Below are positions 1-64,000 of a stretch of 64,000 nt of DNA, one piece after another. The stretch is taken from NCBI GenBank assembly GCA_033558025.1, contig JAUCEF010000014.1, positions 3,782,001-3,846,000 on the forward strand, read 5' to 3'. The notes under the pieces were generated by a model. That model was not told the DNA's origin. It did not search any database and saw nothing but the letters and a program-made list of their open reading frames with translations. The stretch comes from Phytophthora sp. 'mugwort'. Lineage: Eukaryota; Oomycota; Peronosporomycetes; Peronosporales; Peronosporaceae. Positions within the stretch are counted from its first letter, which is position 1. Every line of letters starts with the position of its first letter. The position numbers and the translations under genes are program-made.

Positions 1-225
1 TTTCACAGTGGCTGTTATTAGATTGGTTAATATTTGTTTAAATTTAGCTCTGATTGGTGCAAATTTAGTGCGTTCGTCTCCTTTATCGAATGGTGGTCGT
101 TGCGTTTCATTTTGACTTCTACCGACTGCGTGATGCCCGCTCGAAGACACACTACCCTTCTGAGCATTTCATATTCTGCCGCATAGCCCGAAGAGGACAG
201 CCTTGCTCACGCTTCCAAGCCTATC

Positions 226-1532
226 ATGCCGAACTTAACAAAAGATCAACGCCGCCGCATCATCGACAACCTCCTCCGGTACAGCCAAGACGGTGTTCTG
301 CCTCGTGGTGCAATTTCAAAGGAGGCGGAGAAGGTGGGGCGTTCCAACTCTGCTGTTGGTAAGATATGGGACCGCTATGCTCAGATGGACGTGTCAAGTG
401 GTGTGGGAGAGTGGAAGAGTCGGATAGCTGCGAATTCGGGTAGGAAGCGACGTGACCGAGGCGGAGTACGCGACCGTATTCGCGAGGTCCCGATCAAAGA
501 CCGGCGGCCTATACGACGCTTGGTGGAAGCCTCTGGCCTCTCTACGCACATGATCACGTGTCTACTTCGCGAGGACATCTTGAAGCGCTGGTCCGGGCGC
601 ATCAAGCCTTCATTGAGTGCGAAGAACAAGCTAAAACGTCTCAAATATGCTATCCCTTTCATAGACGAAGAGAACCTTCAGTTCGATTGCATGTATGACA
701 TTGTAGACATAGATGAGAAATGGTTCTACAAGGACATCAACAAGCGGTCTTACCTCGTGTTTGAAGACGATGTTCCGTATAGGAGCCGCCGAAGCAAACA
801 CTTCATGCCGAAGACCATGTTTCTTGCGGCCGTTGCGCGACCAAGGTATGAATTGTATAAAATAATATTATCTATAATGGAACGAATTTTAAAAATTGAT
901 TGTCCAGCAGGTACAACCGGGAAGGCAAGCTGATATGGGACGGAAAGATCGGTGTTTGGCCACTGACAGAAGAATTCGTCGCGCAGAGCCGTAGCCGATA
1001 CGGTGACAGAGGGGATGTATGCGTGCGCAACATCGAGTCTGTAACAAGAATTGTGTACAAACAGTTCTTGATCGACGACGTGATCCCAGTAATTAGGCGC
1101 AGTAGCCGCGGCGAGACAAGGACAGGACTATCCTGATTTAGCAGGACAATGCCAAGCCTCACGTGTCACCCTTCGACCCTGACATTGTGGCTGCTGGGAC
1201 AGAGGGCGGCTGGCATATCCATTTAATTTTTCACACCGACAAGCCATCAATGGGGTCAAGGCTCGCATCGAATCGGTGGAAACGGCATACGCAAACTTTG
1301 ACGACGTAACATTAGATAACGTATCCTCACGCTTTAGAAGTGCATGGAGTGCATACTTCGAGCAGGTGGTGGCAATGACTACAAGCTTCCTCATATGGGT
1401 GAGCGAAACTCAGAAGAGAAGGCAACCTCCCCGTCAGTATTACCTGCGACAGAGTCGCTTTCGAAAATGCTGTTGAGATTCTCCGGAAGGCAAACAGCCC
1501 CAGTGTGATGTTCCTCCGTCCTTCAGGCACTA
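226..1532 (+). pseudogene. Degenerate Tc1/mariner-type transposase
   Basis: A transposase-like reading frame starts at the ATG at 226 with a helix-turn-helix-like N-terminus (DQRRRIIDNLL, then PRGAISKEAEKVGRS). The first catalytic acidic motif is seen as DIDEKWF near 700-720. After a small intron-like gap the frame resumes with DGKIGVWP near 940. The second catalytic motif QDNAKPH lies near 1140. The C-terminal region is split over two frames between about 1270 and 1530, and the segment where the third acidic residue should lie (about 1200-1240) is eroded. The motif order fits the IS630-Tc1-mariner superfamily as found in oomycetes. Several frameshifts and stops make it inactive. A relative in the opposite orientation lies at 57414-59400. 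I could not identify terminal inverted repeats; the left end may be close to the window edge. Confidence 0.8.
846..910 (+). other. Candidate 65-bp GT-AG intron in the transposase relic
   Basis: The transposase frame breaks after the motif FLAAVARPR. It resumes in register if 65 bases starting GTATGAATTG and ending GTCCAGCAG are removed, which restores the Tyr-Asn-Arg codons. The segment is AT-rich and in the size range of oomycete introns. It could also be a later insertion that happens to end in AG. Confidence 0.45.
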
Positions 1533-1739
1533 ATTAATACCCTCTTAAACAGATACTTTTCTAATATCGTTTTTCAATCCCACGATTCGACCTATGAGAC
1601 CATCATATTGCTAATCCATCATTTCCGAACAGAGGAAGTAATAACATTGAGACGGCGCAAAACAAAATCGTAATTTCTAATGTATTAAATCGCGTTAAGA
1701 ACATTCGAGCCTGAGTTTTTTCCCTCGTGGAGCTGTCTA

Positions 1740-2700
1740 TTCACAAGAACACAAGCGGATCGAAATGGAGCACGCGAGGACGCAGCCTCGGACGTCGAAG
1801 AAGAGCACTTCGGGTCGACTGCGAGCTCAGAGGATCCTGTCGCGCATGTCGAGATCGACGAAGCGGTGGCTGAGCACATTGATACGGTGCTGGGTGTACT
1901 GTGCTATGAGAAGCGCTGCATCGAAAACCGAGCAGAGGCGACGACGACGTTCCTCACCGGTTACATGAAGATGAACAAGTACTACTGCCAGCGAACCAGC
2001 TTGAGCAGCGCTAGCAACGTGCTTTGGGCTCTCAGAGGACGGTCAACGTCACCGATCTACAGGTGCTAGGACGCGCTATTCGTACGTCCTGCCTCTCGCT
2101 GGATCTGTCTGCCGGACAGCTTTCCAGACCGTGTTCAACGTTAGCAACGACACCATCACACAGTACGGCGTTAAGACTGATTTTGTTTTGCTAAAGGCAA
2201 TAAGACTGATAATGTTTTGTTTCCAGGTATCGTAACCCAAGTGAAGAGGGGAGAGTTTGCGTGCCTGCACACGGCAATGATCCAGAGTTACCAACTCTTT
2301 GAGATGTGCTCTGAGGAGCTTGGTAAGGTACACTGCCGAAAGCGGCCAAGTGGCGATGCAGTCATTCAGGACTTGCTGAAGGGGTGTGTGGCAAAGACTT
2401 TAAGTGCTGAGGAAACTGCGAGTTGTGAACAAGCTTCAAGAAGCTGGATCCCCACCACCACCACCATCACCAAACAAAGAGAAGATCCACGACATCCACA
2501 AAAAGGTGCTGCAGTATGTCCCGCCGGATCTGCGTAGTGACGCGCTCTACATTGTTCCCAACGACCTGCATAAGAAGAAGTAGCAGCTACGAAACGATCT
2601 CGGCGACAGAAGTCTTCGCAGGGTAATAAGCGTGCGGCACCGACGACGGCAGAATGTCGCAAGAGGCAAACCATGGCAAGTGAGCAGCAGTAGTGTGTCA
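1740..2700 (+). pseudogene. Decayed ORF of a probable dispersed repeat family
   Basis: Coding-like pieces occur in several frames. An acidic stretch followed by VLGVLCYEKRCIENRAE lies at about 1760-2040. A segment near 2080-2160 reads YSYVLPLAGSVCRTAFQ followed by VFNVSNDTITQY. A further piece at about 2480-2680 contains LQYVPPDLRSDALYIVPND and LRNDLGDRSLRRV. The Cys-Arg-x-Ala-Phe pattern reminds me of ORFs in oomycete transposon-like families, but I cannot name the family. An intron-like break ends at TTTCCAG near 2226. Stops and frame changes show it is not a working gene. Confidence 0.3.
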
Positions 2701-3264
2701 GCAAATCTAGCAGCAAACCAAAATCAGTCTTAACGCCACGATTACGTATGGACACGCGAATCTTGATGTGGTACACATAAATGTTTTCTATTAGATTTTG
2801 AACGTATAATCGTCGTTTTGACGGTGCTCGAGCTCGATTCAAGACAAAAAAGTGCAGAAACGGATTCTACGCCTCGAGTTACGCCTTATAAGCCGAAGAA
2901 GCAAAAAAAAAACTTTTTTAAATTGACTTTACCTGCTGCGCGCCAACCTTCGTCCTGAGCGATCTAAGTGTGATCTGAAGTCGTATGATAGCTTGAAAAA
3001 TGAAGCTAAGAGATCGAAGCACGTCCTACACCTAATTACTCGAGACGCGCAATTAGGCATTAAGACCGAAAACGTTTTGCGTCGTCTCAATTAAGACTAT
3101 TCATACATTTACGGATATAGGCAATACGTAATACACCTCAGCAATTACTTTCAAGTTCGCAATCTGTGTGATCCACACCACATGACCATTGTAATGTGGA
3201 CTACGTAATTAGATTTACTTTATGTCACTTCCCTTTTTGCCTCAGAGAAAGTCGTTGTCAAAAG
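2701..3264. other. Intergenic, upstream of TAF2
   Basis: No convincing coding sequence. The stretch is AT-rich with homopolymer runs near 2905-2920. A pyrimidine-rich segment (TCACTTCCCTTTTTG) about 40 bases before the TAF2 ATG could be an oomycete-type initiator. That last point is a guess from position and composition. Confidence 0.4.
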
Positions 3265-6200
3265 ATGATCGGTGACTTCGAGTACCTGCAGCAGCGCGTG
3301 GCGCTCCGCGTGGACGTCATGCGTCGCCACGTGGTGGGCGTGGCCGAGGTGGTGCTGGCCCCCCGAGCTGGCGAGCTACGCGTGCTGCGACTACACGCTC
3401 GGCAGCTGAAGGTGCACAGCGTGCACATCGACGGTGTCCAGGTTAACTTCGAGCAACTTAACTTTCTGGGCGAGATCGTGGACGAGAACTACCGTGATTT
3501 AACTACTTTTGACTTATTCTATCGCGGTGCCATCGTGGCCTCGAAAGAGGGCGAACTCATTGTTGAGATCCCAAGGGACGTAGCCTTCCAAGAAGACGAG
3601 GAAGACTCCGAGGACTCGAGCAACTTAAGAGATCAAGAAGTGGAAAAAGACGACGATGACGAAGAGACTGAAGTTGGTACTAAAAAAGAACAAAAGTTGG
3701 TACTCGATGCCTGGGACCTCGACCGCCTCCCCAAGAGCTCCACAGGCTTCAAGCCTGTCGTTGTCCGGATCGAGTACGAAATTGATGAACCTACCGGAGG
3801 CCTGAGGTTCGTACTACCAGATGAACAGTACCAGCCCAAGAGGAGTCCTCATATGTACACTTACTGTGGACCTTTTGGTGGTCTCTGTGACGGGGCACGC
3901 TCGTGGATGCCGTGCCGTGACACACTGAGAGACGCCTGCACCTTCAGAATTGAGCTGACAGTTCCGGACTGGTGTGTGGCTGTCTGCAGTGGACAAATGG
4001 TGCAGCAAGTGTTAAATCCGGATACGGACGCAGACGGAGTACAGTGGAGGACATTTAGATACGTGGTGAATCCTAAAACCAATTGCTCGTCGATTGGCTT
4101 TGCAGTCGGACCTTTTAGACTGTACGTGCCGCCGGAGATGCCCAGAATGACGCACTTTGCTCTGCCAGAATGTTTTGAAGATCTGGTATACTGTACGTCC
4201 AAGTTGGCTTCGGCAATGACGTACTTTGAACGCGCATTGGGAGCTTCGTACCCGTTCAAGACGTACCAGCAGGTGTTTGTGGAAGATCTGCCCGATCAGC
4301 TGCAATATATTGCTGGAGGAGCTGTTTTGGATCAGAACTTGCTGCATGGACCGCGGATTATTGATCGCGAATTACCCTCGCATTTGGCACAAGTGAAGGC
4401 GCTTGTGGGCAGCTGGATTGGCGGTGCTGTTGGAATTCAAAGTACTAAGGACGCGTGGGTGTTGATTGGTGTAATTGGACATCTTGTCAATACATATGTG
4501 CGCTCCATCTACGGCGAGGAGGAGTATGGCTATCGTATTCAGTTGGCGATGGATGCATTGACAACGATGGAGTTGACGACAGATCAGCAGTCTCCGGCAT
4601 TGCTGTCATCGGAGGTGGACGTGTATTCAGAGTACGATCCATTGTCGCTGACGCTTCTTGAAGTAAAGGCACCTCTTGTGTTGCATATGATTGAGCAGCG
4701 CGTCGGCCCAAAGCATTTGAGCATCGCTATTCAACGTGCTGTGTCTGGTGGAGGCGCAATTGCTGCAGCTAGTACCGGTGCTGCTAGTGGTGGAGGTGAT
4801 GCTCTGAACAATGGTGAAGGGAACAAGGACGAAGAGAGCAGCAAGAATAATGAAGACAAGAAGAGTGCAGATGAAGAAGGAGGTGAACCAGGTGGCGAAA
4901 ATGCTACTGGTGGCGCATCTGGGAAGGCAGGAAACGGTGCAGCTTCATTAGAGCCTCTGACGACGCTATCGTTTCTCAAGACGGTGAAGACGATTGCAGG
5001 TGCTGCAGGTCAGGACCTCACCAAATCGTTTCTCACGTCGTGGATTATTGAGCCTGGAATGCCCTTCTTTACAGTCGGGTATTGGTACAATCGTAAGCAG
5101 ACACAGGCAGAAGTGGTTTTGCAGCAGGAAATCCCTCCTGGTGGGAAGCTCTATACAGGTCCTATCACAATCACGATCGTCGAGGATACTAGCGAGTACA
5201 CGTACCAGAAGCGCATCGAGCACAAACGGCACAAATTCGACTTCCCGTGCCACTCGAAGGTCCGAAAGAAACGACGAAAACGCCAGGGACTTGCAGACCC
5301 GGATGATTCGGTCTCTGTTGGTGGTCCAGGCATGGGCTTGAATGATACGCCAGTTTTCTGGGTGAAAATTGACACCGGTTGTGCTTGGCTACGGCACGTA
5401 GTGATGCACCAGCCGGATTTCAACTGGATGGAGCAGCTTCTTTCAGACAAGAAGGTTGGCTCGCGTGTGCATGCTGCCCGAGCGCTGGCATTGTTTCATC
5501 GTCCTCATGAAAAGCCGAACGTGATGTCGTGCCGTGTGCTCACTGAGTGCATGAGTGGTCTGACGACTCATTCGCGACGTTTACGTGCCGAAGCTGCTCA
5601 ATCACTTGGCATTTGGCAATCAATTCACGCACCTCTCACTAACGCCAACACTCAGCTCCCCATTTGGAAGGCTATGCACAATCTTGTGCGCATTTTCAAA
5701 GAGCATTTCTTTGATCGAGCGACGGATATGCCGCTGCCCAACTACTTTTTACCGTCTGGTGGTAAGGTTATCCTTGAAGCTTTAGGTGCACAACAAGCAT
5801 CGATTTCTAGCAAGCAGATTCAGGTCCAAGACTATGCTGCTGGCGAGTATGAGATCAAGAAGAGTATCCCCAAGGCGCTGGCTATGATTCGTGCTCAAAA
5901 CGGCAAGTCACCTCCCGAGATTGAAACGTTTTTGTTGCAGCTTCTCACTGAGAATGACAATTCGAAAAATTACGTGGAAATGGACGATCAGTCTCAAGTG
6001 GCTGACGACTGCTACTACCTTGGCAACCTCGTGCTTTCGCTCTCCGTGTTGAGTTTGGATCGTCCAGCGCGCTCAGACGATGGCGATGCTGTTGTGGTGC
6101 GCGAGATCCTGCGTTACCTGCACTATGATCAGGTGCAGCCTAGCTACAACAAGACCATTACTGTGTGCTGCCTCGAGGCGCTGTGTAACCTAGTCTTAGC

Positions 6201-7140
6201 TGGCCGCTGTGACGAGAAGCTGGTGAATTTCCATTCGTTTGCGTCGCCAAAGCACTCCAATGTCGTCCGCAAAGCTGCAATCGAAACTATCCTTCGTCTG
6301 TATTTCGCTGAAGACCCCAACGGTCCAACACTTGAAGACGGCAATTCTTCGTCAATGGGAATGAATTTCTCTGTCGGTTCAAACACGCACCAGAAAACTA
6401 GGACATCAACTCGGGGCCCAACCTCTTTACTAACAAACAGTTATGGAGCGACGGCAGCAATGCTATGGGTGTGTGAACTGTTGAAGGCAGAACAATCTCC
6501 CGGAATCCGCTTGTTTGCTGTTCAAGTGTGTCTGAACTGCATGCGCGGGTTCCCGCCTAGTGTGGGGAAAGAGGTGCTGGCCACATGGGATCACAGCTAC
6601 ACGCTAGGACTGATGAATTATATCGAGATGAAGGAGCCAACGTCGTTCGTTCTCAAGAGCCCAGAGAAGGACAAAGTATTGGAATTGTTTGATCGCCCCA
6701 ATCTGAGCAAACTTCGTGATGACAGCAGCTCAGCAAAACGCATCATTGAGGAGCTGTGGAATCTCATGAATGCGACGGCTGCGATGGACCAGAGACTGCG
6801 TGTAGCGCTCATTGTGCTGTACCGGAAGGTGTGGGGCGAAACGACTCCTATCGCTGTGGCGCATATTGTCCAGGACAAAGCTGCGAATTGGGCTGGTGGC
6901 TATGAGAGTCTTCGACTTATGATGGAGGAGAGCAAGAACCGTATGTTGATGAGTGGTGGACGTGCTGGAACGAACGCTCCTGACGCCAGCAACGGACTGG
7001 GCCGAAAGCCAGATGACGATCGGAAACGAGGCTTTTCGTCAACAGCCAGCAGTCCGGCCCATGCTGCGCTCGAGCAGTTCCGTGGCAAGAAGTTCAAGTT
7101 CAAAATGGGCGATACAACCTTCCGATCGCACAAGCTGTAG
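3265..7140 (+). CDS. TAF2: TFIID subunit 2 (TAF2-like)
   Basis: The product of 1,291 residues matches TAF2, the TFIID subunit with an M1-aminopeptidase-like fold that helps recognise core promoters. The N-terminal beta domain is recognisable, with CGPFGGLCDGARSWMPC near residue 200-215, which corresponds to the conserved Trp-x-Pro-Cys region. The LVGSWIGG motif near residue 380 stands where catalytic M1 peptidases have their gluzincin region, but no HExxH zinc motif is present, as expected for TAF2. A Gly/Ala/Glu/Lys-rich low-complexity insert spans about residues 492-562. HEAT-like helical sequence fills the C-terminal half, and the last residues are basic. The frame is open upstream to a GTG at 3196, but the first ATG is at 3265, where family similarity begins soon after. 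Single exon, convergent with the UBR ligase gene. Well supported. Confidence 0.9.
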   Translation: MIGDFEYLQQRVALRVDVMRRHVVGVAEVVLAPRAGELRVLRLHARQLKVHSVHIDGVQVNFEQLNFLGEIVDENYRDLTTFDLFYRGAIVASKEGELIVEIPRDVAFQEDEEDSEDSSNLRDQEVEKDDDDEETEVGTKKEQKLVLDAWDLDRLPKSSTGFKPVVVRIEYEIDEPTGGLRFVLPDEQYQPKRSPHMYTYCGPFGGLCDGARSWMPCRDTLRDACTFRIELTVPDWCVAVCSGQMVQQVLNPDTDADGVQWRTFRYVVNPKTNCSSIGFAVGPFRLYVPPEMPRMTHFALPECFEDLVYCTSKLASAMTYFERALGASYPFKTYQQVFVEDLPDQLQYIAGGAVLDQNLLHGPRIIDRELPSHLAQVKALVGSWIGGAVGIQSTKDAWVLIGVIGHLVNTYVRSIYGEEEYGYRIQLAMDALTTMELTTDQQSPALLSSEVDVYSEYDPLSLTLLEVKAPLVLHMIEQRVGPKHLSIAIQRAVSGGGAIAAASTGAASGGGDALNNGEGNKDEESSKNNEDKKSADEEGGEPGGENATGGASGKAGNGAASLEPLTTLSFLKTVKTIAGAAGQDLTKSFLTSWIIEPGMPFFTVGYWYNRKQTQAEVVLQQEIPPGGKLYTGPITITIVEDTSEYTYQKRIEHKRHKFDFPCHSKVRKKRRKRQGLADPDDSVSVGGPGMGLNDTPVFWVKIDTGCAWLRHVVMHQPDFNWMEQLLSDKKVGSRVHAARALALFHRPHEKPNVMSCRVLTECMSGLTTHSRRLRAEAAQSLGIWQSIHAPLTNANTQLPIWKAMHNLVRIFKEHFFDRATDMPLPNYFLPSGGKVILEALGAQQASISSKQIQVQDYAAGEYEIKKSIPKALAMIRAQNGKSPPEIETFLLQLLTENDNSKNYVEMDDQSQVADDCYYLGNLVLSLSVLSLDRPARSDDGDAVVVREILRYLHYDQVQPSYNKTITVCCLEALCNLVLAGRCDEKLVNFHSFASPKHSNVVRKAAIETILRLYFAEDPNGPTLEDGNSSSMGMNFSVGSNTHQKTRTSTRGPTSLLTNSYGATAAMLWVCELLKAEQSPGIRLFAVQVCLNCMRGFPPSVGKEVLATWDHSYTLGLMNYIEMKEPTSFVLKSPEKDKVLELFDRPNLSKLRDDSSSAKRIIEELWNLMNATAAMDQRLRVALIVLYRKVWGETTPIAVAHIVQDKAANWAGGYESLRLMMEESKNRMLMSGGRAGTNAPDASNGLGRKPDDDRKRGFSSTASSPAHAALEQFRGKKFKFKMGDTTFRSHKL

Positions 7141-7403
7141 AAAGTATCACTTCAATACAATAACTGCTTACCCATAATGATTGTATTGGATTACTTTATA
7201 ACTACTACTGCTATTTACTACCTACTACCTGTGCTACTGTAGAAAATACTACTCCGTAGTATTTTTATTTGTTGTTGATAAAAGTAAAAAGTGGCAATTT
7301 AATGCCAAATCCTAAAAGGACGCAGTTATGGTTTGAAGATTGTTTTTATTTTGTTATTCCTGGCTATCCTATCTATGCCAGTCAAGCTTGACGCTCCCTC
7401 TGC
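7141..7403. other. Convergent 3' ends of TAF2 and UBR ligase
   Basis: 263 bases separate two stop codons facing each other. The sequence is AT-rich with a tandem-like TACTACTAC tract around 7200-7260. Both 3' UTRs must lie here and may overlap. Confidence 0.5.
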
Positions 7404-10400
7404 TCAGTAATAGTTATTGCGAATATACTGGTCCGAGGTGCGGCGATTGCGTGCAACCTCGTTAGCCAGCTGATGATTCGCATACAGAGCCTGCAGCGCC
7501 TTCATGCGCTTGGCATTCAAGTACAGCGGCCGACCACGACGCACATTAATGTCTTCTTCCCCAAACATGTCGAGGTATGGCGATCCAAAATACGAACTCC
7601 GCGGTCCAAACACGAGCAACACTGACGACGACCTCATGAGGAAAAAAAGCCCAACCCCAGCGCCACACGTGATGGCGTGGTGTGTGCAAGCCCCCATGCC
7701 ATCACTGCGTCGTCGACAACACTCAGTTCCAGCACACAGAACCTGCTCACACACGAGGCAAATAGCCGGGTTCTCGACTGTCTTCCACGTCTGTTTACAC
7801 TTGCTTTTGCCCAGCACTTCTGAGTGCAGATCCGTGTACGACGCTGCGAGTTTCACCAGTCGGATATTCGCAAAATAAAACAACTTCTTGTGCTGCTGCG
7901 CGTCCAGTGTCAACCGTAGTGGAAGCTTCGGAATCTCCCGTAAATTGCTTCGAGTGAGTAATTTTTCCCACTCGACAGCGGCATTTTCACTCACTTTTTC
8001 TTCATTCGTAACGAATTTCTCAAGTGCAGCGACAAGTGGGTCGATCTGACCGTGTTGCTTGTAACGGACTTGTAACTCATCGGATACAGCGGCACTTGTA
8101 GGACGAATACGAAGCTCACGCGCAGCCCGTAGCAGATACTCGACAAGTGCTTCATCCGCCAATAATTGAGTCAGTCGCGGTAGTCCCAATTGCTGACACA
8201 TGTCGTGATAATTGGTGCTCAGCCGCAAGGAACTCACAAAGTTGGCACTCCATGACGCATCTGGATCCTGTTCACCTCGGAAAAATGCTCGACACAGTAG
8301 TGTCACCTGGCGCATAAATGCTAAGCATGACGACTTAAAAAGAAGCTGGAGCTGTCGGCCTCGAGGGGCTGGACGTCGACTTAGAGCACCCGTTGCATCA
8401 TCCTCTTCCTCGTCTTGATCAATAGCGACAACCAACTTGACGCCAGCTTCTTGTGCGAGGCGCTCCATGAGTATTTCAAGTCCACGCTGCATCTCTTCCA
8501 TTTGTTCCGAGGATGCGTCATCGTTCGCTGCTGAACATCTTCCCTCTGCTTCGTTATATTCTTCTTCAAGACAATCGTCTTCATCTTCAGCTTCCACTTG
8601 AGCAAGCTGGATAAGTACTTGGGCCATGTGCAAGACACACAACGACCGGATCGTGAGTAGAATATCCGCCTTGGTCGTCAACATACTGCTACAGATAGCC
8701 ACACAAAGGTAGAACAAATCCTGGCCTAGGATCGGTTGTCCCAACTGGAGTGGAGGGCCCAGTGTCAACGTCTCCAGCCACTGTTCGGACGAGAGAGAAA
8801 GTCGAAGATTTTGCGCAATAGGAAAGCACATACTCCGGTAGAATCCTTGACGACGATCTTGGAAAATCAACGGGACACGTCGCAATGAACGAAGCAAAAC
8901 GTTCAATTTGCTGTCATCTTTGGGTGTAAATTGATCCACTTGCGGGTCCAACGCTTCCGGTAGTGAAACAGCGACACGTGTTTTCAGGCATGGGACCGCT
9001 GGATTCAGAATATTGGTGATTCTTAACGATGAAAACGAAGACGCAGCTGTAGCAGGTCCCGTGCCTCCATTATTCCGGATCGCAGAACTTGATCGCCAGA
9101 CGGACTTTTTGTTAATGTACTTGGACGAAGCTGTATACGCTTCAAGCGAGTAAATAGCAGAAGAAATGCCACTTAATTGAGTGCTTGTGATCGTCGAGGC
9201 CACAGATGACCAGATTAAATGAGTCAATTGTGGTCCTGTCGAGAAGAACCCTTTCTTAAGAGCATTCATTGCCGTCGCAAGCTGAGTCATTTCCGGTTGG
9301 AAACGCAGCATTGCCTCCAAAAACGAGACGGCAAACTGATTCATCGCGCGAATCTCATCCTGACGCTGTAAAAGGCTCTGTTCGTCTCCATCTTCGTCAT
9401 CACTTATGCTCTCAGCTTGTGGAGCTAGTGCCTCCAATCGACGTGGCAGTCCCTCCGACAACCATGATAAAATACTGGATGTGTCTTGTTTAGACTGGAA
9501 TACTCGTTCCATGGCGTCCCGGTCGCGTTGCTGGTCTGCTGACGTCAAGACTGGACAAATTGGCAGACATGGCACAAGCATAGAGCTGAGCGCTTGACAT
9601 AACGGGCAGAGAAACTCGCCAAAATGTGCATCGAAAGCGATATTTGTCTGACTGTGCTCGAGATTGAAGCGAGACTGCGCCTTCACTGACTCAAAGTATT
9701 TCTGCCAGCAATGTAAATGTACAGCGTGGCCACACAACGACAAATGAATCTGCGGAGGGAACGCTGGTGACCCTTTCGTGGAGGATGAGGTGTCAATACT
9801 ATTATTGCTGTCAGCCACAGCAGTCTCCACGTCTCCAGGGAGATTTTCCAGCGCGTGGGCATTAACCCGACTCATCTGAGCATGACCAATATACATAATT
9901 GGCTCGTCTTTCTCTTTTTGCGAGCAGATAATGCAGTCTGGCGGTGGTGGAGGCCGGTAGACAATTGTATGGCCTGGTAGTTCATGATTCGGGTCGTCTA
10001 AGTCCATATTAAACTTCCCGCCGACTCCAGATCCACCTGAATCATCCTCATCTTCATCTTCGTCGTCCATCTCCGCAAAAACATTGGACTGTGCAAATGC
10101 CTTTTGACGGGCCATCATCGCCGCGATAGCGCGTTGTTGGTGAAGTTTCTTAAGTTCAACCTTCGACATACCGTTCTCGGCCACCAATTCCTCATGTTTT
10201 TTCATCCCGCTCCAGACCTTGAGCTCAACATACGCATGAATGACACGGTCTAGACCTGCCAATTCATTTAAAATCCAATAAATGGCCGAAATCGTCGATT
10301 TGGAGGTCTCAAAATCATGTTTTACCATATCTTTCGAAAGTGCCACTAGCAATGCCACAATACTCAGATCTTTGACCTCACTCATGTCACCTTGATCGCT

Positions 10401-13400
10401 ATCACTGCTCATTTGCACGTCTCCATCGTCACTGGATATCAATTGTCTCTTGACGCGCTTTTTACCTCGAGAAGTTGTATCGGATTCTTCAAATACCTCG
10501 GGACCATTACGCAGCAATGCTAACGTTTGACGCCTCTTACGTTCCGATAAAACAACCTCATTTTGTTGTGGTAGAGTAGCGCCACCGGCCCCACGCTTTA
10601 GCACAAGAACTACCAAGTTAATCAAGTGAATTGCACGCATCACCACCATAACATTGGTCTTCTTGACTCCAGGAGTACAACTCATGCCTTCACAATATCC
10701 ATCAGCAGGACAATTTACGTCCTCTAAAACAAGCCGCAAAATACCAAGTAATCCCTTTTCCAGCACGAGAAAACGCACCATACCTAGAGACAAATGAGGG
10801 GGTGGAACTTGTGCCACCAATGGAATAGGTGGATCTTCTACCTTCCACGTCTTAAATAAAGCTTCCTGTCGTGCAAACTGCGCCTTCTCGTGGCTGGAGC
10901 GACTTAAATGGTAGAAGGACGGGTCATATTCCTTGAAATATTCCTTCTTTAGCATGTACTTGGTGGGCTCCATGGCTCCGTCTCCCATCCTCTCATCATC
11001 ACCAGCACTATCACCCAGAGGAGCCACCATCACCGAGCGTTTCACCTGCTCGTCAGCAACTTCGTCTAAAATCCGTTCCAGACGCGTAAGATGCTGCTTC
11101 TCTTGACGAGCCGAAATGCCACCGAAAGGTGTCGAAACAACAAACGTCGTCTGATCAAGCAGCTCTGAAAGTCGACAAGGGTGCTGGCTTAGGCGATGGA
11201 TAATCTCACGACGAAGTACCGTGTCTCGTTGTTCGATAGCATCTAACGGGGGCGTGACCTCAGTCACAATCCAGATAAGCTGCAGTAAAGCAGCCTCTAG
11301 AACTCCAACCAATTTGTCGTCTTCTGAACTGCTGGATAGCGCTTCTCGAGCCGAAATTCCAGAACTTTCGTCACTTAAGTTGCGAACATTTGTCCACGTC
11401 AAAAGCCACTCTGAGAGACCGAAACGATCGAAAAAGATGGTCAAGAATTTCGGAAATCCAACGATCGTCGTACTCACTTGTACAAGAAAAAGATCCAAGT
11501 CCCGCAGTTCACTGCACCACGGCGGACTCGTATAATTTAACATCTGACGCTGCATATTCTGACCATTACGGATCCACAGGCCGCAACTGATCTGCGCGCA
11601 CAAGACCAATGAGCGTAGTGGAAATTCCATCATTCCATAGATCAACATTGTCTTCTTGTGTCGTACTAACTCGTTGTATTCCTCACCTTGGATCCCGTCT
11701 AGATTTAACACTTTAGTCATAGATCGTTCAAGAAGTGCGCTCCAGTTTGTGATCCATGGAACTGCACTACCAGGAGCTGGGGGTGGTCCATAGTAGAGGC
11801 TTTCGATAAGAAAACTGGCAAGCAGACCATGCAGTGGATTGTGGAAAGACACTGGTTGTGTCGACACGTCATATTTGACAATCTTTTCCATATACGGAGA
11901 GCCCATGAGTCGTCCACAGGGCGGAATATACAGTTGCAACCGAGTTGTGGTCATTCCTGTCCGGTCCAATTGGTCCCAGAAGTTTTCCAGCATATTAAAC
12001 ACCATACATTCGCGATCCTGGTTGCGTGTGGCTGTGTCCACAGCTTCGTGATAGCGAAGACCTTTCGAAATAAAGGTCAGAATTTTACTCACATTGGCGT
12101 GGAATGCGAACGCTGTAAGCCACGACTGCGTCTCATACGTCACATGTGCACGACCATCTTGTATCCGCACCTGAGGATCCAGCCCCTGAATTTCGGCAAG
12201 CGCATCCATCCATTTCTCCAGCAAATCAGCTCGAAGAAGTAGCGCACTTGACATGGCTGGAATACCCAAAACATAACCGAAATTCTCAATCACAAAGTGA
12301 TAACGCTTAAATTTCAGGAGAGGATGGTCACAATCCAGTGTGTGGTACACACTTAAGTGTTGATGTGGCGGTAATGTGGACGAGCGCGCCATCTCAAGCG
12401 CTGTATTGATCGTATCCAGCAACATTTCCAGCAACCCAAGCCTCGCTAAATGGTGTACGATCGATGGCGTCGTGAGGATCTGTACGCCGTATTGGAATAA
12501 CGATTCTTCACGGGTGCCGACGCCACACAAATATTTAAGCATCATCCGGTTGTAAACTTTGAGGAAAACAATCGAGAACTGCAGCTTGGGGTCTTTATCG
12601 CCTTGCAGTTTCAAATACAATTCGTACAATTCCAAGACAATATCTTTGCGGAAATACGGGTCAGAGAGAAACATGACCTGGATCGGCTCCTTATTGTGGC
12701 CATTTGTGGCGAACAGTTTGCCGCAAAACAGCACGTGAAGCTGCTTTGATAGCGAGCAGATCGTCTTCACCCATTGGGTCACACGCAACAACACGTCTTC
12801 ATCATGAATAAAGGAGTCCTGTACCACACACACATGCCAGCCTTCACCGTTCAACACCTGCATCAGCGTCAGCGCGTCTCGTAGCGTCAAATTGGACGCC
12901 ACAATCTCCGACCCGTTCGAGTCAATGGCACGCACGAGATCTTCAGCCCTCGGGATCCGTTTCTGCGATAACGAGCTGATTAAATCCTCGTCTGAATGGA
13001 CGTCATCGTTGCAAATTCTCACGTGAAATTGTCGCTCCATCCTCTGCGCGTCCTCCATAGTAACCCCACGCTCTTGTAGTTGCAATCGCAGCTCATGCAG
13101 CATCTGTCGTCCCTGTGCGTCCACCAATTCCGCGTCAAACACGTGCATGGATCGTCTCGCCATGTCGACACAAAAGTCCACAATAACTGTAAACAATGCG
13201 TCCGCTACTTGCACAATCTCCTCGGGTAACGACCCTGCGTGTTCACTGTTCGAAGTGACTGCAGCATCCTCGTCTCTCTGTCCGTGATACACACAGAATC
13301 CCTCGGGTGCCCAGGCCTCACTGTCTCCACAGTCACAAACCCCTCCGGGACTCGTGCGATGGAAAAAGACGTCGTGACCCTCGTGGTTGGCGTTCTGGAA

Positions 13401-13817
13401 GCACTTGAGACACAGCACACACGTCTCGTCAGACTGACACGTCTTGCAGTTGAACACGATGTCGTTGCGCTGGAATAGGTACCCGCAAAGCACCTGCGTA
13501 CTTCTCTTGGGTTTAAACTGCTCCAAAAACGCGTCCCTCGTGACTGGCGGTAAGTTCTGACCGTCGCTTTGTGTCATATCTTCTGTATTAGCTTGAACCA
13601 TTAGGCGGTCGGCATGTGCCAATAATATTGCGTCGAGGAATGGTCCGACCTGCTCCAGAGGTACTGAATTAGGCTCGTTGGCGTCCCCTGGAGCGGGCAC
13701 ACGCCGCAATTCCGCCAGCAAGCTCGGCATCATGTCATGGCAGATGTTGTCTACGCTCTGCGTCTGAAGGAAGCGTCGTAGCGCCGCAGGATCGTCGAAA
13801 ACCGGCAGCGTTGACAT
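7404..13817 (-). CDS. UBR1: UBR-type E3 ubiquitin ligase (N-recognin, UBR1/UBR2-like)
   Basis: A 2,137-residue single-exon protein. A UBR box zinc finger lies at about residues 112-178 (VFNCKTCQSDETCVLC, then VCDCGDSEAW and CVYH), the fold that binds N-degrons with basic N-termini. A RING/H2-type finger spans about residues 1290-1410, starting CIICSQKEKDEP, with LCGHAVHLHCW and ending FLCPLCQAL. The C-terminal region from about residue 2010 contains CLVCEQVLC, CTHHAITCGAGVG and a GPRSSYFGSPYLD segment, the UBR1-type autoinhibitory (UAIN) domain. Acidic low-complexity inserts occur near residues 1245-1260 and 1780-1800. It is somewhat longer than yeast or animal UBR1 proteins. The expected role is ubiquitin transfer to N-degron substrates in cytosol and nucleus. 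ATG at 13817 is the first in frame. Symbol given by family; UBR1 versus UBR2 cannot be separated. Confidence 0.9.
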   Translation of the reverse strand: MSTLPVFDDPAALRRFLQTQSVDNICHDMMPSLLAELRRVPAPGDANEPNSVPLEQVGPFLDAILLAHADRLMVQANTEDMTQSDGQNLPPVTRDAFLEQFKPKRSTQVLCGYLFQRNDIVFNCKTCQSDETCVLCLKCFQNANHEGHDVFFHRTSPGGVCDCGDSEAWAPEGFCVYHGQRDEDAAVTSNSEHAGSLPEEIVQVADALFTVIVDFCVDMARRSMHVFDAELVDAQGRQMLHELRLQLQERGVTMEDAQRMERQFHVRICNDDVHSDEDLISSLSQKRIPRAEDLVRAIDSNGSEIVASNLTLRDALTLMQVLNGEGWHVCVVQDSFIHDEDVLLRVTQWVKTICSLSKQLHVLFCGKLFATNGHNKEPIQVMFLSDPYFRKDIVLELYELYLKLQGDKDPKLQFSIVFLKVYNRMMLKYLCGVGTREESLFQYGVQILTTPSIVHHLARLGLLEMLLDTINTALEMARSSTLPPHQHLSVYHTLDCDHPLLKFKRYHFVIENFGYVLGIPAMSSALLLRADLLEKWMDALAEIQGLDPQVRIQDGRAHVTYETQSWLTAFAFHANVSKILTFISKGLRYHEAVDTATRNQDRECMVFNMLENFWDQLDRTGMTTTRLQLYIPPCGRLMGSPYMEKIVKYDVSTQPVSFHNPLHGLLASFLIESLYYGPPPAPGSAVPWITNWSALLERSMTKVLNLDGIQGEEYNELVRHKKTMLIYGMMEFPLRSLVLCAQISCGLWIRNGQNMQRQMLNYTSPPWCSELRDLDLFLVQVSTTIVGFPKFLTIFFDRFGLSEWLLTWTNVRNLSDESSGISAREALSSSSEDDKLVGVLEAALLQLIWIVTEVTPPLDAIEQRDTVLRREIIHRLSQHPCRLSELLDQTTFVVSTPFGGISARQEKQHLTRLERILDEVADEQVKRSVMVAPLGDSAGDDERMGDGAMEPTKYMLKKEYFKEYDPSFYHLSRSSHEKAQFARQEALFKTWKVEDPPIPLVAQVPPPHLSLGMVRFLVLEKGLLGILRLVLEDVNCPADGYCEGMSCTPGVKKTNVMVVMRAIHLINLVVLVLKRGAGGATLPQQNEVVLSERKRRQTLALLRNGPEVFEESDTTSRGKKRVKRQLISSDDGDVQMSSDSDQGDMSEVKDLSIVALLVALSKDMVKHDFETSKSTISAIYWILNELAGLDRVIHAYVELKVWSGMKKHEELVAENGMSKVELKKLHQQRAIAAMMARQKAFAQSNVFAEMDDEDEDEDDSGGSGVGGKFNMDLDDPNHELPGHTIVYRPPPPPDCIICSQKEKDEPIMYIGHAQMSRVNAHALENLPGDVETAVADSNNSIDTSSSTKGSPAFPPQIHLSLCGHAVHLHCWQKYFESVKAQSRFNLEHSQTNIAFDAHFGEFLCPLCQALSSMLVPCLPICPVLTSADQQRDRDAMERVFQSKQDTSSILSWLSEGLPRRLEALAPQAESISDDEDGDEQSLLQRQDEIRAMNQFAVSFLEAMLRFQPEMTQLATAMNALKKGFFSTGPQLTHLIWSSVASTITSTQLSGISSAIYSLEAYTASSKYINKKSVWRSSSAIRNNGGTGPATAASSFSSLRITNILNPAVPCLKTRVAVSLPEALDPQVDQFTPKDDSKLNVLLRSLRRVPLIFQDRRQGFYRSMCFPIAQNLRLSLSSEQWLETLTLGPPLQLGQPILGQDLFYLCVAICSSMLTTKADILLTIRSLCVLHMAQVLIQLAQVEAEDEDDCLEEEYNEAEGRCSAANDDASSEQMEEMQRGLEILMERLAQEAGVKLVVAIDQDEEEDDATGALSRRPAPRGRQLQLLFKSSCLAFMRQVTLLCRAFFRGEQDPDASWSANFVSSLRLSTNYHDMCQQLGLPRLTQLLADEALVEYLLRAARELRIRPTSAAVSDELQVRYKQHGQIDPLVAALEKFVTNEEKVSENAAVEWEKLLTRSNLREIPKLPLRLTLDAQQHKKLFYFANIRLVKLAASYTDLHSEVLGKSKCKQTWKTVENPAICLVCEQVLCAGTECCRRRSDGMGACTHHAITCGAGVGLFFLMRSSSVLLVFGPRSSYFGSPYLDMFGEEDINVRRGRPLYLNAKRMKALQALYANHQLANEVARNRRTSDQYIRNNYY

Positions 13818-14173
13818 GCTTCAGCGTAGATGGTAACAGCGTACACGTATCGGCGAGTTAGGGGCCCACAAACGAATTGTTAGATAGACAAGACGATAGC
13901 AAACAGGAAGAGCTGTTGATCGCGGCAGGCCGACGTCTAGGTATCGAGATATCACCTCTACAAGCAGCGCGAGCGGAAACGCACGTGGCTTTGGTATCAA
14001 AGGTGCGAAAATGTGCTCATAAGAAAGAAGAGATACCAGCTCGACCTCATTTCAGCCAATCGTCTTGTCATTTGGATCACCTTTTCGACAAATCATGAGC
14101 CAGTTCAAGTTGCCTTAAGTACGAATATGGATCCAAGAAGCTAAATACCGGTATCTATATACTATTATTTATT
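13818..14173. other. Intergenic, upstream of UBR ligase
   Basis: Contains the promoter and 5' UTR of the minus-strand UBR ligase. A short open frame at 13877-14098 on the plus strand has no recognisable motif and I do not regard it as a gene. The right part becomes very AT-rich toward the hairpin element. Confidence 0.4.
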
Positions 14174-14597
14174 CTCTGGATTTTTTCAAGTTGTTAAGGC
14201 GATACGAGTACCAGTACTAATCACTATAGAAACGAATAGCTTGTATATATTTATGCTTTTTCGCTACCTGTTTGCTCCAAAACGTCCTTATATTACCTTT
14301 ATGATTTGGTACCTGTATAGATTTCGTACTATCCATAGCGAATGTTGCTTGAGTCTTTTACGGTTGACCGTTTTACGTTGACCGTTTTACAGTTGACCGT
14401 AAAAGACTCAAGCAACATTCGCTATGGATAGTACGAAATCTATACAGGTACCAAATCATAAAGGTAATATAAGGACGTTTTGGAGCAAACAGGTAGCGAA
14501 AAAGCATAAATATATACAAGCTATTCGTTTCTATAGTGATTAGTACTGGTACTCGTATCGCCCTAACAACTTGGACAACTCTGGATAAAATCCAGAG
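14174..14597. repeat. Long near-perfect hairpin (fold-back element)
   Basis: Left arm 14174-14364 and right arm 14396-14597 are reverse complements over about 190 bases. The differences I saw are one base (T versus C at 14563 by the pairing) and a 13-base insert in the outer part of the right arm, GACAACTCTGGAT or its shifted equivalent. The 31-base loop and inner arm ends carry three copies of a TTGACCGT-containing motif. The arms hold no coding sequence. The structure resembles a fold-back/MITE-type element or a recent inverted duplication of one end. I see no clear target-site duplication. Transcription through it would give a strong stem-loop RNA. Confidence 0.92.
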
Positions 14598-14752
14598 ATC
14601 TGTTTTTATTGTTGTTTAAACAGTAACAAACAAATTAAAAATATTGATGTGCGTTTTAGCCTAAGTCGCGAAAAATCTTTATCGCTATGAACGCGTTCGA
14701 TGTCACCTTCCGATAGTATTTCTTTTAATGTAATCAGCAAGTCATACTATGC

Positions 14753-15991
14753 TTACGAATGCAAATAAATTCCTGCATCAAACTCACCTCCCTCCCCTGA
14801 TTGCTTTGTGTCTCCACCGTGAGCATAGCACAATCCTTTCGACTTGACGCGTCTGTCACATCCTTCACGCGAGCATTTCTTCTTGGATCCAGCATGGGCG
14901 CTACACAGACCTTGCAGATACGACTTCTTGTCGCATCCTGGATGCATGCATTGAGCACCTCCTCCATGGTCGTAACACATGCCAACTGATAAGGCCCTAT
15001 TCTCGCATCCTTCCTGCTCGCACTTGGTTCCGCCACCATGTTCAAAGCACTTCCCTCTGCTAAGTGCCTGCTTGGTACATCTACGATGTGTACATTGGGT
15101 ACCTCCACCATGACCAACACAGACGCCGTTGGCATGCGCACGCTTTGTGCAGTCATCAACCGAACATTGACGTGCTCCACCGTGTTCAAAGCAGACTCCA
15201 GTCGAATCAGCTACTCGTAAACATCCCGCCTGATTGCATGGATTCGTCCTTCCATGAGTATAGCACAAGCCTTTAATCACCGCTTGATTCACGCATCCTT
15301 CCATCGAGCACGGTTTGCCTCCTCCATGTTCGAAACAGACCCCGTTCGCTCTGACCTGCTTCATGCATCCTTCACGAGAACACTGACTGCCTCCACCATG
15401 TCCAAAGCACAACCCCTTGGACACAACCTGCTTGTTACACCCTCTCTTGGAACATGTCTTCCCTCCGCCATGTTCCGCACACTTGCCTCTCGACTGAACG
15501 TGTTTGCTACATCGCTTCAACGAGCATAACTTCGCTCCTCCATGAGTGATACAGAGTCCCTTTGCTCTTGCGAGTTTAGTGCACTCTGGATGACTGCATC
15601 GGTTCCCGTCACTATGAGCCACACACTTTCCTCTCACTTTGGCCTGCTTGATGCAACTTTCTTCCGAACACTTGTAACCACCACCGTGCTCGAAGCAATT
15701 TCCTCCTTGCAGTGCTTTCTTGCTACAATTTGCCGTGGAACATTTTCCACCAGATTTTGTAGATTCTTTCCTTTTTTGAGGTGGCGTTTTAGGCTTGGAC
15801 TGCGAAATTTTAGGGGGAGATTTCTGTGTTTTCTTCGGCAGCGCCTTGGGGGTTTCTTCGTCGCCTTCACTGGTGGATAATTCGTGGAAAGGGATCTCCA
15901 TAGGCGATGCATCGCTGTGGTCTTTGTGTGTGGATACGGGGGAGCCTGCCGAGGCGTCGGACTCGTCGCTGCTGCTCACGTACGCGCTCAT
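14753..15991 (-). CDS. WRKY19-type Cys/His-repeat zinc finger protein
   Basis: 412 residues. After an 80-residue Ser/Lys/Pro-rich N-terminus come 13 tandem repeats of about 24 residues, from residue 84 to about 396, each with the pattern C-x4-C-x9-C-x2-H followed by Gly-Gly-Gly or a variant. Typical units contain GxCFEHGGG. This is the Cys/His module often annotated as WRKY19-like zinc finger in oomycete genomes; it is not a WRKY DNA-binding domain, since no WRKYGQK is present. Each unit has three Cys and one His, the right set to bind one zinc. The function is unknown; nucleic-acid or protein binding is only an inference. It is divergent from the ZIP gene, with 157 bases between the start codons. 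High repeat regularity suggests unit duplication by unequal crossing-over. Confidence 0.85.
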   Translation of the reverse strand: MSAYVSSSDESDASAGSPVSTHKDHSDASPMEIPFHELSTSEGDEETPKALPKKTQKSPPKISQSKPKTPPQKRKESTKSGGKCSTANCSKKALQGGNCFEHGGGYKCSEESCIKQAKVRGKCVAHSDGNRCSHPECTKLARAKGLCITHGGAKLCSLKRCSKHVQSRGKCAEHGGGKTCSKRGCNKQVVSKGLCFGHGGGSQCSREGCMKQVRANGVCFEHGGGKPCSMEGCVNQAVIKGLCYTHGRTNPCNQAGCLRVADSTGVCFEHGGARQCSVDDCTKRAHANGVCVGHGGGTQCTHRRCTKQALSRGKCFEHGGGTKCEQEGCENRALSVGMCYDHGGGAQCMHPGCDKKSYLQGLCSAHAGSKKKCSREGCDRRVKSKGLCYAHGGDTKQSGEGGEFDAGIYLHS

Positions 15992-16148
15992 AGATAGTGT
16001 CGAGGTTGCTTCGATTTTTGTTAATTTAAGCGCCGCCGCTACCCAATTTTGGCAAGGATAATATTGTCTTCGTTGAATATCGTAATTATGTAAGTCACAC
16101 CAGCAGATATCTGAGCAAGGTCACATTTCTGATTCTACCGCTTCGATC
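15992..16148. promoter_or_regulatory. Shared divergent promoter, Cys/His-repeat gene and ZIP transporter
   Basis: Only 157 bases separate the two start codons on opposite strands, so the space must hold both core promoters or overlapping 5' ends. A zinc-binding-type protein and a probable zinc transporter sharing one regulatory gap is suggestive but unproven as a functional link. Confidence 0.5.
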
Positions 16149-17147
16149 ATGGACGCGGTGACGGTGTTTAAGCTCGTGTCCATCGTGTGCATCTGGGTTG
16201 TGGGGCTAGTGGGTGGGCTTACCCCCGCCTGCCTGGCCTCTCGCCACGACAAGTCTCCGACGCTGAGCATCCTCAGCGCCTTCTCGGGCGGCGTGTTCCT
16301 GGCCGGAGGCTTCTTCCACCTGCTGCACTCGGCCATAGAGAACCCGGCGCTACGGAAATGGTCCACTGAGGACGAGGGTCGCTACGAATTCCCTTATGCC
16401 GAGATGTTCTGCACATTGGGTTTCCTTGGGCTGTTATTGCTGGAGCAGGGGGCTCAAGCCAAGATGGACGCGGGCAATGAGACCAAGAACTACATGCCGG
16501 CCAAAGGCGAGGAGGACGACGAAGAGCTGCACGGAGCGACAGAGAGTGACGACACGTATCTCGAAGATCTGGACGAGGAGGAGCAAGGACTTGCAATGGG
16601 CGGCAACGTGAGGAGAAGCTCCGGCCACTCCCACTTGGGTGGAGGTCCGGAGGAGGCAGACGCAGGCTCGTTGGCTGTTGCCATGGTGCTGTTCATAGCC
16701 CTATCCTTCCACTCGGTGCTGGAAGGACTGGGTATTGGTGCCCAGAAAGAGACGGCGTGGGGGGTATTTATGGCTATCATCATGCACAAGGGACTGGCGG
16801 CGTTCGCGCTGGGGTCTGGACTCGTACAGAGTGCTATGCCCGCGACGCACGTGATGCTGTACATGGTCGTCTTCTCATTCATGAGTATTATTGGCATTAT
16901 TGTGGGCTGGATCATTGCAGCCGACTCATCAGAGGACTCGGCGGCGGCAGGGATATGTGTTGCTCTGGCATCGGGAACGTTTATCTACGTGGCGGTCATG
17001 GAGGTGATTCCGCAAGAGTTTCCTCGACACAGCCACAGTGGAGAGGAAGGTCATGGTCATCAGCAAAAGTCCAAGGTGACACTGAAGAAGTCGCTCGCAC
17101 TCGTGGCAGGTTACGCGATTTTTGGCCTGCTCGCTAAATGGTCTTGA
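16149..17147 (+). CDS. ZIP-family metal (zinc/iron) transporter
   Basis: 332 residues with about eight hydrophobic segments. The first is at residues 5-25, with others through the C-terminus. The ZIP signature in TM4 is seen near residues 186-198 (FHSVLEGLGIGAQ), and TM5 carries MHKGLAAFALG near residue 211; these His/Glu residues form the metal site in the family. The loop between TM3 and TM4 is acidic and contains a short His motif (SGHSHLGGG). A second His-rich loop (HSHSGEEGHGHQQ) lies near residue 295 before the last membrane segment. Both are typical metal-sensing loops. Likely role is divalent metal uptake, probably zinc, across the plasma or an organelle membrane. The start at 16149 gives a short cytosol-free N-terminus as usual in the family. 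Confidence 0.88.
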   Translation: MDAVTVFKLVSIVCIWVVGLVGGLTPACLASRHDKSPTLSILSAFSGGVFLAGGFFHLLHSAIENPALRKWSTEDEGRYEFPYAEMFCTLGFLGLLLLEQGAQAKMDAGNETKNYMPAKGEEDDEELHGATESDDTYLEDLDEEEQGLAMGGNVRRSSGHSHLGGGPEEADAGSLAVAMVLFIALSFHSVLEGLGIGAQKETAWGVFMAIIMHKGLAAFALGSGLVQSAMPATHVMLYMVVFSFMSIIGIIVGWIIAADSSEDSAAAGICVALASGTFIYVAVMEVIPQEFPRHSHSGEEGHGHQQKSKVTLKKSLALVAGYAIFGLLAKWS

Positions 17148-17523
17148 ACTCGTTGCATTGGTTTCATGTTTACGTGCGGTAAAGGAAAAACAGTATCAAC
17201 GTGGCAAGGAAGTGATGCTATATAGCACTCGAGTGAAACATACTGATGTTTAACATACGCTCGCTTGCAGCTTCTTCCGCGGGTCGTCACTTCTCTCTTC
17301 TTTTTCTTCTCTTTATTGCTTGCTTTGTCTTGTATTTGCTGCTCGTTGCTCGCAAAAGTTCCGTTCTCGTGCCTCGTGCGTGTCCTTCTGATCTCCAGTA
17401 TCGCATCGCTGTTTGTACACGGCATTTTGTACACCTTCACGCCTCAAAACTCACCACCAACCGACTGACACTGACTGACATGAACGACGAGTCACAAAAA
17501 CACACCGCTCCTTTCCTTGGGGT
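17148..17523. other. Convergent 3' region, ZIP transporter and RNA-binding protein
   Basis: 376 bases between two facing stop codons. A pyrimidine-rich tract near 17290-17330 (TCTTCTTTTTCTTCTC) could be part of a 3' UTR. Small open frames here have no recognisable motif. Confidence 0.4.
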
Positions 17524-19038
17524 TTACGCATCAATGCGCAAGTTCTGCACGGCCTCGTCTAGTGACGTATCGACGCCGTTGTTGCCTTCTGCAACACTGC
17601 TAGAGGACTTGGCGCTGCCGTCATCAGAGTGCGGGTGCAGTCCATCATCAAGGCCAGGGATACCCTGCTGCATCTGGTGATGATACTCCATGCCGGCCAG
17701 ATCGTCTTCATGACCAAGGCTGCTGCTGGAACCACCGCCAAGAAAATCACTTCTTTGATGAATACGCTTGTGTTGGACTTTAAGTCTCTTGGTCCCGATC
17801 TGGAAGCCGTTCATGCTAGCGATAGCTGCGTCGGCAGCATCTGCGCTGTCGTAACTCACGAAGCCAAAGCCCTTGCTCTCGCCCGTGATCTTGTCCATAT
17901 ACACTTTAGCGCTGATAACAGTTCCGAACGGCGCAAAGGCAGTCGCCAGGTCAGCGTCCGTCAGATCGTGTGGGAGGTGATAGATGAACAAATTGGCTCC
18001 CGTGGGGCCTTCCAGCTGGCTGGTCGTACGTGAAGCCTTGGCAGCCGTGTCCACACCTTGACTCTGCAGGTCCAAACCAGCACCCAGGCCACCAGACGGC
18101 ACGTCGAACCCAGCGCCTCCGACATTCGGCAGACCGCCAAAACCGTACGGTCCAGCAGCACCAGCAGCAAAGCCGTACGGGTTGTAGTACATGAACGAGT
18201 TCGTGGGGCTACCCGGGCCCCCAGCACCAGCAGCTCCCACCGGGGATCCAAGTCCCGCAACGTTGGGGTTCATTCCAGCCGCTGCCTGAGCTCCAAACGC
18301 CTGCATCTGTTGCATGTACTGCTGCTGGAGCTGCTGGAGCTGCGGGAACGCCAGTCCCGCACCAGGAGGCAGCGGCCAGTACGCGTTCGCGGCCGCCGCC
18401 AAGTTCCGTGCACGCTGGAGACGCTGACGACGACTGTCTGCAAATTTAACCACGAGCGGCGACGTGCCGCGGTCCATCGTGACATTTCCATTGACTTCTT
18501 CAATAGCCGCAAGAGCGGAGCTGCGCTCCTTAAACTTCAAAAAGGCGCAGCCCTTGCTCTGACCCGTCGCGGGGTGACGGAGAATGTAGACCTCCTCGAT
18601 GCTGCCAAAAAGCTCGAAAACCTCACGGATAGCCGCCTCGTCAGCCGTCTTGGGGATCATGCCGATGAAAAGCTTGTGCTCCTGGGAGGCGCCCGCCTGT
18701 CCTTCAGCGGGACGCACCTGCAGCGGGTTAATGCTCTGTGGCAGTGTGACCTTGTTGTGCAATTCCTGTACAGCCTTCTCAGCCGCGTCGTGCGTGAAGT
18801 ACGAGGCGAAGGCGCAACCTCGATGCGCGCCCGTGATTTTGTCACGGATGATTACCAGGTCCTCGAGCGGGCCGAAGACCTCGAGCACGGGTCGTAAGTC
18901 TTCCTCCTCCATGGTGCGCGGCACCTGGCCCACAAAGAGCTTTACGGGTCCGCTATGTTGCGGGTCGGCGTAGGCATCGCTGGGATTGACAGACAGGTCG
19001 ACGGACTGGCCGTCCATGTCGTATTGGGAGGCGTCCAT
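17524..19038 (-). CDS. CELF/Bruno-like RNA-binding protein, three RRMs
   Basis: 504 residues with the CELF layout: two adjacent RRMs, a long linker, and a third RRM. RRM1 starts with KLFVGQVP at residue 33 and has RNP1 [11 protein letters not shown]2 starts with KLFIGMIP near residue 122 and has RNP1 GCAFLKF. RRM3 starts with NLFIYHLP near residue 347 and has RNP1 GFGFVSY. The linker, about residues 210-340, is rich in Gly, Ala, Pro and Gln, with [12 protein letters not shown]. Family members bind GU-rich RNA and act in splicing, deadenylation and translation control. The C-terminal tail is polar. Start at the ATG at 19038; single exon. Good match to CELF/FCA-type proteins. Confidence 0.88.
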
Positions 19039-20338
19039 AATGGATAGGGAGGCAATAAGAAGAAGAGGACGACGTGGACGTTGACGCTACGCACAGCACG
19101 GACTCACACAGAAGAGGGGAGACGAGGGAGACACCCGAGCTTCAGGGCTGGGATGGACTGGCGTGAGCTGGCAAATAATGAAACCAACACTTAGAGATCT
19201 CGTTGGTGACAAAGGTCTTGCGTTGAGTATGGCGGCGATGTGACGCGGGGTTGGGCGATTATGAAGCAGATCAGATGCAGTGGATTGGATGAAAAGCGTG
19301 AATCAGAAATACGTAGACCTCGATCGAGTGACACCAGTGCCGCGCTTAGAACAAAATCGTCATTCCCCAAAATTCGTAATTGTGGGCCAGTGGTAATTGT
19401 GTTAGACACAGCGTCTGACTTTTTCTGAAGCCTCGTTTAGCCCCTCTTTTTGATGCTACGGCACGATTACATGCCGCCGTCCACGCAGAAGAAGCCAGAC
19501 CGCTTGTCTAACCAGAGTGGAGGCCACGATTGGGAAAACTAGAACAAATCGTTCGTGATATTCGAGATAACATCGTCACTGTGCGTTCACGGGTGACCTT
19601 CCGAGAACTCTTACTGGCATTCCTCGCTTGAATTATCCGTAAGAAACTGCACCTCGTATCCCAGCCTGTTTTCGAGGCCCGCCACCTGGATTGTGACGCT
19701 GGAGCGAAAGGACGGTGGTGCGCTAAATTACTTCCTGTGTAACAGGGTTACATGAAATGTACCAAGTCGCTCTTCAGATTGGTGTGCCCAAGTGCCACTA
19801 GTGATGTAGCCAACATCACTAACACGTCACGTCACGGTACCACATATATGGTAGGAGGACCTCATAGCCACCCAATAGGATAACACGTAGGAATACTATA
19901 TATGTGACTTACAGTTAGTATGCATAAGCATTAAGGAGATTACCTATACATGTATTCAGTCTTATATCTACCTAACTTGATAGCCCTCAGGCCAGGGGCT
20001 TGTGAACTGCCGTTACAGGTAGTTTGTATAATCTCATGAAGTTACACCTCCTGTGCGCAAGGTGTTGTGTGCCCTGTCACACCCTGAATAGGGGCTGTTT
20101 AATTTGTTCCGTGACTATAGGCAAGACGTTAGAGTCTGAACTCACCACCTATCTGAAGGGTCTTACCTGTACGATGCTACCGTTGATATACATGTTGGTC
20201 GTACAGTGACACGTTTGCAAACAGATAGTTCACCTACGTCTTCCAAGCCGCAGAACATCTCTTGGGCGAGTAGAACGTAGATCCTGCAGTTGTAGCTATC
20301 AACTTGACTCCCATCTTGGTTATAAATGGTCTCACTCG
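19039..20338. other. 1.3-kb intergenic stretch upstream of RNA-binding gene
   Basis: No coding sequence I can support. The first 150 bases must hold the promoter of the minus-strand RNA-binding gene. The remainder runs into the decayed MULE element, whose left terminus probably lies somewhere in 19700-20340 but was not identified. Confidence 0.4.
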
Positions 20339-20926
20339 TTAGCGACCAGATACCCGTGGCAAGTAGCCGACAATTCGTAGGGCCAGGACGCGAACACTCA
20401 TAGTGTAACTTGACATCATGGGATCGTAGTACGCCACTTCAGACGTTTCCATCCTTAACATTATCACAAAACAATGGTTGTTGTTGCAATTAATCGGGAT
20501 TAGAATTCGCTCGGATGTTACACCGACGAATATACTCACCAACGCCTCATCCGTAATGCTCGAAATTCCGTCAACCACATGACCCCAATTACACGCATCA
20601 ATGATCACTACGTCAGACTTTGACCCAAACAGCTTCGTCATAACTTCCATCATTGTGCGGTCACCCAAGCAACGTTTAGCAACAAGGTCTAATGTATCCA
20701 TCTGCGCATAATACAAGTTAGCGATTACGCTTAGTTTTATAAATCAATGCAATGCTGCATCTAACCTTTTCTGACAACAGTGGGATTTTCACCACCTTGG
20801 GTGGCAGCGTTTCGTCTTCCACAATATGATATGGAGGCGGTAGATCGACATCAAAGTCAATTGAGGCCATCCACCACAGCGTTTTTTTTTTTCAACAAAA
20901 TCCACAGCAGACTTGGCCGCATGCCA
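20339..20926 (-). pseudogene. Ulp1/C48-type cysteine protease domain of the MULE gene
   Basis: The two exons here read as the C-terminal part of a Ulp1-like (SUMO/ubiquitin-like protein protease) domain. The catalytic His is seen in NCNNNHCFVIML and the following Asp in AYYDPMMSSY. The expected catalytic Cys, which follows a conserved Gln further downstream, is not seen before the frame stops at 20339, so the domain looks C-terminally truncated. An 11-base A run on the coding strand (T run at 20882-20892 on the plus strand) shifts the frame between KSAVDFVEK and LWWMASIDFDVDL. A sequencing or assembly error at the run is also possible. Confidence 0.6.
20702..20765 (-). other. 64-bp intron in the Ulp1-like region
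   Basis: On the coding strand the segment begins GTTAGATGCAG and ends TTATGCGCAG. Its removal joins KIPLLSEK to MDTLDLVAK in frame. Size and GT-AG ends fit oomycete introns. Confidence 0.6.
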
Positions 20927-21476
20927 ACGGTTTCCATAGCCTAATAGTGGACGTAGTGATTATGCCTAACCCCGGAAATTCAATCGCGACATCTCGCTCA
21001 GCGAGCCCTTCGTGTTTCTTCAGCAATGTCACTACCTTGGCGCTCGATTTCTGTATGAGCTGCGAGGCAGAATACGTGGAATATCAGATAGATCTAGTGG
21101 TCGCTTGCTAGCCGGTAGCTTAGAAAATTCCGGCGCAATACAGTCCCCAACGAATGGAGACTCAACTGCTCCTCGTATGAAGTCGAGTCTTTCGGCTGCT
21201 ATTCTGATGGAAGCGTTTTTCTTGCTTTTTTCGTTTTTGTAGTCTGTTTTTATAAAAAAAAGTTTAGACGGCCTCGCGGCCGGATTGGCCTCCCAACTTT
21301 AAAACTAGCAACAGAAGTGTCAAGTGGCTCGTTCTGTAGTATCCCTCCCGAATTAATATCTGCTTCCACCGACTGCGACAAATCCACCGACTGCGGAACT
21401 GACTCAGTCTCATGTGTACCCGACTCCACCGACTGCGAAACAGATTCAACCGCGCGGCTCCCCAGACTGCGGAACA

Positions 21477-21560
21477 GACTCCACCGACTGTGTAACAGAC
21501 TCCACCGACTGCGGAACAGACTCCACCGACTGCGGAACTGACTCCACCGACTGCGAAACT
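21477..21560. repeat. 21-bp coding minisatellite, four tandem units
   Basis: Four consecutive 21-base units, consensus GACTCCACCGACTGCGGAAC plus A or T, lie at 21477-21497, 21498-21518, 21519-21539 and 21540-21560. Degenerate partial units extend from about 21360 to 21600. On the minus strand, in the MULE linker frame, each unit encodes seven residues of the form Q-S-V-E-S-V-P. The multiple of three means unit number can vary without breaking the frame. Confidence 0.9.
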
Positions 21561-24056
21561 GACTCAGCCGGATGTGTACCCAACTCCACCAACTGTTCTA
21601 CCAGTAGTGCCACCTGAGTAATCGGCAGCGGATCATCCTCCTCGTCGCGGTTCATTGCATTATCATTCTCCACCACCTGATCTTCATGATGATTGTTTGC
21701 CAATCTAGGCGTTTCTCCAGCGGTAGTACAGCACGCTCCAGAGCGGGGCAACTCTTCGAGCAAATTGACTGTTTCACCTTGAAAAGCTCAACGACACGAG
21801 CCAAAGCGTTCATAGCTACCTTGTACTCGCTCATACCTAACGAGCTGATGGCATCGCTAATTGACGTGCTAATGTGATTCGCCTCACGAAACTTGCGGTT
21901 TTTGCCCCATGGAATTTGCGGTTTCGTAGAATGGATCCGACGGCAAACGGAACGGCAGGAACATCTGAAAGCATCCGGGCCTCACGAATCGAGCTCAATA
22001 ACCAGCGTTGGTTTAGCAACTGCGTAGGAATAACTGTCTCCATGTTAAGACTCTTTCGAATGAAGATACATGACGGCACGGTAACAATATCGTGCTCATA
22101 AAAAGACAAGAACAGTCCACGGTGATGTGTTCACTGTGTATTCCATGCCAGGCTCGTCAAAATCGTCTTCTCTTGTTGAAGAATTCTTAATAAAGATCAT
22201 CCCAGGAAATGCCTCGTAAAAAGGTGTACGAAGCAGGTCCTGTTGCGTAGACGTATTGGCTGTGGATCAACAAGCTTACATGCTCGCTCACCAAATTTGG
22301 CCACGACGCCCATGTCACGGTCATACCCATGGTGATGCACAACGGATACTTTCGAACTCTGGTCGAGAAGTTGTTGTTCCACGCGCGCCTGGTATAATAT
22401 GATTGAAGCGAGGCATTGTCCAACCCAATGAATGAGTTCACCACCTCTTTCATTTGTTTCCACGAGGATTCTAACCTGTTGTTAGTATTATTCCCCAACG
22501 TTACCGCATTTTGCCTCGTGTACGAATACCATAACTCTTTGCAGCCGTTCCAATTCTTAACGAAATATACGTCAAATGGATGCAAGGGTTCCAAAGTAAC
22601 CCCGACTACCCCCGGCTGGCTCCCGACTGCGCCCGAACGGTCCTCGGCTGCACCCGACTGGCACAGGAAATCACTCGACCGTGGAGGCGCATCACGATCT
22701 TCCGCCCCGTCATCCCCAGCACATCCCGAATTAGACCACCGTCACCACCCGTTGTAATTTGTGGCGATCTCCGACCAACATACACTAGGTGCCGCATGTA
22801 CCTGTAGTGCTTCTCACATTCACGCTCCGTCTTAGCGTAGACGAGTAAATTCATCGTTCCCCGTAACTGGTCCTTTTGCCAAGTCGAAAATGCGTAATCG
22901 GCGCATGCAATCTCCTCACGGAGATACTTCACCACATGGAACTGACAGAGCAGAATTCGCACGTGAGGAAGAACAGTCTTCAACACCCCGATCCCCCTGA
23001 AATCTTTGTCGATGACAACGCATTGCAACTTCGTCCACGACGGGTCATGCTTCTTGAACTCCTCGAATGCAGTCAATAACGTTTCACTTCGCTCGTTCTG
23101 CACCAGTGCATGTTGAACATATTGACCCTTCCCGAAAATATCATGAGCCATAAACGAAAAAACTTTGTACTTTGAAGTGTTGGTACCATGTGTCACATCA
23201 ATCATTAAAATCTCTGGACTTGGCAAATAAACTTACCATGTGCCGCGTCTATATGGTAATACATGTCGCGAGTCTCTACAACAACACATCAAAAAAGATA
23301 TGTCAAATTAAGGGTTACAAAACACACATGGGCCGTTTGTCAAACCTTTCCGGAGGATGAATCCACGAAGATACGCCCGATATTACCGGGGATGCCGCAA
23401 AACTCGACCATCCACGTCTTCAACCGCTGGGCGCGGGTAGATGCACCTTGCTCCTTCTTCTTCATGTTGCGAATGAGGTTGTAGACGTCCCGGGGTGTTG
23501 GATTACTGTCAGTTTGTTCCACTAGATACCGTAGAATCCCTTTGGACTTAGCCCCTGCTTTCCGTAGCGTATTGGCCGTCGCCAGCACATCTTCGCTCAC
23601 CAAAAGCCTGTTGCCTGCGTACTGCTTCTACGTGCGCAATCCCAACAGATGGTCGTGTGTAAGAACGGACCTGGTAATACAGACGGCAAATTCTTGTGGT
23701 GCTTTGTTCACGAGTCTAACATAGGCGTTAATGTGTAACGCAATATTAGCATAATAAACGTCAGAAGTCTGACAACGGTTAACATCAAATGGCACAGATT
23801 GGACCCCACTGACCCCGATTGCCACGGACCGGGGTCTAGTATACTAACCTGCACCTGGCAGTTCATCGATCGAGTCTCTTAGCGTGGGCGTTTGCCTTTC
23901 CCACGATATCTGTACTGCCCACTGTGCATGCAGATAGATGAGCGTTTTCGCGTAGTCCTTCCAGTCATCCGGTAGAAGGAGAGCCATAGAGATCTTGGTG
24001 TTACGGATGACTCTATTCCGTTCGTCGACGCTTTTATTGGAGCATATTCGAAATAC

Positions 24057-24134
24057 CTATCAGGACAACGAGACGTTAGGACGTGCATCGCTGTACGAGC
24101 GGTTTAGAATGTAGCATGCAGTACCCTCTCTCAC
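24057..24134 (-). other. 78-bp intron near the MULE N-terminus
   Basis: On the coding strand the donor follows KETFQ as GTGAGAGAGG and the acceptor is CCTGATAG. Removal joins the first exon to a second one reading VFRICSNKSVDERNR. Reading straight through meets a stop at once. Confidence 0.6.
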
Positions 24135-24632
24135 CTGGAACGTTTCCTTTTGATATTCGTCGAGGTATTCGAAGAATAGCTTCCACGACTTGAACTGTGT
24201 GCGCTGTAAGTCAGAGCACATTTTGTGTTGGCTCTCCTCGTCCTTACGGTCGTCGCTTGACCCGGTCCCGACCTCATCGACCGAGCTGGAGCCTTCTAGA
24301 GGCCAGCTAAGGTCGTTGCACTGAGCCATAACCGCGGACTCCGCAGACAGTACGTCCCAGCCCGTGTCTGTTGCGCTCTCATCCCCTCCCTCGTCCCCCG
24401 GGGGTCGCTTACGCGTCCTCAGCGGTGCTTTCGACCGCTCCATACTAGCCAGAGGCGCGTTTTGATTTCACCCGCAAAACTTTTGATTCCCCCCCCCAAA
24501 TGAGTGGCTTAGTGAGATGTGTGTACACATATTGTATACATTTGCAACCGGACGGACGTTACATAGTGCACGGAACGTTTTTGCAACGTACATTTATACC
24601 ACTCTCAAGTCGGTCGCAATAACCACTCTCTT

Positions 24633-24702
24633 GTTATATACCAGGTGTTCGATATTGAGGCACATTGCCTGTGTGTTATATATCAGGTGTTCGATATTGA
24701 GG
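24633..24702. repeat. 28-bp direct repeat beyond the MULE start
   Basis: Two copies of a 28-base sequence, GTTATATA followed by one or two changed bases and AGGTGTTCGATATTGAGG, lie at 24633-24660 and 24675-24702, separated by 14 bases. They differ at one position. The pair sits in the AT-rich stretch upstream of the transposase ATG and could be subterminal repeats of the MULE. Confidence 0.85.
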
Positions 24703-25012
24703 TATTGTAATTAAGAAGTGTGTATTTATTATCGCAGCTAACGTAACACGACATATTTTATGACAAGGTACGAAGGCAAAACCGTATGCATCGCTACGGT
24801 ACCGACTGAACCGGTGTCCGCGTCATGGCTCTTGCGAATAACCTTCGTTATACAGCACATTTTGGTATGGGATACAGGTAAAACTGACCGATCAAGAGCT
24901 GAACCTGAATGGAGGCCGTCTATCCTTTATTATCACCACAACTACAGCTTTTTTTCCACACCAGTCATACCCCTCTAGCCAGGCTACCAAAAGCTCACTT
25001 CGCAAAGCCATA

Positions 25013-27600
25013 ATGTCCTCAAAGCCCAGAAAGCCTTCAAAAGGGAGGACCCGTTTGCCGGGAAGAAAGGGGTGCCTAGCAAAACAAAAACACTTTGTCA
25101 CAGCCTACACCGCCGCCCACAAGCGAAGGTCCTGCAGCATCTGGACAGCACAACAGTTTCGCTGCGATGATTGCCAAATTCTATCCGGCATTACCTCGTA
25201 CGCAGTACAACGCCTGTCGAATTCTAATCTACACGATGTGCCGCTAGATGCACAAGGTTGTCGCTGGGTACGCAGCACCGAAAGAAGCAAGAAATGAAGA
25301 AGGCACGATTGTACGAAGTGGCTACTGTGTTGCCCACAGCGGTGTAGCTCAAGCTGGCTCGCAGGGTAATGACCTCCGCGACGGAGGTGTGCCCGTCAAG
25401 CACATGATACTGAGGCTAAAGGTATTAGCGGAGGCTGAGACCGCTGGCACCGAAGCTTCAGGGCTTCGTGGCGCTGGCAATACCTCTTTATGGATCGACA
25501 CCGTCTTTCGCTTCGTGCCATAACTCGACAGGGGCAGATCTGCCCACCGGAACTCGCTCAAAATGCCCAAGGTTTTGCCAAAGAAGTGTACGAAAAGGCT
25601 CGAAGCCTTGGCGCCACAAAAAATTATAACGCTGGTCAGACAGGTATTGTTTCGAATTGACTATTGACCAAGCTAACCGACTGACTTTTTTCTTGCGGTC
25701 TATTAGCAGTTAATTTGGAGTATTTTCCGAGAAGGACAGGAATCAAGACAGTCTGGGTGAAGTGCGATGGTAAGGACAAAGAGCAAGTTACGTTAATGCT
25801 TTTAGGCGGTTCGAAGGAAAAATAATAGGACTGAAATCCTGTTGGTCCTTCCTCGGGCGATGAGTTGAAGCGAGTGGACGTGGCGTAGCAGAGTGAAGGA
25901 GCAGATGGCGAAGAAGCAGCGAGGATAGCGCAGGACAGGTCAAAAGCGAGGAGGCTGGACAAAGCACGAGATAGCGGCGAGATGTGAGTTGGTGAGGCAG
26001 CGGGTCGACCCGCTCACCAACTAACCCGGCCGCTGCGAAGATCGCACGCAGTGGAGAGGCGCTTGGACGAAGGGGGCGCAACAGGAGGGGTGACTTGGGT
26101 AGCGGAGTAGCAGAGGACCAATCGAGGCGGCGAGGCGACACCGCGGACGTAATGTGCGGCCCTGAACGGCTGTGAGGGGTCAGCGGTGCACCCACCATAC
26201 TCGACGCACATATGTAGGGTAGCGATAGCAGTTCACTTCTTCTTTTGCTGCTAGATTGGCAGTGGAGCATGCAGCGCTCACGACCGAGACACGAAGCGCT
26301 AGGTATTTAGTGCTCGAAGTTAACAGCAGAATAAACGACCAGCAGCCGCAATAGTTCGCAGTGTGAAGTTCCTGGCGTGGCCCTCAAGTACCTGATAGAG
26401 ACGGGTATCTGCAGCCCCGTGAGGTCATCGGTATCTGCAGCCCGCGACGCAAGGGGCAAATAGCCACAGAGAGGGTAGTTTAGCCCCGGTACTAAGAGCC
26501 TCCGGTGCACCCCCCTTCGCAACCTCGGCGAGGTATTGAGTGCGCCCAACCACATCTATGCGTGCTATGGATAAGTCGACCACTACTGTCGTGAATATTT
26601 CGTGTTTCACGTGTAGCTAGGGGCAGTGGTGATCGTGGCCACCGGACACCGTCTTTGTGCAAGGCCAGGACTGGCGCATAGCCCAGGAGCGGCAGAAACA
26701 GAACACTACGACTACAAGGGCGACGCTTACTGAAACAAGTAACCCCGTGCGTAATTTTCAAGGCTAACTCCTCAAAGAAGCTGGAAAACCATGTGCTGAA
26801 TCTTCAGCGCCGCCACGGGTTTGGAATTTTACCATTACAGTGCTCCTCTCTACCAGTGCCATCACGTTTGGAAGTCAATTACGAATGCTCAGACCGAAAC
26901 TGGAATGGAAGTGCAAGGCAATGGAAAAGGTAAGTTAACTCTAGGTTTTATTGTTTTCAGAAAACAGGTACGAAGCTCCTAACCCTTGTTGTTCTATAAT
27001 TTTAGGTTGGTGGGACTCGCAACTAACAGTGAGGTGGCTTCGGTTTCAGTTTAGTACCCGTGACAACCTTGAGAAACCAGTTCTCCTGCTACTCGACACT
27101 TTCTCTGGTCACCGGACCCACAGAAGTCATCGAGTATGATATAGCATCAATGTCATCTTGGTGAAAGTGTATCCAAACGCCGCCTCAGTTTCGCAGTCGG
27201 CTGACGCCACGCGGAATGGTCCGTCAAGAAGATGCTGTGCAACGCATGGATTCAGAATCTCAGAGAGCAACTAGCGGCGCGCACTCCTGGAATATCGTTC
27301 AAGTTACAGCCACCCGAACTTTCCCTGCTGTGTAGTTGGGTTGCTGCTGTCTAGACGGATGTATTAGTGTCCACAATTCGAGCCGGGTTTCTACACTGTG
27401 GCCTCGTGCAGCGTGGCGAGGATGCTTCCAACACTAGCGAGTAGGTAGAGGCAGTGCAAGCAGATGGCGAAGTATTTCAGGCTATGGTTTATTCGAACCT
27501 GATTGACACTAGCGTGCAGCAGCAGTTTAGCTTACAAGCTGTTTTTGACGATCTTTTCGGTTACATCGGCTTGCGCGATGTAACCGAAACACTTTGCTTT
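25013..27600 (+). pseudogene. Tigger/pogo-type (DDE_1) transposase relic, interrupted
   Basis: Pieces in several frames match the CENP-B-HTH plus DDE_1 layout. An N-terminal HTH-like part lies at 25013-25300, then PVKHMILRLKVLAEAETAG near 25390, then a block near 25500-25600, then KTVWVKCDGKDKEQVTLMLL near 25745-25800. The catalytic domain continues only after a foreign insert, with RRHGFGI near 26810, WWDSQLTVRWL near 27005 and LLLDTFSGH near 27085, the last containing the second catalytic Asp. The tail to about 27600 is heavily mutated. No intact frame survives. A relative lies at 54440-55626. Assignment rests on motif order, not alignment. Confidence 0.65.
25830..26740. other. About 0.9-kb insert splitting the Tigger relic
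   Basis: The transposase reading stops after MLLGGSKEK at about 25825 and resumes with PCVIFKANSSKK at about 26742. The sequence between is GC-richer and has no recognisable coding domain. It contains a short duplicated motif, GGTATCTGCAGCCC near 26405 and again near 26430. A solo LTR or a non-autonomous element is possible, but I did not find clean terminal repeats or a target-site duplication. Boundaries are approximate to about 15 bases. Confidence 0.45.
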
Positions 27601-28380
27601 CGTTGAAATGTATTGTGGGTTCGGTATAACGATGCAAATAGCTTTACCAGTGTGGCGTAGCGGGATCGGTCAAAATATGATTAAGACCCGATCCGCTTAC
27701 CAACTGCGCCCAGATACCGACTAACGGAGGGGTTCTCCAATGATCCGTGATCAGCTGAACTTGTCTCACCTTGTGCACCTGTCGGTGGGCTGGATATGCT
27801 CTCTTGAGACTCTGAAGGATGCAGCGATGTAAAGTCTTGAACGGCTTGGCGGGACGCGGGGGCGTGGAGCAGCGCGGAAGTCTTCGCTCTGCTGCCGTTA
27901 TTGTTTTCCGGTCTGAGGTAGTCGACCTTCGATCGGGGGCCTGGACTTGATCCGAGGCCGAAGTTGCCGTGTGGCGTTGTTCCTTTCTTTCCTTGTGTTG
28001 CTTGCCGCTTCCTTTAGCTGGATCTTGCGAGTTGAGAGTCGAAGCGATCGTCGGTCAAGCACTGAGTTCCGATCGACCGAGGTATGTGCTTGGGCAGAAG
28101 TTCGCGAGTGGGGGAGGCGGCCAATATCCGATCCGATCCTCTCACCGCGACGCTTGATCTGCTACCTTGGGCTAGTTGATACTTGGGAGGGCCAATCTAG
28201 ATCCCTTCCAGTGACACTTAAAAACGCCTAAGTAGTCCTATGTAAAATCGAGTCTGATTGTTTTTTATCCTTTTCTGGTCCTATTCTCCCATCCTGAACC
28301 CTATCTCGTACCACCTGAATCTCCTGAACCTTGCCCTTCTTTAACCACTCAACACGTACCGTCTTCATGCTTGCACATCC
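27601..28380. other. Non-coding stretch between Tigger relic and GATC-rich tract
   Basis: No coding sequence I recognise. GATC density begins to rise from about 27940. An open frame at 27947-28231 has a hydrophobic start but no family motif and looks like chance. Confidence 0.35.
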
Positions 28381-28960
28381 CCCAAAAGGATGATTGCTGA
28401 TCGAATCCCGATCTGCCAGATCGCGTATGTCCGAACATGTATGTCGATCTGACAGATCGAGGATGTCGGAACCTGTATGCCGATCGGCGAATACTGATCG
28501 ACCCGATCCGCTCGATCTCGAGCGCAAGATCGATCCGATCTGCTCGAACTCGGAGAGCGCGGCGTAGGTCGACGTGTGGACGCCGGATCACCCGATCCCC
28601 CGAACCTTGAACACCAGATCGGCCCGATCTTCCAACCTGGATCGTCGGGTCGGCCCGATCTGCCAGATCCCGTGGTCGATCGGCCCGATCTCGACTGCAA
28701 GATCGATCCGATCTGCCCGATCTCGGACGGCGAGGTGTAGGCCGATCTGTGGACGCCGCATCAGTCGGATCTGCAACCCGCGGACCCCAGATCCGCACGA
28801 TCGGTGTCCGACCGAGGTCAGACGGGGTTAGATCCAGTCTGATCGATTCCGTCACCGCTCGCCAGTCCTGATCTCTTACACCTTCCTCGATCCGGGTTCT
28901 GAATATCCACTCGATCCTCGATCGGTCGGTCGATCACAGTATAACAGATCTGTGTTGGGT
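28381..28960. repeat. GATC-saturated tract with nested tandem repeats
   Basis: By hand I count 37 GATC tetranucleotides in 580 bases, about one every 16 bases against one per 256 expected by chance. Two layers of repetition are visible. A 36-base unit occurs in tandem at 28409-28444 and 28445-28480. A longer imperfect unit is duplicated at about 28496-28590 and 28678-28763, with an offset near 175 bases, sharing AAGATCGATCCGATCTGC and TGTGGACGCCG. Open frames on the minus strand here are Arg/Asp/Ser-rich products of the repeat and not credible genes. Confidence 0.88.
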
Positions 28961-29254
28961 GGTCGTCCGACACTGATTTCCTTCCTCGTCATCGAAGCAT
29001 CCCCTTGCACCCCAGATTAAGTCGAACGTCGCCCCGCCTTTACGTCGTATCTCGATCCGGCTCGATCGCACCCTTTTTTCACAGTTGGGGCCGCCTTTCT
29101 CACCGATCTGGCCATTCCTTAGGGATCTGATATTCTTGGATGACGCTTCTTCACAGCATGGACGCACCTTTTCTAGTATTTGTATTGCAGATCAGGTGTA
29201 TCGAATAAAGGATATTCGGTACATACATACATGTAGCACCTACTTCTGATGATA

Positions 29255-29500
29255 TGGCTACCGCTATGTCGGTGTGAGGGTGAGCTCGTTCGTGGGGCAG
29301 ATCGATATTGGCCTTGCTCGTCCACCGCGGCCCCATGATCACCAGCTTCCCAGCGGTCTTCGGGTGGATGGCCACAATGTTGTCGAAGTCGGCCGTTGTG
29401 GCGTTCATCTTGACCGACTGCCGAAGCCGCATAAGCGCTCTCGCTAGCCACTTGCACGCCCACAACGATCTTGACCTCGGGGCCATTCTCGATCACTGCT
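29255..29500 (-). pseudogene. Glutathione reductase fragment (C-terminal)
   Basis: The minus strand reads KIVVGVQVASESA, then after small deletions [18 protein letters not shown], corresponding to the dimerisation domain of the intact glutathione reductase at 31332-32813 ([18 protein letters not shown]). The His-Pro of the family active-site motif is kept, but the two Glu/Ala positions after it are changed (HPKTAGKLV versus HPTAAEELV). At least two deletions shift the frame just before this block. Third codon positions differ widely from the intact gene, so this is an old paralogue piece rather than a recent copy. The rest of the gene is absent. Confidence 0.85.
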
Positions 29501-31331
29501 TACTTTTGGAGTATGGTGAAGATCAGTGTCTTCATTCTTTTTCATGGACGCAACACCTCTTGTGCAAATTAACCAATGAATGTAGGTCGTCAAGTTATGG
29601 TTCTGCCTCGAGCAGCAATTCCGATGTCTTTGTGTCGCATTATTGCTGTTATAATAATATGACATACGCTACTTCAGTGCGATTTCGCTGAACTCAGAGG
29701 TTCGTATTAGTGGAAATCATATTAGTTATGAGCGACAGCAAATTTTAGTTCCGAAATGTATCATCCATATTTTGTGATTGAAGAATAAACTTCAACTTTT
29801 ATAACAATAATATGAATGATATTGAAGCCGTGACGCTGAAACTATTGCTCCGATAGCCGGTGCTGTTGTGGCAAAGTAGCAATTGATTCTTGGCTCGGTC
29901 CGTATCCAACTGCGCTCGCTTCCAGCTCACAGCCATCAATCCTGTCGAAAACACTCGCTCCTGAACGCAGTTGAGGAAACCTTGCCTAGCCAAACCCTCG
30001 CAAGAGACGATATTGTTGAGAACTCTACCCACGCGCATTGAATCATGCATAGATGATAATCTCACAAGGGAGACCTAGTAAATATCAGTATTCATTGCTA
30101 GTAGCATAACTTGGATGGCGTCGGCGTTTTGTCGGCCGGTGCACGGATCCGCCTATTTGTTGGTAAGAGGAGCGTCGTGAGCTCCGAGCTTTTCGCCAGC
30201 CCGACTATAAGGCAGGGGATTGCGGATCAGGGCTGCCCGCAACTCGTAAGGTTGTTGCTGGCAGGGCGTGTTGGGGGCGTTTGTCAGCTGGCGCACGGCT
30301 CGTTGGGGGTTGATCGTTGGTGATTGAGCTGTGTGCGGCTTCGTGCGACCAAGTTGCAACTCCACCAAGCATAAACGGAGTCAGTGATTGGAAGTGGCGG
30401 AACGGCGCAAACTTGGGTCTGGCGCTCGTCAGCGGCGCATGGATCGTTAAAGCGCCCGATTGTGGATCTTGTCGGTGGAGCTACCTCCGCGGGCGCCAGT
30501 GGTGGCAGAAACGGCAGGATTCCCAATCCCTTGTTGTCCCATCTCAATGACCCAACAATAGTACAGGGAGGTATTATACTAAAAATCGTGATTAATATTA
30601 ATAATCATCTATGAGCCACAATTAGGAATGATATAGTGTTAGTTTTTTTTTACTATATATAATTAACTATAGTGGTGCGTAGTACATTTAGAACCCATGG
30701 TTGCACTAGCGAAATGAAGCCATCTTGCGTAATCGGAAATAACCGTTACGCAATCGCGTCTACTTTACAGAACTCCTCTCACCTCGCCGCTTCAATACGC
30801 CCGTATACATGTATCTGTTCTATGTAATAAGATGTGAATGAGGCCAATCATTCAAATGCACTGTTTTACTCATATTTACCCTTCCAAATCGCTTTACCTA
30901 CCCGCGGCGCTAATTGAAATGGTGTTTTCTACTACATTATACAAGACTTGGTTGCAGGAAGCAAGTGCTGGCAGGGCATTCTGCGGTGGTAAAAGAACGT
31001 CATCGTATCCTGCACTGCGTTGCGGCAATGCTTCTTTGCTGCACAGGTCAGGCATCGCCGTCATCTGTACTTAAGTTCACAGCAGCAGTACAGCGCAGAA
31101 CCGTCCTGACATTATCATGTACACGTACATAATATCTAACATGTCGCGCTGTCCCACGATCTCCTACCCCGATCCCGTTGGCCAATAAAGCCACGCCACT
31201 TGATTGCACGAAAACAACCTTCTGATCCCAACCTCTGATGATATCTGATAAATCTAATTCTATCCCGATCTTCCTACCTCACAACAGAAAACTCTCCCGA
31301 GAGATCAAGCGAAGCTCCACACATTTCAATC
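29501..31331. other. Region between GR fragment and intact GR gene
   Basis: Mostly featureless. An 88-codon open frame on the minus strand (29799-30065) and a GC-rich block at 30110-30550 have no motif I know; the latter may be a repeat remnant. The last 200 bases must hold the promoter and 5' UTR of glutathione reductase, with a CT- and A-rich leader just before the ATG. Confidence 0.35.
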
Positions 31332-32813
31332 ATGAGCACGGACGTGGTATACGACTACATGGTGATCGGCGGCGGCAGCGGCGGCATGGCCTCGGCCCGG
31401 CGCGCGGCCACGTACGGCGCTAAGGTGCTCGTCGTGGAGCGCGGCCGCGAATTCGACGGAATGGGTCTGGGCGGCACCTGCGTCAACTTCGGCTGCGTGC
31501 CCAAGAAGGTTATGTTCAACACCGCGGCCCACGTGGAGCACCTGAACCGCAACAAGGACTACAGCATTAATACGGCCACAAAGGACTTCGAGTTCGGCGA
31601 CTTCGACTGGGCCAACATGAAGACCAAGCGCGACGCCTACATCAAGCGTCTCAACGGCATATACGAGCGGAACCTGGGCAACGCCAAGGTGGATCACCTG
31701 CAGGGCATCGCTAAGGTCGTAGCCAAGGATAAAATAGAGGTGGCCGGCAAGGTCTACACGGGCAAGCACCTGCTGGTGGCTCCGGGCGGCGTCCCGACCA
31801 TCCCGGACCTACCCGGCATGGAGCACGTCATCAATAGCGACGGTTTCTTCAAGCTGGAGCAACAGCCCAAAAAGGTGGCCGTCGTGGGTGCCGGTTATAT
31901 CGCTGTGGAGTTGGCCGGCATCTTTAATGTCTTGAAGAGCGATACGACGCTCTTCTGCCGCTTCGACCAGGTGCTGCGCAAGTTCGATCCCATTGTGCGC
32001 GACTTGGTGAACGAGGAGATGGAGAAGGCCGGCGTCAAGTTTGTGCGGAACATGCGGTCGGCCCGCGTCGAGAAGCAGGACAACGGCAAGCTCACCTTTG
32101 TCGTCACTATCGACGGCGAGGAGCACAAGTTCCCAGACTTCGATACGATTCTGTACGCCGTCGGGCGCGAGCCACGCACCAAAAACCTTGGTCTAAAGGA
32201 GATCGGTGTCAAGCTCTCGGAGGGTGGCTTCATTGAGGTCGACGCCCAGGAGAACACGTCGGTGCCCGGAGTGTACGCCATCGGTGACGCCACGGTGACT
32301 GGCTGGGAGCTGACCCCCGTGGCCATTGCCGCTGGCCGTCGTCTGTCTGACCGTCTTTTTGGCGGTGAAAAGGATGCCTGTTTGAACTACCACCAGATCC
32401 CGACGGTTATCTTCAGTCACCCGCCCATAGGCACGATCGGGTACACGGAGCCCGAGGCTGTGGCCAAGTACGGTGAGGAGAACGTCAAGGTGTACACGAG
32501 CAAGTTTGTGAACCTGGTACACTCGATGGCCGACCCGGAGCGCAAGGGCAAGACCGCCATGAAGCTTGTTACCGTCGGCGAACGGGAGACCGTCGTTGGT
32601 GTGCACGTAGCTGGCGAGGGCGCTGATGAGATGATTCAGGGCTTCGGCGTTGCGGTCAAGATGAATGCTACGAAGGCCGACTTCGATAACATTGTGGCCA
32701 TCCATCCAACGGCCGCAGAGGAGCTGGTGACGATGGCACCATGGGGAATGATCAAGGACAAGATCGTGCTGGCCCCCGAGCCGGCTCGCCCAGCGCCGAC
32801 GCCCAAGCAGTAA
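31332..32813 (+). CDS. GSR: Glutathione reductase
   Basis: 493 residues, the usual size without an organelle transit peptide, so probably cytosolic. The FAD-binding motif [12 protein letters not shown] is at residues 11-22. The redox-active disulfide motif [13 protein letters not shown] contains Cys50 and Cys55. The NADPH-binding Rossmann motif [13 protein letters not shown] starts near residue 183. The second FAD motif is seen as GVYAIGDAT near residue 315. The catalytic His lies in HPTAAEELV near residue 457. It reduces glutathione disulfide with NADPH and so supports defence against oxidative stress. Strongly GC-biased third positions distinguish it from neighbouring relics. Thioredoxin reductase is excluded by the missing C-terminal Cys/Sec tail. 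Confidence 0.94.
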
Positions 32814-33699
32814 CCGTGCCACCGCCATTAAGTACTGTAGAAGTAGATGCTATGCTGGCGGAGCACGAAATGCAATTTCCAGCGTCAAGTAACGCAGATA
32901 GCACTTCTTGTAGAAGAACGTGAAGACTGATCGTAAGACGCAACTAATAAGATGCAGTCATTGATAGTGCACCAATCCGTTGGAGACTTGCTCATCTACT
33001 GTAATGTCTATCCACTAGCTGCAGCAAATTAATTGAGATGCAGCTCCTACTAGATCTCAAAACCAGATGATCATTCTCACACGAAATGATCGCTCAGCAT
33101 AATACAACGTAGCACTAGTGACTGGGTCCGGCATGATTTCATCATCAACCCAGCAGGTGGCTATTTACGAAGGCCCCGGAAGTAACGGACATAATTCCCA
33201 ATCATACGTATACTGACTAAGAGACCGCCCCACTGATCAATTAGAACGAACTATGATGTGATCGAATATGGAACCAAACCTACTGCGAAGGCGAGCTGAA
33301 GAACAGACGCGTGCGAATGCTCATGTCCGCCGCCATGCGAGCTTCGTGTCTACGACAATACCGTCGCTAGGTCGATGCGCGTCGTGTGCGCTCGCGATCG
33401 GCAATCGATCACCGACTTGTAAACCGTCCGTCGTCCGCTCGAAGTGGGTTCACTTCAACATGAAAATTGGTCAGCTCAAAACACGTTTAGTGAACGAATC
33501 AAAGGACGACTCACTCCACTTGAACGTGTTATGCGTAATATTCCACAGCAGCTTATTAGTTTGCTGCACAATGTCGTCGGTAACTGTATCAGTTGTATCT
33601 GGGATTCGGAGGTAGTTTCACCGAAATCTTTGTTCATGGATCAGAAATCAAGGCCATGCCCATTGGCACAGAAGGCTTCGGTAGGCTATAGGCAATCTG
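32814..33699. other. 3' flank of GR and short unknown coding scraps
   Basis: AT-rich spacer. On the plus strand a segment at about 33480-33690 reads SERIKGRLTPLERVMRNIP and continues for some 40 residues; it has the look of a transposase C-terminal scrap, perhaps from a MULE, but I cannot place it with confidence. Confidence 0.3.
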
Positions 33700-35768
33700 A
33701 TGTAGGGTTAGCGCGATGCAGAGATTGCCCAGATCTGAAATCTTATCAAATGTGAGTTCGACCCAAAAGAAAGATCTCTTATTTGTGTCAGCATTGCGCG
33801 GTTCATTAAGTTGATGACGAAAAAACCGAACGAGTTCATACGCGCAGATGCAACTCGCAGCAGCACATACATCGTGGCGAAATCATGTCCGCCGATTGAG
33901 ACTCTACAATAGCTAGATCCGCCACGCGTTGCAATATAGCCTCCGTTTTGATGACTAAGTTCCATTCGGCAGCCGATATACAGTTGAAAAGTTTCTATGG
34001 CTCCTCGCTGCTATTTCATTCTGGAAGTACGCCTCAAATACCGGGTAGTTTATAATCGATCGTCGGAACAGCTTAATGGTGGAGGCAACGCATACATCAA
34101 TGCCAAACAAAGCTGCTTGTCGAGGCAGCTTGAAAAAGTGCTGACTCTCGTCAAGGCGTGCAACGCGTTGGGGCGATTTTCTTGACGCAAAATATTTGTT
34201 CAAAGCACGCAGCTTTCGTTAACCGCACCACCCTCCGGAAATGCTCCGCTCTCCATCACGATAACCCTCTCCTTGACGGTCACTTTGGTCATGGGGTCTT
34301 GCTTGTAGTCAGTCCTCATATTTTCCTTCAGTCCAATTCCATACCCAATGCAACGGTGAGTGCATGCATTGCACAGTCAGTCTGCAGTGTCGTATCAAAT
34401 TGTTTCGAGACTTTACGTGCTGCGAAGCCGTGCCTAAGATCGTGAATCGACCGTAACTATGCATCCATTCGAATCGTGTCTTCAATTGTTCGTCTAATAG
34501 CTCCGCCACAGCCGCAGAATCATTCCCATCGTTCTTTGTGTCCGCAAGAAGAGCTAAATGCCGGAACCGCCAACTACGGTCAATGAAAGCGATCGACGCG
34601 CCAACAATGCTGTTCTTTAAACTGTTAGTCCAGAGGTCCTGCATCATGGTCATGAACGGCGTGTCGTTAAGTGCTTTGTGCTCCTGCGCAGCAAATCGAT
34701 AGTCTCCTGTCGAAACTTGTCATAACTCTATCAATTAAGTCGTTGCACGTCTTTGGCGACAGTACAGTTGCATCCTGTCTCTAGTAAGCCCGACGACAAG
34801 CTCTCGGAATGCCTGTGTCGCCACCATGTTGTAGGGAAAGACCTAGACATAACGCGTTAATATTAGTCATGAGATGGCGATGCAACAATCAGTAACACCC
34901 TCACCGTCCCGAATCACCCAGCGCGCTATGTGGTCTGTAATGCGGTCCTGATGCACTTTTGGCTTCCACCAGGACTTACGTCGTTTAGCAGGCTGCTCAT
35001 CCTCCCCTCTCAGATCCCTGGGCCCTTCGCGCTTTGCTTCCTTCTTTAAGCTTGCATCCACCATGAAGCGATTGGATCGACTGTGGCGCTTGTCGTGCTG
35101 TTGTACGGCCAATTCATGGTAAATAAGGCTGGAAACTAAGTGTGTCTTAGCGTCGGTTGCATTGGAAATCTTACACACCAACTTTTCCCACGTCTTGGTT
35201 TGATGACAGCAAGCAGATATACCTGAACTATTTTGCCTTCGTACGCTACTGGGTCACGTAGTTGATGAATCACAGTCCATGAGTCAGTAGAGTTCGGGGG
35301 AGGAGTGGTGACCTCGTCTGGAATTGTATTCGCAGGCCCCGGCTTCTCCTCTACGACACACAATGAAGACTGCGCTAGGCCAATCACAGTGGCATCACTC
35401 GCCACTGATATACCTGACAGGCCGCTGGGTGTGAGCTCTTGGGAGAGGCTGCTTGATGTGAGCTCTTGCGAGCTGGGGAAGTAGATATTTACACACTCGC
35501 GATTGCAAAATCTAACCCGACACAAATCGAAGTGTTTAGTATTATGCTGGTGACTTGAAGTCGCTTGCTTAGCAGGAACATTACCTCTTGAGAGTTCTGC
35601 TGTAGAACACAGCTCATTGCTGCAGAGGTGGTGTACCTTAAGTCCACAGACGCAACAGGGTGACGTCTCGATCACGTCTGCGAAGCAGCAGTCGTTTTTC
35701 GAGCACCTCATTCTTGAATATGGCGATGGCTTGGAGAATCGCGGAATGAGAGATCTGGGGAAGGGCAT
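33700..35768 (-). pseudogene. hAT-like transposase relic
   Basis: From the ATG at 35768 on the minus strand an N-terminal part has Cys-rich pairs (CCVCGLKVHHLCSNELC and FCNRECVN), which may be a zinc-binding module. A second piece in another frame reads VCKISNATDAKTHLVSSL and HELAVQQHDKRHSRS, like the BED-type zinc-finger region of oomycete hAT-like ORFs. The core at 34653-34309 reads IVGASIAFIDRSWRFRHLAL, typical of hAT transposases. Downstream pieces near 33900 read RVADLAIVESQSADMIS. Several stops and frame changes between these blocks make it a relic. The junction near 35190 might be an intron. Confidence 0.6.
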
Positions 35769-36245
35769 CCATTGCGCGCGGCTTTTCGATACTGGTGGCT
35801 TAAAATTCGTCCCAAATTAGTATGCTATTGCTACTATTATCACTTGATTTTTGAGTAAAAATATGCTTATCACTACTAGTGAGTTGACTTAAGCAAATTT
35901 AACATATGTGTAGTACTAGTAGTGATAATATCAGTTAACGCTACTAATCTGAAGACTACTACCAAACACTGCTTGTGTCGACCGAATTGGCGAAATCTCC
36001 GTGGTACTAATTGCATGTGCCGGTATAATACCTAATATGTACCGGAATATTATAATACGTGTACACCTTCACAACGGGTTGAGGACCCTAAATGACGATA
36101 TAGCTCAGCCATTGCACTCCCGTCTTCGCCAGGTGAAGCGTGAAGGAATCAAGTCGACACAGTGCCAAGTAAAAAAACGGTCGGTGGGTTCAATACCCAG
36201 GAATAGCTGGGTCGAAACGGATCGGAGCAATGTCCGCTGTAGTTC
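35769..36245. other. Intergenic with small inverted repeat
   Basis: Sequence upstream of the coiled-coil gene. It contains a 14-base inverted repeat, TTATCACTACTAGT at 35867-35880 and its complement at 35915-35928, with a 34-base spacer. No coding sequence I can support. Confidence 0.4.
35867..35928. repeat. 14-bp inverted repeat, 34-bp spacer
   Basis: Perfect 14-base arms able to form a stem-loop. It may be the remnant of a small transposon end or a regulatory hairpin upstream of the gene at 36246; neither is proven. Confidence 0.75.
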
Positions 36246-39065
36246 ATGTCGCTCTACATACAACCTTCAAGTGTTTGCACTACCAAAGCTTGCACTCACA
36301 CCTGTCAGACCATGTTCCTCGAGCTATCCTATGGATCGCGGACTGGTGACAAAGAGGTGTCTACGTCCAAGGCTGCGAGTAGCTGGCGGTACGATCACGA
36401 GAGTAAGAAGGAGATGTCGCTTGATGAACTCATCTCCGACTTCCAGCAAAGTGCCCCAAGTCCTCGATCCAGCTTGAATCACAGCGAGTCAGACTCTGAT
36501 ACTTCACCAGTACCAGTAGCATCCCCTCCGAGGCGTCTAAGAGCGGGCAGACAACAATGGGGCTTCGCTGATCATCCACGCGCAGTGAAACCAGCGTTCG
36601 TGAAGAGAAAACCGGTCAGATCGAGCGTCAAGAACGTGCAGCGAGACGACTCAAGTGAAGACGAAGGCGCAGTGTCACCCATGCCTCGGCTCGAACAGGT
36701 TCTCAGAAACAAGTCGTCATTTATGACTAAACTCCGTCCTGTTCTTCGTGCTCCTGCAACTACTAGATCGAAGTCAAGTCCGACACTTCGACGCAGGCCT
36801 CAAGTCAAGTCGCCAGTACCGTCGTCACCATCGCTTACTCCACCTTCGTTGTCTCCAGTCACGTCTTCATCGGCCGCATCTTCCCCATTACCCGTGTCAG
36901 AGGACAATCACATGTCTGTCATACCGGACGAGGACTCCATCGACGCGTTGATCGGGAAGGAGATCCGCGATCTCAACAAATTGATCTCGACTGGTAGCCA
37001 AGCTGGGAAAAGGACGAACGATGTTGCTAGATCACGACCCTTGGACGAGATATCGAACGTGGTCCGTCAGAGCACGCGCTATGGGAGGACAGGATCAAAG
37101 AATCCTCACTCGTCACTTCGACTTGATATCCCAAGTAGGAAATCCAGCTCTAAAGCGCCGGAGTCGCCTCCACCGCCGCCACCTCCAGAGGACGACGATA
37201 ACTATGAAGATTCGTTCGACGAGGAGATTCGAAACTTGAGAGAGAGCCATCGTCATAACTCGATATCCACTACAGCATTAGAAAAAGTGTCTACGGAAGT
37301 AGAAGAGACAACCGAAAGCTCCGAGATTTGTGCCTTGACAGCCTTGAAAGTCCGCAATGCGTCGAATGCCATCAGCCAATTACTCCTAGAAGCGCTGAAG
37401 CCGTTTGAGGACCGAGAGCAAGAAGAAGAACAAGCCAAAGCTTTCGAAAAGGAGAATGATGGAAGTGATGCGGTGATCCGTGACGCCGCGAACGCAGAGC
37501 TGCAATTGGCCACCCAAACGATCGTGTCCCGACTAAACATGGCATTTGCAGAGATGACGGAGCGTCGGAAAGCCGACTTGAAAGCCGAAGCCGACGTCGC
37601 TTCTGCCGCCAAAGTAGCAGAGAAGAAGGAGAAGGAAGCTGCTGAGGAGAAGAAGAAGACGGAGGAAAAAGAGACCAAGGAACGCGAAATGGAGATACTG
37701 AGGTTACTCCCCATGCAGGGGAAACTGCTCACGTGCTCAGCTGACATTGAGAATGTACTCGAGCAACTCGAAAGTACAGACAACTCAGCGCTGAGTAAAT
37801 TAATGGAAAGTGAATCCTCAATAGATGCCGAGATCCGGATACTACGAAGTCACACGCAGCACAAAATCCAAGAGATTGAAGCGCGGATGGCCGCAGCACC
37901 GAAGAAGGAGCAAAACAACCGAAGCGACGACATTTCTTGGCGAGCGGTTGACTGGGCTCAGGACAACTTTAAAGTGGATCGTCTAATTCCAATAGAACAA
38001 AGCAGCAATCCGAAACCTGGAGATCTAGAGAATTCACCCTTAGAAGTTGCGCTAGCAGAGGATGAAACGTCTTTCGAGGAAGTTCTGCAGCGGCAAGTTT
38101 TGGAGAAGTTGGACCTTACGATACTCAACCTTAGACATGTCCTTGCTATTGATACCAAAGAAGCTGCCGAGGCGAAGGAAGCACAAGAGCGAGAAAGACG
38201 AGAGCAAGAGAGAAAGCGAGAAAAGCAGCAGCTGGAAGACGAGCAGAAGCAGCGGGAACGAGAAGATGCCGAGAGTGCGAGACGACGAGTCATGGGCTTA
38301 ACGTCCATTGATGAGATAGAAGGGTGGATTACTGAAGGACAGCAGCTGCAGAACGAACTCGGCCACGACCGATCTTTGGACCGTTTAATGGCATCAATAA
38401 AGACTCGCATGGGATGGGAGACTAGAAAGAGACCTCCCTCGATCTACTGCAGTAACAACGCGCCATCGTACCAAAATGAGGTGATGGACTCGTTTGATCG
38501 CTTAGCTAGTGAACTAGAAACTCAAGAAACTCGAGAAGATTTGGATGACGAAGAGGTCCACGAACGCCGCTATCATGAGCATAAGAAATGCTACTCAAAT
38601 AGGCCCGTACGGCGCCACAATGAGGCCACGAGAGCGAAAGAACGAAATAATCCACGATGGATCGAAGTTACGAGCTGCTCTAGCGACAGTGAAGTTGAGG
38701 CTGGTAGTGTAGGTGGTGACTCAGAGAGGGACGAAAGTCCACCTTCAGGCTGCCAGCAACGATCCAATTGTGTTGATCATGACAGGAGGCGCTCTCGGCC
38801 ATCGCCACTTCCATCGCGATCGCGTTATGAACTATCGACCCCCCACGTGAGGCAGAGAAGGAGGCCTCAATACGAGAAAGAATCTAACATAAGCAAATAT
38901 CGTGATGGACGGAATTTGTCGAGAAGAAGTACAAAAGGAACTAGTGGGCTCCAGCAAGAAGTTGCCCGAACAATTCAAGCGCTGCAGACGGAGAGACGAC
39001 AGAAAGCTACATGGATCCGAAGTCGCCTTTGCAGTCCATCGTCTGGACGGCGTCCCGCTTACTAA
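36246..39065 (+). CDS. Unknown coiled-coil protein, 939 residues
   Basis: I do not recognise a family. The protein has a Ser/Pro/Arg-rich disordered first third, a proline run (PPPPPPPE) near residue 308, an acidic patch EDDDNYEDSFDEEIRNL just after, and two strongly charged coiled-coil regions at about residues 450-490 and 636-682 made of Glu, Lys, Arg and Gln. Between them lies WRAVDWAQDNFKVDR, perhaps a small conserved domain. The C-terminal 250 residues are rich in Arg and Ser, and the final RLCSPSSGRRPAY is basic. The ATG at 36246 is first in frame; ATGs at 36312 and 36414 are plausible alternatives. Coding bias over the whole length and lack of stops support a real gene. A cytoskeletal or scaffold role would be a guess. 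Confidence 0.65.
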   Translation: MSLYIQPSSVCTTKACTHTCQTMFLELSYGSRTGDKEVSTSKAASSWRYDHESKKEMSLDELISDFQQSAPSPRSSLNHSESDSDTSPVPVASPPRRLRAGRQQWGFADHPRAVKPAFVKRKPVRSSVKNVQRDDSSEDEGAVSPMPRLEQVLRNKSSFMTKLRPVLRAPATTRSKSSPTLRRRPQVKSPVPSSPSLTPPSLSPVTSSSAASSPLPVSEDNHMSVIPDEDSIDALIGKEIRDLNKLISTGSQAGKRTNDVARSRPLDEISNVVRQSTRYGRTGSKNPHSSLRLDIPSRKSSSKAPESPPPPPPPEDDDNYEDSFDEEIRNLRESHRHNSISTTALEKVSTEVEETTESSEICALTALKVRNASNAISQLLLEALKPFEDREQEEEQAKAFEKENDGSDAVIRDAANAELQLATQTIVSRLNMAFAEMTERRKADLKAEADVASAAKVAEKKEKEAAEEKKKTEEKETKEREMEILRLLPMQGKLLTCSADIENVLEQLESTDNSALSKLMESESSIDAEIRILRSHTQHKIQEIEARMAAAPKKEQNNRSDDISWRAVDWAQDNFKVDRLIPIEQSSNPKPGDLENSPLEVALAEDETSFEEVLQRQVLEKLDLTILNLRHVLAIDTKEAAEAKEAQERERREQERKREKQQLEDEQKQREREDAESARRRVMGLTSIDEIEGWITEGQQLQNELGHDRSLDRLMASIKTRMGWETRKRPPSIYCSNNAPSYQNEVMDSFDRLASELETQETREDLDDEEVHERRYHEHKKCYSNRPVRRHNEATRAKERNNPRWIEVTSCSSDSEVEAGSVGGDSERDESPPSGCQQRSNCVDHDRRRSRPSPLPSRSRYELSTPHVRQRRRPQYEKESNISKYRDGRNLSRRSTKGTSGLQQEVARTIQALQTERRQKATWIRSRLCSPSSGRRPAY

Positions 39066-39424
39066 CCACATCTATATCTTGTCGTGTACACTAGTGAACG
39101 CTGCACTAGTGCGAATGGATTGACAGAACCTTTGTTGAGCTACTGTATTGAGTCACGTGAGGGACAATCTGTCCGGTTTCTTGTGTGTCTTGTGAACGTC
39201 GAGAATGTTTTCCATCACTTGTACCGCATGCATCTCTCCCAGGCTCAACGAAACAATCTTAGAGTTGCACTTGGAACGTCTTGTGAAAGTGACGCGGAAT
39301 GCGCGGATCTATGCACCACATAATGCCGTTAGGTAGGTAGGTGCCCAACTAGAAACTTGCGAAGCACGAACAAAAGTTGGTGTTGCAGTTTGACATTAAC
39401 TATTTCAGTTTATTTTTTCTGCCA
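39066..39424. other. Spacer between coiled-coil gene and palindrome
   Basis: No gene recognised. Short open frames have no motifs. Confidence 0.4.
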
Positions 39425-39668
39425 AGGTTTTCAATTATATATTGCGTTCATGTTTGATCCATGTTAAGTAAACAGGAAAGGGTCATGCAATATCGACTTG
39501 AAAGAAACAATTAATAAAAATGGGATATTGTTCATGCCGCGCGATTTAAAATGCGTGACCTTTTGTGAGGAAAGTCGATGCTCAACAATAAAGGAGTACT
39601 CACGTAGACGACGGTGTATCACTGTGTGGCAAGAATATTGAGCAGCTTGAATTCATCCACTTATCTGT

Positions 39669-40514
39669 CTACGCGATGAAGGACTCGTATTTGGCCGGGT
39701 TCCAGTCCGGGAAGAACTTGGCGACACTCTCTTGCACCTCCTGCTCCGTGCCAGCCACGCCACGGCCCTCCTCGAAAAGAGTCGTGAGGAACGCCACGAA
39801 GTCCGTGTTGAAGTTCTTCTTGTTCTCCTCAAAGTCGATGTGGCGCACCTCGATCTTCTTGTTCAGCTTCTTCTCGGCGAGGTCGTGGATCTGCAGCGGC
39901 GACAGGCGCTCGGCCTCGAACGGGATTTTGGCTCCCTCCAGCGCGGACTTGGGAGCCGTGGACAGCACGTGTGCCACGAAGCGGCCGATATCATGGCGCG
40001 ACGTGATGCTGAAGGCCGTCTCGCCCTTGCCCACCACGTTCATGTAGCCCTCGTCGTAGTGGTAGCCGAGGAAGTAGGGCAAGAATTCGGCGAACAGGCC
40101 CGTGTAAAAGATGGTGAAGGGGATCTGGTGCTGCGTCAGCAGGTCCTGCACCTCCTTCTTGGTAACGTTCGGGCCCTCCGTCACCTTGACGCCATACTCG
40201 GCCGGCACGAAGAGCTGGATGCCCGCCGCCTTGGCCGCAGGCACGATGGCCTTCTGCACGGTCATGTTGTAGGGCGACACTGTGCTGACGGCCACTTCGC
40301 TGCCGCTGAGCGCCTTCTTCACGGCGTCCTCGTCGTCGTACGAGACCTGGTGTAGCGTGGCGCCCCTCGCCTTAAATGCCTGCAGCTCCGGCTTGGACTC
40401 GTCACGGGTGAGGATGGCGACGGACACGGCTTCGCCCTTCTTGAGCAGCTCGTCCACGACGGTGCCGCCGACGCCGCCGGCTCCAATGATAGCGAACTTG
40501 GTGTATGTAGACAT
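39669..40514 (-). CDS. NmrA-like NAD(P)-binding oxidoreductase, left copy
   Basis: 281 residues. The N-terminal Rossmann motif IIGAGGVGGTVVDELLKKG (residues 9-27) binds NAD(P). VSTVSPYN and FVPAEYGVKVTEGP follow, as in the NmrA-like/isoflavone-reductase-like atypical short-chain dehydrogenase family. IPFTIFYTGLFAEFLPYFLG aligns with the substrate-pocket region, and TSRHDIGRFVAHVL matches the conserved Asp-Ile-Gly segment of the family. Members are either NADPH-dependent reductases or redox-sensing regulators; the substrate is unknown. Codon usage is highly biased to G/C-ending codons, which suggests strong expression. Protein and gene are identical to the copy at 41473-42318, transcribed outward in the opposite direction. 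Confidence 0.88.
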   Translation of the reverse strand: MSTYTKFAIIGAGGVGGTVVDELLKKGEAVSVAILTRDESKPELQAFKARGATLHQVSYDDEDAVKKALSGSEVAVSTVSPYNMTVQKAIVPAAKAAGIQLFVPAEYGVKVTEGPNVTKKEVQDLLTQHQIPFTIFYTGLFAEFLPYFLGYHYDEGYMNVVGKGETAFSITSRHDIGRFVAHVLSTAPKSALEGAKIPFEAERLSPLQIHDLAEKKLNKKIEVRHIDFEENKKNFNTDFVAFLTTLFEEGRGVAGTEQEVQESVAKFFPDWNPAKYESFIA

Positions 40515-41472
40515 GATTGTGGGGGGTTGTGTGGTCTGAGGAGGTTGCCGGGGACTTGTGTCGTGTTAAGGCTTTTGAGTTGTGAGCTCAGCGTACGGAG
40601 AGATAGATGTATTTGCCGGGGGGCCATGGTCTCAAGAGGATGATGGCGGTTACAGGAGCTATCGTTCTCGTTCAAGCCGCTGACGTACTTAAGTATGGAT
40701 TGGTGCGAGCGAGTACCATAACGAAGCCGTACCATAACGAAGCTGCCCGAATCTAGGAGTTGCGAGTAAGCACTGAAAATAGTCGTTGGTGCAGCGACGG
40801 GACGTCGATTAGTACGCGAATACCATGCACAAGCCATAGCGCTGCTTCAACATCCATACATAATACAGATCACCGCGCATATTAGCATTGACGGGTTGTT
40901 CGCACTGCCCGATGCAGTGCGATCACACGATGGATACACGTACTATGCTGCAAATAGTAATACATATAGTAGCACTGGGTTTTAATGAGCGAATCGGCAG
41001 TCGGCGCACGAGGCGTATCAACATTAATCCGCTGACAAGACACAACCACAGGTTCCGAAACAAGCGATGGATCGAGCAGGTTAGGCAACAACCCGTCAAT
41101 GCTAATATGCGCGGTGATCTGTATTATGTATGGATGTTGAAGCAGCGCTATGGCTTGTGCATGGTATTCGCGTACTAATCGACGTCCCGTCGCTGCACCA
41201 ACGACTATTTTCAGTGCTTACTCGCAACTCCTAGATTCGGGCAGCTTCGTTATGGTACGGCTTCGTTATGGTACTCGCTCGCACCAATCCATACTTAAGT
41301 ACGTCAGCGGCTTGAACGAGAACGATAGCTCCTGTAACCGCCATCATCCTCTTGAGACCATGGCCCCCCGGCAAATACATCTATCTCTCCGTACGCTGAG
41401 CTCACAACTCAAAAGCCTTAACACGACACAAGTCCCCGGCAACCTCCTCAGACCACACAACCCCCCACAATC
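40515..41472. promoter_or_regulatory. Mirrored divergent promoter region of the two NmrA-like genes
   Basis: 958 bases separate the two ATGs. Each gene has its own identical 386-base upstream region inside the palindrome arm, and both share the 186-base unique centre. A near-duplicated motif GCTTCGTTATGGTAC / CCGTACCATAACGAAG repeats just inside each arm (40717-40742 and 41245-41270). A C-rich CCCCCCACAATC leader precedes each start codon. Any enhancer in the centre would act on both copies. Confidence 0.6.
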
Positions 41473-42318
41473 ATGTCTACATACACCAAGTTCGCTATCA
41501 TTGGAGCCGGCGGCGTCGGCGGCACCGTCGTGGACGAGCTGCTCAAGAAGGGCGAAGCCGTGTCCGTCGCCATCCTCACCCGTGACGAGTCCAAGCCGGA
41601 GCTGCAGGCATTTAAGGCGAGGGGCGCCACGCTACACCAGGTCTCGTACGACGACGAGGACGCCGTGAAGAAGGCGCTCAGCGGCAGCGAAGTGGCCGTC
41701 AGCACAGTGTCGCCCTACAACATGACCGTGCAGAAGGCCATCGTGCCTGCGGCCAAGGCGGCGGGCATCCAGCTCTTCGTGCCGGCCGAGTATGGCGTCA
41801 AGGTGACGGAGGGCCCGAACGTTACCAAGAAGGAGGTGCAGGACCTGCTGACGCAGCACCAGATCCCCTTCACCATCTTTTACACGGGCCTGTTCGCCGA
41901 ATTCTTGCCCTACTTCCTCGGCTACCACTACGACGAGGGCTACATGAACGTGGTGGGCAAGGGCGAGACGGCCTTCAGCATCACGTCGCGCCATGATATC
42001 GGCCGCTTCGTGGCACACGTGCTGTCCACGGCTCCCAAGTCCGCGCTGGAGGGAGCCAAAATCCCGTTCGAGGCCGAGCGCCTGTCGCCGCTGCAGATCC
42101 ACGACCTCGCCGAGAAGAAGCTGAACAAGAAGATCGAGGTGCGCCACATCGACTTTGAGGAGAACAAGAAGAACTTCAACACGGACTTCGTGGCGTTCCT
42201 CACGACTCTTTTCGAGGAGGGCCGTGGCGTGGCTGGCACGGAGCAGGAGGTGCAAGAGAGTGTCGCCAAGTTCTTCCCGGACTGGAACCCGGCCAAATAC
42301 GAGTCCTTCATCGCGTAG
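41473..42318 (+). CDS. NmrA-like NAD(P)-binding oxidoreductase, right copy
   Basis: Identical in sequence to the gene at 39669-40514, including all synonymous sites as far as I can read, so the two genes make one and the same 281-residue protein. The same Rossmann and NmrA-type motifs apply. The stop codon is followed by 126 bases of mirrored 3' flank before the arm ends. Dosage gain is the simplest functional meaning. Complete identity of the coding sequence together with diverged outer flanks points to recent duplication or continuing conversion. Confidence 0.88.
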   Translation: MSTYTKFAIIGAGGVGGTVVDELLKKGEAVSVAILTRDESKPELQAFKARGATLHQVSYDDEDAVKKALSGSEVAVSTVSPYNMTVQKAIVPAAKAAGIQLFVPAEYGVKVTEGPNVTKKEVQDLLTQHQIPFTIFYTGLFAEFLPYFLGYHYDEGYMNVVGKGETAFSITSRHDIGRFVAHVLSTAPKSALEGAKIPFEAERLSPLQIHDLAEKKLNKKIEVRHIDFEENKKNFNTDFVAFLTTLFEEGRGVAGTEQEVQESVAKFFPDWNPAKYESFIA

Positions 42319-42589
42319 ACAGATAAGTGGATGAATCCAAGCTGCTCAATATTCTTGCCACACAGTGATACACCGTCGTCTACGTGAGTACTCCTTTATT
42401 GTTGAGCATCGACTTTCCTCACAAAAGGTCACGCATTTTAAATCTGAACAATAGCCAATTTTTATTAATTGGTTACGGAAGAAATAGTTACTGTCAATTC
42501 GATATATTGCACGACCCTTCCCTGTTGGATCAAGCATGAACGGAATATACAATTGAAATGGTTTGAAAACTCGGCAAAAAATATTTTGT

Positions 42590-43000
42590 AATATTTTTTT
42601 ATCATAACTGCGATACCAAATTTTTCCGCATCTAAACAAATCTAAACTCGCATTAAAATACTCCTTTGTATCGTTGCTATCCTTGATGTATTCGGAACGG
42701 GTCTTACCCCCGCCAGTGCGAAAGATCTTCCTTAAGTACATGCACTGCAAAATTTATTTGAAAGATCCACCAATTCGGCAGATGCATTTTACTTCAGTGG
42801 GTCTCTAAGTTTGAGATCATCCAAACGCAAATATTAACACTGCGAGCGACTACTGCGCGCCAAAATCGGTTTTTGAAGTAATGCTGGATAAACAGAGACG
42901 TATGCGCTAATACAGAAGCGTTGTCCCTATTCAGTTTTACACCATTAATAACTCATGGTTCGCAATTCAATTAAATTATTTTGAAAAGAGCTTGTTGAAG
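42590..43000 (+). pseudogene. Unidentified decayed coding stretch, module copy 1
   Basis: The plus strand resembles 61555-61960 in the second module. Shared pieces include AAATTTATTTGAAAGATCCAC against AAATGTACTTGAAAGATCCAC (KIYLKDPP versus KMYLKDPH) and CTAATACAGAAGCGT. Stops occur throughout copy 1. I do not know the protein. It always sits just upstream of the effector pseudogene. Confidence 0.4.
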
Positions 43001-43059
43001 TTTTGTTCCCGCTAAATGCGAAGTCTCATCATATTTTCGGAAAACAAGCAAGGTATGCA

Positions 43060-43075
43060 GCTCAATCCCCATTTT
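43060..43075 (+). promoter_or_regulatory. Oomycete Inr/FPR-like core promoter, effector copy 1
   Basis: GCTCAATCCCCATTTT matches the oomycete core consensus of the form GCTCATTYYNCAWTTT with one or two differences, 38 bases before the effector ATG. It is followed by CATCCAACACAAGTCCCGTG, also seen after the promoter in copy 2. Confidence 0.65.
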
Positions 43076-43112
43076 CCTCCATCCAACACAAGTCCCGTGA
43101 AGTACCAACACC

Positions 43113-43646
43113 ATGCGTGTGTTACCTTCTGCTACTCGGTGCTGCCACCATTCTCGATGGCATCAGTGACGTCTCGGCAGCCACATGCTTGGCCCATATT
43201 CATCTGTCGAAGGCGACCTCGGACAAGATCACTCATTCCGTCGGAGCTGTCCACCAACCAGCCAACGGAATTTAAAAAAAGCTCAAGACAGACGATTCTG
43301 ATGACGTGGAAGGTGAAGAGAGGAGTAACGAAAGACTTGTTGCCGCGCTAGAAGGCTGCTACCGACTTTCCGGAGTGTAAGCAAAATGGACTTTGACGAT
43401 GCTTGGCACCGCCTACAAATGCATTCGCATCTGAAGTGGCAGCAGAGGGAAGTTGTCTTGGCATTGCATAAGCTTTCGCCGCAGGAGCACAAGGCTGTCC
43501 TGTTAACCGCAGCGGGCAATACTTCTGACTGTTGTCGTAAGAGAATTCCTGTCTTAGAAACAATAATAAAAGCAAGCCTCAGCGATTCACGACGAGTTGA
43601 TATACTCAATGATCTCGTTAGACTTAAAAACAAACTGCGAGGTTAA
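43113..43646 (+). pseudogene. RXLR-like effector pseudogene, copy 1
   Basis: The ATG at 43113 is followed within about ten bases by a 2-base loss relative to the expected frame, so the hydrophobic signal-peptide-like segment (YLLLLGAATI) lies in another frame. In that frame a stop at 43273-43275 falls where an RXLR motif would be expected, and an acidic VEGEERSNE segment follows, resembling the dEER part. A further 1-base shift near 43350 puts the C-terminal block (from MDFDDAWHRL at 43386 to the stop at 43644) in a third frame. That block contains ALHKLSPQEHKAVLL, shared with copy 2. RXLR effectors are secreted by oomycetes and act in host cells; this copy cannot make the full protein. The last block is open by itself and has its own ATG. 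Confidence 0.7.
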
Positions 43647-43650
43647 GCAG

Positions 43651-44022
43651 CACAATTTCTGGTAGAAACGTCGATATGTTTTTGTTTAATATGCGGGTGA
43701 GTACGGTAATGGGCGGTGCATGATGGTTTTAGATAGAAGAGATATTCGTTTACGAGGCTGTTGAGTTGCTCCCAGTTGTGCTTATTCTTATTCTCACAGA
43801 AATAGACCTGTAATCAGTACTTGAACCATCCAGTTAATGGGCCGTCGAAAAAAATAGAGATTCTTCTTGGTTTTTCCTTGCCTTCTTGTCCCATGTTATC
43901 CGCCTCTATTTGTTCAAGCATTTTGCTCGCATCTTCGTACTAGTATTATCGCGCTTGTACATTAAATGCTCATTCTTCAATTCACGCGGTAGTCGTCGCC
44001 AGCAAACGAACTCGTGGCCCAG
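43651..44022. other. Intergenic, upstream of membrane protein gene
   Basis: 372 bases with no coding sequence recognised. Holds the promoter of the gene starting at 44023. Confidence 0.4.
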
Positions 44023-46962
44023 ATGAAGAGGGGCAGCAGTCCTAACGTTGACGTAAAACCGACAACAATCCAGGAACCACCAAAACAAGAAATATCTTCC
44101 AAGCCGACGGTTAAAACAGAGACACCCCCTCGTGTCCAGCAACCACTCTTCCATGACTATGACATCTCGTACAAATCGTGCGCGGCCGTCTTCATGCTGG
44201 TCTTTCTTGGCGTCAGCTTTATTCCTTTCAAGGAGTATTATCTCGGCAGCTACGTCACCAAGCCATTCGACGAAATTAGAGATGAAGTCGCTGCTAGAAA
44301 GCTGAACCAAATGGGTGTCGTCATCAGTGGCGTGCATTATTTTGACACGTTCGAGCGCTCGCAGATCCCGCTCATTGATTTGACCACCAAGACTGGTCTC
44401 ACTCGTTCGACTGCTGCCACCTTGTCACTCACGGAATTCCTCGTTCGTGCAAATATTCGCCGACGTGATCTCCTCGCTGTACTACCCGAAGCAATCTTAT
44501 CGCAACCAGTGGATCTCATGGTAGACGGATTGGCGCCACTGTGTGGCCCAGTGACATCGTGGGAGACCCAACCGCAGTTTTTGTTTGGTAATTGGTTTCC
44601 GGCGATTCATCATGAATTCTGCCGGGATTTCCACGACAATTTCCCGCTCGATCGTTTCTTCAACTACCGTGGCAAGGCGCCTCTCGATGCCAACTTGTCG
44701 TCTATTGGCGATGTCACACTGGGTCTCATTGCTGTTGTCAATATGTCGGAGGTGTATTTACGCCACTTTAACGACGCACTTGTCGTCCGTAAGGTCATGA
44801 AGAACGTGCAAGAAGGTTACATGGATTTAGATCTGCCAGACTACACGAATACAGTGGCTGAAGCTATCGTAGATCGTTATAGTAAAGGCATTTCGCTCGC
44901 CAACGTCATTGAATTACTACCGGGATCGTTCGACATGGAACATGTGGCGTTGGTAGATGTGCTCGGTGTTCAAGCTCTTCTAGCTCATTATCTCGATACC
45001 CAGCAACTGACGATGGGGGTAAACGTGAACGGCGAGGCCGCGATTTTGGCTGAGGTGAACCATGCCACAGTTTCCTTCTTTACGTCAGACTTCTTGATCA
45101 ATACCGTCGGGATGCATTTGGTATCGACGATGCACTTGGCACCATTCTGGAACTGTGCGATCAAACACACATCGATGGACAAGGCAATTACCATCGATGA
45201 TGTGGATGGAGCAGCGATTAAGCAATGTGGACGTGATTTGTCGGTCATCATCCCCACGTTTGCAGTTAATCTGATGTTTCTGTTTCAGAAGGACGATCGA
45301 GACTACTCGAAACTGGATAATACGACTACATACACACTCGGACACCGACGAGAGACTGCAGCGGAGTATGTAGCAATGGATATCCCAGAAACACTCCCAC
45401 ATGCTCCACTGCTGGCAATCGATGGCTCTGCTTGGACAAAGGATCGCACTTCGACCCCCTCGCAGCCACCGCTCACTCCTTACGGGTACCTTTACACACC
45501 GGATTGCCGGGGCATCGTCGACTCTGTGATGCAGCAGAGCGGTCGCAATGTACAGAAATATCAAGCTTACATGGGAGATGGACTTGGTAAGTGTGCTTTC
45601 CGAGACTCACAGGAGACTGAGCTGCAAATCCTCTGTCGATTATTCATGACGTCCAACGAGGTTCAATTCCGAGCTCTTAACGGTAGTCTCATTGAACTTC
45701 CAGCATGTGCAGCCCTAGCGACACCTGGCGGTACCCCCGAGCTTCAACTTGTTGAGCAAGAAAACTTGCGCCAGATCGAATGGTTCATGATTGATACTAC
45801 AATGGTCAATCGCCGTATCCGAATCCAAGACAATACAAGTCGGCAGATTCGAACATTTCTGTTGATTCTCAACTTGATCGGCGCTTCTTATTATGCTCTC
45901 GAGTATCTTTTCATCTTAAAAAGCGTCTGGATTTTCATCCGCAACAGCGTGTATCGACCTGCCGCAGAAGTGCAATCGCGTTTTGGAACGGTGGATTCGT
46001 TCGCTCGTAACGCGCCGCCGCTTGTTCGGATCGGATTATTCGAACTATTGCAGTGCGATCCAGCGGACGGCGCTCTGGAACATCCTGGTACGATGGTACT
46101 GCTCTATCTCGGTGCCATTGGAGCTCTAAGCAATATCTTCTCACTCGGTTGTACTGCTCAGCTTTCAACTGCTGAGGGGAGTATCGTTATCTACTGCACG
46201 CCAGCGATCCCCATTCAAAGTCTTACGCTCGTGTTCACGACACTAAGCAGCAGCTATTGGGTCATTCGGATCACTCTACAAACGCGGTCGCTAGCAATGC
46301 GTCTGGATCATGCTGCACGCAGTGATTTTGCTCGATTCTGGGCACTGAATGCTGTGGCAGTCCTGGTTATCCACTTCAGCTGCAAGGTTGGGGCGGATTT
46401 GCTGCTCCGCAATGCCGAATTATACTCAGATCCGCACCTGTACGCAATCTTTGGCGGACTGGCAGTGGCACTAATCATCTCGTTGGGATTTATATTGCTT
46501 CACATCGCATCAACGGATTCTTCCAGGCTGCGTAGTCTTTTGCGTCAACGATCCTCCAGAACCGTGTGGCGTGAAGCCTCGTCAAGAGAGCAAAGTGACC
46601 GAGCTTTCGTTACAAAGTGGAGTACGCGTGGCCTCGACTCTGTCTTGTACCACTGTGCTACTCCTCAAATCGCGCGACAACTTGAGCTTTTCAGCACACG
46701 ACAACAAGAAGAAGGGAGCAATGTCCCGAGGAAATCCAAGAAATTTGCTGTCGACAGCGGCAAGCAGCCTACCGGCATTAACATGCATCAGTTCGTAACG
46801 GTTCATTGTGCTGCTGGATCACATGCCCACCTGAAAACAGTTAAGTGGTATCTAGACGAGAATGGAGCTGGTGGCGTCATGAGCGTGAGTCCAGTATCAA
46901 AGACGACGCGAGTGGTGTGCGCGTCTAGTAGCGCTACGGGCAAAGATGGAGCGCCACAATGA
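44023..46962 (+). CDS. Large multi-pass membrane protein, unknown family
   Basis: 979 residues from the ATG at 44023; the frame is open to a GTG nine bases earlier. A polar N-terminus of about 50 residues precedes a first membrane segment (CAAVFMLVFLGVSFIPF, about residues 53-70). A long hydrophilic region of about 530 residues follows, probably on the other side of the membrane. Then come five to six hydrophobic segments near residues 607-640, 689-710, 726-750, 772-790 and 805-825, including LLYLGAIGALSNIFSLG and VALIISLGFILLHIA. The tail is polar. I do not recognise the family; the layout is like other oomycete-specific surface or secretory-pathway proteins of unknown role. Length and clean coding bias support a real gene. 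Confidence 0.72.
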   Translation: MKRGSSPNVDVKPTTIQEPPKQEISSKPTVKTETPPRVQQPLFHDYDISYKSCAAVFMLVFLGVSFIPFKEYYLGSYVTKPFDEIRDEVAARKLNQMGVVISGVHYFDTFERSQIPLIDLTTKTGLTRSTAATLSLTEFLVRANIRRRDLLAVLPEAILSQPVDLMVDGLAPLCGPVTSWETQPQFLFGNWFPAIHHEFCRDFHDNFPLDRFFNYRGKAPLDANLSSIGDVTLGLIAVVNMSEVYLRHFNDALVVRKVMKNVQEGYMDLDLPDYTNTVAEAIVDRYSKGISLANVIELLPGSFDMEHVALVDVLGVQALLAHYLDTQQLTMGVNVNGEAAILAEVNHATVSFFTSDFLINTVGMHLVSTMHLAPFWNCAIKHTSMDKAITIDDVDGAAIKQCGRDLSVIIPTFAVNLMFLFQKDDRDYSKLDNTTTYTLGHRRETAAEYVAMDIPETLPHAPLLAIDGSAWTKDRTSTPSQPPLTPYGYLYTPDCRGIVDSVMQQSGRNVQKYQAYMGDGLGKCAFRDSQETELQILCRLFMTSNEVQFRALNGSLIELPACAALATPGGTPELQLVEQENLRQIEWFMIDTTMVNRRIRIQDNTSRQIRTFLLILNLIGASYYALEYLFILKSVWIFIRNSVYRPAAEVQSRFGTVDSFARNAPPLVRIGLFELLQCDPADGALEHPGTMVLLYLGAIGALSNIFSLGCTAQLSTAEGSIVIYCTPAIPIQSLTLVFTTLSSSYWVIRITLQTRSLAMRLDHAARSDFARFWALNAVAVLVIHFSCKVGADLLLRNAELYSDPHLYAIFGGLAVALIISLGFILLHIASTDSSRLRSLLRQRSSRTVWREASSREQSDRAFVTKWSTRGLDSVLYHCATPQIARQLELFSTRQQEEGSNVPRKSKKFAVDSGKQPTGINMHQFVTVHCAAGSHAHLKTVKWYLDENGAGGVMSVSPVSKTTRVVCASSSATGKDGAPQ

Positions 46963-47162
46963 TTGCACAGAGCTGACTCGGAACCATTTTACTTTTGGTT
47001 TGAATAACTTTAATTAATACACAACTATTAATACTGTAATTGTACGGCAGAGGTAGCTCGCCTCTGATTGGTCTGTTTAAATTTGCGAATTACCTTCTCC
47101 AGTATATTTATGTCGACCACCCCATTTCGCTTGACAAGCATTGATAGTCAGACCCGTCAAAC

Positions 47163-48887
47163 ATGTTCGTCAGAGAACCCGTGGCAGGTCCCTCCTACTC
47201 CTCCTCATCTCGACCCGCGTTCCTCTGCGTGGACGTCGTGGTGCGGGAGTACCCTCAGCTGGAAGCGCTTGATCACGTGATCAGCCAACTCAAGGCGCTG
47301 CTGGACGTGTCCACTGTCCTATCGGTTGCCATCGCCGCGCAGAACCAACCCGCGGATTCGCAGTCCTTAACGCTGTTAGAACACGCCGCGTCCCGCGAGA
47401 AGAGGAAGCTTTTCCATTGGTCCTCGGAGCTGAAACGCAGTTACAGACAATATCAGTTCGAAACGGCGTTAAATAACGCGGCAGCAAGAGGGTTCTACGC
47501 GGGTATTAGATGGCTACGCTCCAAGTACCACCCCAAGGGGAAATTTCATGGCGCCGAGAGAGCGGCAATTTACAGCGGGAATCTTCAAATGTTACGTTAT
47601 CTTCATGATGAATTTGGTAATAAGATGGTGGACGACGCGTCGGTGGACAGTCAGGATGCCATTGCACATGCAGCAGCCAATGGCCGACTGGACCTTGTCC
47701 AATGGTACTGCGAGATGAAAGGTCCATACGCCTTTGGATGGAACGTCATGGACGCAGCAGTGGCTTATAACCACATGGACGTCGTGCAGTATCTGGACAA
47801 TGTGCTAGGGAACCGATGTACAAGACGCGGACTTGAAAGAGCGGCGCTGAATGGACACTTGGACGTGGTAAAGTGGCTCAATGACTCGCGGTACTACGAA
47901 ATCAGGACTTTCCGGTCGTTGGAGAATGCGATTGCAGGAGGACACTTGGATATTGTCCAATACGTGATGGAGACTGTGGAGGTGGCCTATACCTCGTGGA
48001 CTCAAGCGGCGTTGACAACGGCTGTGACCTATGGACAGAGACACATTCTGCAATGGCTGCATGATCAAGCGTCGGTGGAAGCTGCGGCGCACAATCGACA
48101 CTACAGGTTTGATATTTACACGAACCAGTTGTATGCTGTAGCAAAGGAGGGCCATTTGGATGTATTGCAGTGGCTGCACGAACACAAGTATCCGGTTCAT
48201 TGTCGACGAGCGCATGTGGTGCGTGGAGCTGCTGCTGGAGGACACAAAAATATCATCGAGTGGATGGAGGAGACTTTTGAGCCGTTAAACCGTCAGAAAC
48301 ATCGTATTCGGGTTGACGGAGCTGGCGGATTTGGAGATCTACAGTTTGTGCAGTGGGTGCACCATCAGGGATACCGATTCACGGCCCACGCCATGAACGA
48401 CGCTGCTGCTGGAGGGTATTTGTCTATTGTGCGCTGGTTGCACAGGAACGTTGACAATGCAAAATGCACTGTAGCTGCGATGGATCGCGCAGCTGGAAAC
48501 GGATACTTAAATATTGTGGAGTTCCTTCATCAGAACCGCAAGGAAGGCTGCACAACTGCAGCTATGGATGATGCCGCACGCAACGGGCATCTGGAGGTGG
48601 TGAAATTCCTCTACACGAACCGGAGCGAGTACTGTACGGCGATGGCTGGTGAGTCGCGGTCAGTTGCGATGCTGCAATTTCTGAAGGATCACAAACGTCT
48701 TCGCTCTCGACTACCCAAGACGGTCGAGGCATCGACCAGAGGTGATCTGGAGTTATTGCAATGGTTGTACGGCCATGATCGGAAACACTTTGGCTTCGAG
48801 GCTGTTGTTGACGAAGCTCGAGAGCACAACCATTTTCATGTGCTGCGCTGGCTGGAGACGCTGCCGGAGGCTGGCAGATTCTTTTAG
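47163..48887 (+). CDS. Ankyrin-type repeat protein
   Basis: 574 residues. From about residue 100 to 550 there are repeated 30-35-residue units with the ankyrin-like core A-A-x-x-G-H-L-x-x-V-x-W-L. Examples are AAANGRLDLVQWYCE, AALNGHLDVVKWL, AIAGGHLDIVQYV, AAAGGYLSIVRWLHRN and AARNGHLEVVKFL. This tryptophan-containing version is greatly expanded in oomycetes. No signal peptide, membrane segment or catalytic domain is seen. It probably works as a protein-binding scaffold; the partner is unknown. ATG at 47163 is the first in frame. Confidence 0.85.
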   Translation: MFVREPVAGPSYSSSSRPAFLCVDVVVREYPQLEALDHVISQLKALLDVSTVLSVAIAAQNQPADSQSLTLLEHAASREKRKLFHWSSELKRSYRQYQFETALNNAAARGFYAGIRWLRSKYHPKGKFHGAERAAIYSGNLQMLRYLHDEFGNKMVDDASVDSQDAIAHAAANGRLDLVQWYCEMKGPYAFGWNVMDAAVAYNHMDVVQYLDNVLGNRCTRRGLERAALNGHLDVVKWLNDSRYYEIRTFRSLENAIAGGHLDIVQYVMETVEVAYTSWTQAALTTAVTYGQRHILQWLHDQASVEAAAHNRHYRFDIYTNQLYAVAKEGHLDVLQWLHEHKYPVHCRRAHVVRGAAAGGHKNIIEWMEETFEPLNRQKHRIRVDGAGGFGDLQFVQWVHHQGYRFTAHAMNDAAAGGYLSIVRWLHRNVDNAKCTVAAMDRAAGNGYLNIVEFLHQNRKEGCTTAAMDDAARNGHLEVVKFLYTNRSEYCTAMAGESRSVAMLQFLKDHKRLRSRLPKTVEASTRGDLELLQWLYGHDRKHFGFEAVVDEAREHNHFHVLRWLETLPEAGRFF

Positions 48888-49754
48888 ACTTTTTTTGGAA
48901 GTGCGCTCATACGACTATATTTCGCATTTGAAAATTAACATTTGAGCGCGATGCTGCTAAGTACTTCGAAGCACATGCTTCAGATGGATGTTGCTTGGTT
49001 CCAATACAGTAATCTGCCTCAATAAAGAAGTTGTGCTTTGCATAGAGACTTGAAGATACTAAGTCGTTAGGGCAAATTCAACCAAATTACAAAAGTCATT
49101 GTATCCAGTTATGAAGGTTCTAAATTATTGTGACTTTTTTTTATTAAGACATATTACTGTATTTCACTTCGTTGCGCCGGTACCACTCTCAACATCAGAT
49201 TTGCTGGATGAAATGCGGTTGTACGACGCAATTACTGTAGGTTAAGGAAGCCCAACTTGACACTCGACTATCCAATTATTGCAAGTGTAATGCATATTTT
49301 AGCCAATGAAGGCAGAGTCCCAACCAATCCCATTTTTTGGGGGTATTCATGATCGTTCTCAAATACCGTAATCTAGGTGTCAAGTGTCACCCCCACCCCA
49401 GCATATAGACAAATCCCATGAGCCGGATAAATTCGGGGAAATGTCAACACGTCTATGAGCTGAAAACGTTTTGTCAGAAGCGGTTAATGTGCGTCAGTTT
49501 GTTAGACCACTTTCGCAAATATTGACAGTACGTGTGTATGGGGTAAAGCCAGTCATAGTGTGTATGTTTCAGTGACAGCAGAGTCACCAAGTGTATGCGC
49601 ATCGAAACGATTTGGATGAAGGAAGCTCCCTAGCGGGTTACGACCCAAACCGGTCAAAACCCGGTGTTCGTGGGGTTTCCACCGGTCGGTGCGCACCGGT
49701 TTCCTGAGCTTTAATATGTCTGTCAGTGACAGATATTCCGACTGAGGGACAGCT
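48888..49754. other. Intergenic, left flank of second MULE
   Basis: AT-rich to about 49400, then more GC-rich with CCGGT-containing segments near 49650-49700. No gene recognised. The MULE left terminus probably lies within the last 300 bases; I could not define it. Confidence 0.35.
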
Positions 49755-51530
49755 ATGAACGGCGACGTCGACGATATTGGAGAGATCAGCGACTCTAGAA
49801 ACTCGGAGGAAACCAAGCCTACTCTTCGGGTAGGCTCGGTTTTCGAGACTGCAACGCTTGCCTTGCACGCTGTCCGAGACTACGCACTTGCTCAAGGACG
49901 AGCTGTCAATGTCAAGCAGCGAAGTGGTATGGACCACTTTATCAGTTGTACTTCGGATGATTGCAACTTCGGGGTTCAAGTGTACCGGAAGTGTCGTGCA
50001 GACAAGACTTACGGGCCTTGGTATATTTCTTCAATCGACGATAGCTCGTGAACTGCGTCTCTAGTGCCAATCCTACTAGACGTCAAATTGCTGAGCTTCC
50101 TACCTTTGCAAGTGCTGTTCGTGCTGATTGCACAATATCAGTAGCATCACTGACGGCTCAGATTCAGGCTCGGGATGGAATATCACTGATTAAGAAACGC
50201 AGAACGTTGTACCGAGCTCGACAGAACGTAAACGATATTGGCAACGCAGATCTCGCTGTATCCTACCAAAAGATTCCAGGGTATCTCGACCGGTTCATGG
50301 CCATGAACCAGGGATCTATGGCTACGGCTGAGCAAGATTCACAAGGGCGCTTCAAGCGCGCATTTGTGATTGTGAATGTGTTGCAAGCGCGGTCGTGGCG
50401 CGTCAGTGTGTCGTAGGGGGTGACTGTAGTCATTCTAAGTGTCCGTCTTATAGGGGGATGCAAATGCACTCTGTTGGTCGAGATGGAAACTTACGGAACA
50501 TCACGATTGCGTTTGGATTGGTTGAGGCTGAAAACATCGGTAACTACAACTGATTTCTCTCGAAGCTGACTGACCACGGGTATAAATTTACTGGGGTCCC
50601 GGTGTTTTGTGACCGAAGTACCACACTTATATCGGTTGCTACTGAATTGGGTCTCGACCCGAAGTATTGCACTTAACACATCATTCGCAATGTGTTGGCA
50701 CTTTTCGCAATTTTACGCACGGTCATAAGAGCCTTATAGAATGTGGAAGCTGAAGACCTTTACACCAGTCGGCTTAACCGGATTGAGTTCGAGCTTGGCG
50801 CCGATGTGAAGCAGTATCTCAGTCGATCCCGCCTGTCCCCTGGTGTGTCTCGCTAAACATTAGTTTCGTACCTCTCTACGGCAGGCGACCGTCCAGTTTT
50901 GTGGGGAGTGTCTTTGGTACCCAGTTAGTCAAAGGAATACGCCATTGCACCCGTACGCATTTATTCAAGCCAGGTGTGGTAGTTTTGTTGACGAGTGTTT
51001 CAAGCGATCGGAGAATGCCGAGAAATGGACTGGGCGCAAGTTGGTTCTTACACCCTCAGCGGATAAGCTTCACCAGAAACAAAGCTCAAAGATCGGCCAA
51101 TACTCGATTCAACATGCGTCCTCTGAGATCAGCTACGTGTACGCGACGGCAGCTTCGGCGCGAGTTCGACGTCGAGTAAACACGAGTATAGGAACATGCA
51201 CATGTGCTCATCGGAGGGGAATGCCATATCGGCATCTTATTGCGGCACTTGAGAACAGCGGTAAGCTCGCAGATGTGTTTACGTACTTCCAGCCTTGCTA
51301 CAAGGTATTTGAATACGCTGCAGCGTTTCTGGGCCAAGTTGGTCATCCCCCTCGACGGTGAATTTCCGTGCGACCCCACATAGCTGCCAGCGCGTTACGT
51401 GAAAAGCGTAGGCCGCCCGAAGACCAAGCGCATCAGAGGTATCAGTGAAGAAGGATCCGGATCCCTGCATCGTCGTTCACAATGTCAGCGGCGCGGCCAC
51501 AACAAGCGTACGTGCAACGAACAAAGTGGC
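49755..51530 (+). pseudogene. MULE transposase relic with SWIM finger and zinc knuckle
   Basis: The order of pieces is that of a MuDR-type transposase. The N-terminal DNA-binding-like part has HFISCTSDDCNFGVQVYRK (49755-50051). An adjoining frame has PTRRQIAELPTFASAV to GYLDRFMAMNQ (50048-50416). The catalytic core follows with VGRDGNLRNITIAFGLVEAE near 50480 and GVPVFCDRSTTLISVATEL near 50600, the last containing the second Asp. A C-terminal SWIM finger lies near 51195-51240 (TCTCAHRRGMPYRHLI), and a zinc knuckle near 51475 (CQRRGHNKRTC). Frameshifts at about 50045, 50420 and 50930 and several stops break it. It differs from the MULE at 20.3-24.4 kb, so the two belong to separate lineages. 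Confidence 0.75.
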
Positions 51531-51754
51531 TAATCTCGAAACAAATCGACGTCCCTTAGTAGGTTTAAACTAATAATGAAGTAACTGCTACATTCCATGT
51601 CTTCCCTCATGTTATATCTAACCTGGATTTTAAAGTTATTGTATATCACTCCCTCATTAGTATAAAAGCCTTTTAAGTAAGATGGCCGTGCAGACGTGTC
51701 ATAGATGGCGTCACGAGTGTCATGGAACTCAGCAATTTTAATTTTTTAATCGTG

Positions 51755-53409
51755 TCATGGGCCCGAGTCTCGACGTTCTACTTGTTGTGGGCAGTTGTCT
51801 GCACCATACACCCAGGGGAACCATAGCTCATCTCCACAGTCCACCGTTAATTCTGTTCCTGCAGCGATATCTTCAATGGCGACGACAATTACAGTCTTAT
51901 CCCTACCGTTTTGCACCTCGACGAACATACAGTTCGAATGGCAGAAATGATTCATAAATCTAGTGATTGATCCACGGTCACGCGCCTCAATCCACAGCTT
52001 ATCTTTTCGCGATGAACGCGCCTCCAGCGCGATAGTGTAGTCACTGATTCGTTTCTTGTCTTTGCTGCAGTCGTGTGTAGTCAACACACCTGCGTATTTA
52101 GCTATAATGGTTCCTTCTTCGATAGGCAGGGTAGAGAACACTGAACAGCCGACGTTTCCCTTCGATTGGTAAAGTTCGTCTACACTTTGCAGTCGATTCC
52201 CGCAATACTTATCGTTGAGACAGTTGTTGGTAGCGTAGAAGATGCTACTGAGCGCATTGGGATATCTTTCGGATGGCACACAAACCGGCAACCGCACCAG
52301 TCCACAGGGCCTAAATCTGGAACGACAATTGCTTTGGGTTCTCCGCGTGTCGAATTGCTACGACCCCGAGAGGCCAAGCCACAGCATCTGTCTCATCGAG
52401 GACTCGATCAGTAACCGACTGCGACTCGCAATTGTCCTCTTCACTGCAAAGTTCATCTCTGCGCTCATCGACTGGACTGTAACCTTCGTTGTGCGTCGCC
52501 CTGTCATACACTTCGTTGTCGTTGCATCTATCCATTGCGCTATACTCAGCATCCTCCTCACTGCGGTACTTGTCAATACAACCGGCGTCATCGGATTTGC
52601 TGCCTGTCTCCACAAGATGAACGCGCAAGCCAACGCCAGTATCATTAGCGATCCTGCTTGTTTGCTCGACATCGTCATCGTGGTCACCACCCTCGCAGTA
52701 TCGAAATCCCAACCGTCTTCACTTGACTCGAGCAAACTGATCATCTCGGGCGTTTTGGGACGAGGTTGTCCATCGCCAAGGTCGCGCTGTAGGCTCTCAG
52801 CATTGGGGGGGGGGCTACCGTTTTGAGCACGATATACCCTATAGCATCGACTTCTTCATCATCATTAGAATCAATCAATGCGAACATCTCACGCACGACA
52901 TCGTTCCTAGTACTTCCGTCTCTAGCGATGTGATTCGGTTCGGACTCAGCATACTCGTCACTATCTTCTCCCGCCGTTACCACTTCCCTGCTCGATACAC
53001 AGCCCCCTTCTTGTGAATCGGGAGCTCGTCTGCTATGCTCGGCATGCATGGAGACCAGAGCAGACTCGTCGCCCGGTGTTGCCGACGTAAGATCGGGTAG
53101 CTCCACCACGCTGCAAAGCTCAACCGCCTCCTTGGGCGACTCGATTGCAGTCTTCGCCACTCGCAAGACCTTCGGCCCCATATACTGCGCCTCCTTCGCT
53201 AGTGATCCAAAGTTTCTGAACGGAGTGGCCTTCAGCGCACAAGAGCGGCATACTCTGGCCGAGTCTCGGACAGGGACACGGCGGAATATGTACCTCTTCA
53301 GGCGAGACTTCGGTCGATGGTAGCCGTCCTTGGTGCGTCGGGTAGCGTGCGAATGGCGATCGTGCTCCGAGTACAGAGGCACCGCCTCCTTCTCTGGCAC
53401 TCGGGTCAT
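51755..53409 (-). pseudogene. Broken SET-domain methyltransferase gene
   Basis: The 3' part (52297-51755) is a clear SET domain. A Cys-rich pre-SET/AWS-like lead contains NNCLNDKYCGNR. TIIAKYAGVL follows, then RFMNHFCHSNCMFVEV and ELTVDCGDELW. The usual Asn-His-Ser is Asn-His-Phe here, a change at a key cofactor-binding position. It has no ATG of its own; the frame opens at a GTG. Upstream, an acidic polar region continues in other frames to the ATG at 53409. Breaks occur at a 10-base homopolymer (G run at 52805-52814 on the plus strand), near 52720, and around 52320, where a stop lies just before the Cys-rich part. An intron ending CCAGATTTAG is possible at the last place. Lysine methylation would be the family role. 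Pseudogene status is likely but partly rests on a homopolymer. Confidence 0.65.
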
Positions 53410-54439
53410 TGCAAGCTCTGCATCAGTCGCAGTAGTGACCTCTGCTGATTCAGTGTGCTAGGGGCGTGCCCTCCACGGCTCAACCCGCATCGTTGAACAC
53501 CGGCTTTCGACCAGGGATACCGGCTATTACCTAAAACTGTGTCAGTACGTTTGTGTGGAACAAACGTTGGCAGACTGCTGCCCCGCTGCCTCTCTCGCAC
53601 CGCATTTGGCGAACCTCCTCAGCTCATACACGTGTTGACATTTTCCCGTGCAGAATGTCGGGATTAGGTCTCCGATGACGGAGTGATGTACACGTACTTC
53701 GCAAAGTGTGTACGATCATGCACAGTCACAGTCACTGTCAAATAGGGCGAGCAAATGCTCGAGTGTGCGCGGCGGTTTCACGGAGACGGCTGCTGTTACG
53801 GCGCTGCGCCTAGGGCTCGGCTCAACGGGTATGATATCTAGCGGTGTGTACAATACCCGGTCTGTAGCGTGCTTGTGCTCATGTGGCTGCTGGGGCGAGG
53901 TGGTGTGAAGTGGTGGTGATTGTTATTCGTCTATCTTGCCTGCGTGCATCTACAACGCAGGGTGGCACTTAACATGTCACGGCAAATCCTTGCTAAAGAG
54001 GCTTTCTAATTGGCCAAAACAAGGGTGAGAGTTAATAATGCCAGACACTTAACACCTAGATTACGGTAATTGTCCGCCTTTGTTACGTAATTTTCTCCCT
54101 GCCCAGCTGGCCAATCAGTGACCCACGTGGCAAATGTTTGATACTTGTCGCCCCCACGGAATCTACACCATTCAAATAATCTAGCCAGCTGAGTGCCATC
54201 TGGACATTCGACAAAGGACGGTGACAGCACGCAACGCGAGGGAGGACCGCGGCGGCAGGAGCTGGGGGAAGGCCTTGCCAGCACCAAAAGTCTCCGAGAC
54301 GTTCAAGTAGATGGGTGCTCGCAGTCTATAGAGCGCACAACGTTTCCGTCGTCGTCGGCACGTTTTGGCCCGGCATCGATACGAAAAGCAAATCATGCAA
54401 ATCAAACGTATGCGTCATCCACCGCAGGAAACAGGGACG
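53410..54439. other. Spacer between SET pseudogene and second Tigger relic
   Basis: About 1 kb with no coding sequence recognised. The first 150 bases may be the old promoter of the SET-domain gene. Confidence 0.35.
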
Positions 54440-55626
54440 AACCAACAACATGACGATGGCTGCCAAGACAATGACCGCGCAGCAACAGCACTGTTGGCAG
54501 AAAGGGGCAGCCAAGACGCTGTCAAATGACGCCGAACGAGACATCTTGTAGTGGCTTGTTGCCCTATATTCCCTTGGAGTCCCGGTATCCGCAAAATGCT
54601 GGAGTTAGAAGCTTTGGGTATTGCACAATGTACGATGTTCCACAGTCGACATGGATCAGCAGCTTTCTGGCACGGTATAGGTTGTCGCTATGCTGCAGGG
54701 CATGCCAAGGCCAGCGACACCAGAGGACTCGGCACAGGTGGCTACAGACTTTGCAGTTACAGTGCGGCGCAGAATAGTGGAAGAAGGCAATAATGCTGAC
54801 CATTCGCAGTTTTGTTCGAGTATGTACCTAAACGCACGACTGACCAACGTGGCGCAATATGGTGTGGGTCAATGATGAGGCAAGAGCAACGAGTGACTCA
54901 CAGCTATTTTGATGGCTGACAGTACTGGTCGCAAGCTCAATCCCTAAATTATAGTGAAAATGAGGCCCTCAACAATACCAGCAACACGCGAGGGGAACAC
55001 GCGCTACCGCAACGGATTAAGCCGCCACGTGGGGCCCAAAATGGAGCCTCTCACTAAAGAGACAGAAACAGAGCTGGTGGAACGCCGCGCTGTCGTTGCG
55101 CTCTCTCGCATCGTTTTTCGTGGTCGCAGCAAGACAGACGATTCAGTGATACTGATCTGATACGACTTCAGCGCCAACGGGACCACCGAAATTACCGAGT
55201 TCGTGGTGGAGAAGAACATCGTGCTACAACGAGTACCCCCGGGTATATCCACTGCTGTCAGCCTGCGGATATATCCTGAAATAAGCCGCTGGAGGACCGC
55301 ATGAGAGGGAGTGGGCTATTACTTCGCGCTGAGGGCGCTAGACTGCCAGTTCTGAGGGACAGCAGGGAAACCAAGCTGAAACCACCCGGCAGGAAGCGGT
55401 AATGCGGTGGCACGACGCTGTGTGGAGCGGGCTGAGCACCACGACTATTAAGGGCGGCTTCAAGCGCATCGACTTGCTGTTTTGCGAGCGGGGAGGGGCC
55501 GAGATGGAGTCATGTGACCCCGGCACAGTCGGCGAAGCGCTTGTGAGTGCGCTGGATGCTCTATCGTTGATTGACGAACAGGTCGGGGAAGTAGTCTGGG
55601 ATGACAAGTTCTTTCTACCAGCTTGA
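54440..55626 (+). pseudogene. Second Tigger/pogo-type (DDE_1) transposase relic
   Basis: Fragments in several frames follow the DDE_1 order: LSNDAERDIL near 54520, LGVPVSAKMLELEALGIA near 54570, RYRLSLC and TPEDSAQVATDFAVTVRRR near 54680-54780, FSANGTTEITEFVVEKNIVLQ with RVPPG near 55170-55240, and a C-terminus WSGLSTTTIKGGFKRIDLL, ending VGEVVWDDKFFLPA at the stop at 55624-55626. The C-terminal part, absent from the relic at 25-27.6 kb, is well preserved here. The central catalytic region is partly deleted (about 54860-55150). It is inactive. Confidence 0.65.
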
Positions 55627-57413
55627 GTATGTGTGAATATAACGGTAGTACCGTTCATACTTTAGGTTTTTCACTGTGAGTGGGTTATGCTGTACAGGGG
55701 GGTGCCAGTTAACAGGTAGGTTACAATGCCCGCTACAAAACACTAGTGCAAAATAACACATTAACATGTTTGCCCTCTATCCCCAACACAACTTTTGTAT
55801 GTATCATAGGTGATGGTGCCGTCTTTACATGCAACATTTGGAAAGATGAGCGAGCGGCGAGATGACTTGACATCGCGTAAGGAACGGGGGGGGTGGTGCA
55901 GGGTAGCAGCAGCGTGGAAGTGCTCACCGAATTCTCTGTGCTGGGTAAAATGAATGGGACTATATTGCTAGCATTGCTAAGTCGCTGTGTGTTCCTGGTG
56001 CTCAGCCTAGCCAAAACTTCCACTCGTTACTAACTGCTTTTTTCATCTTCCTACAACTAAGTTAATTACTCGAGGAGGCCGACTCGCTAAGGTCACTGCT
56101 GTGGGTCATGTACCCTAAGTTATGGACCTTCTGCCTGAACCGTATCCTTAGTACCTGTCAGACAGCGAATTGCGAAAATTCGCGACAAGATGTCCTCAAC
56201 CAGAATTGGCTAGCCGGTGTGCAGACAGGAGGCGCTACCGAGCTGCACTCTCGGCGACTTGAGGGTTTTGTTTTGGTGCAGGATCGCAATTAAATGGGTT
56301 GGATCAGGGTACATGACGCTACTGTACTAACTCTAATATGGTATGCTTTATATCGAGCTATCGACACTTATTTTGCTAGGAAGAACCAGCTCTCTATTGC
56401 AGCATGGGGTGAGTTGTTTCTACACGCTCTTCGGACCAAGACGTTTTTAGCTCAAGGTATTTCGACTTACAAGGCCGCCACCTACCGGAAGGAGTATAGA
56501 TGCATGGACTAGGCATATTGTTCATTGGTGCTTGAAGCCTTCAAGCGACGTATTTCCGCTCATGGCCCATGCGGTTGTGTTTGATTTGCCGGGAACGAAG
56601 ACCTACAGCCAAGAATAAGAAGTAGCTAATTACCAAAGCAAATGTCCTCACGAAAGAAATGGTGTGAATGACAATCTTGAGCGGTTAGTAAAAAAAAAAA
56701 AAAAACAACAACCCTATGAATTTAGTCACATTGTGATATATATATGAAGTTCCAGTACTAATAGTTGCAATCCTACCTGCCCAAAACGTTTGTTTATGTT
56801 GCATTGTCTATCAGTTTGTACAATATAAAATTCAGGCTATATACTTCAAGCCCATACATTGTTCAAATGATTTACACAGGTTGGATTTTGAGCAAAGGCG
56901 AACATCCTGGTATCTTTTGACGTAAAAGAAAATCAGCAGAAGCTGGCGTGAATGCGCTACTAAGGACTTATGGGTATGATTTTGGTGCAGACTAATGACT
57001 AGTTGAACATCGTGATTTTATTTATGTTTGTTACTAAAAAGCCGAGCTATGCAGGTGGCTGCGATAGAGTACTTACAGTATGAATGAACAAAACATATTC
57101 AGTTCGTTTCGCTGTATTCTACAGCATGTACTCTATATAGCAGTTTATGACCTGTGGTGGCAGTGATACCAGCTCGTTAAGTTTACTGGTAGGGCTACTA
57201 TTACGCTTTAACTTTCGTAATAAATCAATTTCGGGGGAAATTTTGTGTGAGTCGCGCCATTATTAATAAGCCTTATACGGTTGACGTCTTAGTTACTACT
57301 GCTGCCGGTCCGAAAAACAATGGTCACTGTTCATACGCACCATTGGAGACAAACGAATCAGAATGAAGGTAATATATAGCTCAGTATTACCGTTAGCTCA
57401 CTGTAGTTCCATG
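55627..57413. other. 1.8-kb stretch without a recognised gene
   Basis: Two short adjacent open frames on the plus strand (56108-56293 and 56294-56512) read in part ARKNQLSIAAWGELFLHALR and GISTYKAATYRKEYRC. They may be scraps of one decayed ORF, family unknown. An A run of about 16 bases lies at 56690-56705, compatible with the tail of a retroposed sequence. The remainder, to 57413, is AT-rich and empty. Confidence 0.35.
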
Positions 57414-59400
57414 CTAGAGCGACAGCTGAATCGCTTCAGCAGCACACAGGAGACAGCGTGACAGTTTGCCTGCTCTTATCAGTGCATCCTTCTTCAAATG
57501 AGGAATGTCGTAGCTGTTGCCGCCAGCAACAAGCATCGACGCTTTAAGTACACTTTGCAGCGTAAAAAAAAACACTGTTAGTTGTGGCACTATCCATCTC
57601 CTCGAACGCAGCATCCACGCCTTCAATGAGCCCGTCAATATCTCGAATCTGCTTGTTGTACTGCAACGACTGCAGCGAGCTGAACCAGCTCAAATCAAGG
57701 ACGTTGAAGTCGGGGCTTCGTGGTGGCTGATTGGGGAACTTGACCACCCGCCCGCCGTTGCAGCCTCTTTCACTGCGGCCCGATCTGAGGCACGGTGGGG
57801 CGGGGCATTGTCCTGCTGTACTACCTGCTCTTTTTTGTACACAAATATAGTAAGCACAAATATTGATACAACAACACTTACCAGGCCAAACTCGCTTGAT
57901 GATGGGAATGACATACTGTGTTAGCATGCGTTCATAGGCATTTTTCGACATCTTGACGGGTGTGGTGACTGGAGTGCCCTTCGAGTGCCCTTCGGCCGGT
58001 TTTTGCTGTCGCGGACGGCCAGCCTGGTCTCCATCACAGGCCCACCTTGCCGTCAAAGGTCATGAGGTGGTGAGTGTCGTACCGCGGATGTGCCACCGCC
58101 ACCAAAAACATAACCTTCTTGCGATGGGTTTTGTTCTTGGTAACGGTGCAGTCTCGCCACTGGTAAGGTAGTACGTGTTGCGGTTGTAGTGCAAGTGGAA
58201 CCACTTTTCGTGAACATGCACAACGTTTTGCATGTCAACGAATTGGTATCTGCGCTAACTTAATTGACAGAAAGCATGCAGGTGACTAGGGATCTGTCAG
58301 TTTTTATGGGGATCAAATCCAATCGAAAGACAATTTTGTATCACATTCAAATGGCTGAAGATGTTTTATAACACTTGGAAATGTCGCGAAGTTGAAGTTT
58401 GGATACACAATGAAATCCTACCTACGATGCCTTTCGACGACCTGCTTACTCGCTGCTACCAGGAAATAGCAGCTCGTCCGGCTACAGATCACGCGGTCGG
58501 CGGGGGCGGAGTGTACGTCGATTGGAAGGCTTTGCTGTTCTGGAATTGGCGCGATCCAGCGGATGAATGCCCCGGGGTTCTGCTGGAAACGACGCCGCGG
58601 CGGGAGCCACAACCTCCCAGCTTGAGTGAAAGTCTTCGGTCAGGCGCGAGATGATGCTGGCTGCGCTTAGAGTTGTCTACTGCGCAAAACAAAAGTCGTC
58701 TTCGGTGGATCTTTATGTTCTCGTTCAGCAGTAGCTGAGCCGGTGGCCCGCCACCCGGTCGAGTGACCGCGCAAAGTGATAATATCCGATCGTACTTAAC
58801 TTAAAAAAATGGTATCTAATCTTTTATCTGTTTGATTTGTAATAATCTGAAAAGGATCATTCCATACATACGACGTCAGACCGATAACGCATCACCAGAT
58901 AACTAGGCAACCCAAACTTTTAACAGGAAGTTTCTTCACGAATGACCGCGCAACTGGCGACGCTTCGTCATGTGCTCAGGCGTAAGTAGCGGCTTCGGAA
59001 CCACGGTGACTTGTTGGAGCACACTGCGCTCTTTTACGCGACAAAAGAGCTGGGTCCGCGGGATTCCAGTCGAGGCTGCGAGGCTGCGGAGCGTGATCCG
59101 ACTCTCCACTGGAGTCGCCTCGATCTTGGCCTTGAGTTCGCCTCCCTTGAAAGCACAAGGGCGGCCGCGGTTGCTACACCGCTAGACGATCACAGTGGCA
59201 CGGCCTCACTACAACTTTTGCACGGACTTGCGATGGCAACCGAAGCGTGTTGCTGCCTCTGATATAGCTCCCCGTGGAAGTTTTCCACAGGTGGCCATGT
59301 CCGAGAGGAAGAGCACTATCTCCAGCAGCACAGACTGCCGTAGATCCTTGGAGTTGGGCGAGCGGGGCATCTTGAGAACGGCTGGTAATCGGGAGAGCAA
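57414..59400 (-). pseudogene. Second Tc1/mariner-type transposase relic
   Basis: Same superfamily as the relic at 226-1532, on the opposite strand. The N-terminal HTH has LPRGAISEAATRFGCHRKSV (59209-59400). A second HTH-like block near 59130-58930 has ESRITLRSLAASTGIPRTQL. The first catalytic region is recognisable near 58250-58060 in mixed frames (KTHRKKVMFLVAVA, DGKVG). The frame continues with TPVKMSKNAYERML near 57950, QQDNAPPH with the second Asp near 57820, and QPPRSPDFNVLDLSWF with the third acidic position near 57720. The C-terminus has MLVAGGNSYDIPHLKKD near 57530. An intron-like gap beginning GTAAGTG lies near 57880-57830. Frameshifts and a roughly 600-base unrelated stretch (58270-58900) make it inactive. 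Confidence 0.75.
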
Positions 59401-59464
59401 GCTGTGTTGTGAAGCTGCACCTCGGTGCGAGTTTTGGCGCCATCAACTTCGGGGGCAGAACTAA

Positions 59465-60199
59465 TGGTTCATAGCCAGCAAATTAAATATCCAAATTTGA
59501 CCAATCCAAAACGCGATTACAGTTGTGTGGAAACACAACGTTGAAGTGATCATTGACTTTCGGACCGGGGTAGTACGTTATAGCGTGATCTACCAATGCG
59601 CGGCGACCCCGTCCGTCAGAAGGCTATAAAAATCAACGATGACCACTTCAAACAAAAAATGAAGATATTTGGCAGAAATTTTATTGAAGTCAAATATTAA
59701 CTTTGAAATAACTTGCATCCAATCAGTATCGCCCTTAACAAACTACAGTACCCTGTAGGGCATTTTGCCCCTTTCAAAAAGCAACTTTTAAATATTGCGA
59801 TTGTTACCGTAATATTTTTACTGGGATGTAGTACCGTGGCTTGCCGAAAAGGGGCAATTTGCCCCCGTGGTTCGCGAAAGGGTTATTAATAATTGGATTC
59901 CCACACAGCACCCTAGGTTGACTCGTGCAGACTGAACACTGACAGCATTTCAGTTTCAGTTCTTTCGATAGTTTAGGGAAAAGCTTGAGTCGCACCAAGC
60001 AATGATTGCGAAGCACTGACAGTGTCAGAACCGGTTGACATCGCCACGCTCGAGATGCAGAGGCTCTATCTATGCACGTTATATAAGGGACATCATATTA
60101 AACCAAGTACGGTATGTATTTAGGCATGTGTTGCTGTGCCATCTAGCCTCGTCACATTTTTAGTTTACACTGTAATTTTGTATAAGGCTTCCGATCTCC
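59465..60199. other. Non-coding spacer
   Basis: No gene recognised. AT-rich, with two short CTTGCCCC/GGGGCAA-type inverted segments near 59765 and 59850 that may form a weak hairpin. Confidence 0.35.
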
Positions 60200-60900
60200 C
60201 TTTACCCTACCCCACCAAGGACCGATGACATCGCGGTCTTTGACTTTGCTTCACAAAGGCATTCGCTGAGCTCCTGTGAGAAAAAGATTCTAAGCTCGGC
60301 TCGCTACACTGTATCAGGAGGAACTGTAGCCTACAGTGCTCGGCTCGCTGGAACCCGCTGGACCCGCCTTTCCAAATACCGCGCTACGGCTGCAACCGTT
60401 CGCTTCCGATTTGTCTTTTCCCTCCTAAAAAAACTGTGTACGGAGCTACTTCCCAGGTTCCACGCAAGCTTCGTCCGTAATCAAGTTGCCCGCGGCGCCA
60501 CCATTAATGTCGTAGCAACCATTGACGGCGCACCGGTTCAACTCATCTACCGTACCATCCAACAATAAAATTGATGTTTACTGCTATATTGGTGCAGTAT
60601 CCGTACCTCGGCATTTTTTGTTCAAGTTTCTGAAATGGATCTTCCAATAAGCGAGGTGAAGCGGGCAAAGACTACATACGCAGTTTTAGAGATTGGGTGA
60701 TGCACCCAACTGAAAAAGGAGAGGGGGACGTCACCTAAAACACCACCGGAGGAGAGCGGTTGCGAGCCTAGCGCCGAGCTTTCCAGCGAGCCGAGCACTG
60801 TAGGGGGGCGAGCTTAGAACCTTTTCCTCGCAGGAGACTGCCTTTGCGAAGCAAAGACAAAGACCACGATGACATCGGTCCGCGGAAGGCTAGGGTAAAG
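60200..60900. repeat. Inverted-repeat element, about 0.7 kb
   Basis: The left end 60200-60352 and right end 60781-60900 are imperfect reverse complements over about 120-150 bases. Shared pieces include CTTTACCCTA at the outer tips, GACCGATG followed by CATCG, GGTCTTTG with CTTTGCTTC, and CAGTGCTCGGCTCGCTGG at the inner side. The centre has no recognised ORF. It looks like a small non-autonomous TIR element (MITE-type). I see no certain target-site duplication. Confidence 0.7.
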
Positions 60901-61129
60901 TGTGATGTAAGACATTCAAGTAAGCTAAACCAAAATGTGGCGCGGCGAGTTGGGCGCAGCAACATGTGCCGCAGTTTTAACTGCTCACGTAGCCTTTGCA
61001 GTTTTAACTGCGTACGTGGCCTTTGCCCGCTTCACCTATTAAAATAACGAGGACATCTAATGAAAAAAGCATGTATCAAGGAAATGACAATATGCAAAAC
61101 GGATGTCATGGCGCGGGATGCTGTGATTC

Positions 61130-61310
61130 GCTACGCTCCGAAAGGCAGGCGCTGCGATCCCTGCGAGGAAAAGATTCTATGTTCGGCCCGGTACAGTGCT
61201 CGGCTCGCTGGAATGTTCGGCGTTGGGCCCGCCTTCGCAAATACCGCGCGAGTTTACGCTACCACGCAACAGCTCGCCTCCGATTTTGTTTTCACCCCCT
61301 CTAAAGCACT
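61130..61310. repeat. Third copy of the 60.2-kb repeat arm
   Basis: GAGGAAAAGATTCTA at 61157 and TACAGTGCTCGGCTCGCTGG near 61193 repeat, in direct orientation, the left arm of the element at 60200-60352, and continue with CCGCCTTCGCAAATACCGCGC against CCGCCTTTCCAAATACCGCGC. The homology therefore extends past the arm into the element centre. Confidence 0.7.
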
Positions 61311-61443
61311 TTCAGATAAAGAGCGTGGAATAGGGTTCTGTTGTGCTATGGGTCTGAGGACCGCGCGGAAGGCGCAATATAGACAAATGTTAAAGCCACT
61401 CGACTTCCGTTTTCCAGAAGTGGTCAATACTACGTAGATTGAA

Positions 61444-61955
61444 ATGGTGATACGTAATACGAGCCATGGAACGGCAAAGCCACTAGGCTCAGAACTGTAT
61501 GTACAGTACTATCAATTTAGACTCATGATAACCCACGTCTGCGATCAGCGAAGTTCCAAATCCGTATCACGGCGTAATTTTTGCAAGTTTCTGAATAAAA
61601 ATCCTCATGTGTATCGTCGTGTTTTCACGTTTGTATCATCGCTGTCCTTCTGCAGTATAGTTCGGAATGTTTCTTATGTAGAGGGGTCCTCTATTCGTCA
61701 GCCGGACAGCTCTTATCCCAAAATGTACTTGAAAGATCCACACAAATCCAATTAGTGCGACAAGTTGACAACAGTTTCATCGCTCTTTTCAGCGGGTCTC
61801 AATATTATTTGATTCCATTCATTGCACAACTACTTGTACTGATAGAAGCAACAACGAACGCTGTCAAAGCGTGGGCAAATCTAGAGCGCCAAAATGAGTA
61901 TGTGAGACAAACGCGGGCCGCTGGACTAATACAGAAGCGTCGTTCCTATAAGTAG
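61444..61955 (+). pseudogene. Unidentified decayed coding stretch, module copy 2
   Basis: Two adjoining frames, 61444-61755 and 61755-61955, read as one broken protein with a frame change at about 61755. Segments such as FCKFLNKNPHVYRRVFTF and NEYVRQTRAAGLIQKRRSYK are seen. The DNA is related to 42590-43000, upstream of the other effector pseudogene. The family is unknown to me. Confidence 0.45.
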
Positions 61956-62081
61956 GTCACAGCAATAAATTATAATTTCTTACTTCGCTATGCTCCTTTT
62001 CAAAACTTGTTGAAGTTTCGTTACCTTTGATCACGAGATGCGACCCCCATCGTGTTCTCTGCAGAAGCTGCAAGGTATACT

Positions 62082-62097
62082 GCTCACTTCATATTTT
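62082..62097 (+). promoter_or_regulatory. Oomycete Inr/FPR-like core promoter, effector copy 2
   Basis: GCTCACTTCATATTTT matches the oomycete core promoter form closely, 38 bases before the ATG at 62135, followed by CATTCAACACAAGTCCCGTG. Spacing and sequence are the same as in copy 1. Confidence 0.7.
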
Positions 62098-62134
62098 CCT
62101 TCATTCAACACAAGTCCCGTGAAATAGCAACAAC

Positions 62135-62640
62135 ATGCGTGTGTGCGTGCTACCTTGTGCTACTCACCGCTGCCGCCATTATCGCCGCGACCAATGACGT
62201 CTCGGTAGCCGCGGACTTGGACCAAACGCATCTGTCGATGGTAACATCGGAGGAGATGATTCATTCCGTCGGAACTCCCAGCAAGTTCGCCAATAGATTT
62301 CTATGAAATCACAAACGGACGATTACGAAGAGGCGGAGGATGAAGACGCCGACGATGAAGACGCGGAATACGATGAGAGGAGTTTTGAAGGCCTCGCTAC
62401 CAAGCTGGAAGGACTGCTACCAACCTTTTTGAAGGTGAGCAACATGGACTTCTTACCTACTTGGCAGCACCTATAAATGCTTCCGAATATATCTTGGAAG
62501 CAGAGGGAGGCTCTCTTGGCATTGCATAAGCTTTCGCCGCAGGACCGCAAGGCTGTCCTGATGCTGATTAAGTGACCAGATGGTCCAATCTTTCTTACTA
62601 CTTCCGTAAGGGAATACTGCGAAAGATAAAGAAAGAGTAA
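62135..62640 (+). pseudogene. RXLR-like effector pseudogene, copy 2
   Basis: The ATG at 62135 is separated from its signal-peptide-like segment (CYLVLLTAAAIIAATNDVS) by a 4-base gain that changes frame after the first codons. A partial RXLR-like site is visible as Arg-Phe-Leu followed directly by a TGA stop near 62304. The acidic region (AEDEDADDEDAEYDERSFEG) then lies in a different frame, ending in a stop at 62474-62476 where copy 1 has a Gln codon. Homology to copy 1 goes on to about 62640, including ALHKLSPQDRKAVLM. Several independent lesions show long-standing loss of function. Confidence 0.72.
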
Positions 62641-62679
62641 AAAAAAATAACGTCGCAGCCATTCTCGACACTCACTCAT

Positions 62680-64000
62680 TCAGTCTCGATAATATTGATT
62701 TGTTTGTACTTACACCATTTTATGTCCAAAATGACAAAAAAGAAAATTAATACGAAGTATAATGCCAGGTCGGCTATATGAAATGAATCGAATTTAGCGG
62801 GATATTAAATCTTGAGTACATGTTGATGATGACAACGGATCTGTACCCTCCATCGCAGCCGAGTTGTGCTACAGCTGTGCTCTGCACAGGTGAAGTTTCG
62901 TGCAGCTTCGATATCATACTACTTTTGCGGGATTTCTATCTGTATCTGCCCTCACAGCTTCAAATCCACGGCGCCCTCACGGCTCTGAATAAAATTCGAT
63001 GCCGCAAAAATGTGGACGATACATCGACCGGACGGGATAGGATTACTTGATTTGCAGTTTTGTCTCAACGTAATCAGTCGAAAGGGTGTCATGGCCGTCA
63101 AATCGACAAAAATGGAGGAGTCGACAGGAATCGTATTGCCCTGCCTCACCCCTAAAACCCGTTCCTGTAGGGCTTAACCCGATAGGGCCAAGCAAGACGT
63201 GACCATGCTTGGTCCTGGGTTTAAGTCTGCGTGCTTCGCATACGGATCTTAAACCACAGGTGTTGTTCGGCTTGCCAAGCAAGTGGATTTTCGCCCCTCT
63301 TGGATGGCCTATCCCTAGCGGTTGGATAAAAGGACAAACAATCAATTTGATACCGGAGGAGCTTCATTTTAATACCGGGCAAGGCGGATTTCCTACATTT
63401 GATACCGATATCCGGTGGATATATCCGTACACCAAAAAACGTGTATGTCAGCAGCTCGAATAGACAAAACCATAGACAAGTCGGTAAGAAGACATAAGTA
63501 CCAGTGTTCGAGCTCGTATTATTGTCATGCTACCTTGGGCAATAGTCGTGAGCGAAGACCGCAGGATATATTAACGAAGTGTTCGCGTACCTGCTATCAG
63601 GATCGCCGCTAGACAAGGGGCTTGACGTTTGCAATTTTTTGGTGTCTAATCTGATATCGGCGCTATTTTCGCTTGGCATAGGATATGCGTACCTCGCTAC
63701 GTCACATTTGTTTAAACATACTTTTGTATTGGAAGTCTCCCATCTTCCTGTAGTGCTGCTTGCTCAGAAAAACGGAAATTGCAGAAAAAAGTCGATTGAA
63801 GCGGAGACCAAACTGGCTAAGCTACACCTAGCCAGCCTGTCTTACGGAGAAAGGAAACAACATGCAACAAAATGAACCCATACGAAGACCTAGGCTGACG
63901 TCGAATGCGTGGACAGCTACTTACCCAATCCGCGTTGCCCACGCAGCTGCGATCACCATCGGAGTCTTACGACCGAGTCTTGATTGGCGAGAACAAGTGT
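62680..64000. other. Right end of window, no recognised gene
   Basis: Open frames at 62820-63050, 63415-63612 and 63579-63875 have no motif I know. The last one has one hydrophobic stretch (LVSNLISALFSLGIGYAYLA) and a charged tail, ending in KKSIEAETKLAKLHLA. It could be the end of a decayed gene. I see no transposon domain. Confidence 0.3.

Follow-up and report, generated by a model that had tools for sequence, protein, structure and literature searches.

Twin NmrA-like genes in a Phytophthora palindrome, probably homogenised by recent arm-to-arm gene conversion

Within a 64,000-nt stretch of the genome of Phytophthora sp. 'mugwort' (hereafter "the window"; contig C14), two divergently oriented genes encoding the same NmrA/isoflavone-reductase-like protein lie on the arms of a short palindrome whose homology goes on, clearly diverged, beyond both outer ends. 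In our judgment, the probable explanation is that an inverted duplication of some age had one arm copied over the other by gene conversion in recent times. The palindrome is a known kind of structure, familiar from gene pairs of Caenorhabditis and from the human Y chromosome, in a new group of organisms.

The left arm (window positions 39543-40900) and the right arm (41087-42444) measure 1,358 nt each and align without gaps and with a single difference, i.e., at 99.93% identity. The differing base, A at 39650 versus G at 42337 on that strand, is located 19 nt past the stop codon. Copy 1 of the gene is an uninterrupted open reading frame (ORF) of 281 aa on the minus strand (39669-40514), and copy 2 on the plus strand (41473-42318) encodes an identical protein of 281 aa, both being transcribed outward, i.e., divergently. 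The 386 nt upstream of copy 1 (40515-40900) also belong to the arm and are identical to the sequence upstream of copy 2, and the 958 nt between the two ORFs consist of these 386-nt arm parts and a spacer of 186 nt (40901-41086). A query comprising most of the left arm together with some flank (39425-40782) found two places in the 86.26-Mb assembly, and the spacer is present at a single place in the genome. The spacer is non-palindromic, since local alignment with its own reverse complement gave nothing beyond an 8-bp stem at 40901-40921, and the homology of the arms does not reach into it on the inner side. This stem is perfect, encloses a 5-nt loop, and adjoins the left arm exactly at its inner edge, where it is possibly a scar of whatever fixed the inner limit of homology.

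Outside the arms, the left outer flank (39372-39534), which is set off from its arm by an 8-nt stretch found on the left side only (39535-39542), and the right outer flank (42445-42624) align in inverted register with 128 of 151 positions identical (84.8%) and 7 indel events, and this outer homology extends over about 165-180 nt on each side. The local alignment score of 55.5 compares with maxima of 16.5 in 200 shuffles and of 14.5 in 200 segments drawn at random from the adjoining 200 kb on the left. Both structural claims of the initial annotation, two 1,358-nt arms with a single base difference and inverted homology continuing in diverged form outside them, are therefore borne out, and the outer homology reaches slightly past the limits first given. 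Differences between the two sides number 1 in 1,358 positions inside the arms and 23 in 151 outside (Fisher p 4.5e-23), and coding constraint does not account for this contrast because the non-coding arm positions alone (1 difference in 512) are still set apart from the flanks (Fisher p 8e-15).

The same sites speak to the idea that the duplication is old throughout and that purifying selection alone preserved the arms as the flanks diverged. The protein is indeed well conserved across Phytophthora, with identities of up to 94%, but it differs by at least 6% from that of every other species found, and all synonymous sites as well as 511 of the 512 non-coding arm sites are identical between the arms, too. 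These silent and non-coding sites rule out purifying selection as the cause of the arm identity, and we give this scenario practically no credence. Instead, two divergence rates in one continuous homology, together with the identical silent and non-coding sites, imply that the arms were re-copied recently and in register; a single duplication alone would not readily produce two such rates.

Oomycetes are commonly diploid and heterozygous, which lends some plausibility to an assembly artefact in the form of joined haplotypes, a fold-back read, or a repeat that was collapsed and polished. However, in a fold-back join the flanks would be mirror images at equal identity and no spacer would be present, whereas the flanks observed here are 15% diverged with indels and run into different ORFs (36246-39065 on one side and 44014-46962 on the other), and the unique spacer lies between the arms; this flank and spacer structure rules out a fold-back join. 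Joined haplotypes would be expected to appear as direct rather than inverted copies, and the arms are short features of a contig of 4.28 Mb, so that an artefact of any of these kinds strikes us as very improbable. A dispersed repeat or transposon as the source of the palindrome was ruled out by DNA searches of the assembly, which revealed no further copies of 39425-40782, of the spacer, or of the right flank (42444-42760), with the proviso that the right-flank query returned its own place only and missed even the diverged left flank, so that weak copies would escape.

A different kind of rival is a recent second inverted copying beside the old gene, e.g., through template switching in replication or break repair, with an old remnant flank that mimics conversion. 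Arms that are identical over their whole length save for one difference would fit such a single recent event. Nevertheless, the identical block is placed exactly in register within the older outer homology, a position that a new copy would have had to hit to the base, and a replacement in register amounts to conversion in effect. As the mark that separates conversion from fresh duplication, we used an unconverted homologous border beside a converted tract, and the palindrome has such a border, with 84.8% identity next to 99.93%. We therefore regard a second copying as unlikely, though less so than an artefact of the assembly.

According to the preferred reading of an old duplication followed by arm-to-arm conversion, an inverted duplication would have created two divergent NmrA/isoflavone-reductase-like copies with shared upstream sequence, and the duplicated unit would have taken in at least about 290 nt downstream (the flank and 126 nt of the arm). 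Afterwards, the copies would have diverged, leaving a trace in the flanks as 15% substitutions and indels, until a recent conversion tract, or several overlapping tracts, copied one arm onto the other over 1,358 nt from the inner end of homology to 126 nt past the stop codon; one difference would have arisen since. Homologous recombination presumably served as the machinery. The accessible part of a previous study describes extensive mitotic recombination in P. ramorum (PMC6414701), so recombination of this type does operate in the genus. Dated against its own flanks only, the copying would have an age of roughly one hundredth that of the duplication, a crude ratio of one difference to a flank divergence of about 15% that is used as the clock.

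The initial annotation had proposed that arm-to-arm conversion keeps the two copies identical and, if real, acts as a natural dosage and repair device. Conversion stands as the best reading of the two-rate homology, of a mosaic gene pair elsewhere on the contig, and of a partial mosaic in P. kernoviae (both described below), but continuous upkeep would be speculative, one recent whole-arm event being enough to explain the arm identity. Any benefit of this conversion, including a role in dosage or repair, would be presumptive. The coding sequence of the NmrA-like genes has a GC3 of 0.89, whereas 25 non-overlapping ORFs of at least 300 aa average 0.641 (sd 0.10) and do not exceed 0.815. GC-biased conversion is unsupported in the 3' non-coding part of the arm, which is no richer in GC (0.413) than the sequence outside (0.418 and 0.372), and codon bias is therefore an equal explanation of the high GC3.

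The strongest support for conversion comes from about 221 kb to the left on the same contig, where a divergent pair of genes has Pfam matches to DIT1_PvcA and TauD (C14:3595239-3600878, i.e., L017:3239-8878; 658 and 654 aa) and is putatively isocyanide-synthase-like. At the 3' end of this pair, 797 of 800 positions are identical over eight consecutive 100-column blocks, while the adjoining 0.8 kb or so of the same coding sequence shows 50-67% identity per block. GC3 drops from 0.815/0.809 for the C-part to 0.744/0.681 for the N-part, and a search with one 1,653-nt arm found two places in the assembly.

We compared this pair with 18 of the 19 homologues found. The N-domains of the two copies are 55.1% alike within this genome and match P. 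ramorum PRNP1_013262 and PRNP1_013258 at 87.7% and 87.0%, and these two P. ramorum N-domains are 60.3% alike. The C-domains, by contrast, are 99.0% alike within this genome, 95.7% within P. ramorum, and 81.4-84.4% between the species; in this comparison with P. ramorum, which covered the sequences of the genes rather than their orientation, they are thus more alike within than between species. A tree of the N-domains recovered the paralogue split with a support of 100/100, whereas the C-domain tree (13 of 20 rows) joined the pair of this genome (100/100) and that of P. ramorum (99.2/100), and a C-domain tree with the paralogue split was rejected (AU p 1.0e-61, again with 13 of 20 rows). When distant rows were included, the P. 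ramorum pair formed no clade, as outgroups were placed, with weak support, next to one of the two sequences. N-domains that sort by paralogue and C-domains that sort by species indicate that the pair already existed when this lineage and P. ramorum separated and that it was converted in both, and we infer that the same process acted at the NmrA-like palindrome. In P. cactorum and P. citrophthora, the N-domain of the second copy (P0084 and P0086, respectively) belongs to the first type, so that neither can stand in for the second paralogue; among the representatives of 90% clusters, P. infestans, P. nicotianae, and P. capsici have the first type only and P. kernoviae, P. fragariae, and P. cinnamomi the second type only.

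The window and the 200 kb to its left (264 kb of contig C14 in total) were compared with themselves by ORFs, a survey that may miss intron-bearing genes. With antisense ORFs inside the pairs set aside, four local pairs exceed 75% protein identity; all of them are divergent and none is tandem or convergent, the best tandem match reaching 50.5% and the best convergent one 40.9% (ORFs of at least 100 aa, at most 30 kb apart). Besides the two pairs described above, these are a pair with 2,708-nt arms at 99.8% identity (C14:3701362-3704069 and 3708375-3711080; L027-L028) and one of 973 nt at 97.9% (C14:3671219-3672191 and 3677058-3678030; L024-L025). The former encodes an identical serine-rich protein of 307 aa that by eye looks secreted, with other ORFs in the spacer, and the latter proteins of 281 aa in which repeated Cys/His-Gly-Gly motifs can be made out by eye. 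Searches with 2,069 of the 2,708 nt of one arm found two places in the assembly, and searches with 782 of the 973 nt found two places over that length plus 16 short, weaker matches of 67-84%.

Neither of these two pairs has diverged outer homology and both may be plain recent inverted duplicates, which favors the view that the NmrA-like arms, too, came from a second copying; on the other hand, the DIT1_PvcA plus TauD pair requires replacement in register. The conversion signature is hence found in two of the four divergent pairs, the NmrA-like one and the DIT1_PvcA plus TauD one. Tentatively, divergent inverted pairs might form a conversion substrate throughout the genus Phytophthora, with back-to-back duplicates being homogenised repeatedly, as whole genes or in one domain, and more so than tandem ones, though we would sooner doubt than assert this generalization. 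If it were true, the two genes of a pair would evolve in concert in one species after another. Orientation by itself is no guarantee of homogenisation, as illustrated by another divergent pair of the NmrA family on contig C10 (2519833 on the minus and 2523135 on the plus strand) that is only 71% identical over 967 nt and has tandem neighbours at 78% and 68%.

The protein encoded by the palindrome is an NmrA/isoflavone-reductase-like atypical short-chain reductase that matches the Pfam family NmrA (PF05368) with 110.9 bits over residues 7-272, far above the curated cut-off of 27, and its six best protein matches, with a top identity of 94%, all come from Phytophthora, so that the first reading of the twin genes as NmrA-like and of the DNA as oomycete holds. 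Its nearest solved chains are the plant enzymes eugenol synthase 1 (E 2.6e-11) and phenylcoumaran benzylic ether reductase (E 7.1e-10), and a lysine pair, which may have a catalytic role, falls in the region aligned to these chains. Two members of this subfamily, both of them the palindrome copies, were found in the assembly, and the other seven matches to the NmrA family are distant (six on C10 and one on C11). An NMRA-like regulator has been reported for all Phytophthora species (PMC6493774) and a bacterial-type NmrA-like gene for Pythium (PMC5023847), in each case according to the accessible text and without implying the same subfamily.

At the protein level, 40 of 75 homologues were compared. 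Closely similar copies cluster with those of their own species in five cases, namely P. infestans, P. sojae, P. cinnamomi, P. ramorum, and P. cactorum. This is not general, however, because additional copies from P. nicotianae, P. megakarya, P. capsici, and P. boehmeriae, as well as one from P. cinnamomi, fall apart from the nearest copy of the same species. The species-wise grouping may reflect concerted evolution but could equally reflect separate duplications, strain variants, or differences between gene models; the P. cactorum pair, for instance, has the same sequence save for gaps (262/262). In P. kernoviae, the leading 73 residues of P0017 and P0039 (tags 7411/7412) match exactly and 42 of the following 176 aligned residues differ, a pattern with a chance of 9e-8 if differences were spread evenly, and these predicted gene models may thus represent a conversion-like partial mosaic. 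Relatives of both the NmrA-like gene and its right neighbour (44014-46962) are present in P. capsici, P. oleae, P. cinnamomi, and P. cactorum; in the two species with comparable tags, these are 19-31 apart, which means that any conservation of the neighbourhood is loose and has no bearing on the inverted pair.

The closest parallel are divergent paralogous pairs in inverted repeats of Caenorhabditis such as F44E5.4/F44E5.5, some of them partly homogenised, for which the accessible text of the report suggests gene conversion (PMC1803023). Like these, the palindrome combines divergent identical genes with arms that extend into the intergenic region and a short non-palindromic spacer, though at other dimensions (there 446 bp of intergenic sequence, 160-bp arms, and a 126-bp spacer; here 958 bp, 386-nt arms, and 186 nt). 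It differs in the genes, in its oomycete host, and in the diverged homologous outer edge that marks the tract end, and it is known from one genome, whereas the Caenorhabditis structure is conserved across species in that account. The initial annotation had likened the palindrome to those of Y chromosomes; on the human Y, arm identities above 99.9% are ascribed to gene conversion in the part of the source that we could consult (PMC3723533). An identity of this order is also found here and the likeness holds for the process, but not beyond it. The arms span only 1.4 kb, and the Y palindromes belong to the male-specific region. Mammalian BMP8A/B, another inverted pair, similarly has converted and diverged segments side by side, yet these genes are described as lying about 235 kb apart with GC raised in converted parts including introns, while the high GC here is confined to coding sequence and does not include the converted 3' non-coding part (PMC2720389, accessible portion). 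In the same genus, recombination or gene conversion has been reported among RXLR paralogues of P. ramorum; these are effector families, and the accessible text describes no inverted-pair geometry (PMC3820680).

Among the literature matches listed, we found no description of divergent, conversion-homogenised gene pairs in oomycetes, which would now join the lineages that have them. The NmrA-like and the DIT1_PvcA plus TauD loci offer two clean cases with internal unconverted controls, so that tract ends, rate, and dependence on orientation can be measured in collections of isolates. Such pairs can also mislead copy counts, gene trees, and the dating of Phytophthora duplicates, as exemplified by the DIT1_PvcA plus TauD pair, which is older than the split from P. 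ramorum but has C-domains that look brand new.

The window contains two further repeats. A near-perfect fold-back palindrome of 403 nt (14179-14581; 94%) has an arm unit of about 190 nt with 76 matching rows, which correspond to some dozens of further sites spread over many contigs, and almost every site is matched on both strands. The palindrome thus resembles two copies of a short dispersed repeat joined in inverted orientation. A direct repeat of about 570 nt with 70% identity links 42979-43502 and 61997-62560, 18.5 kb apart.
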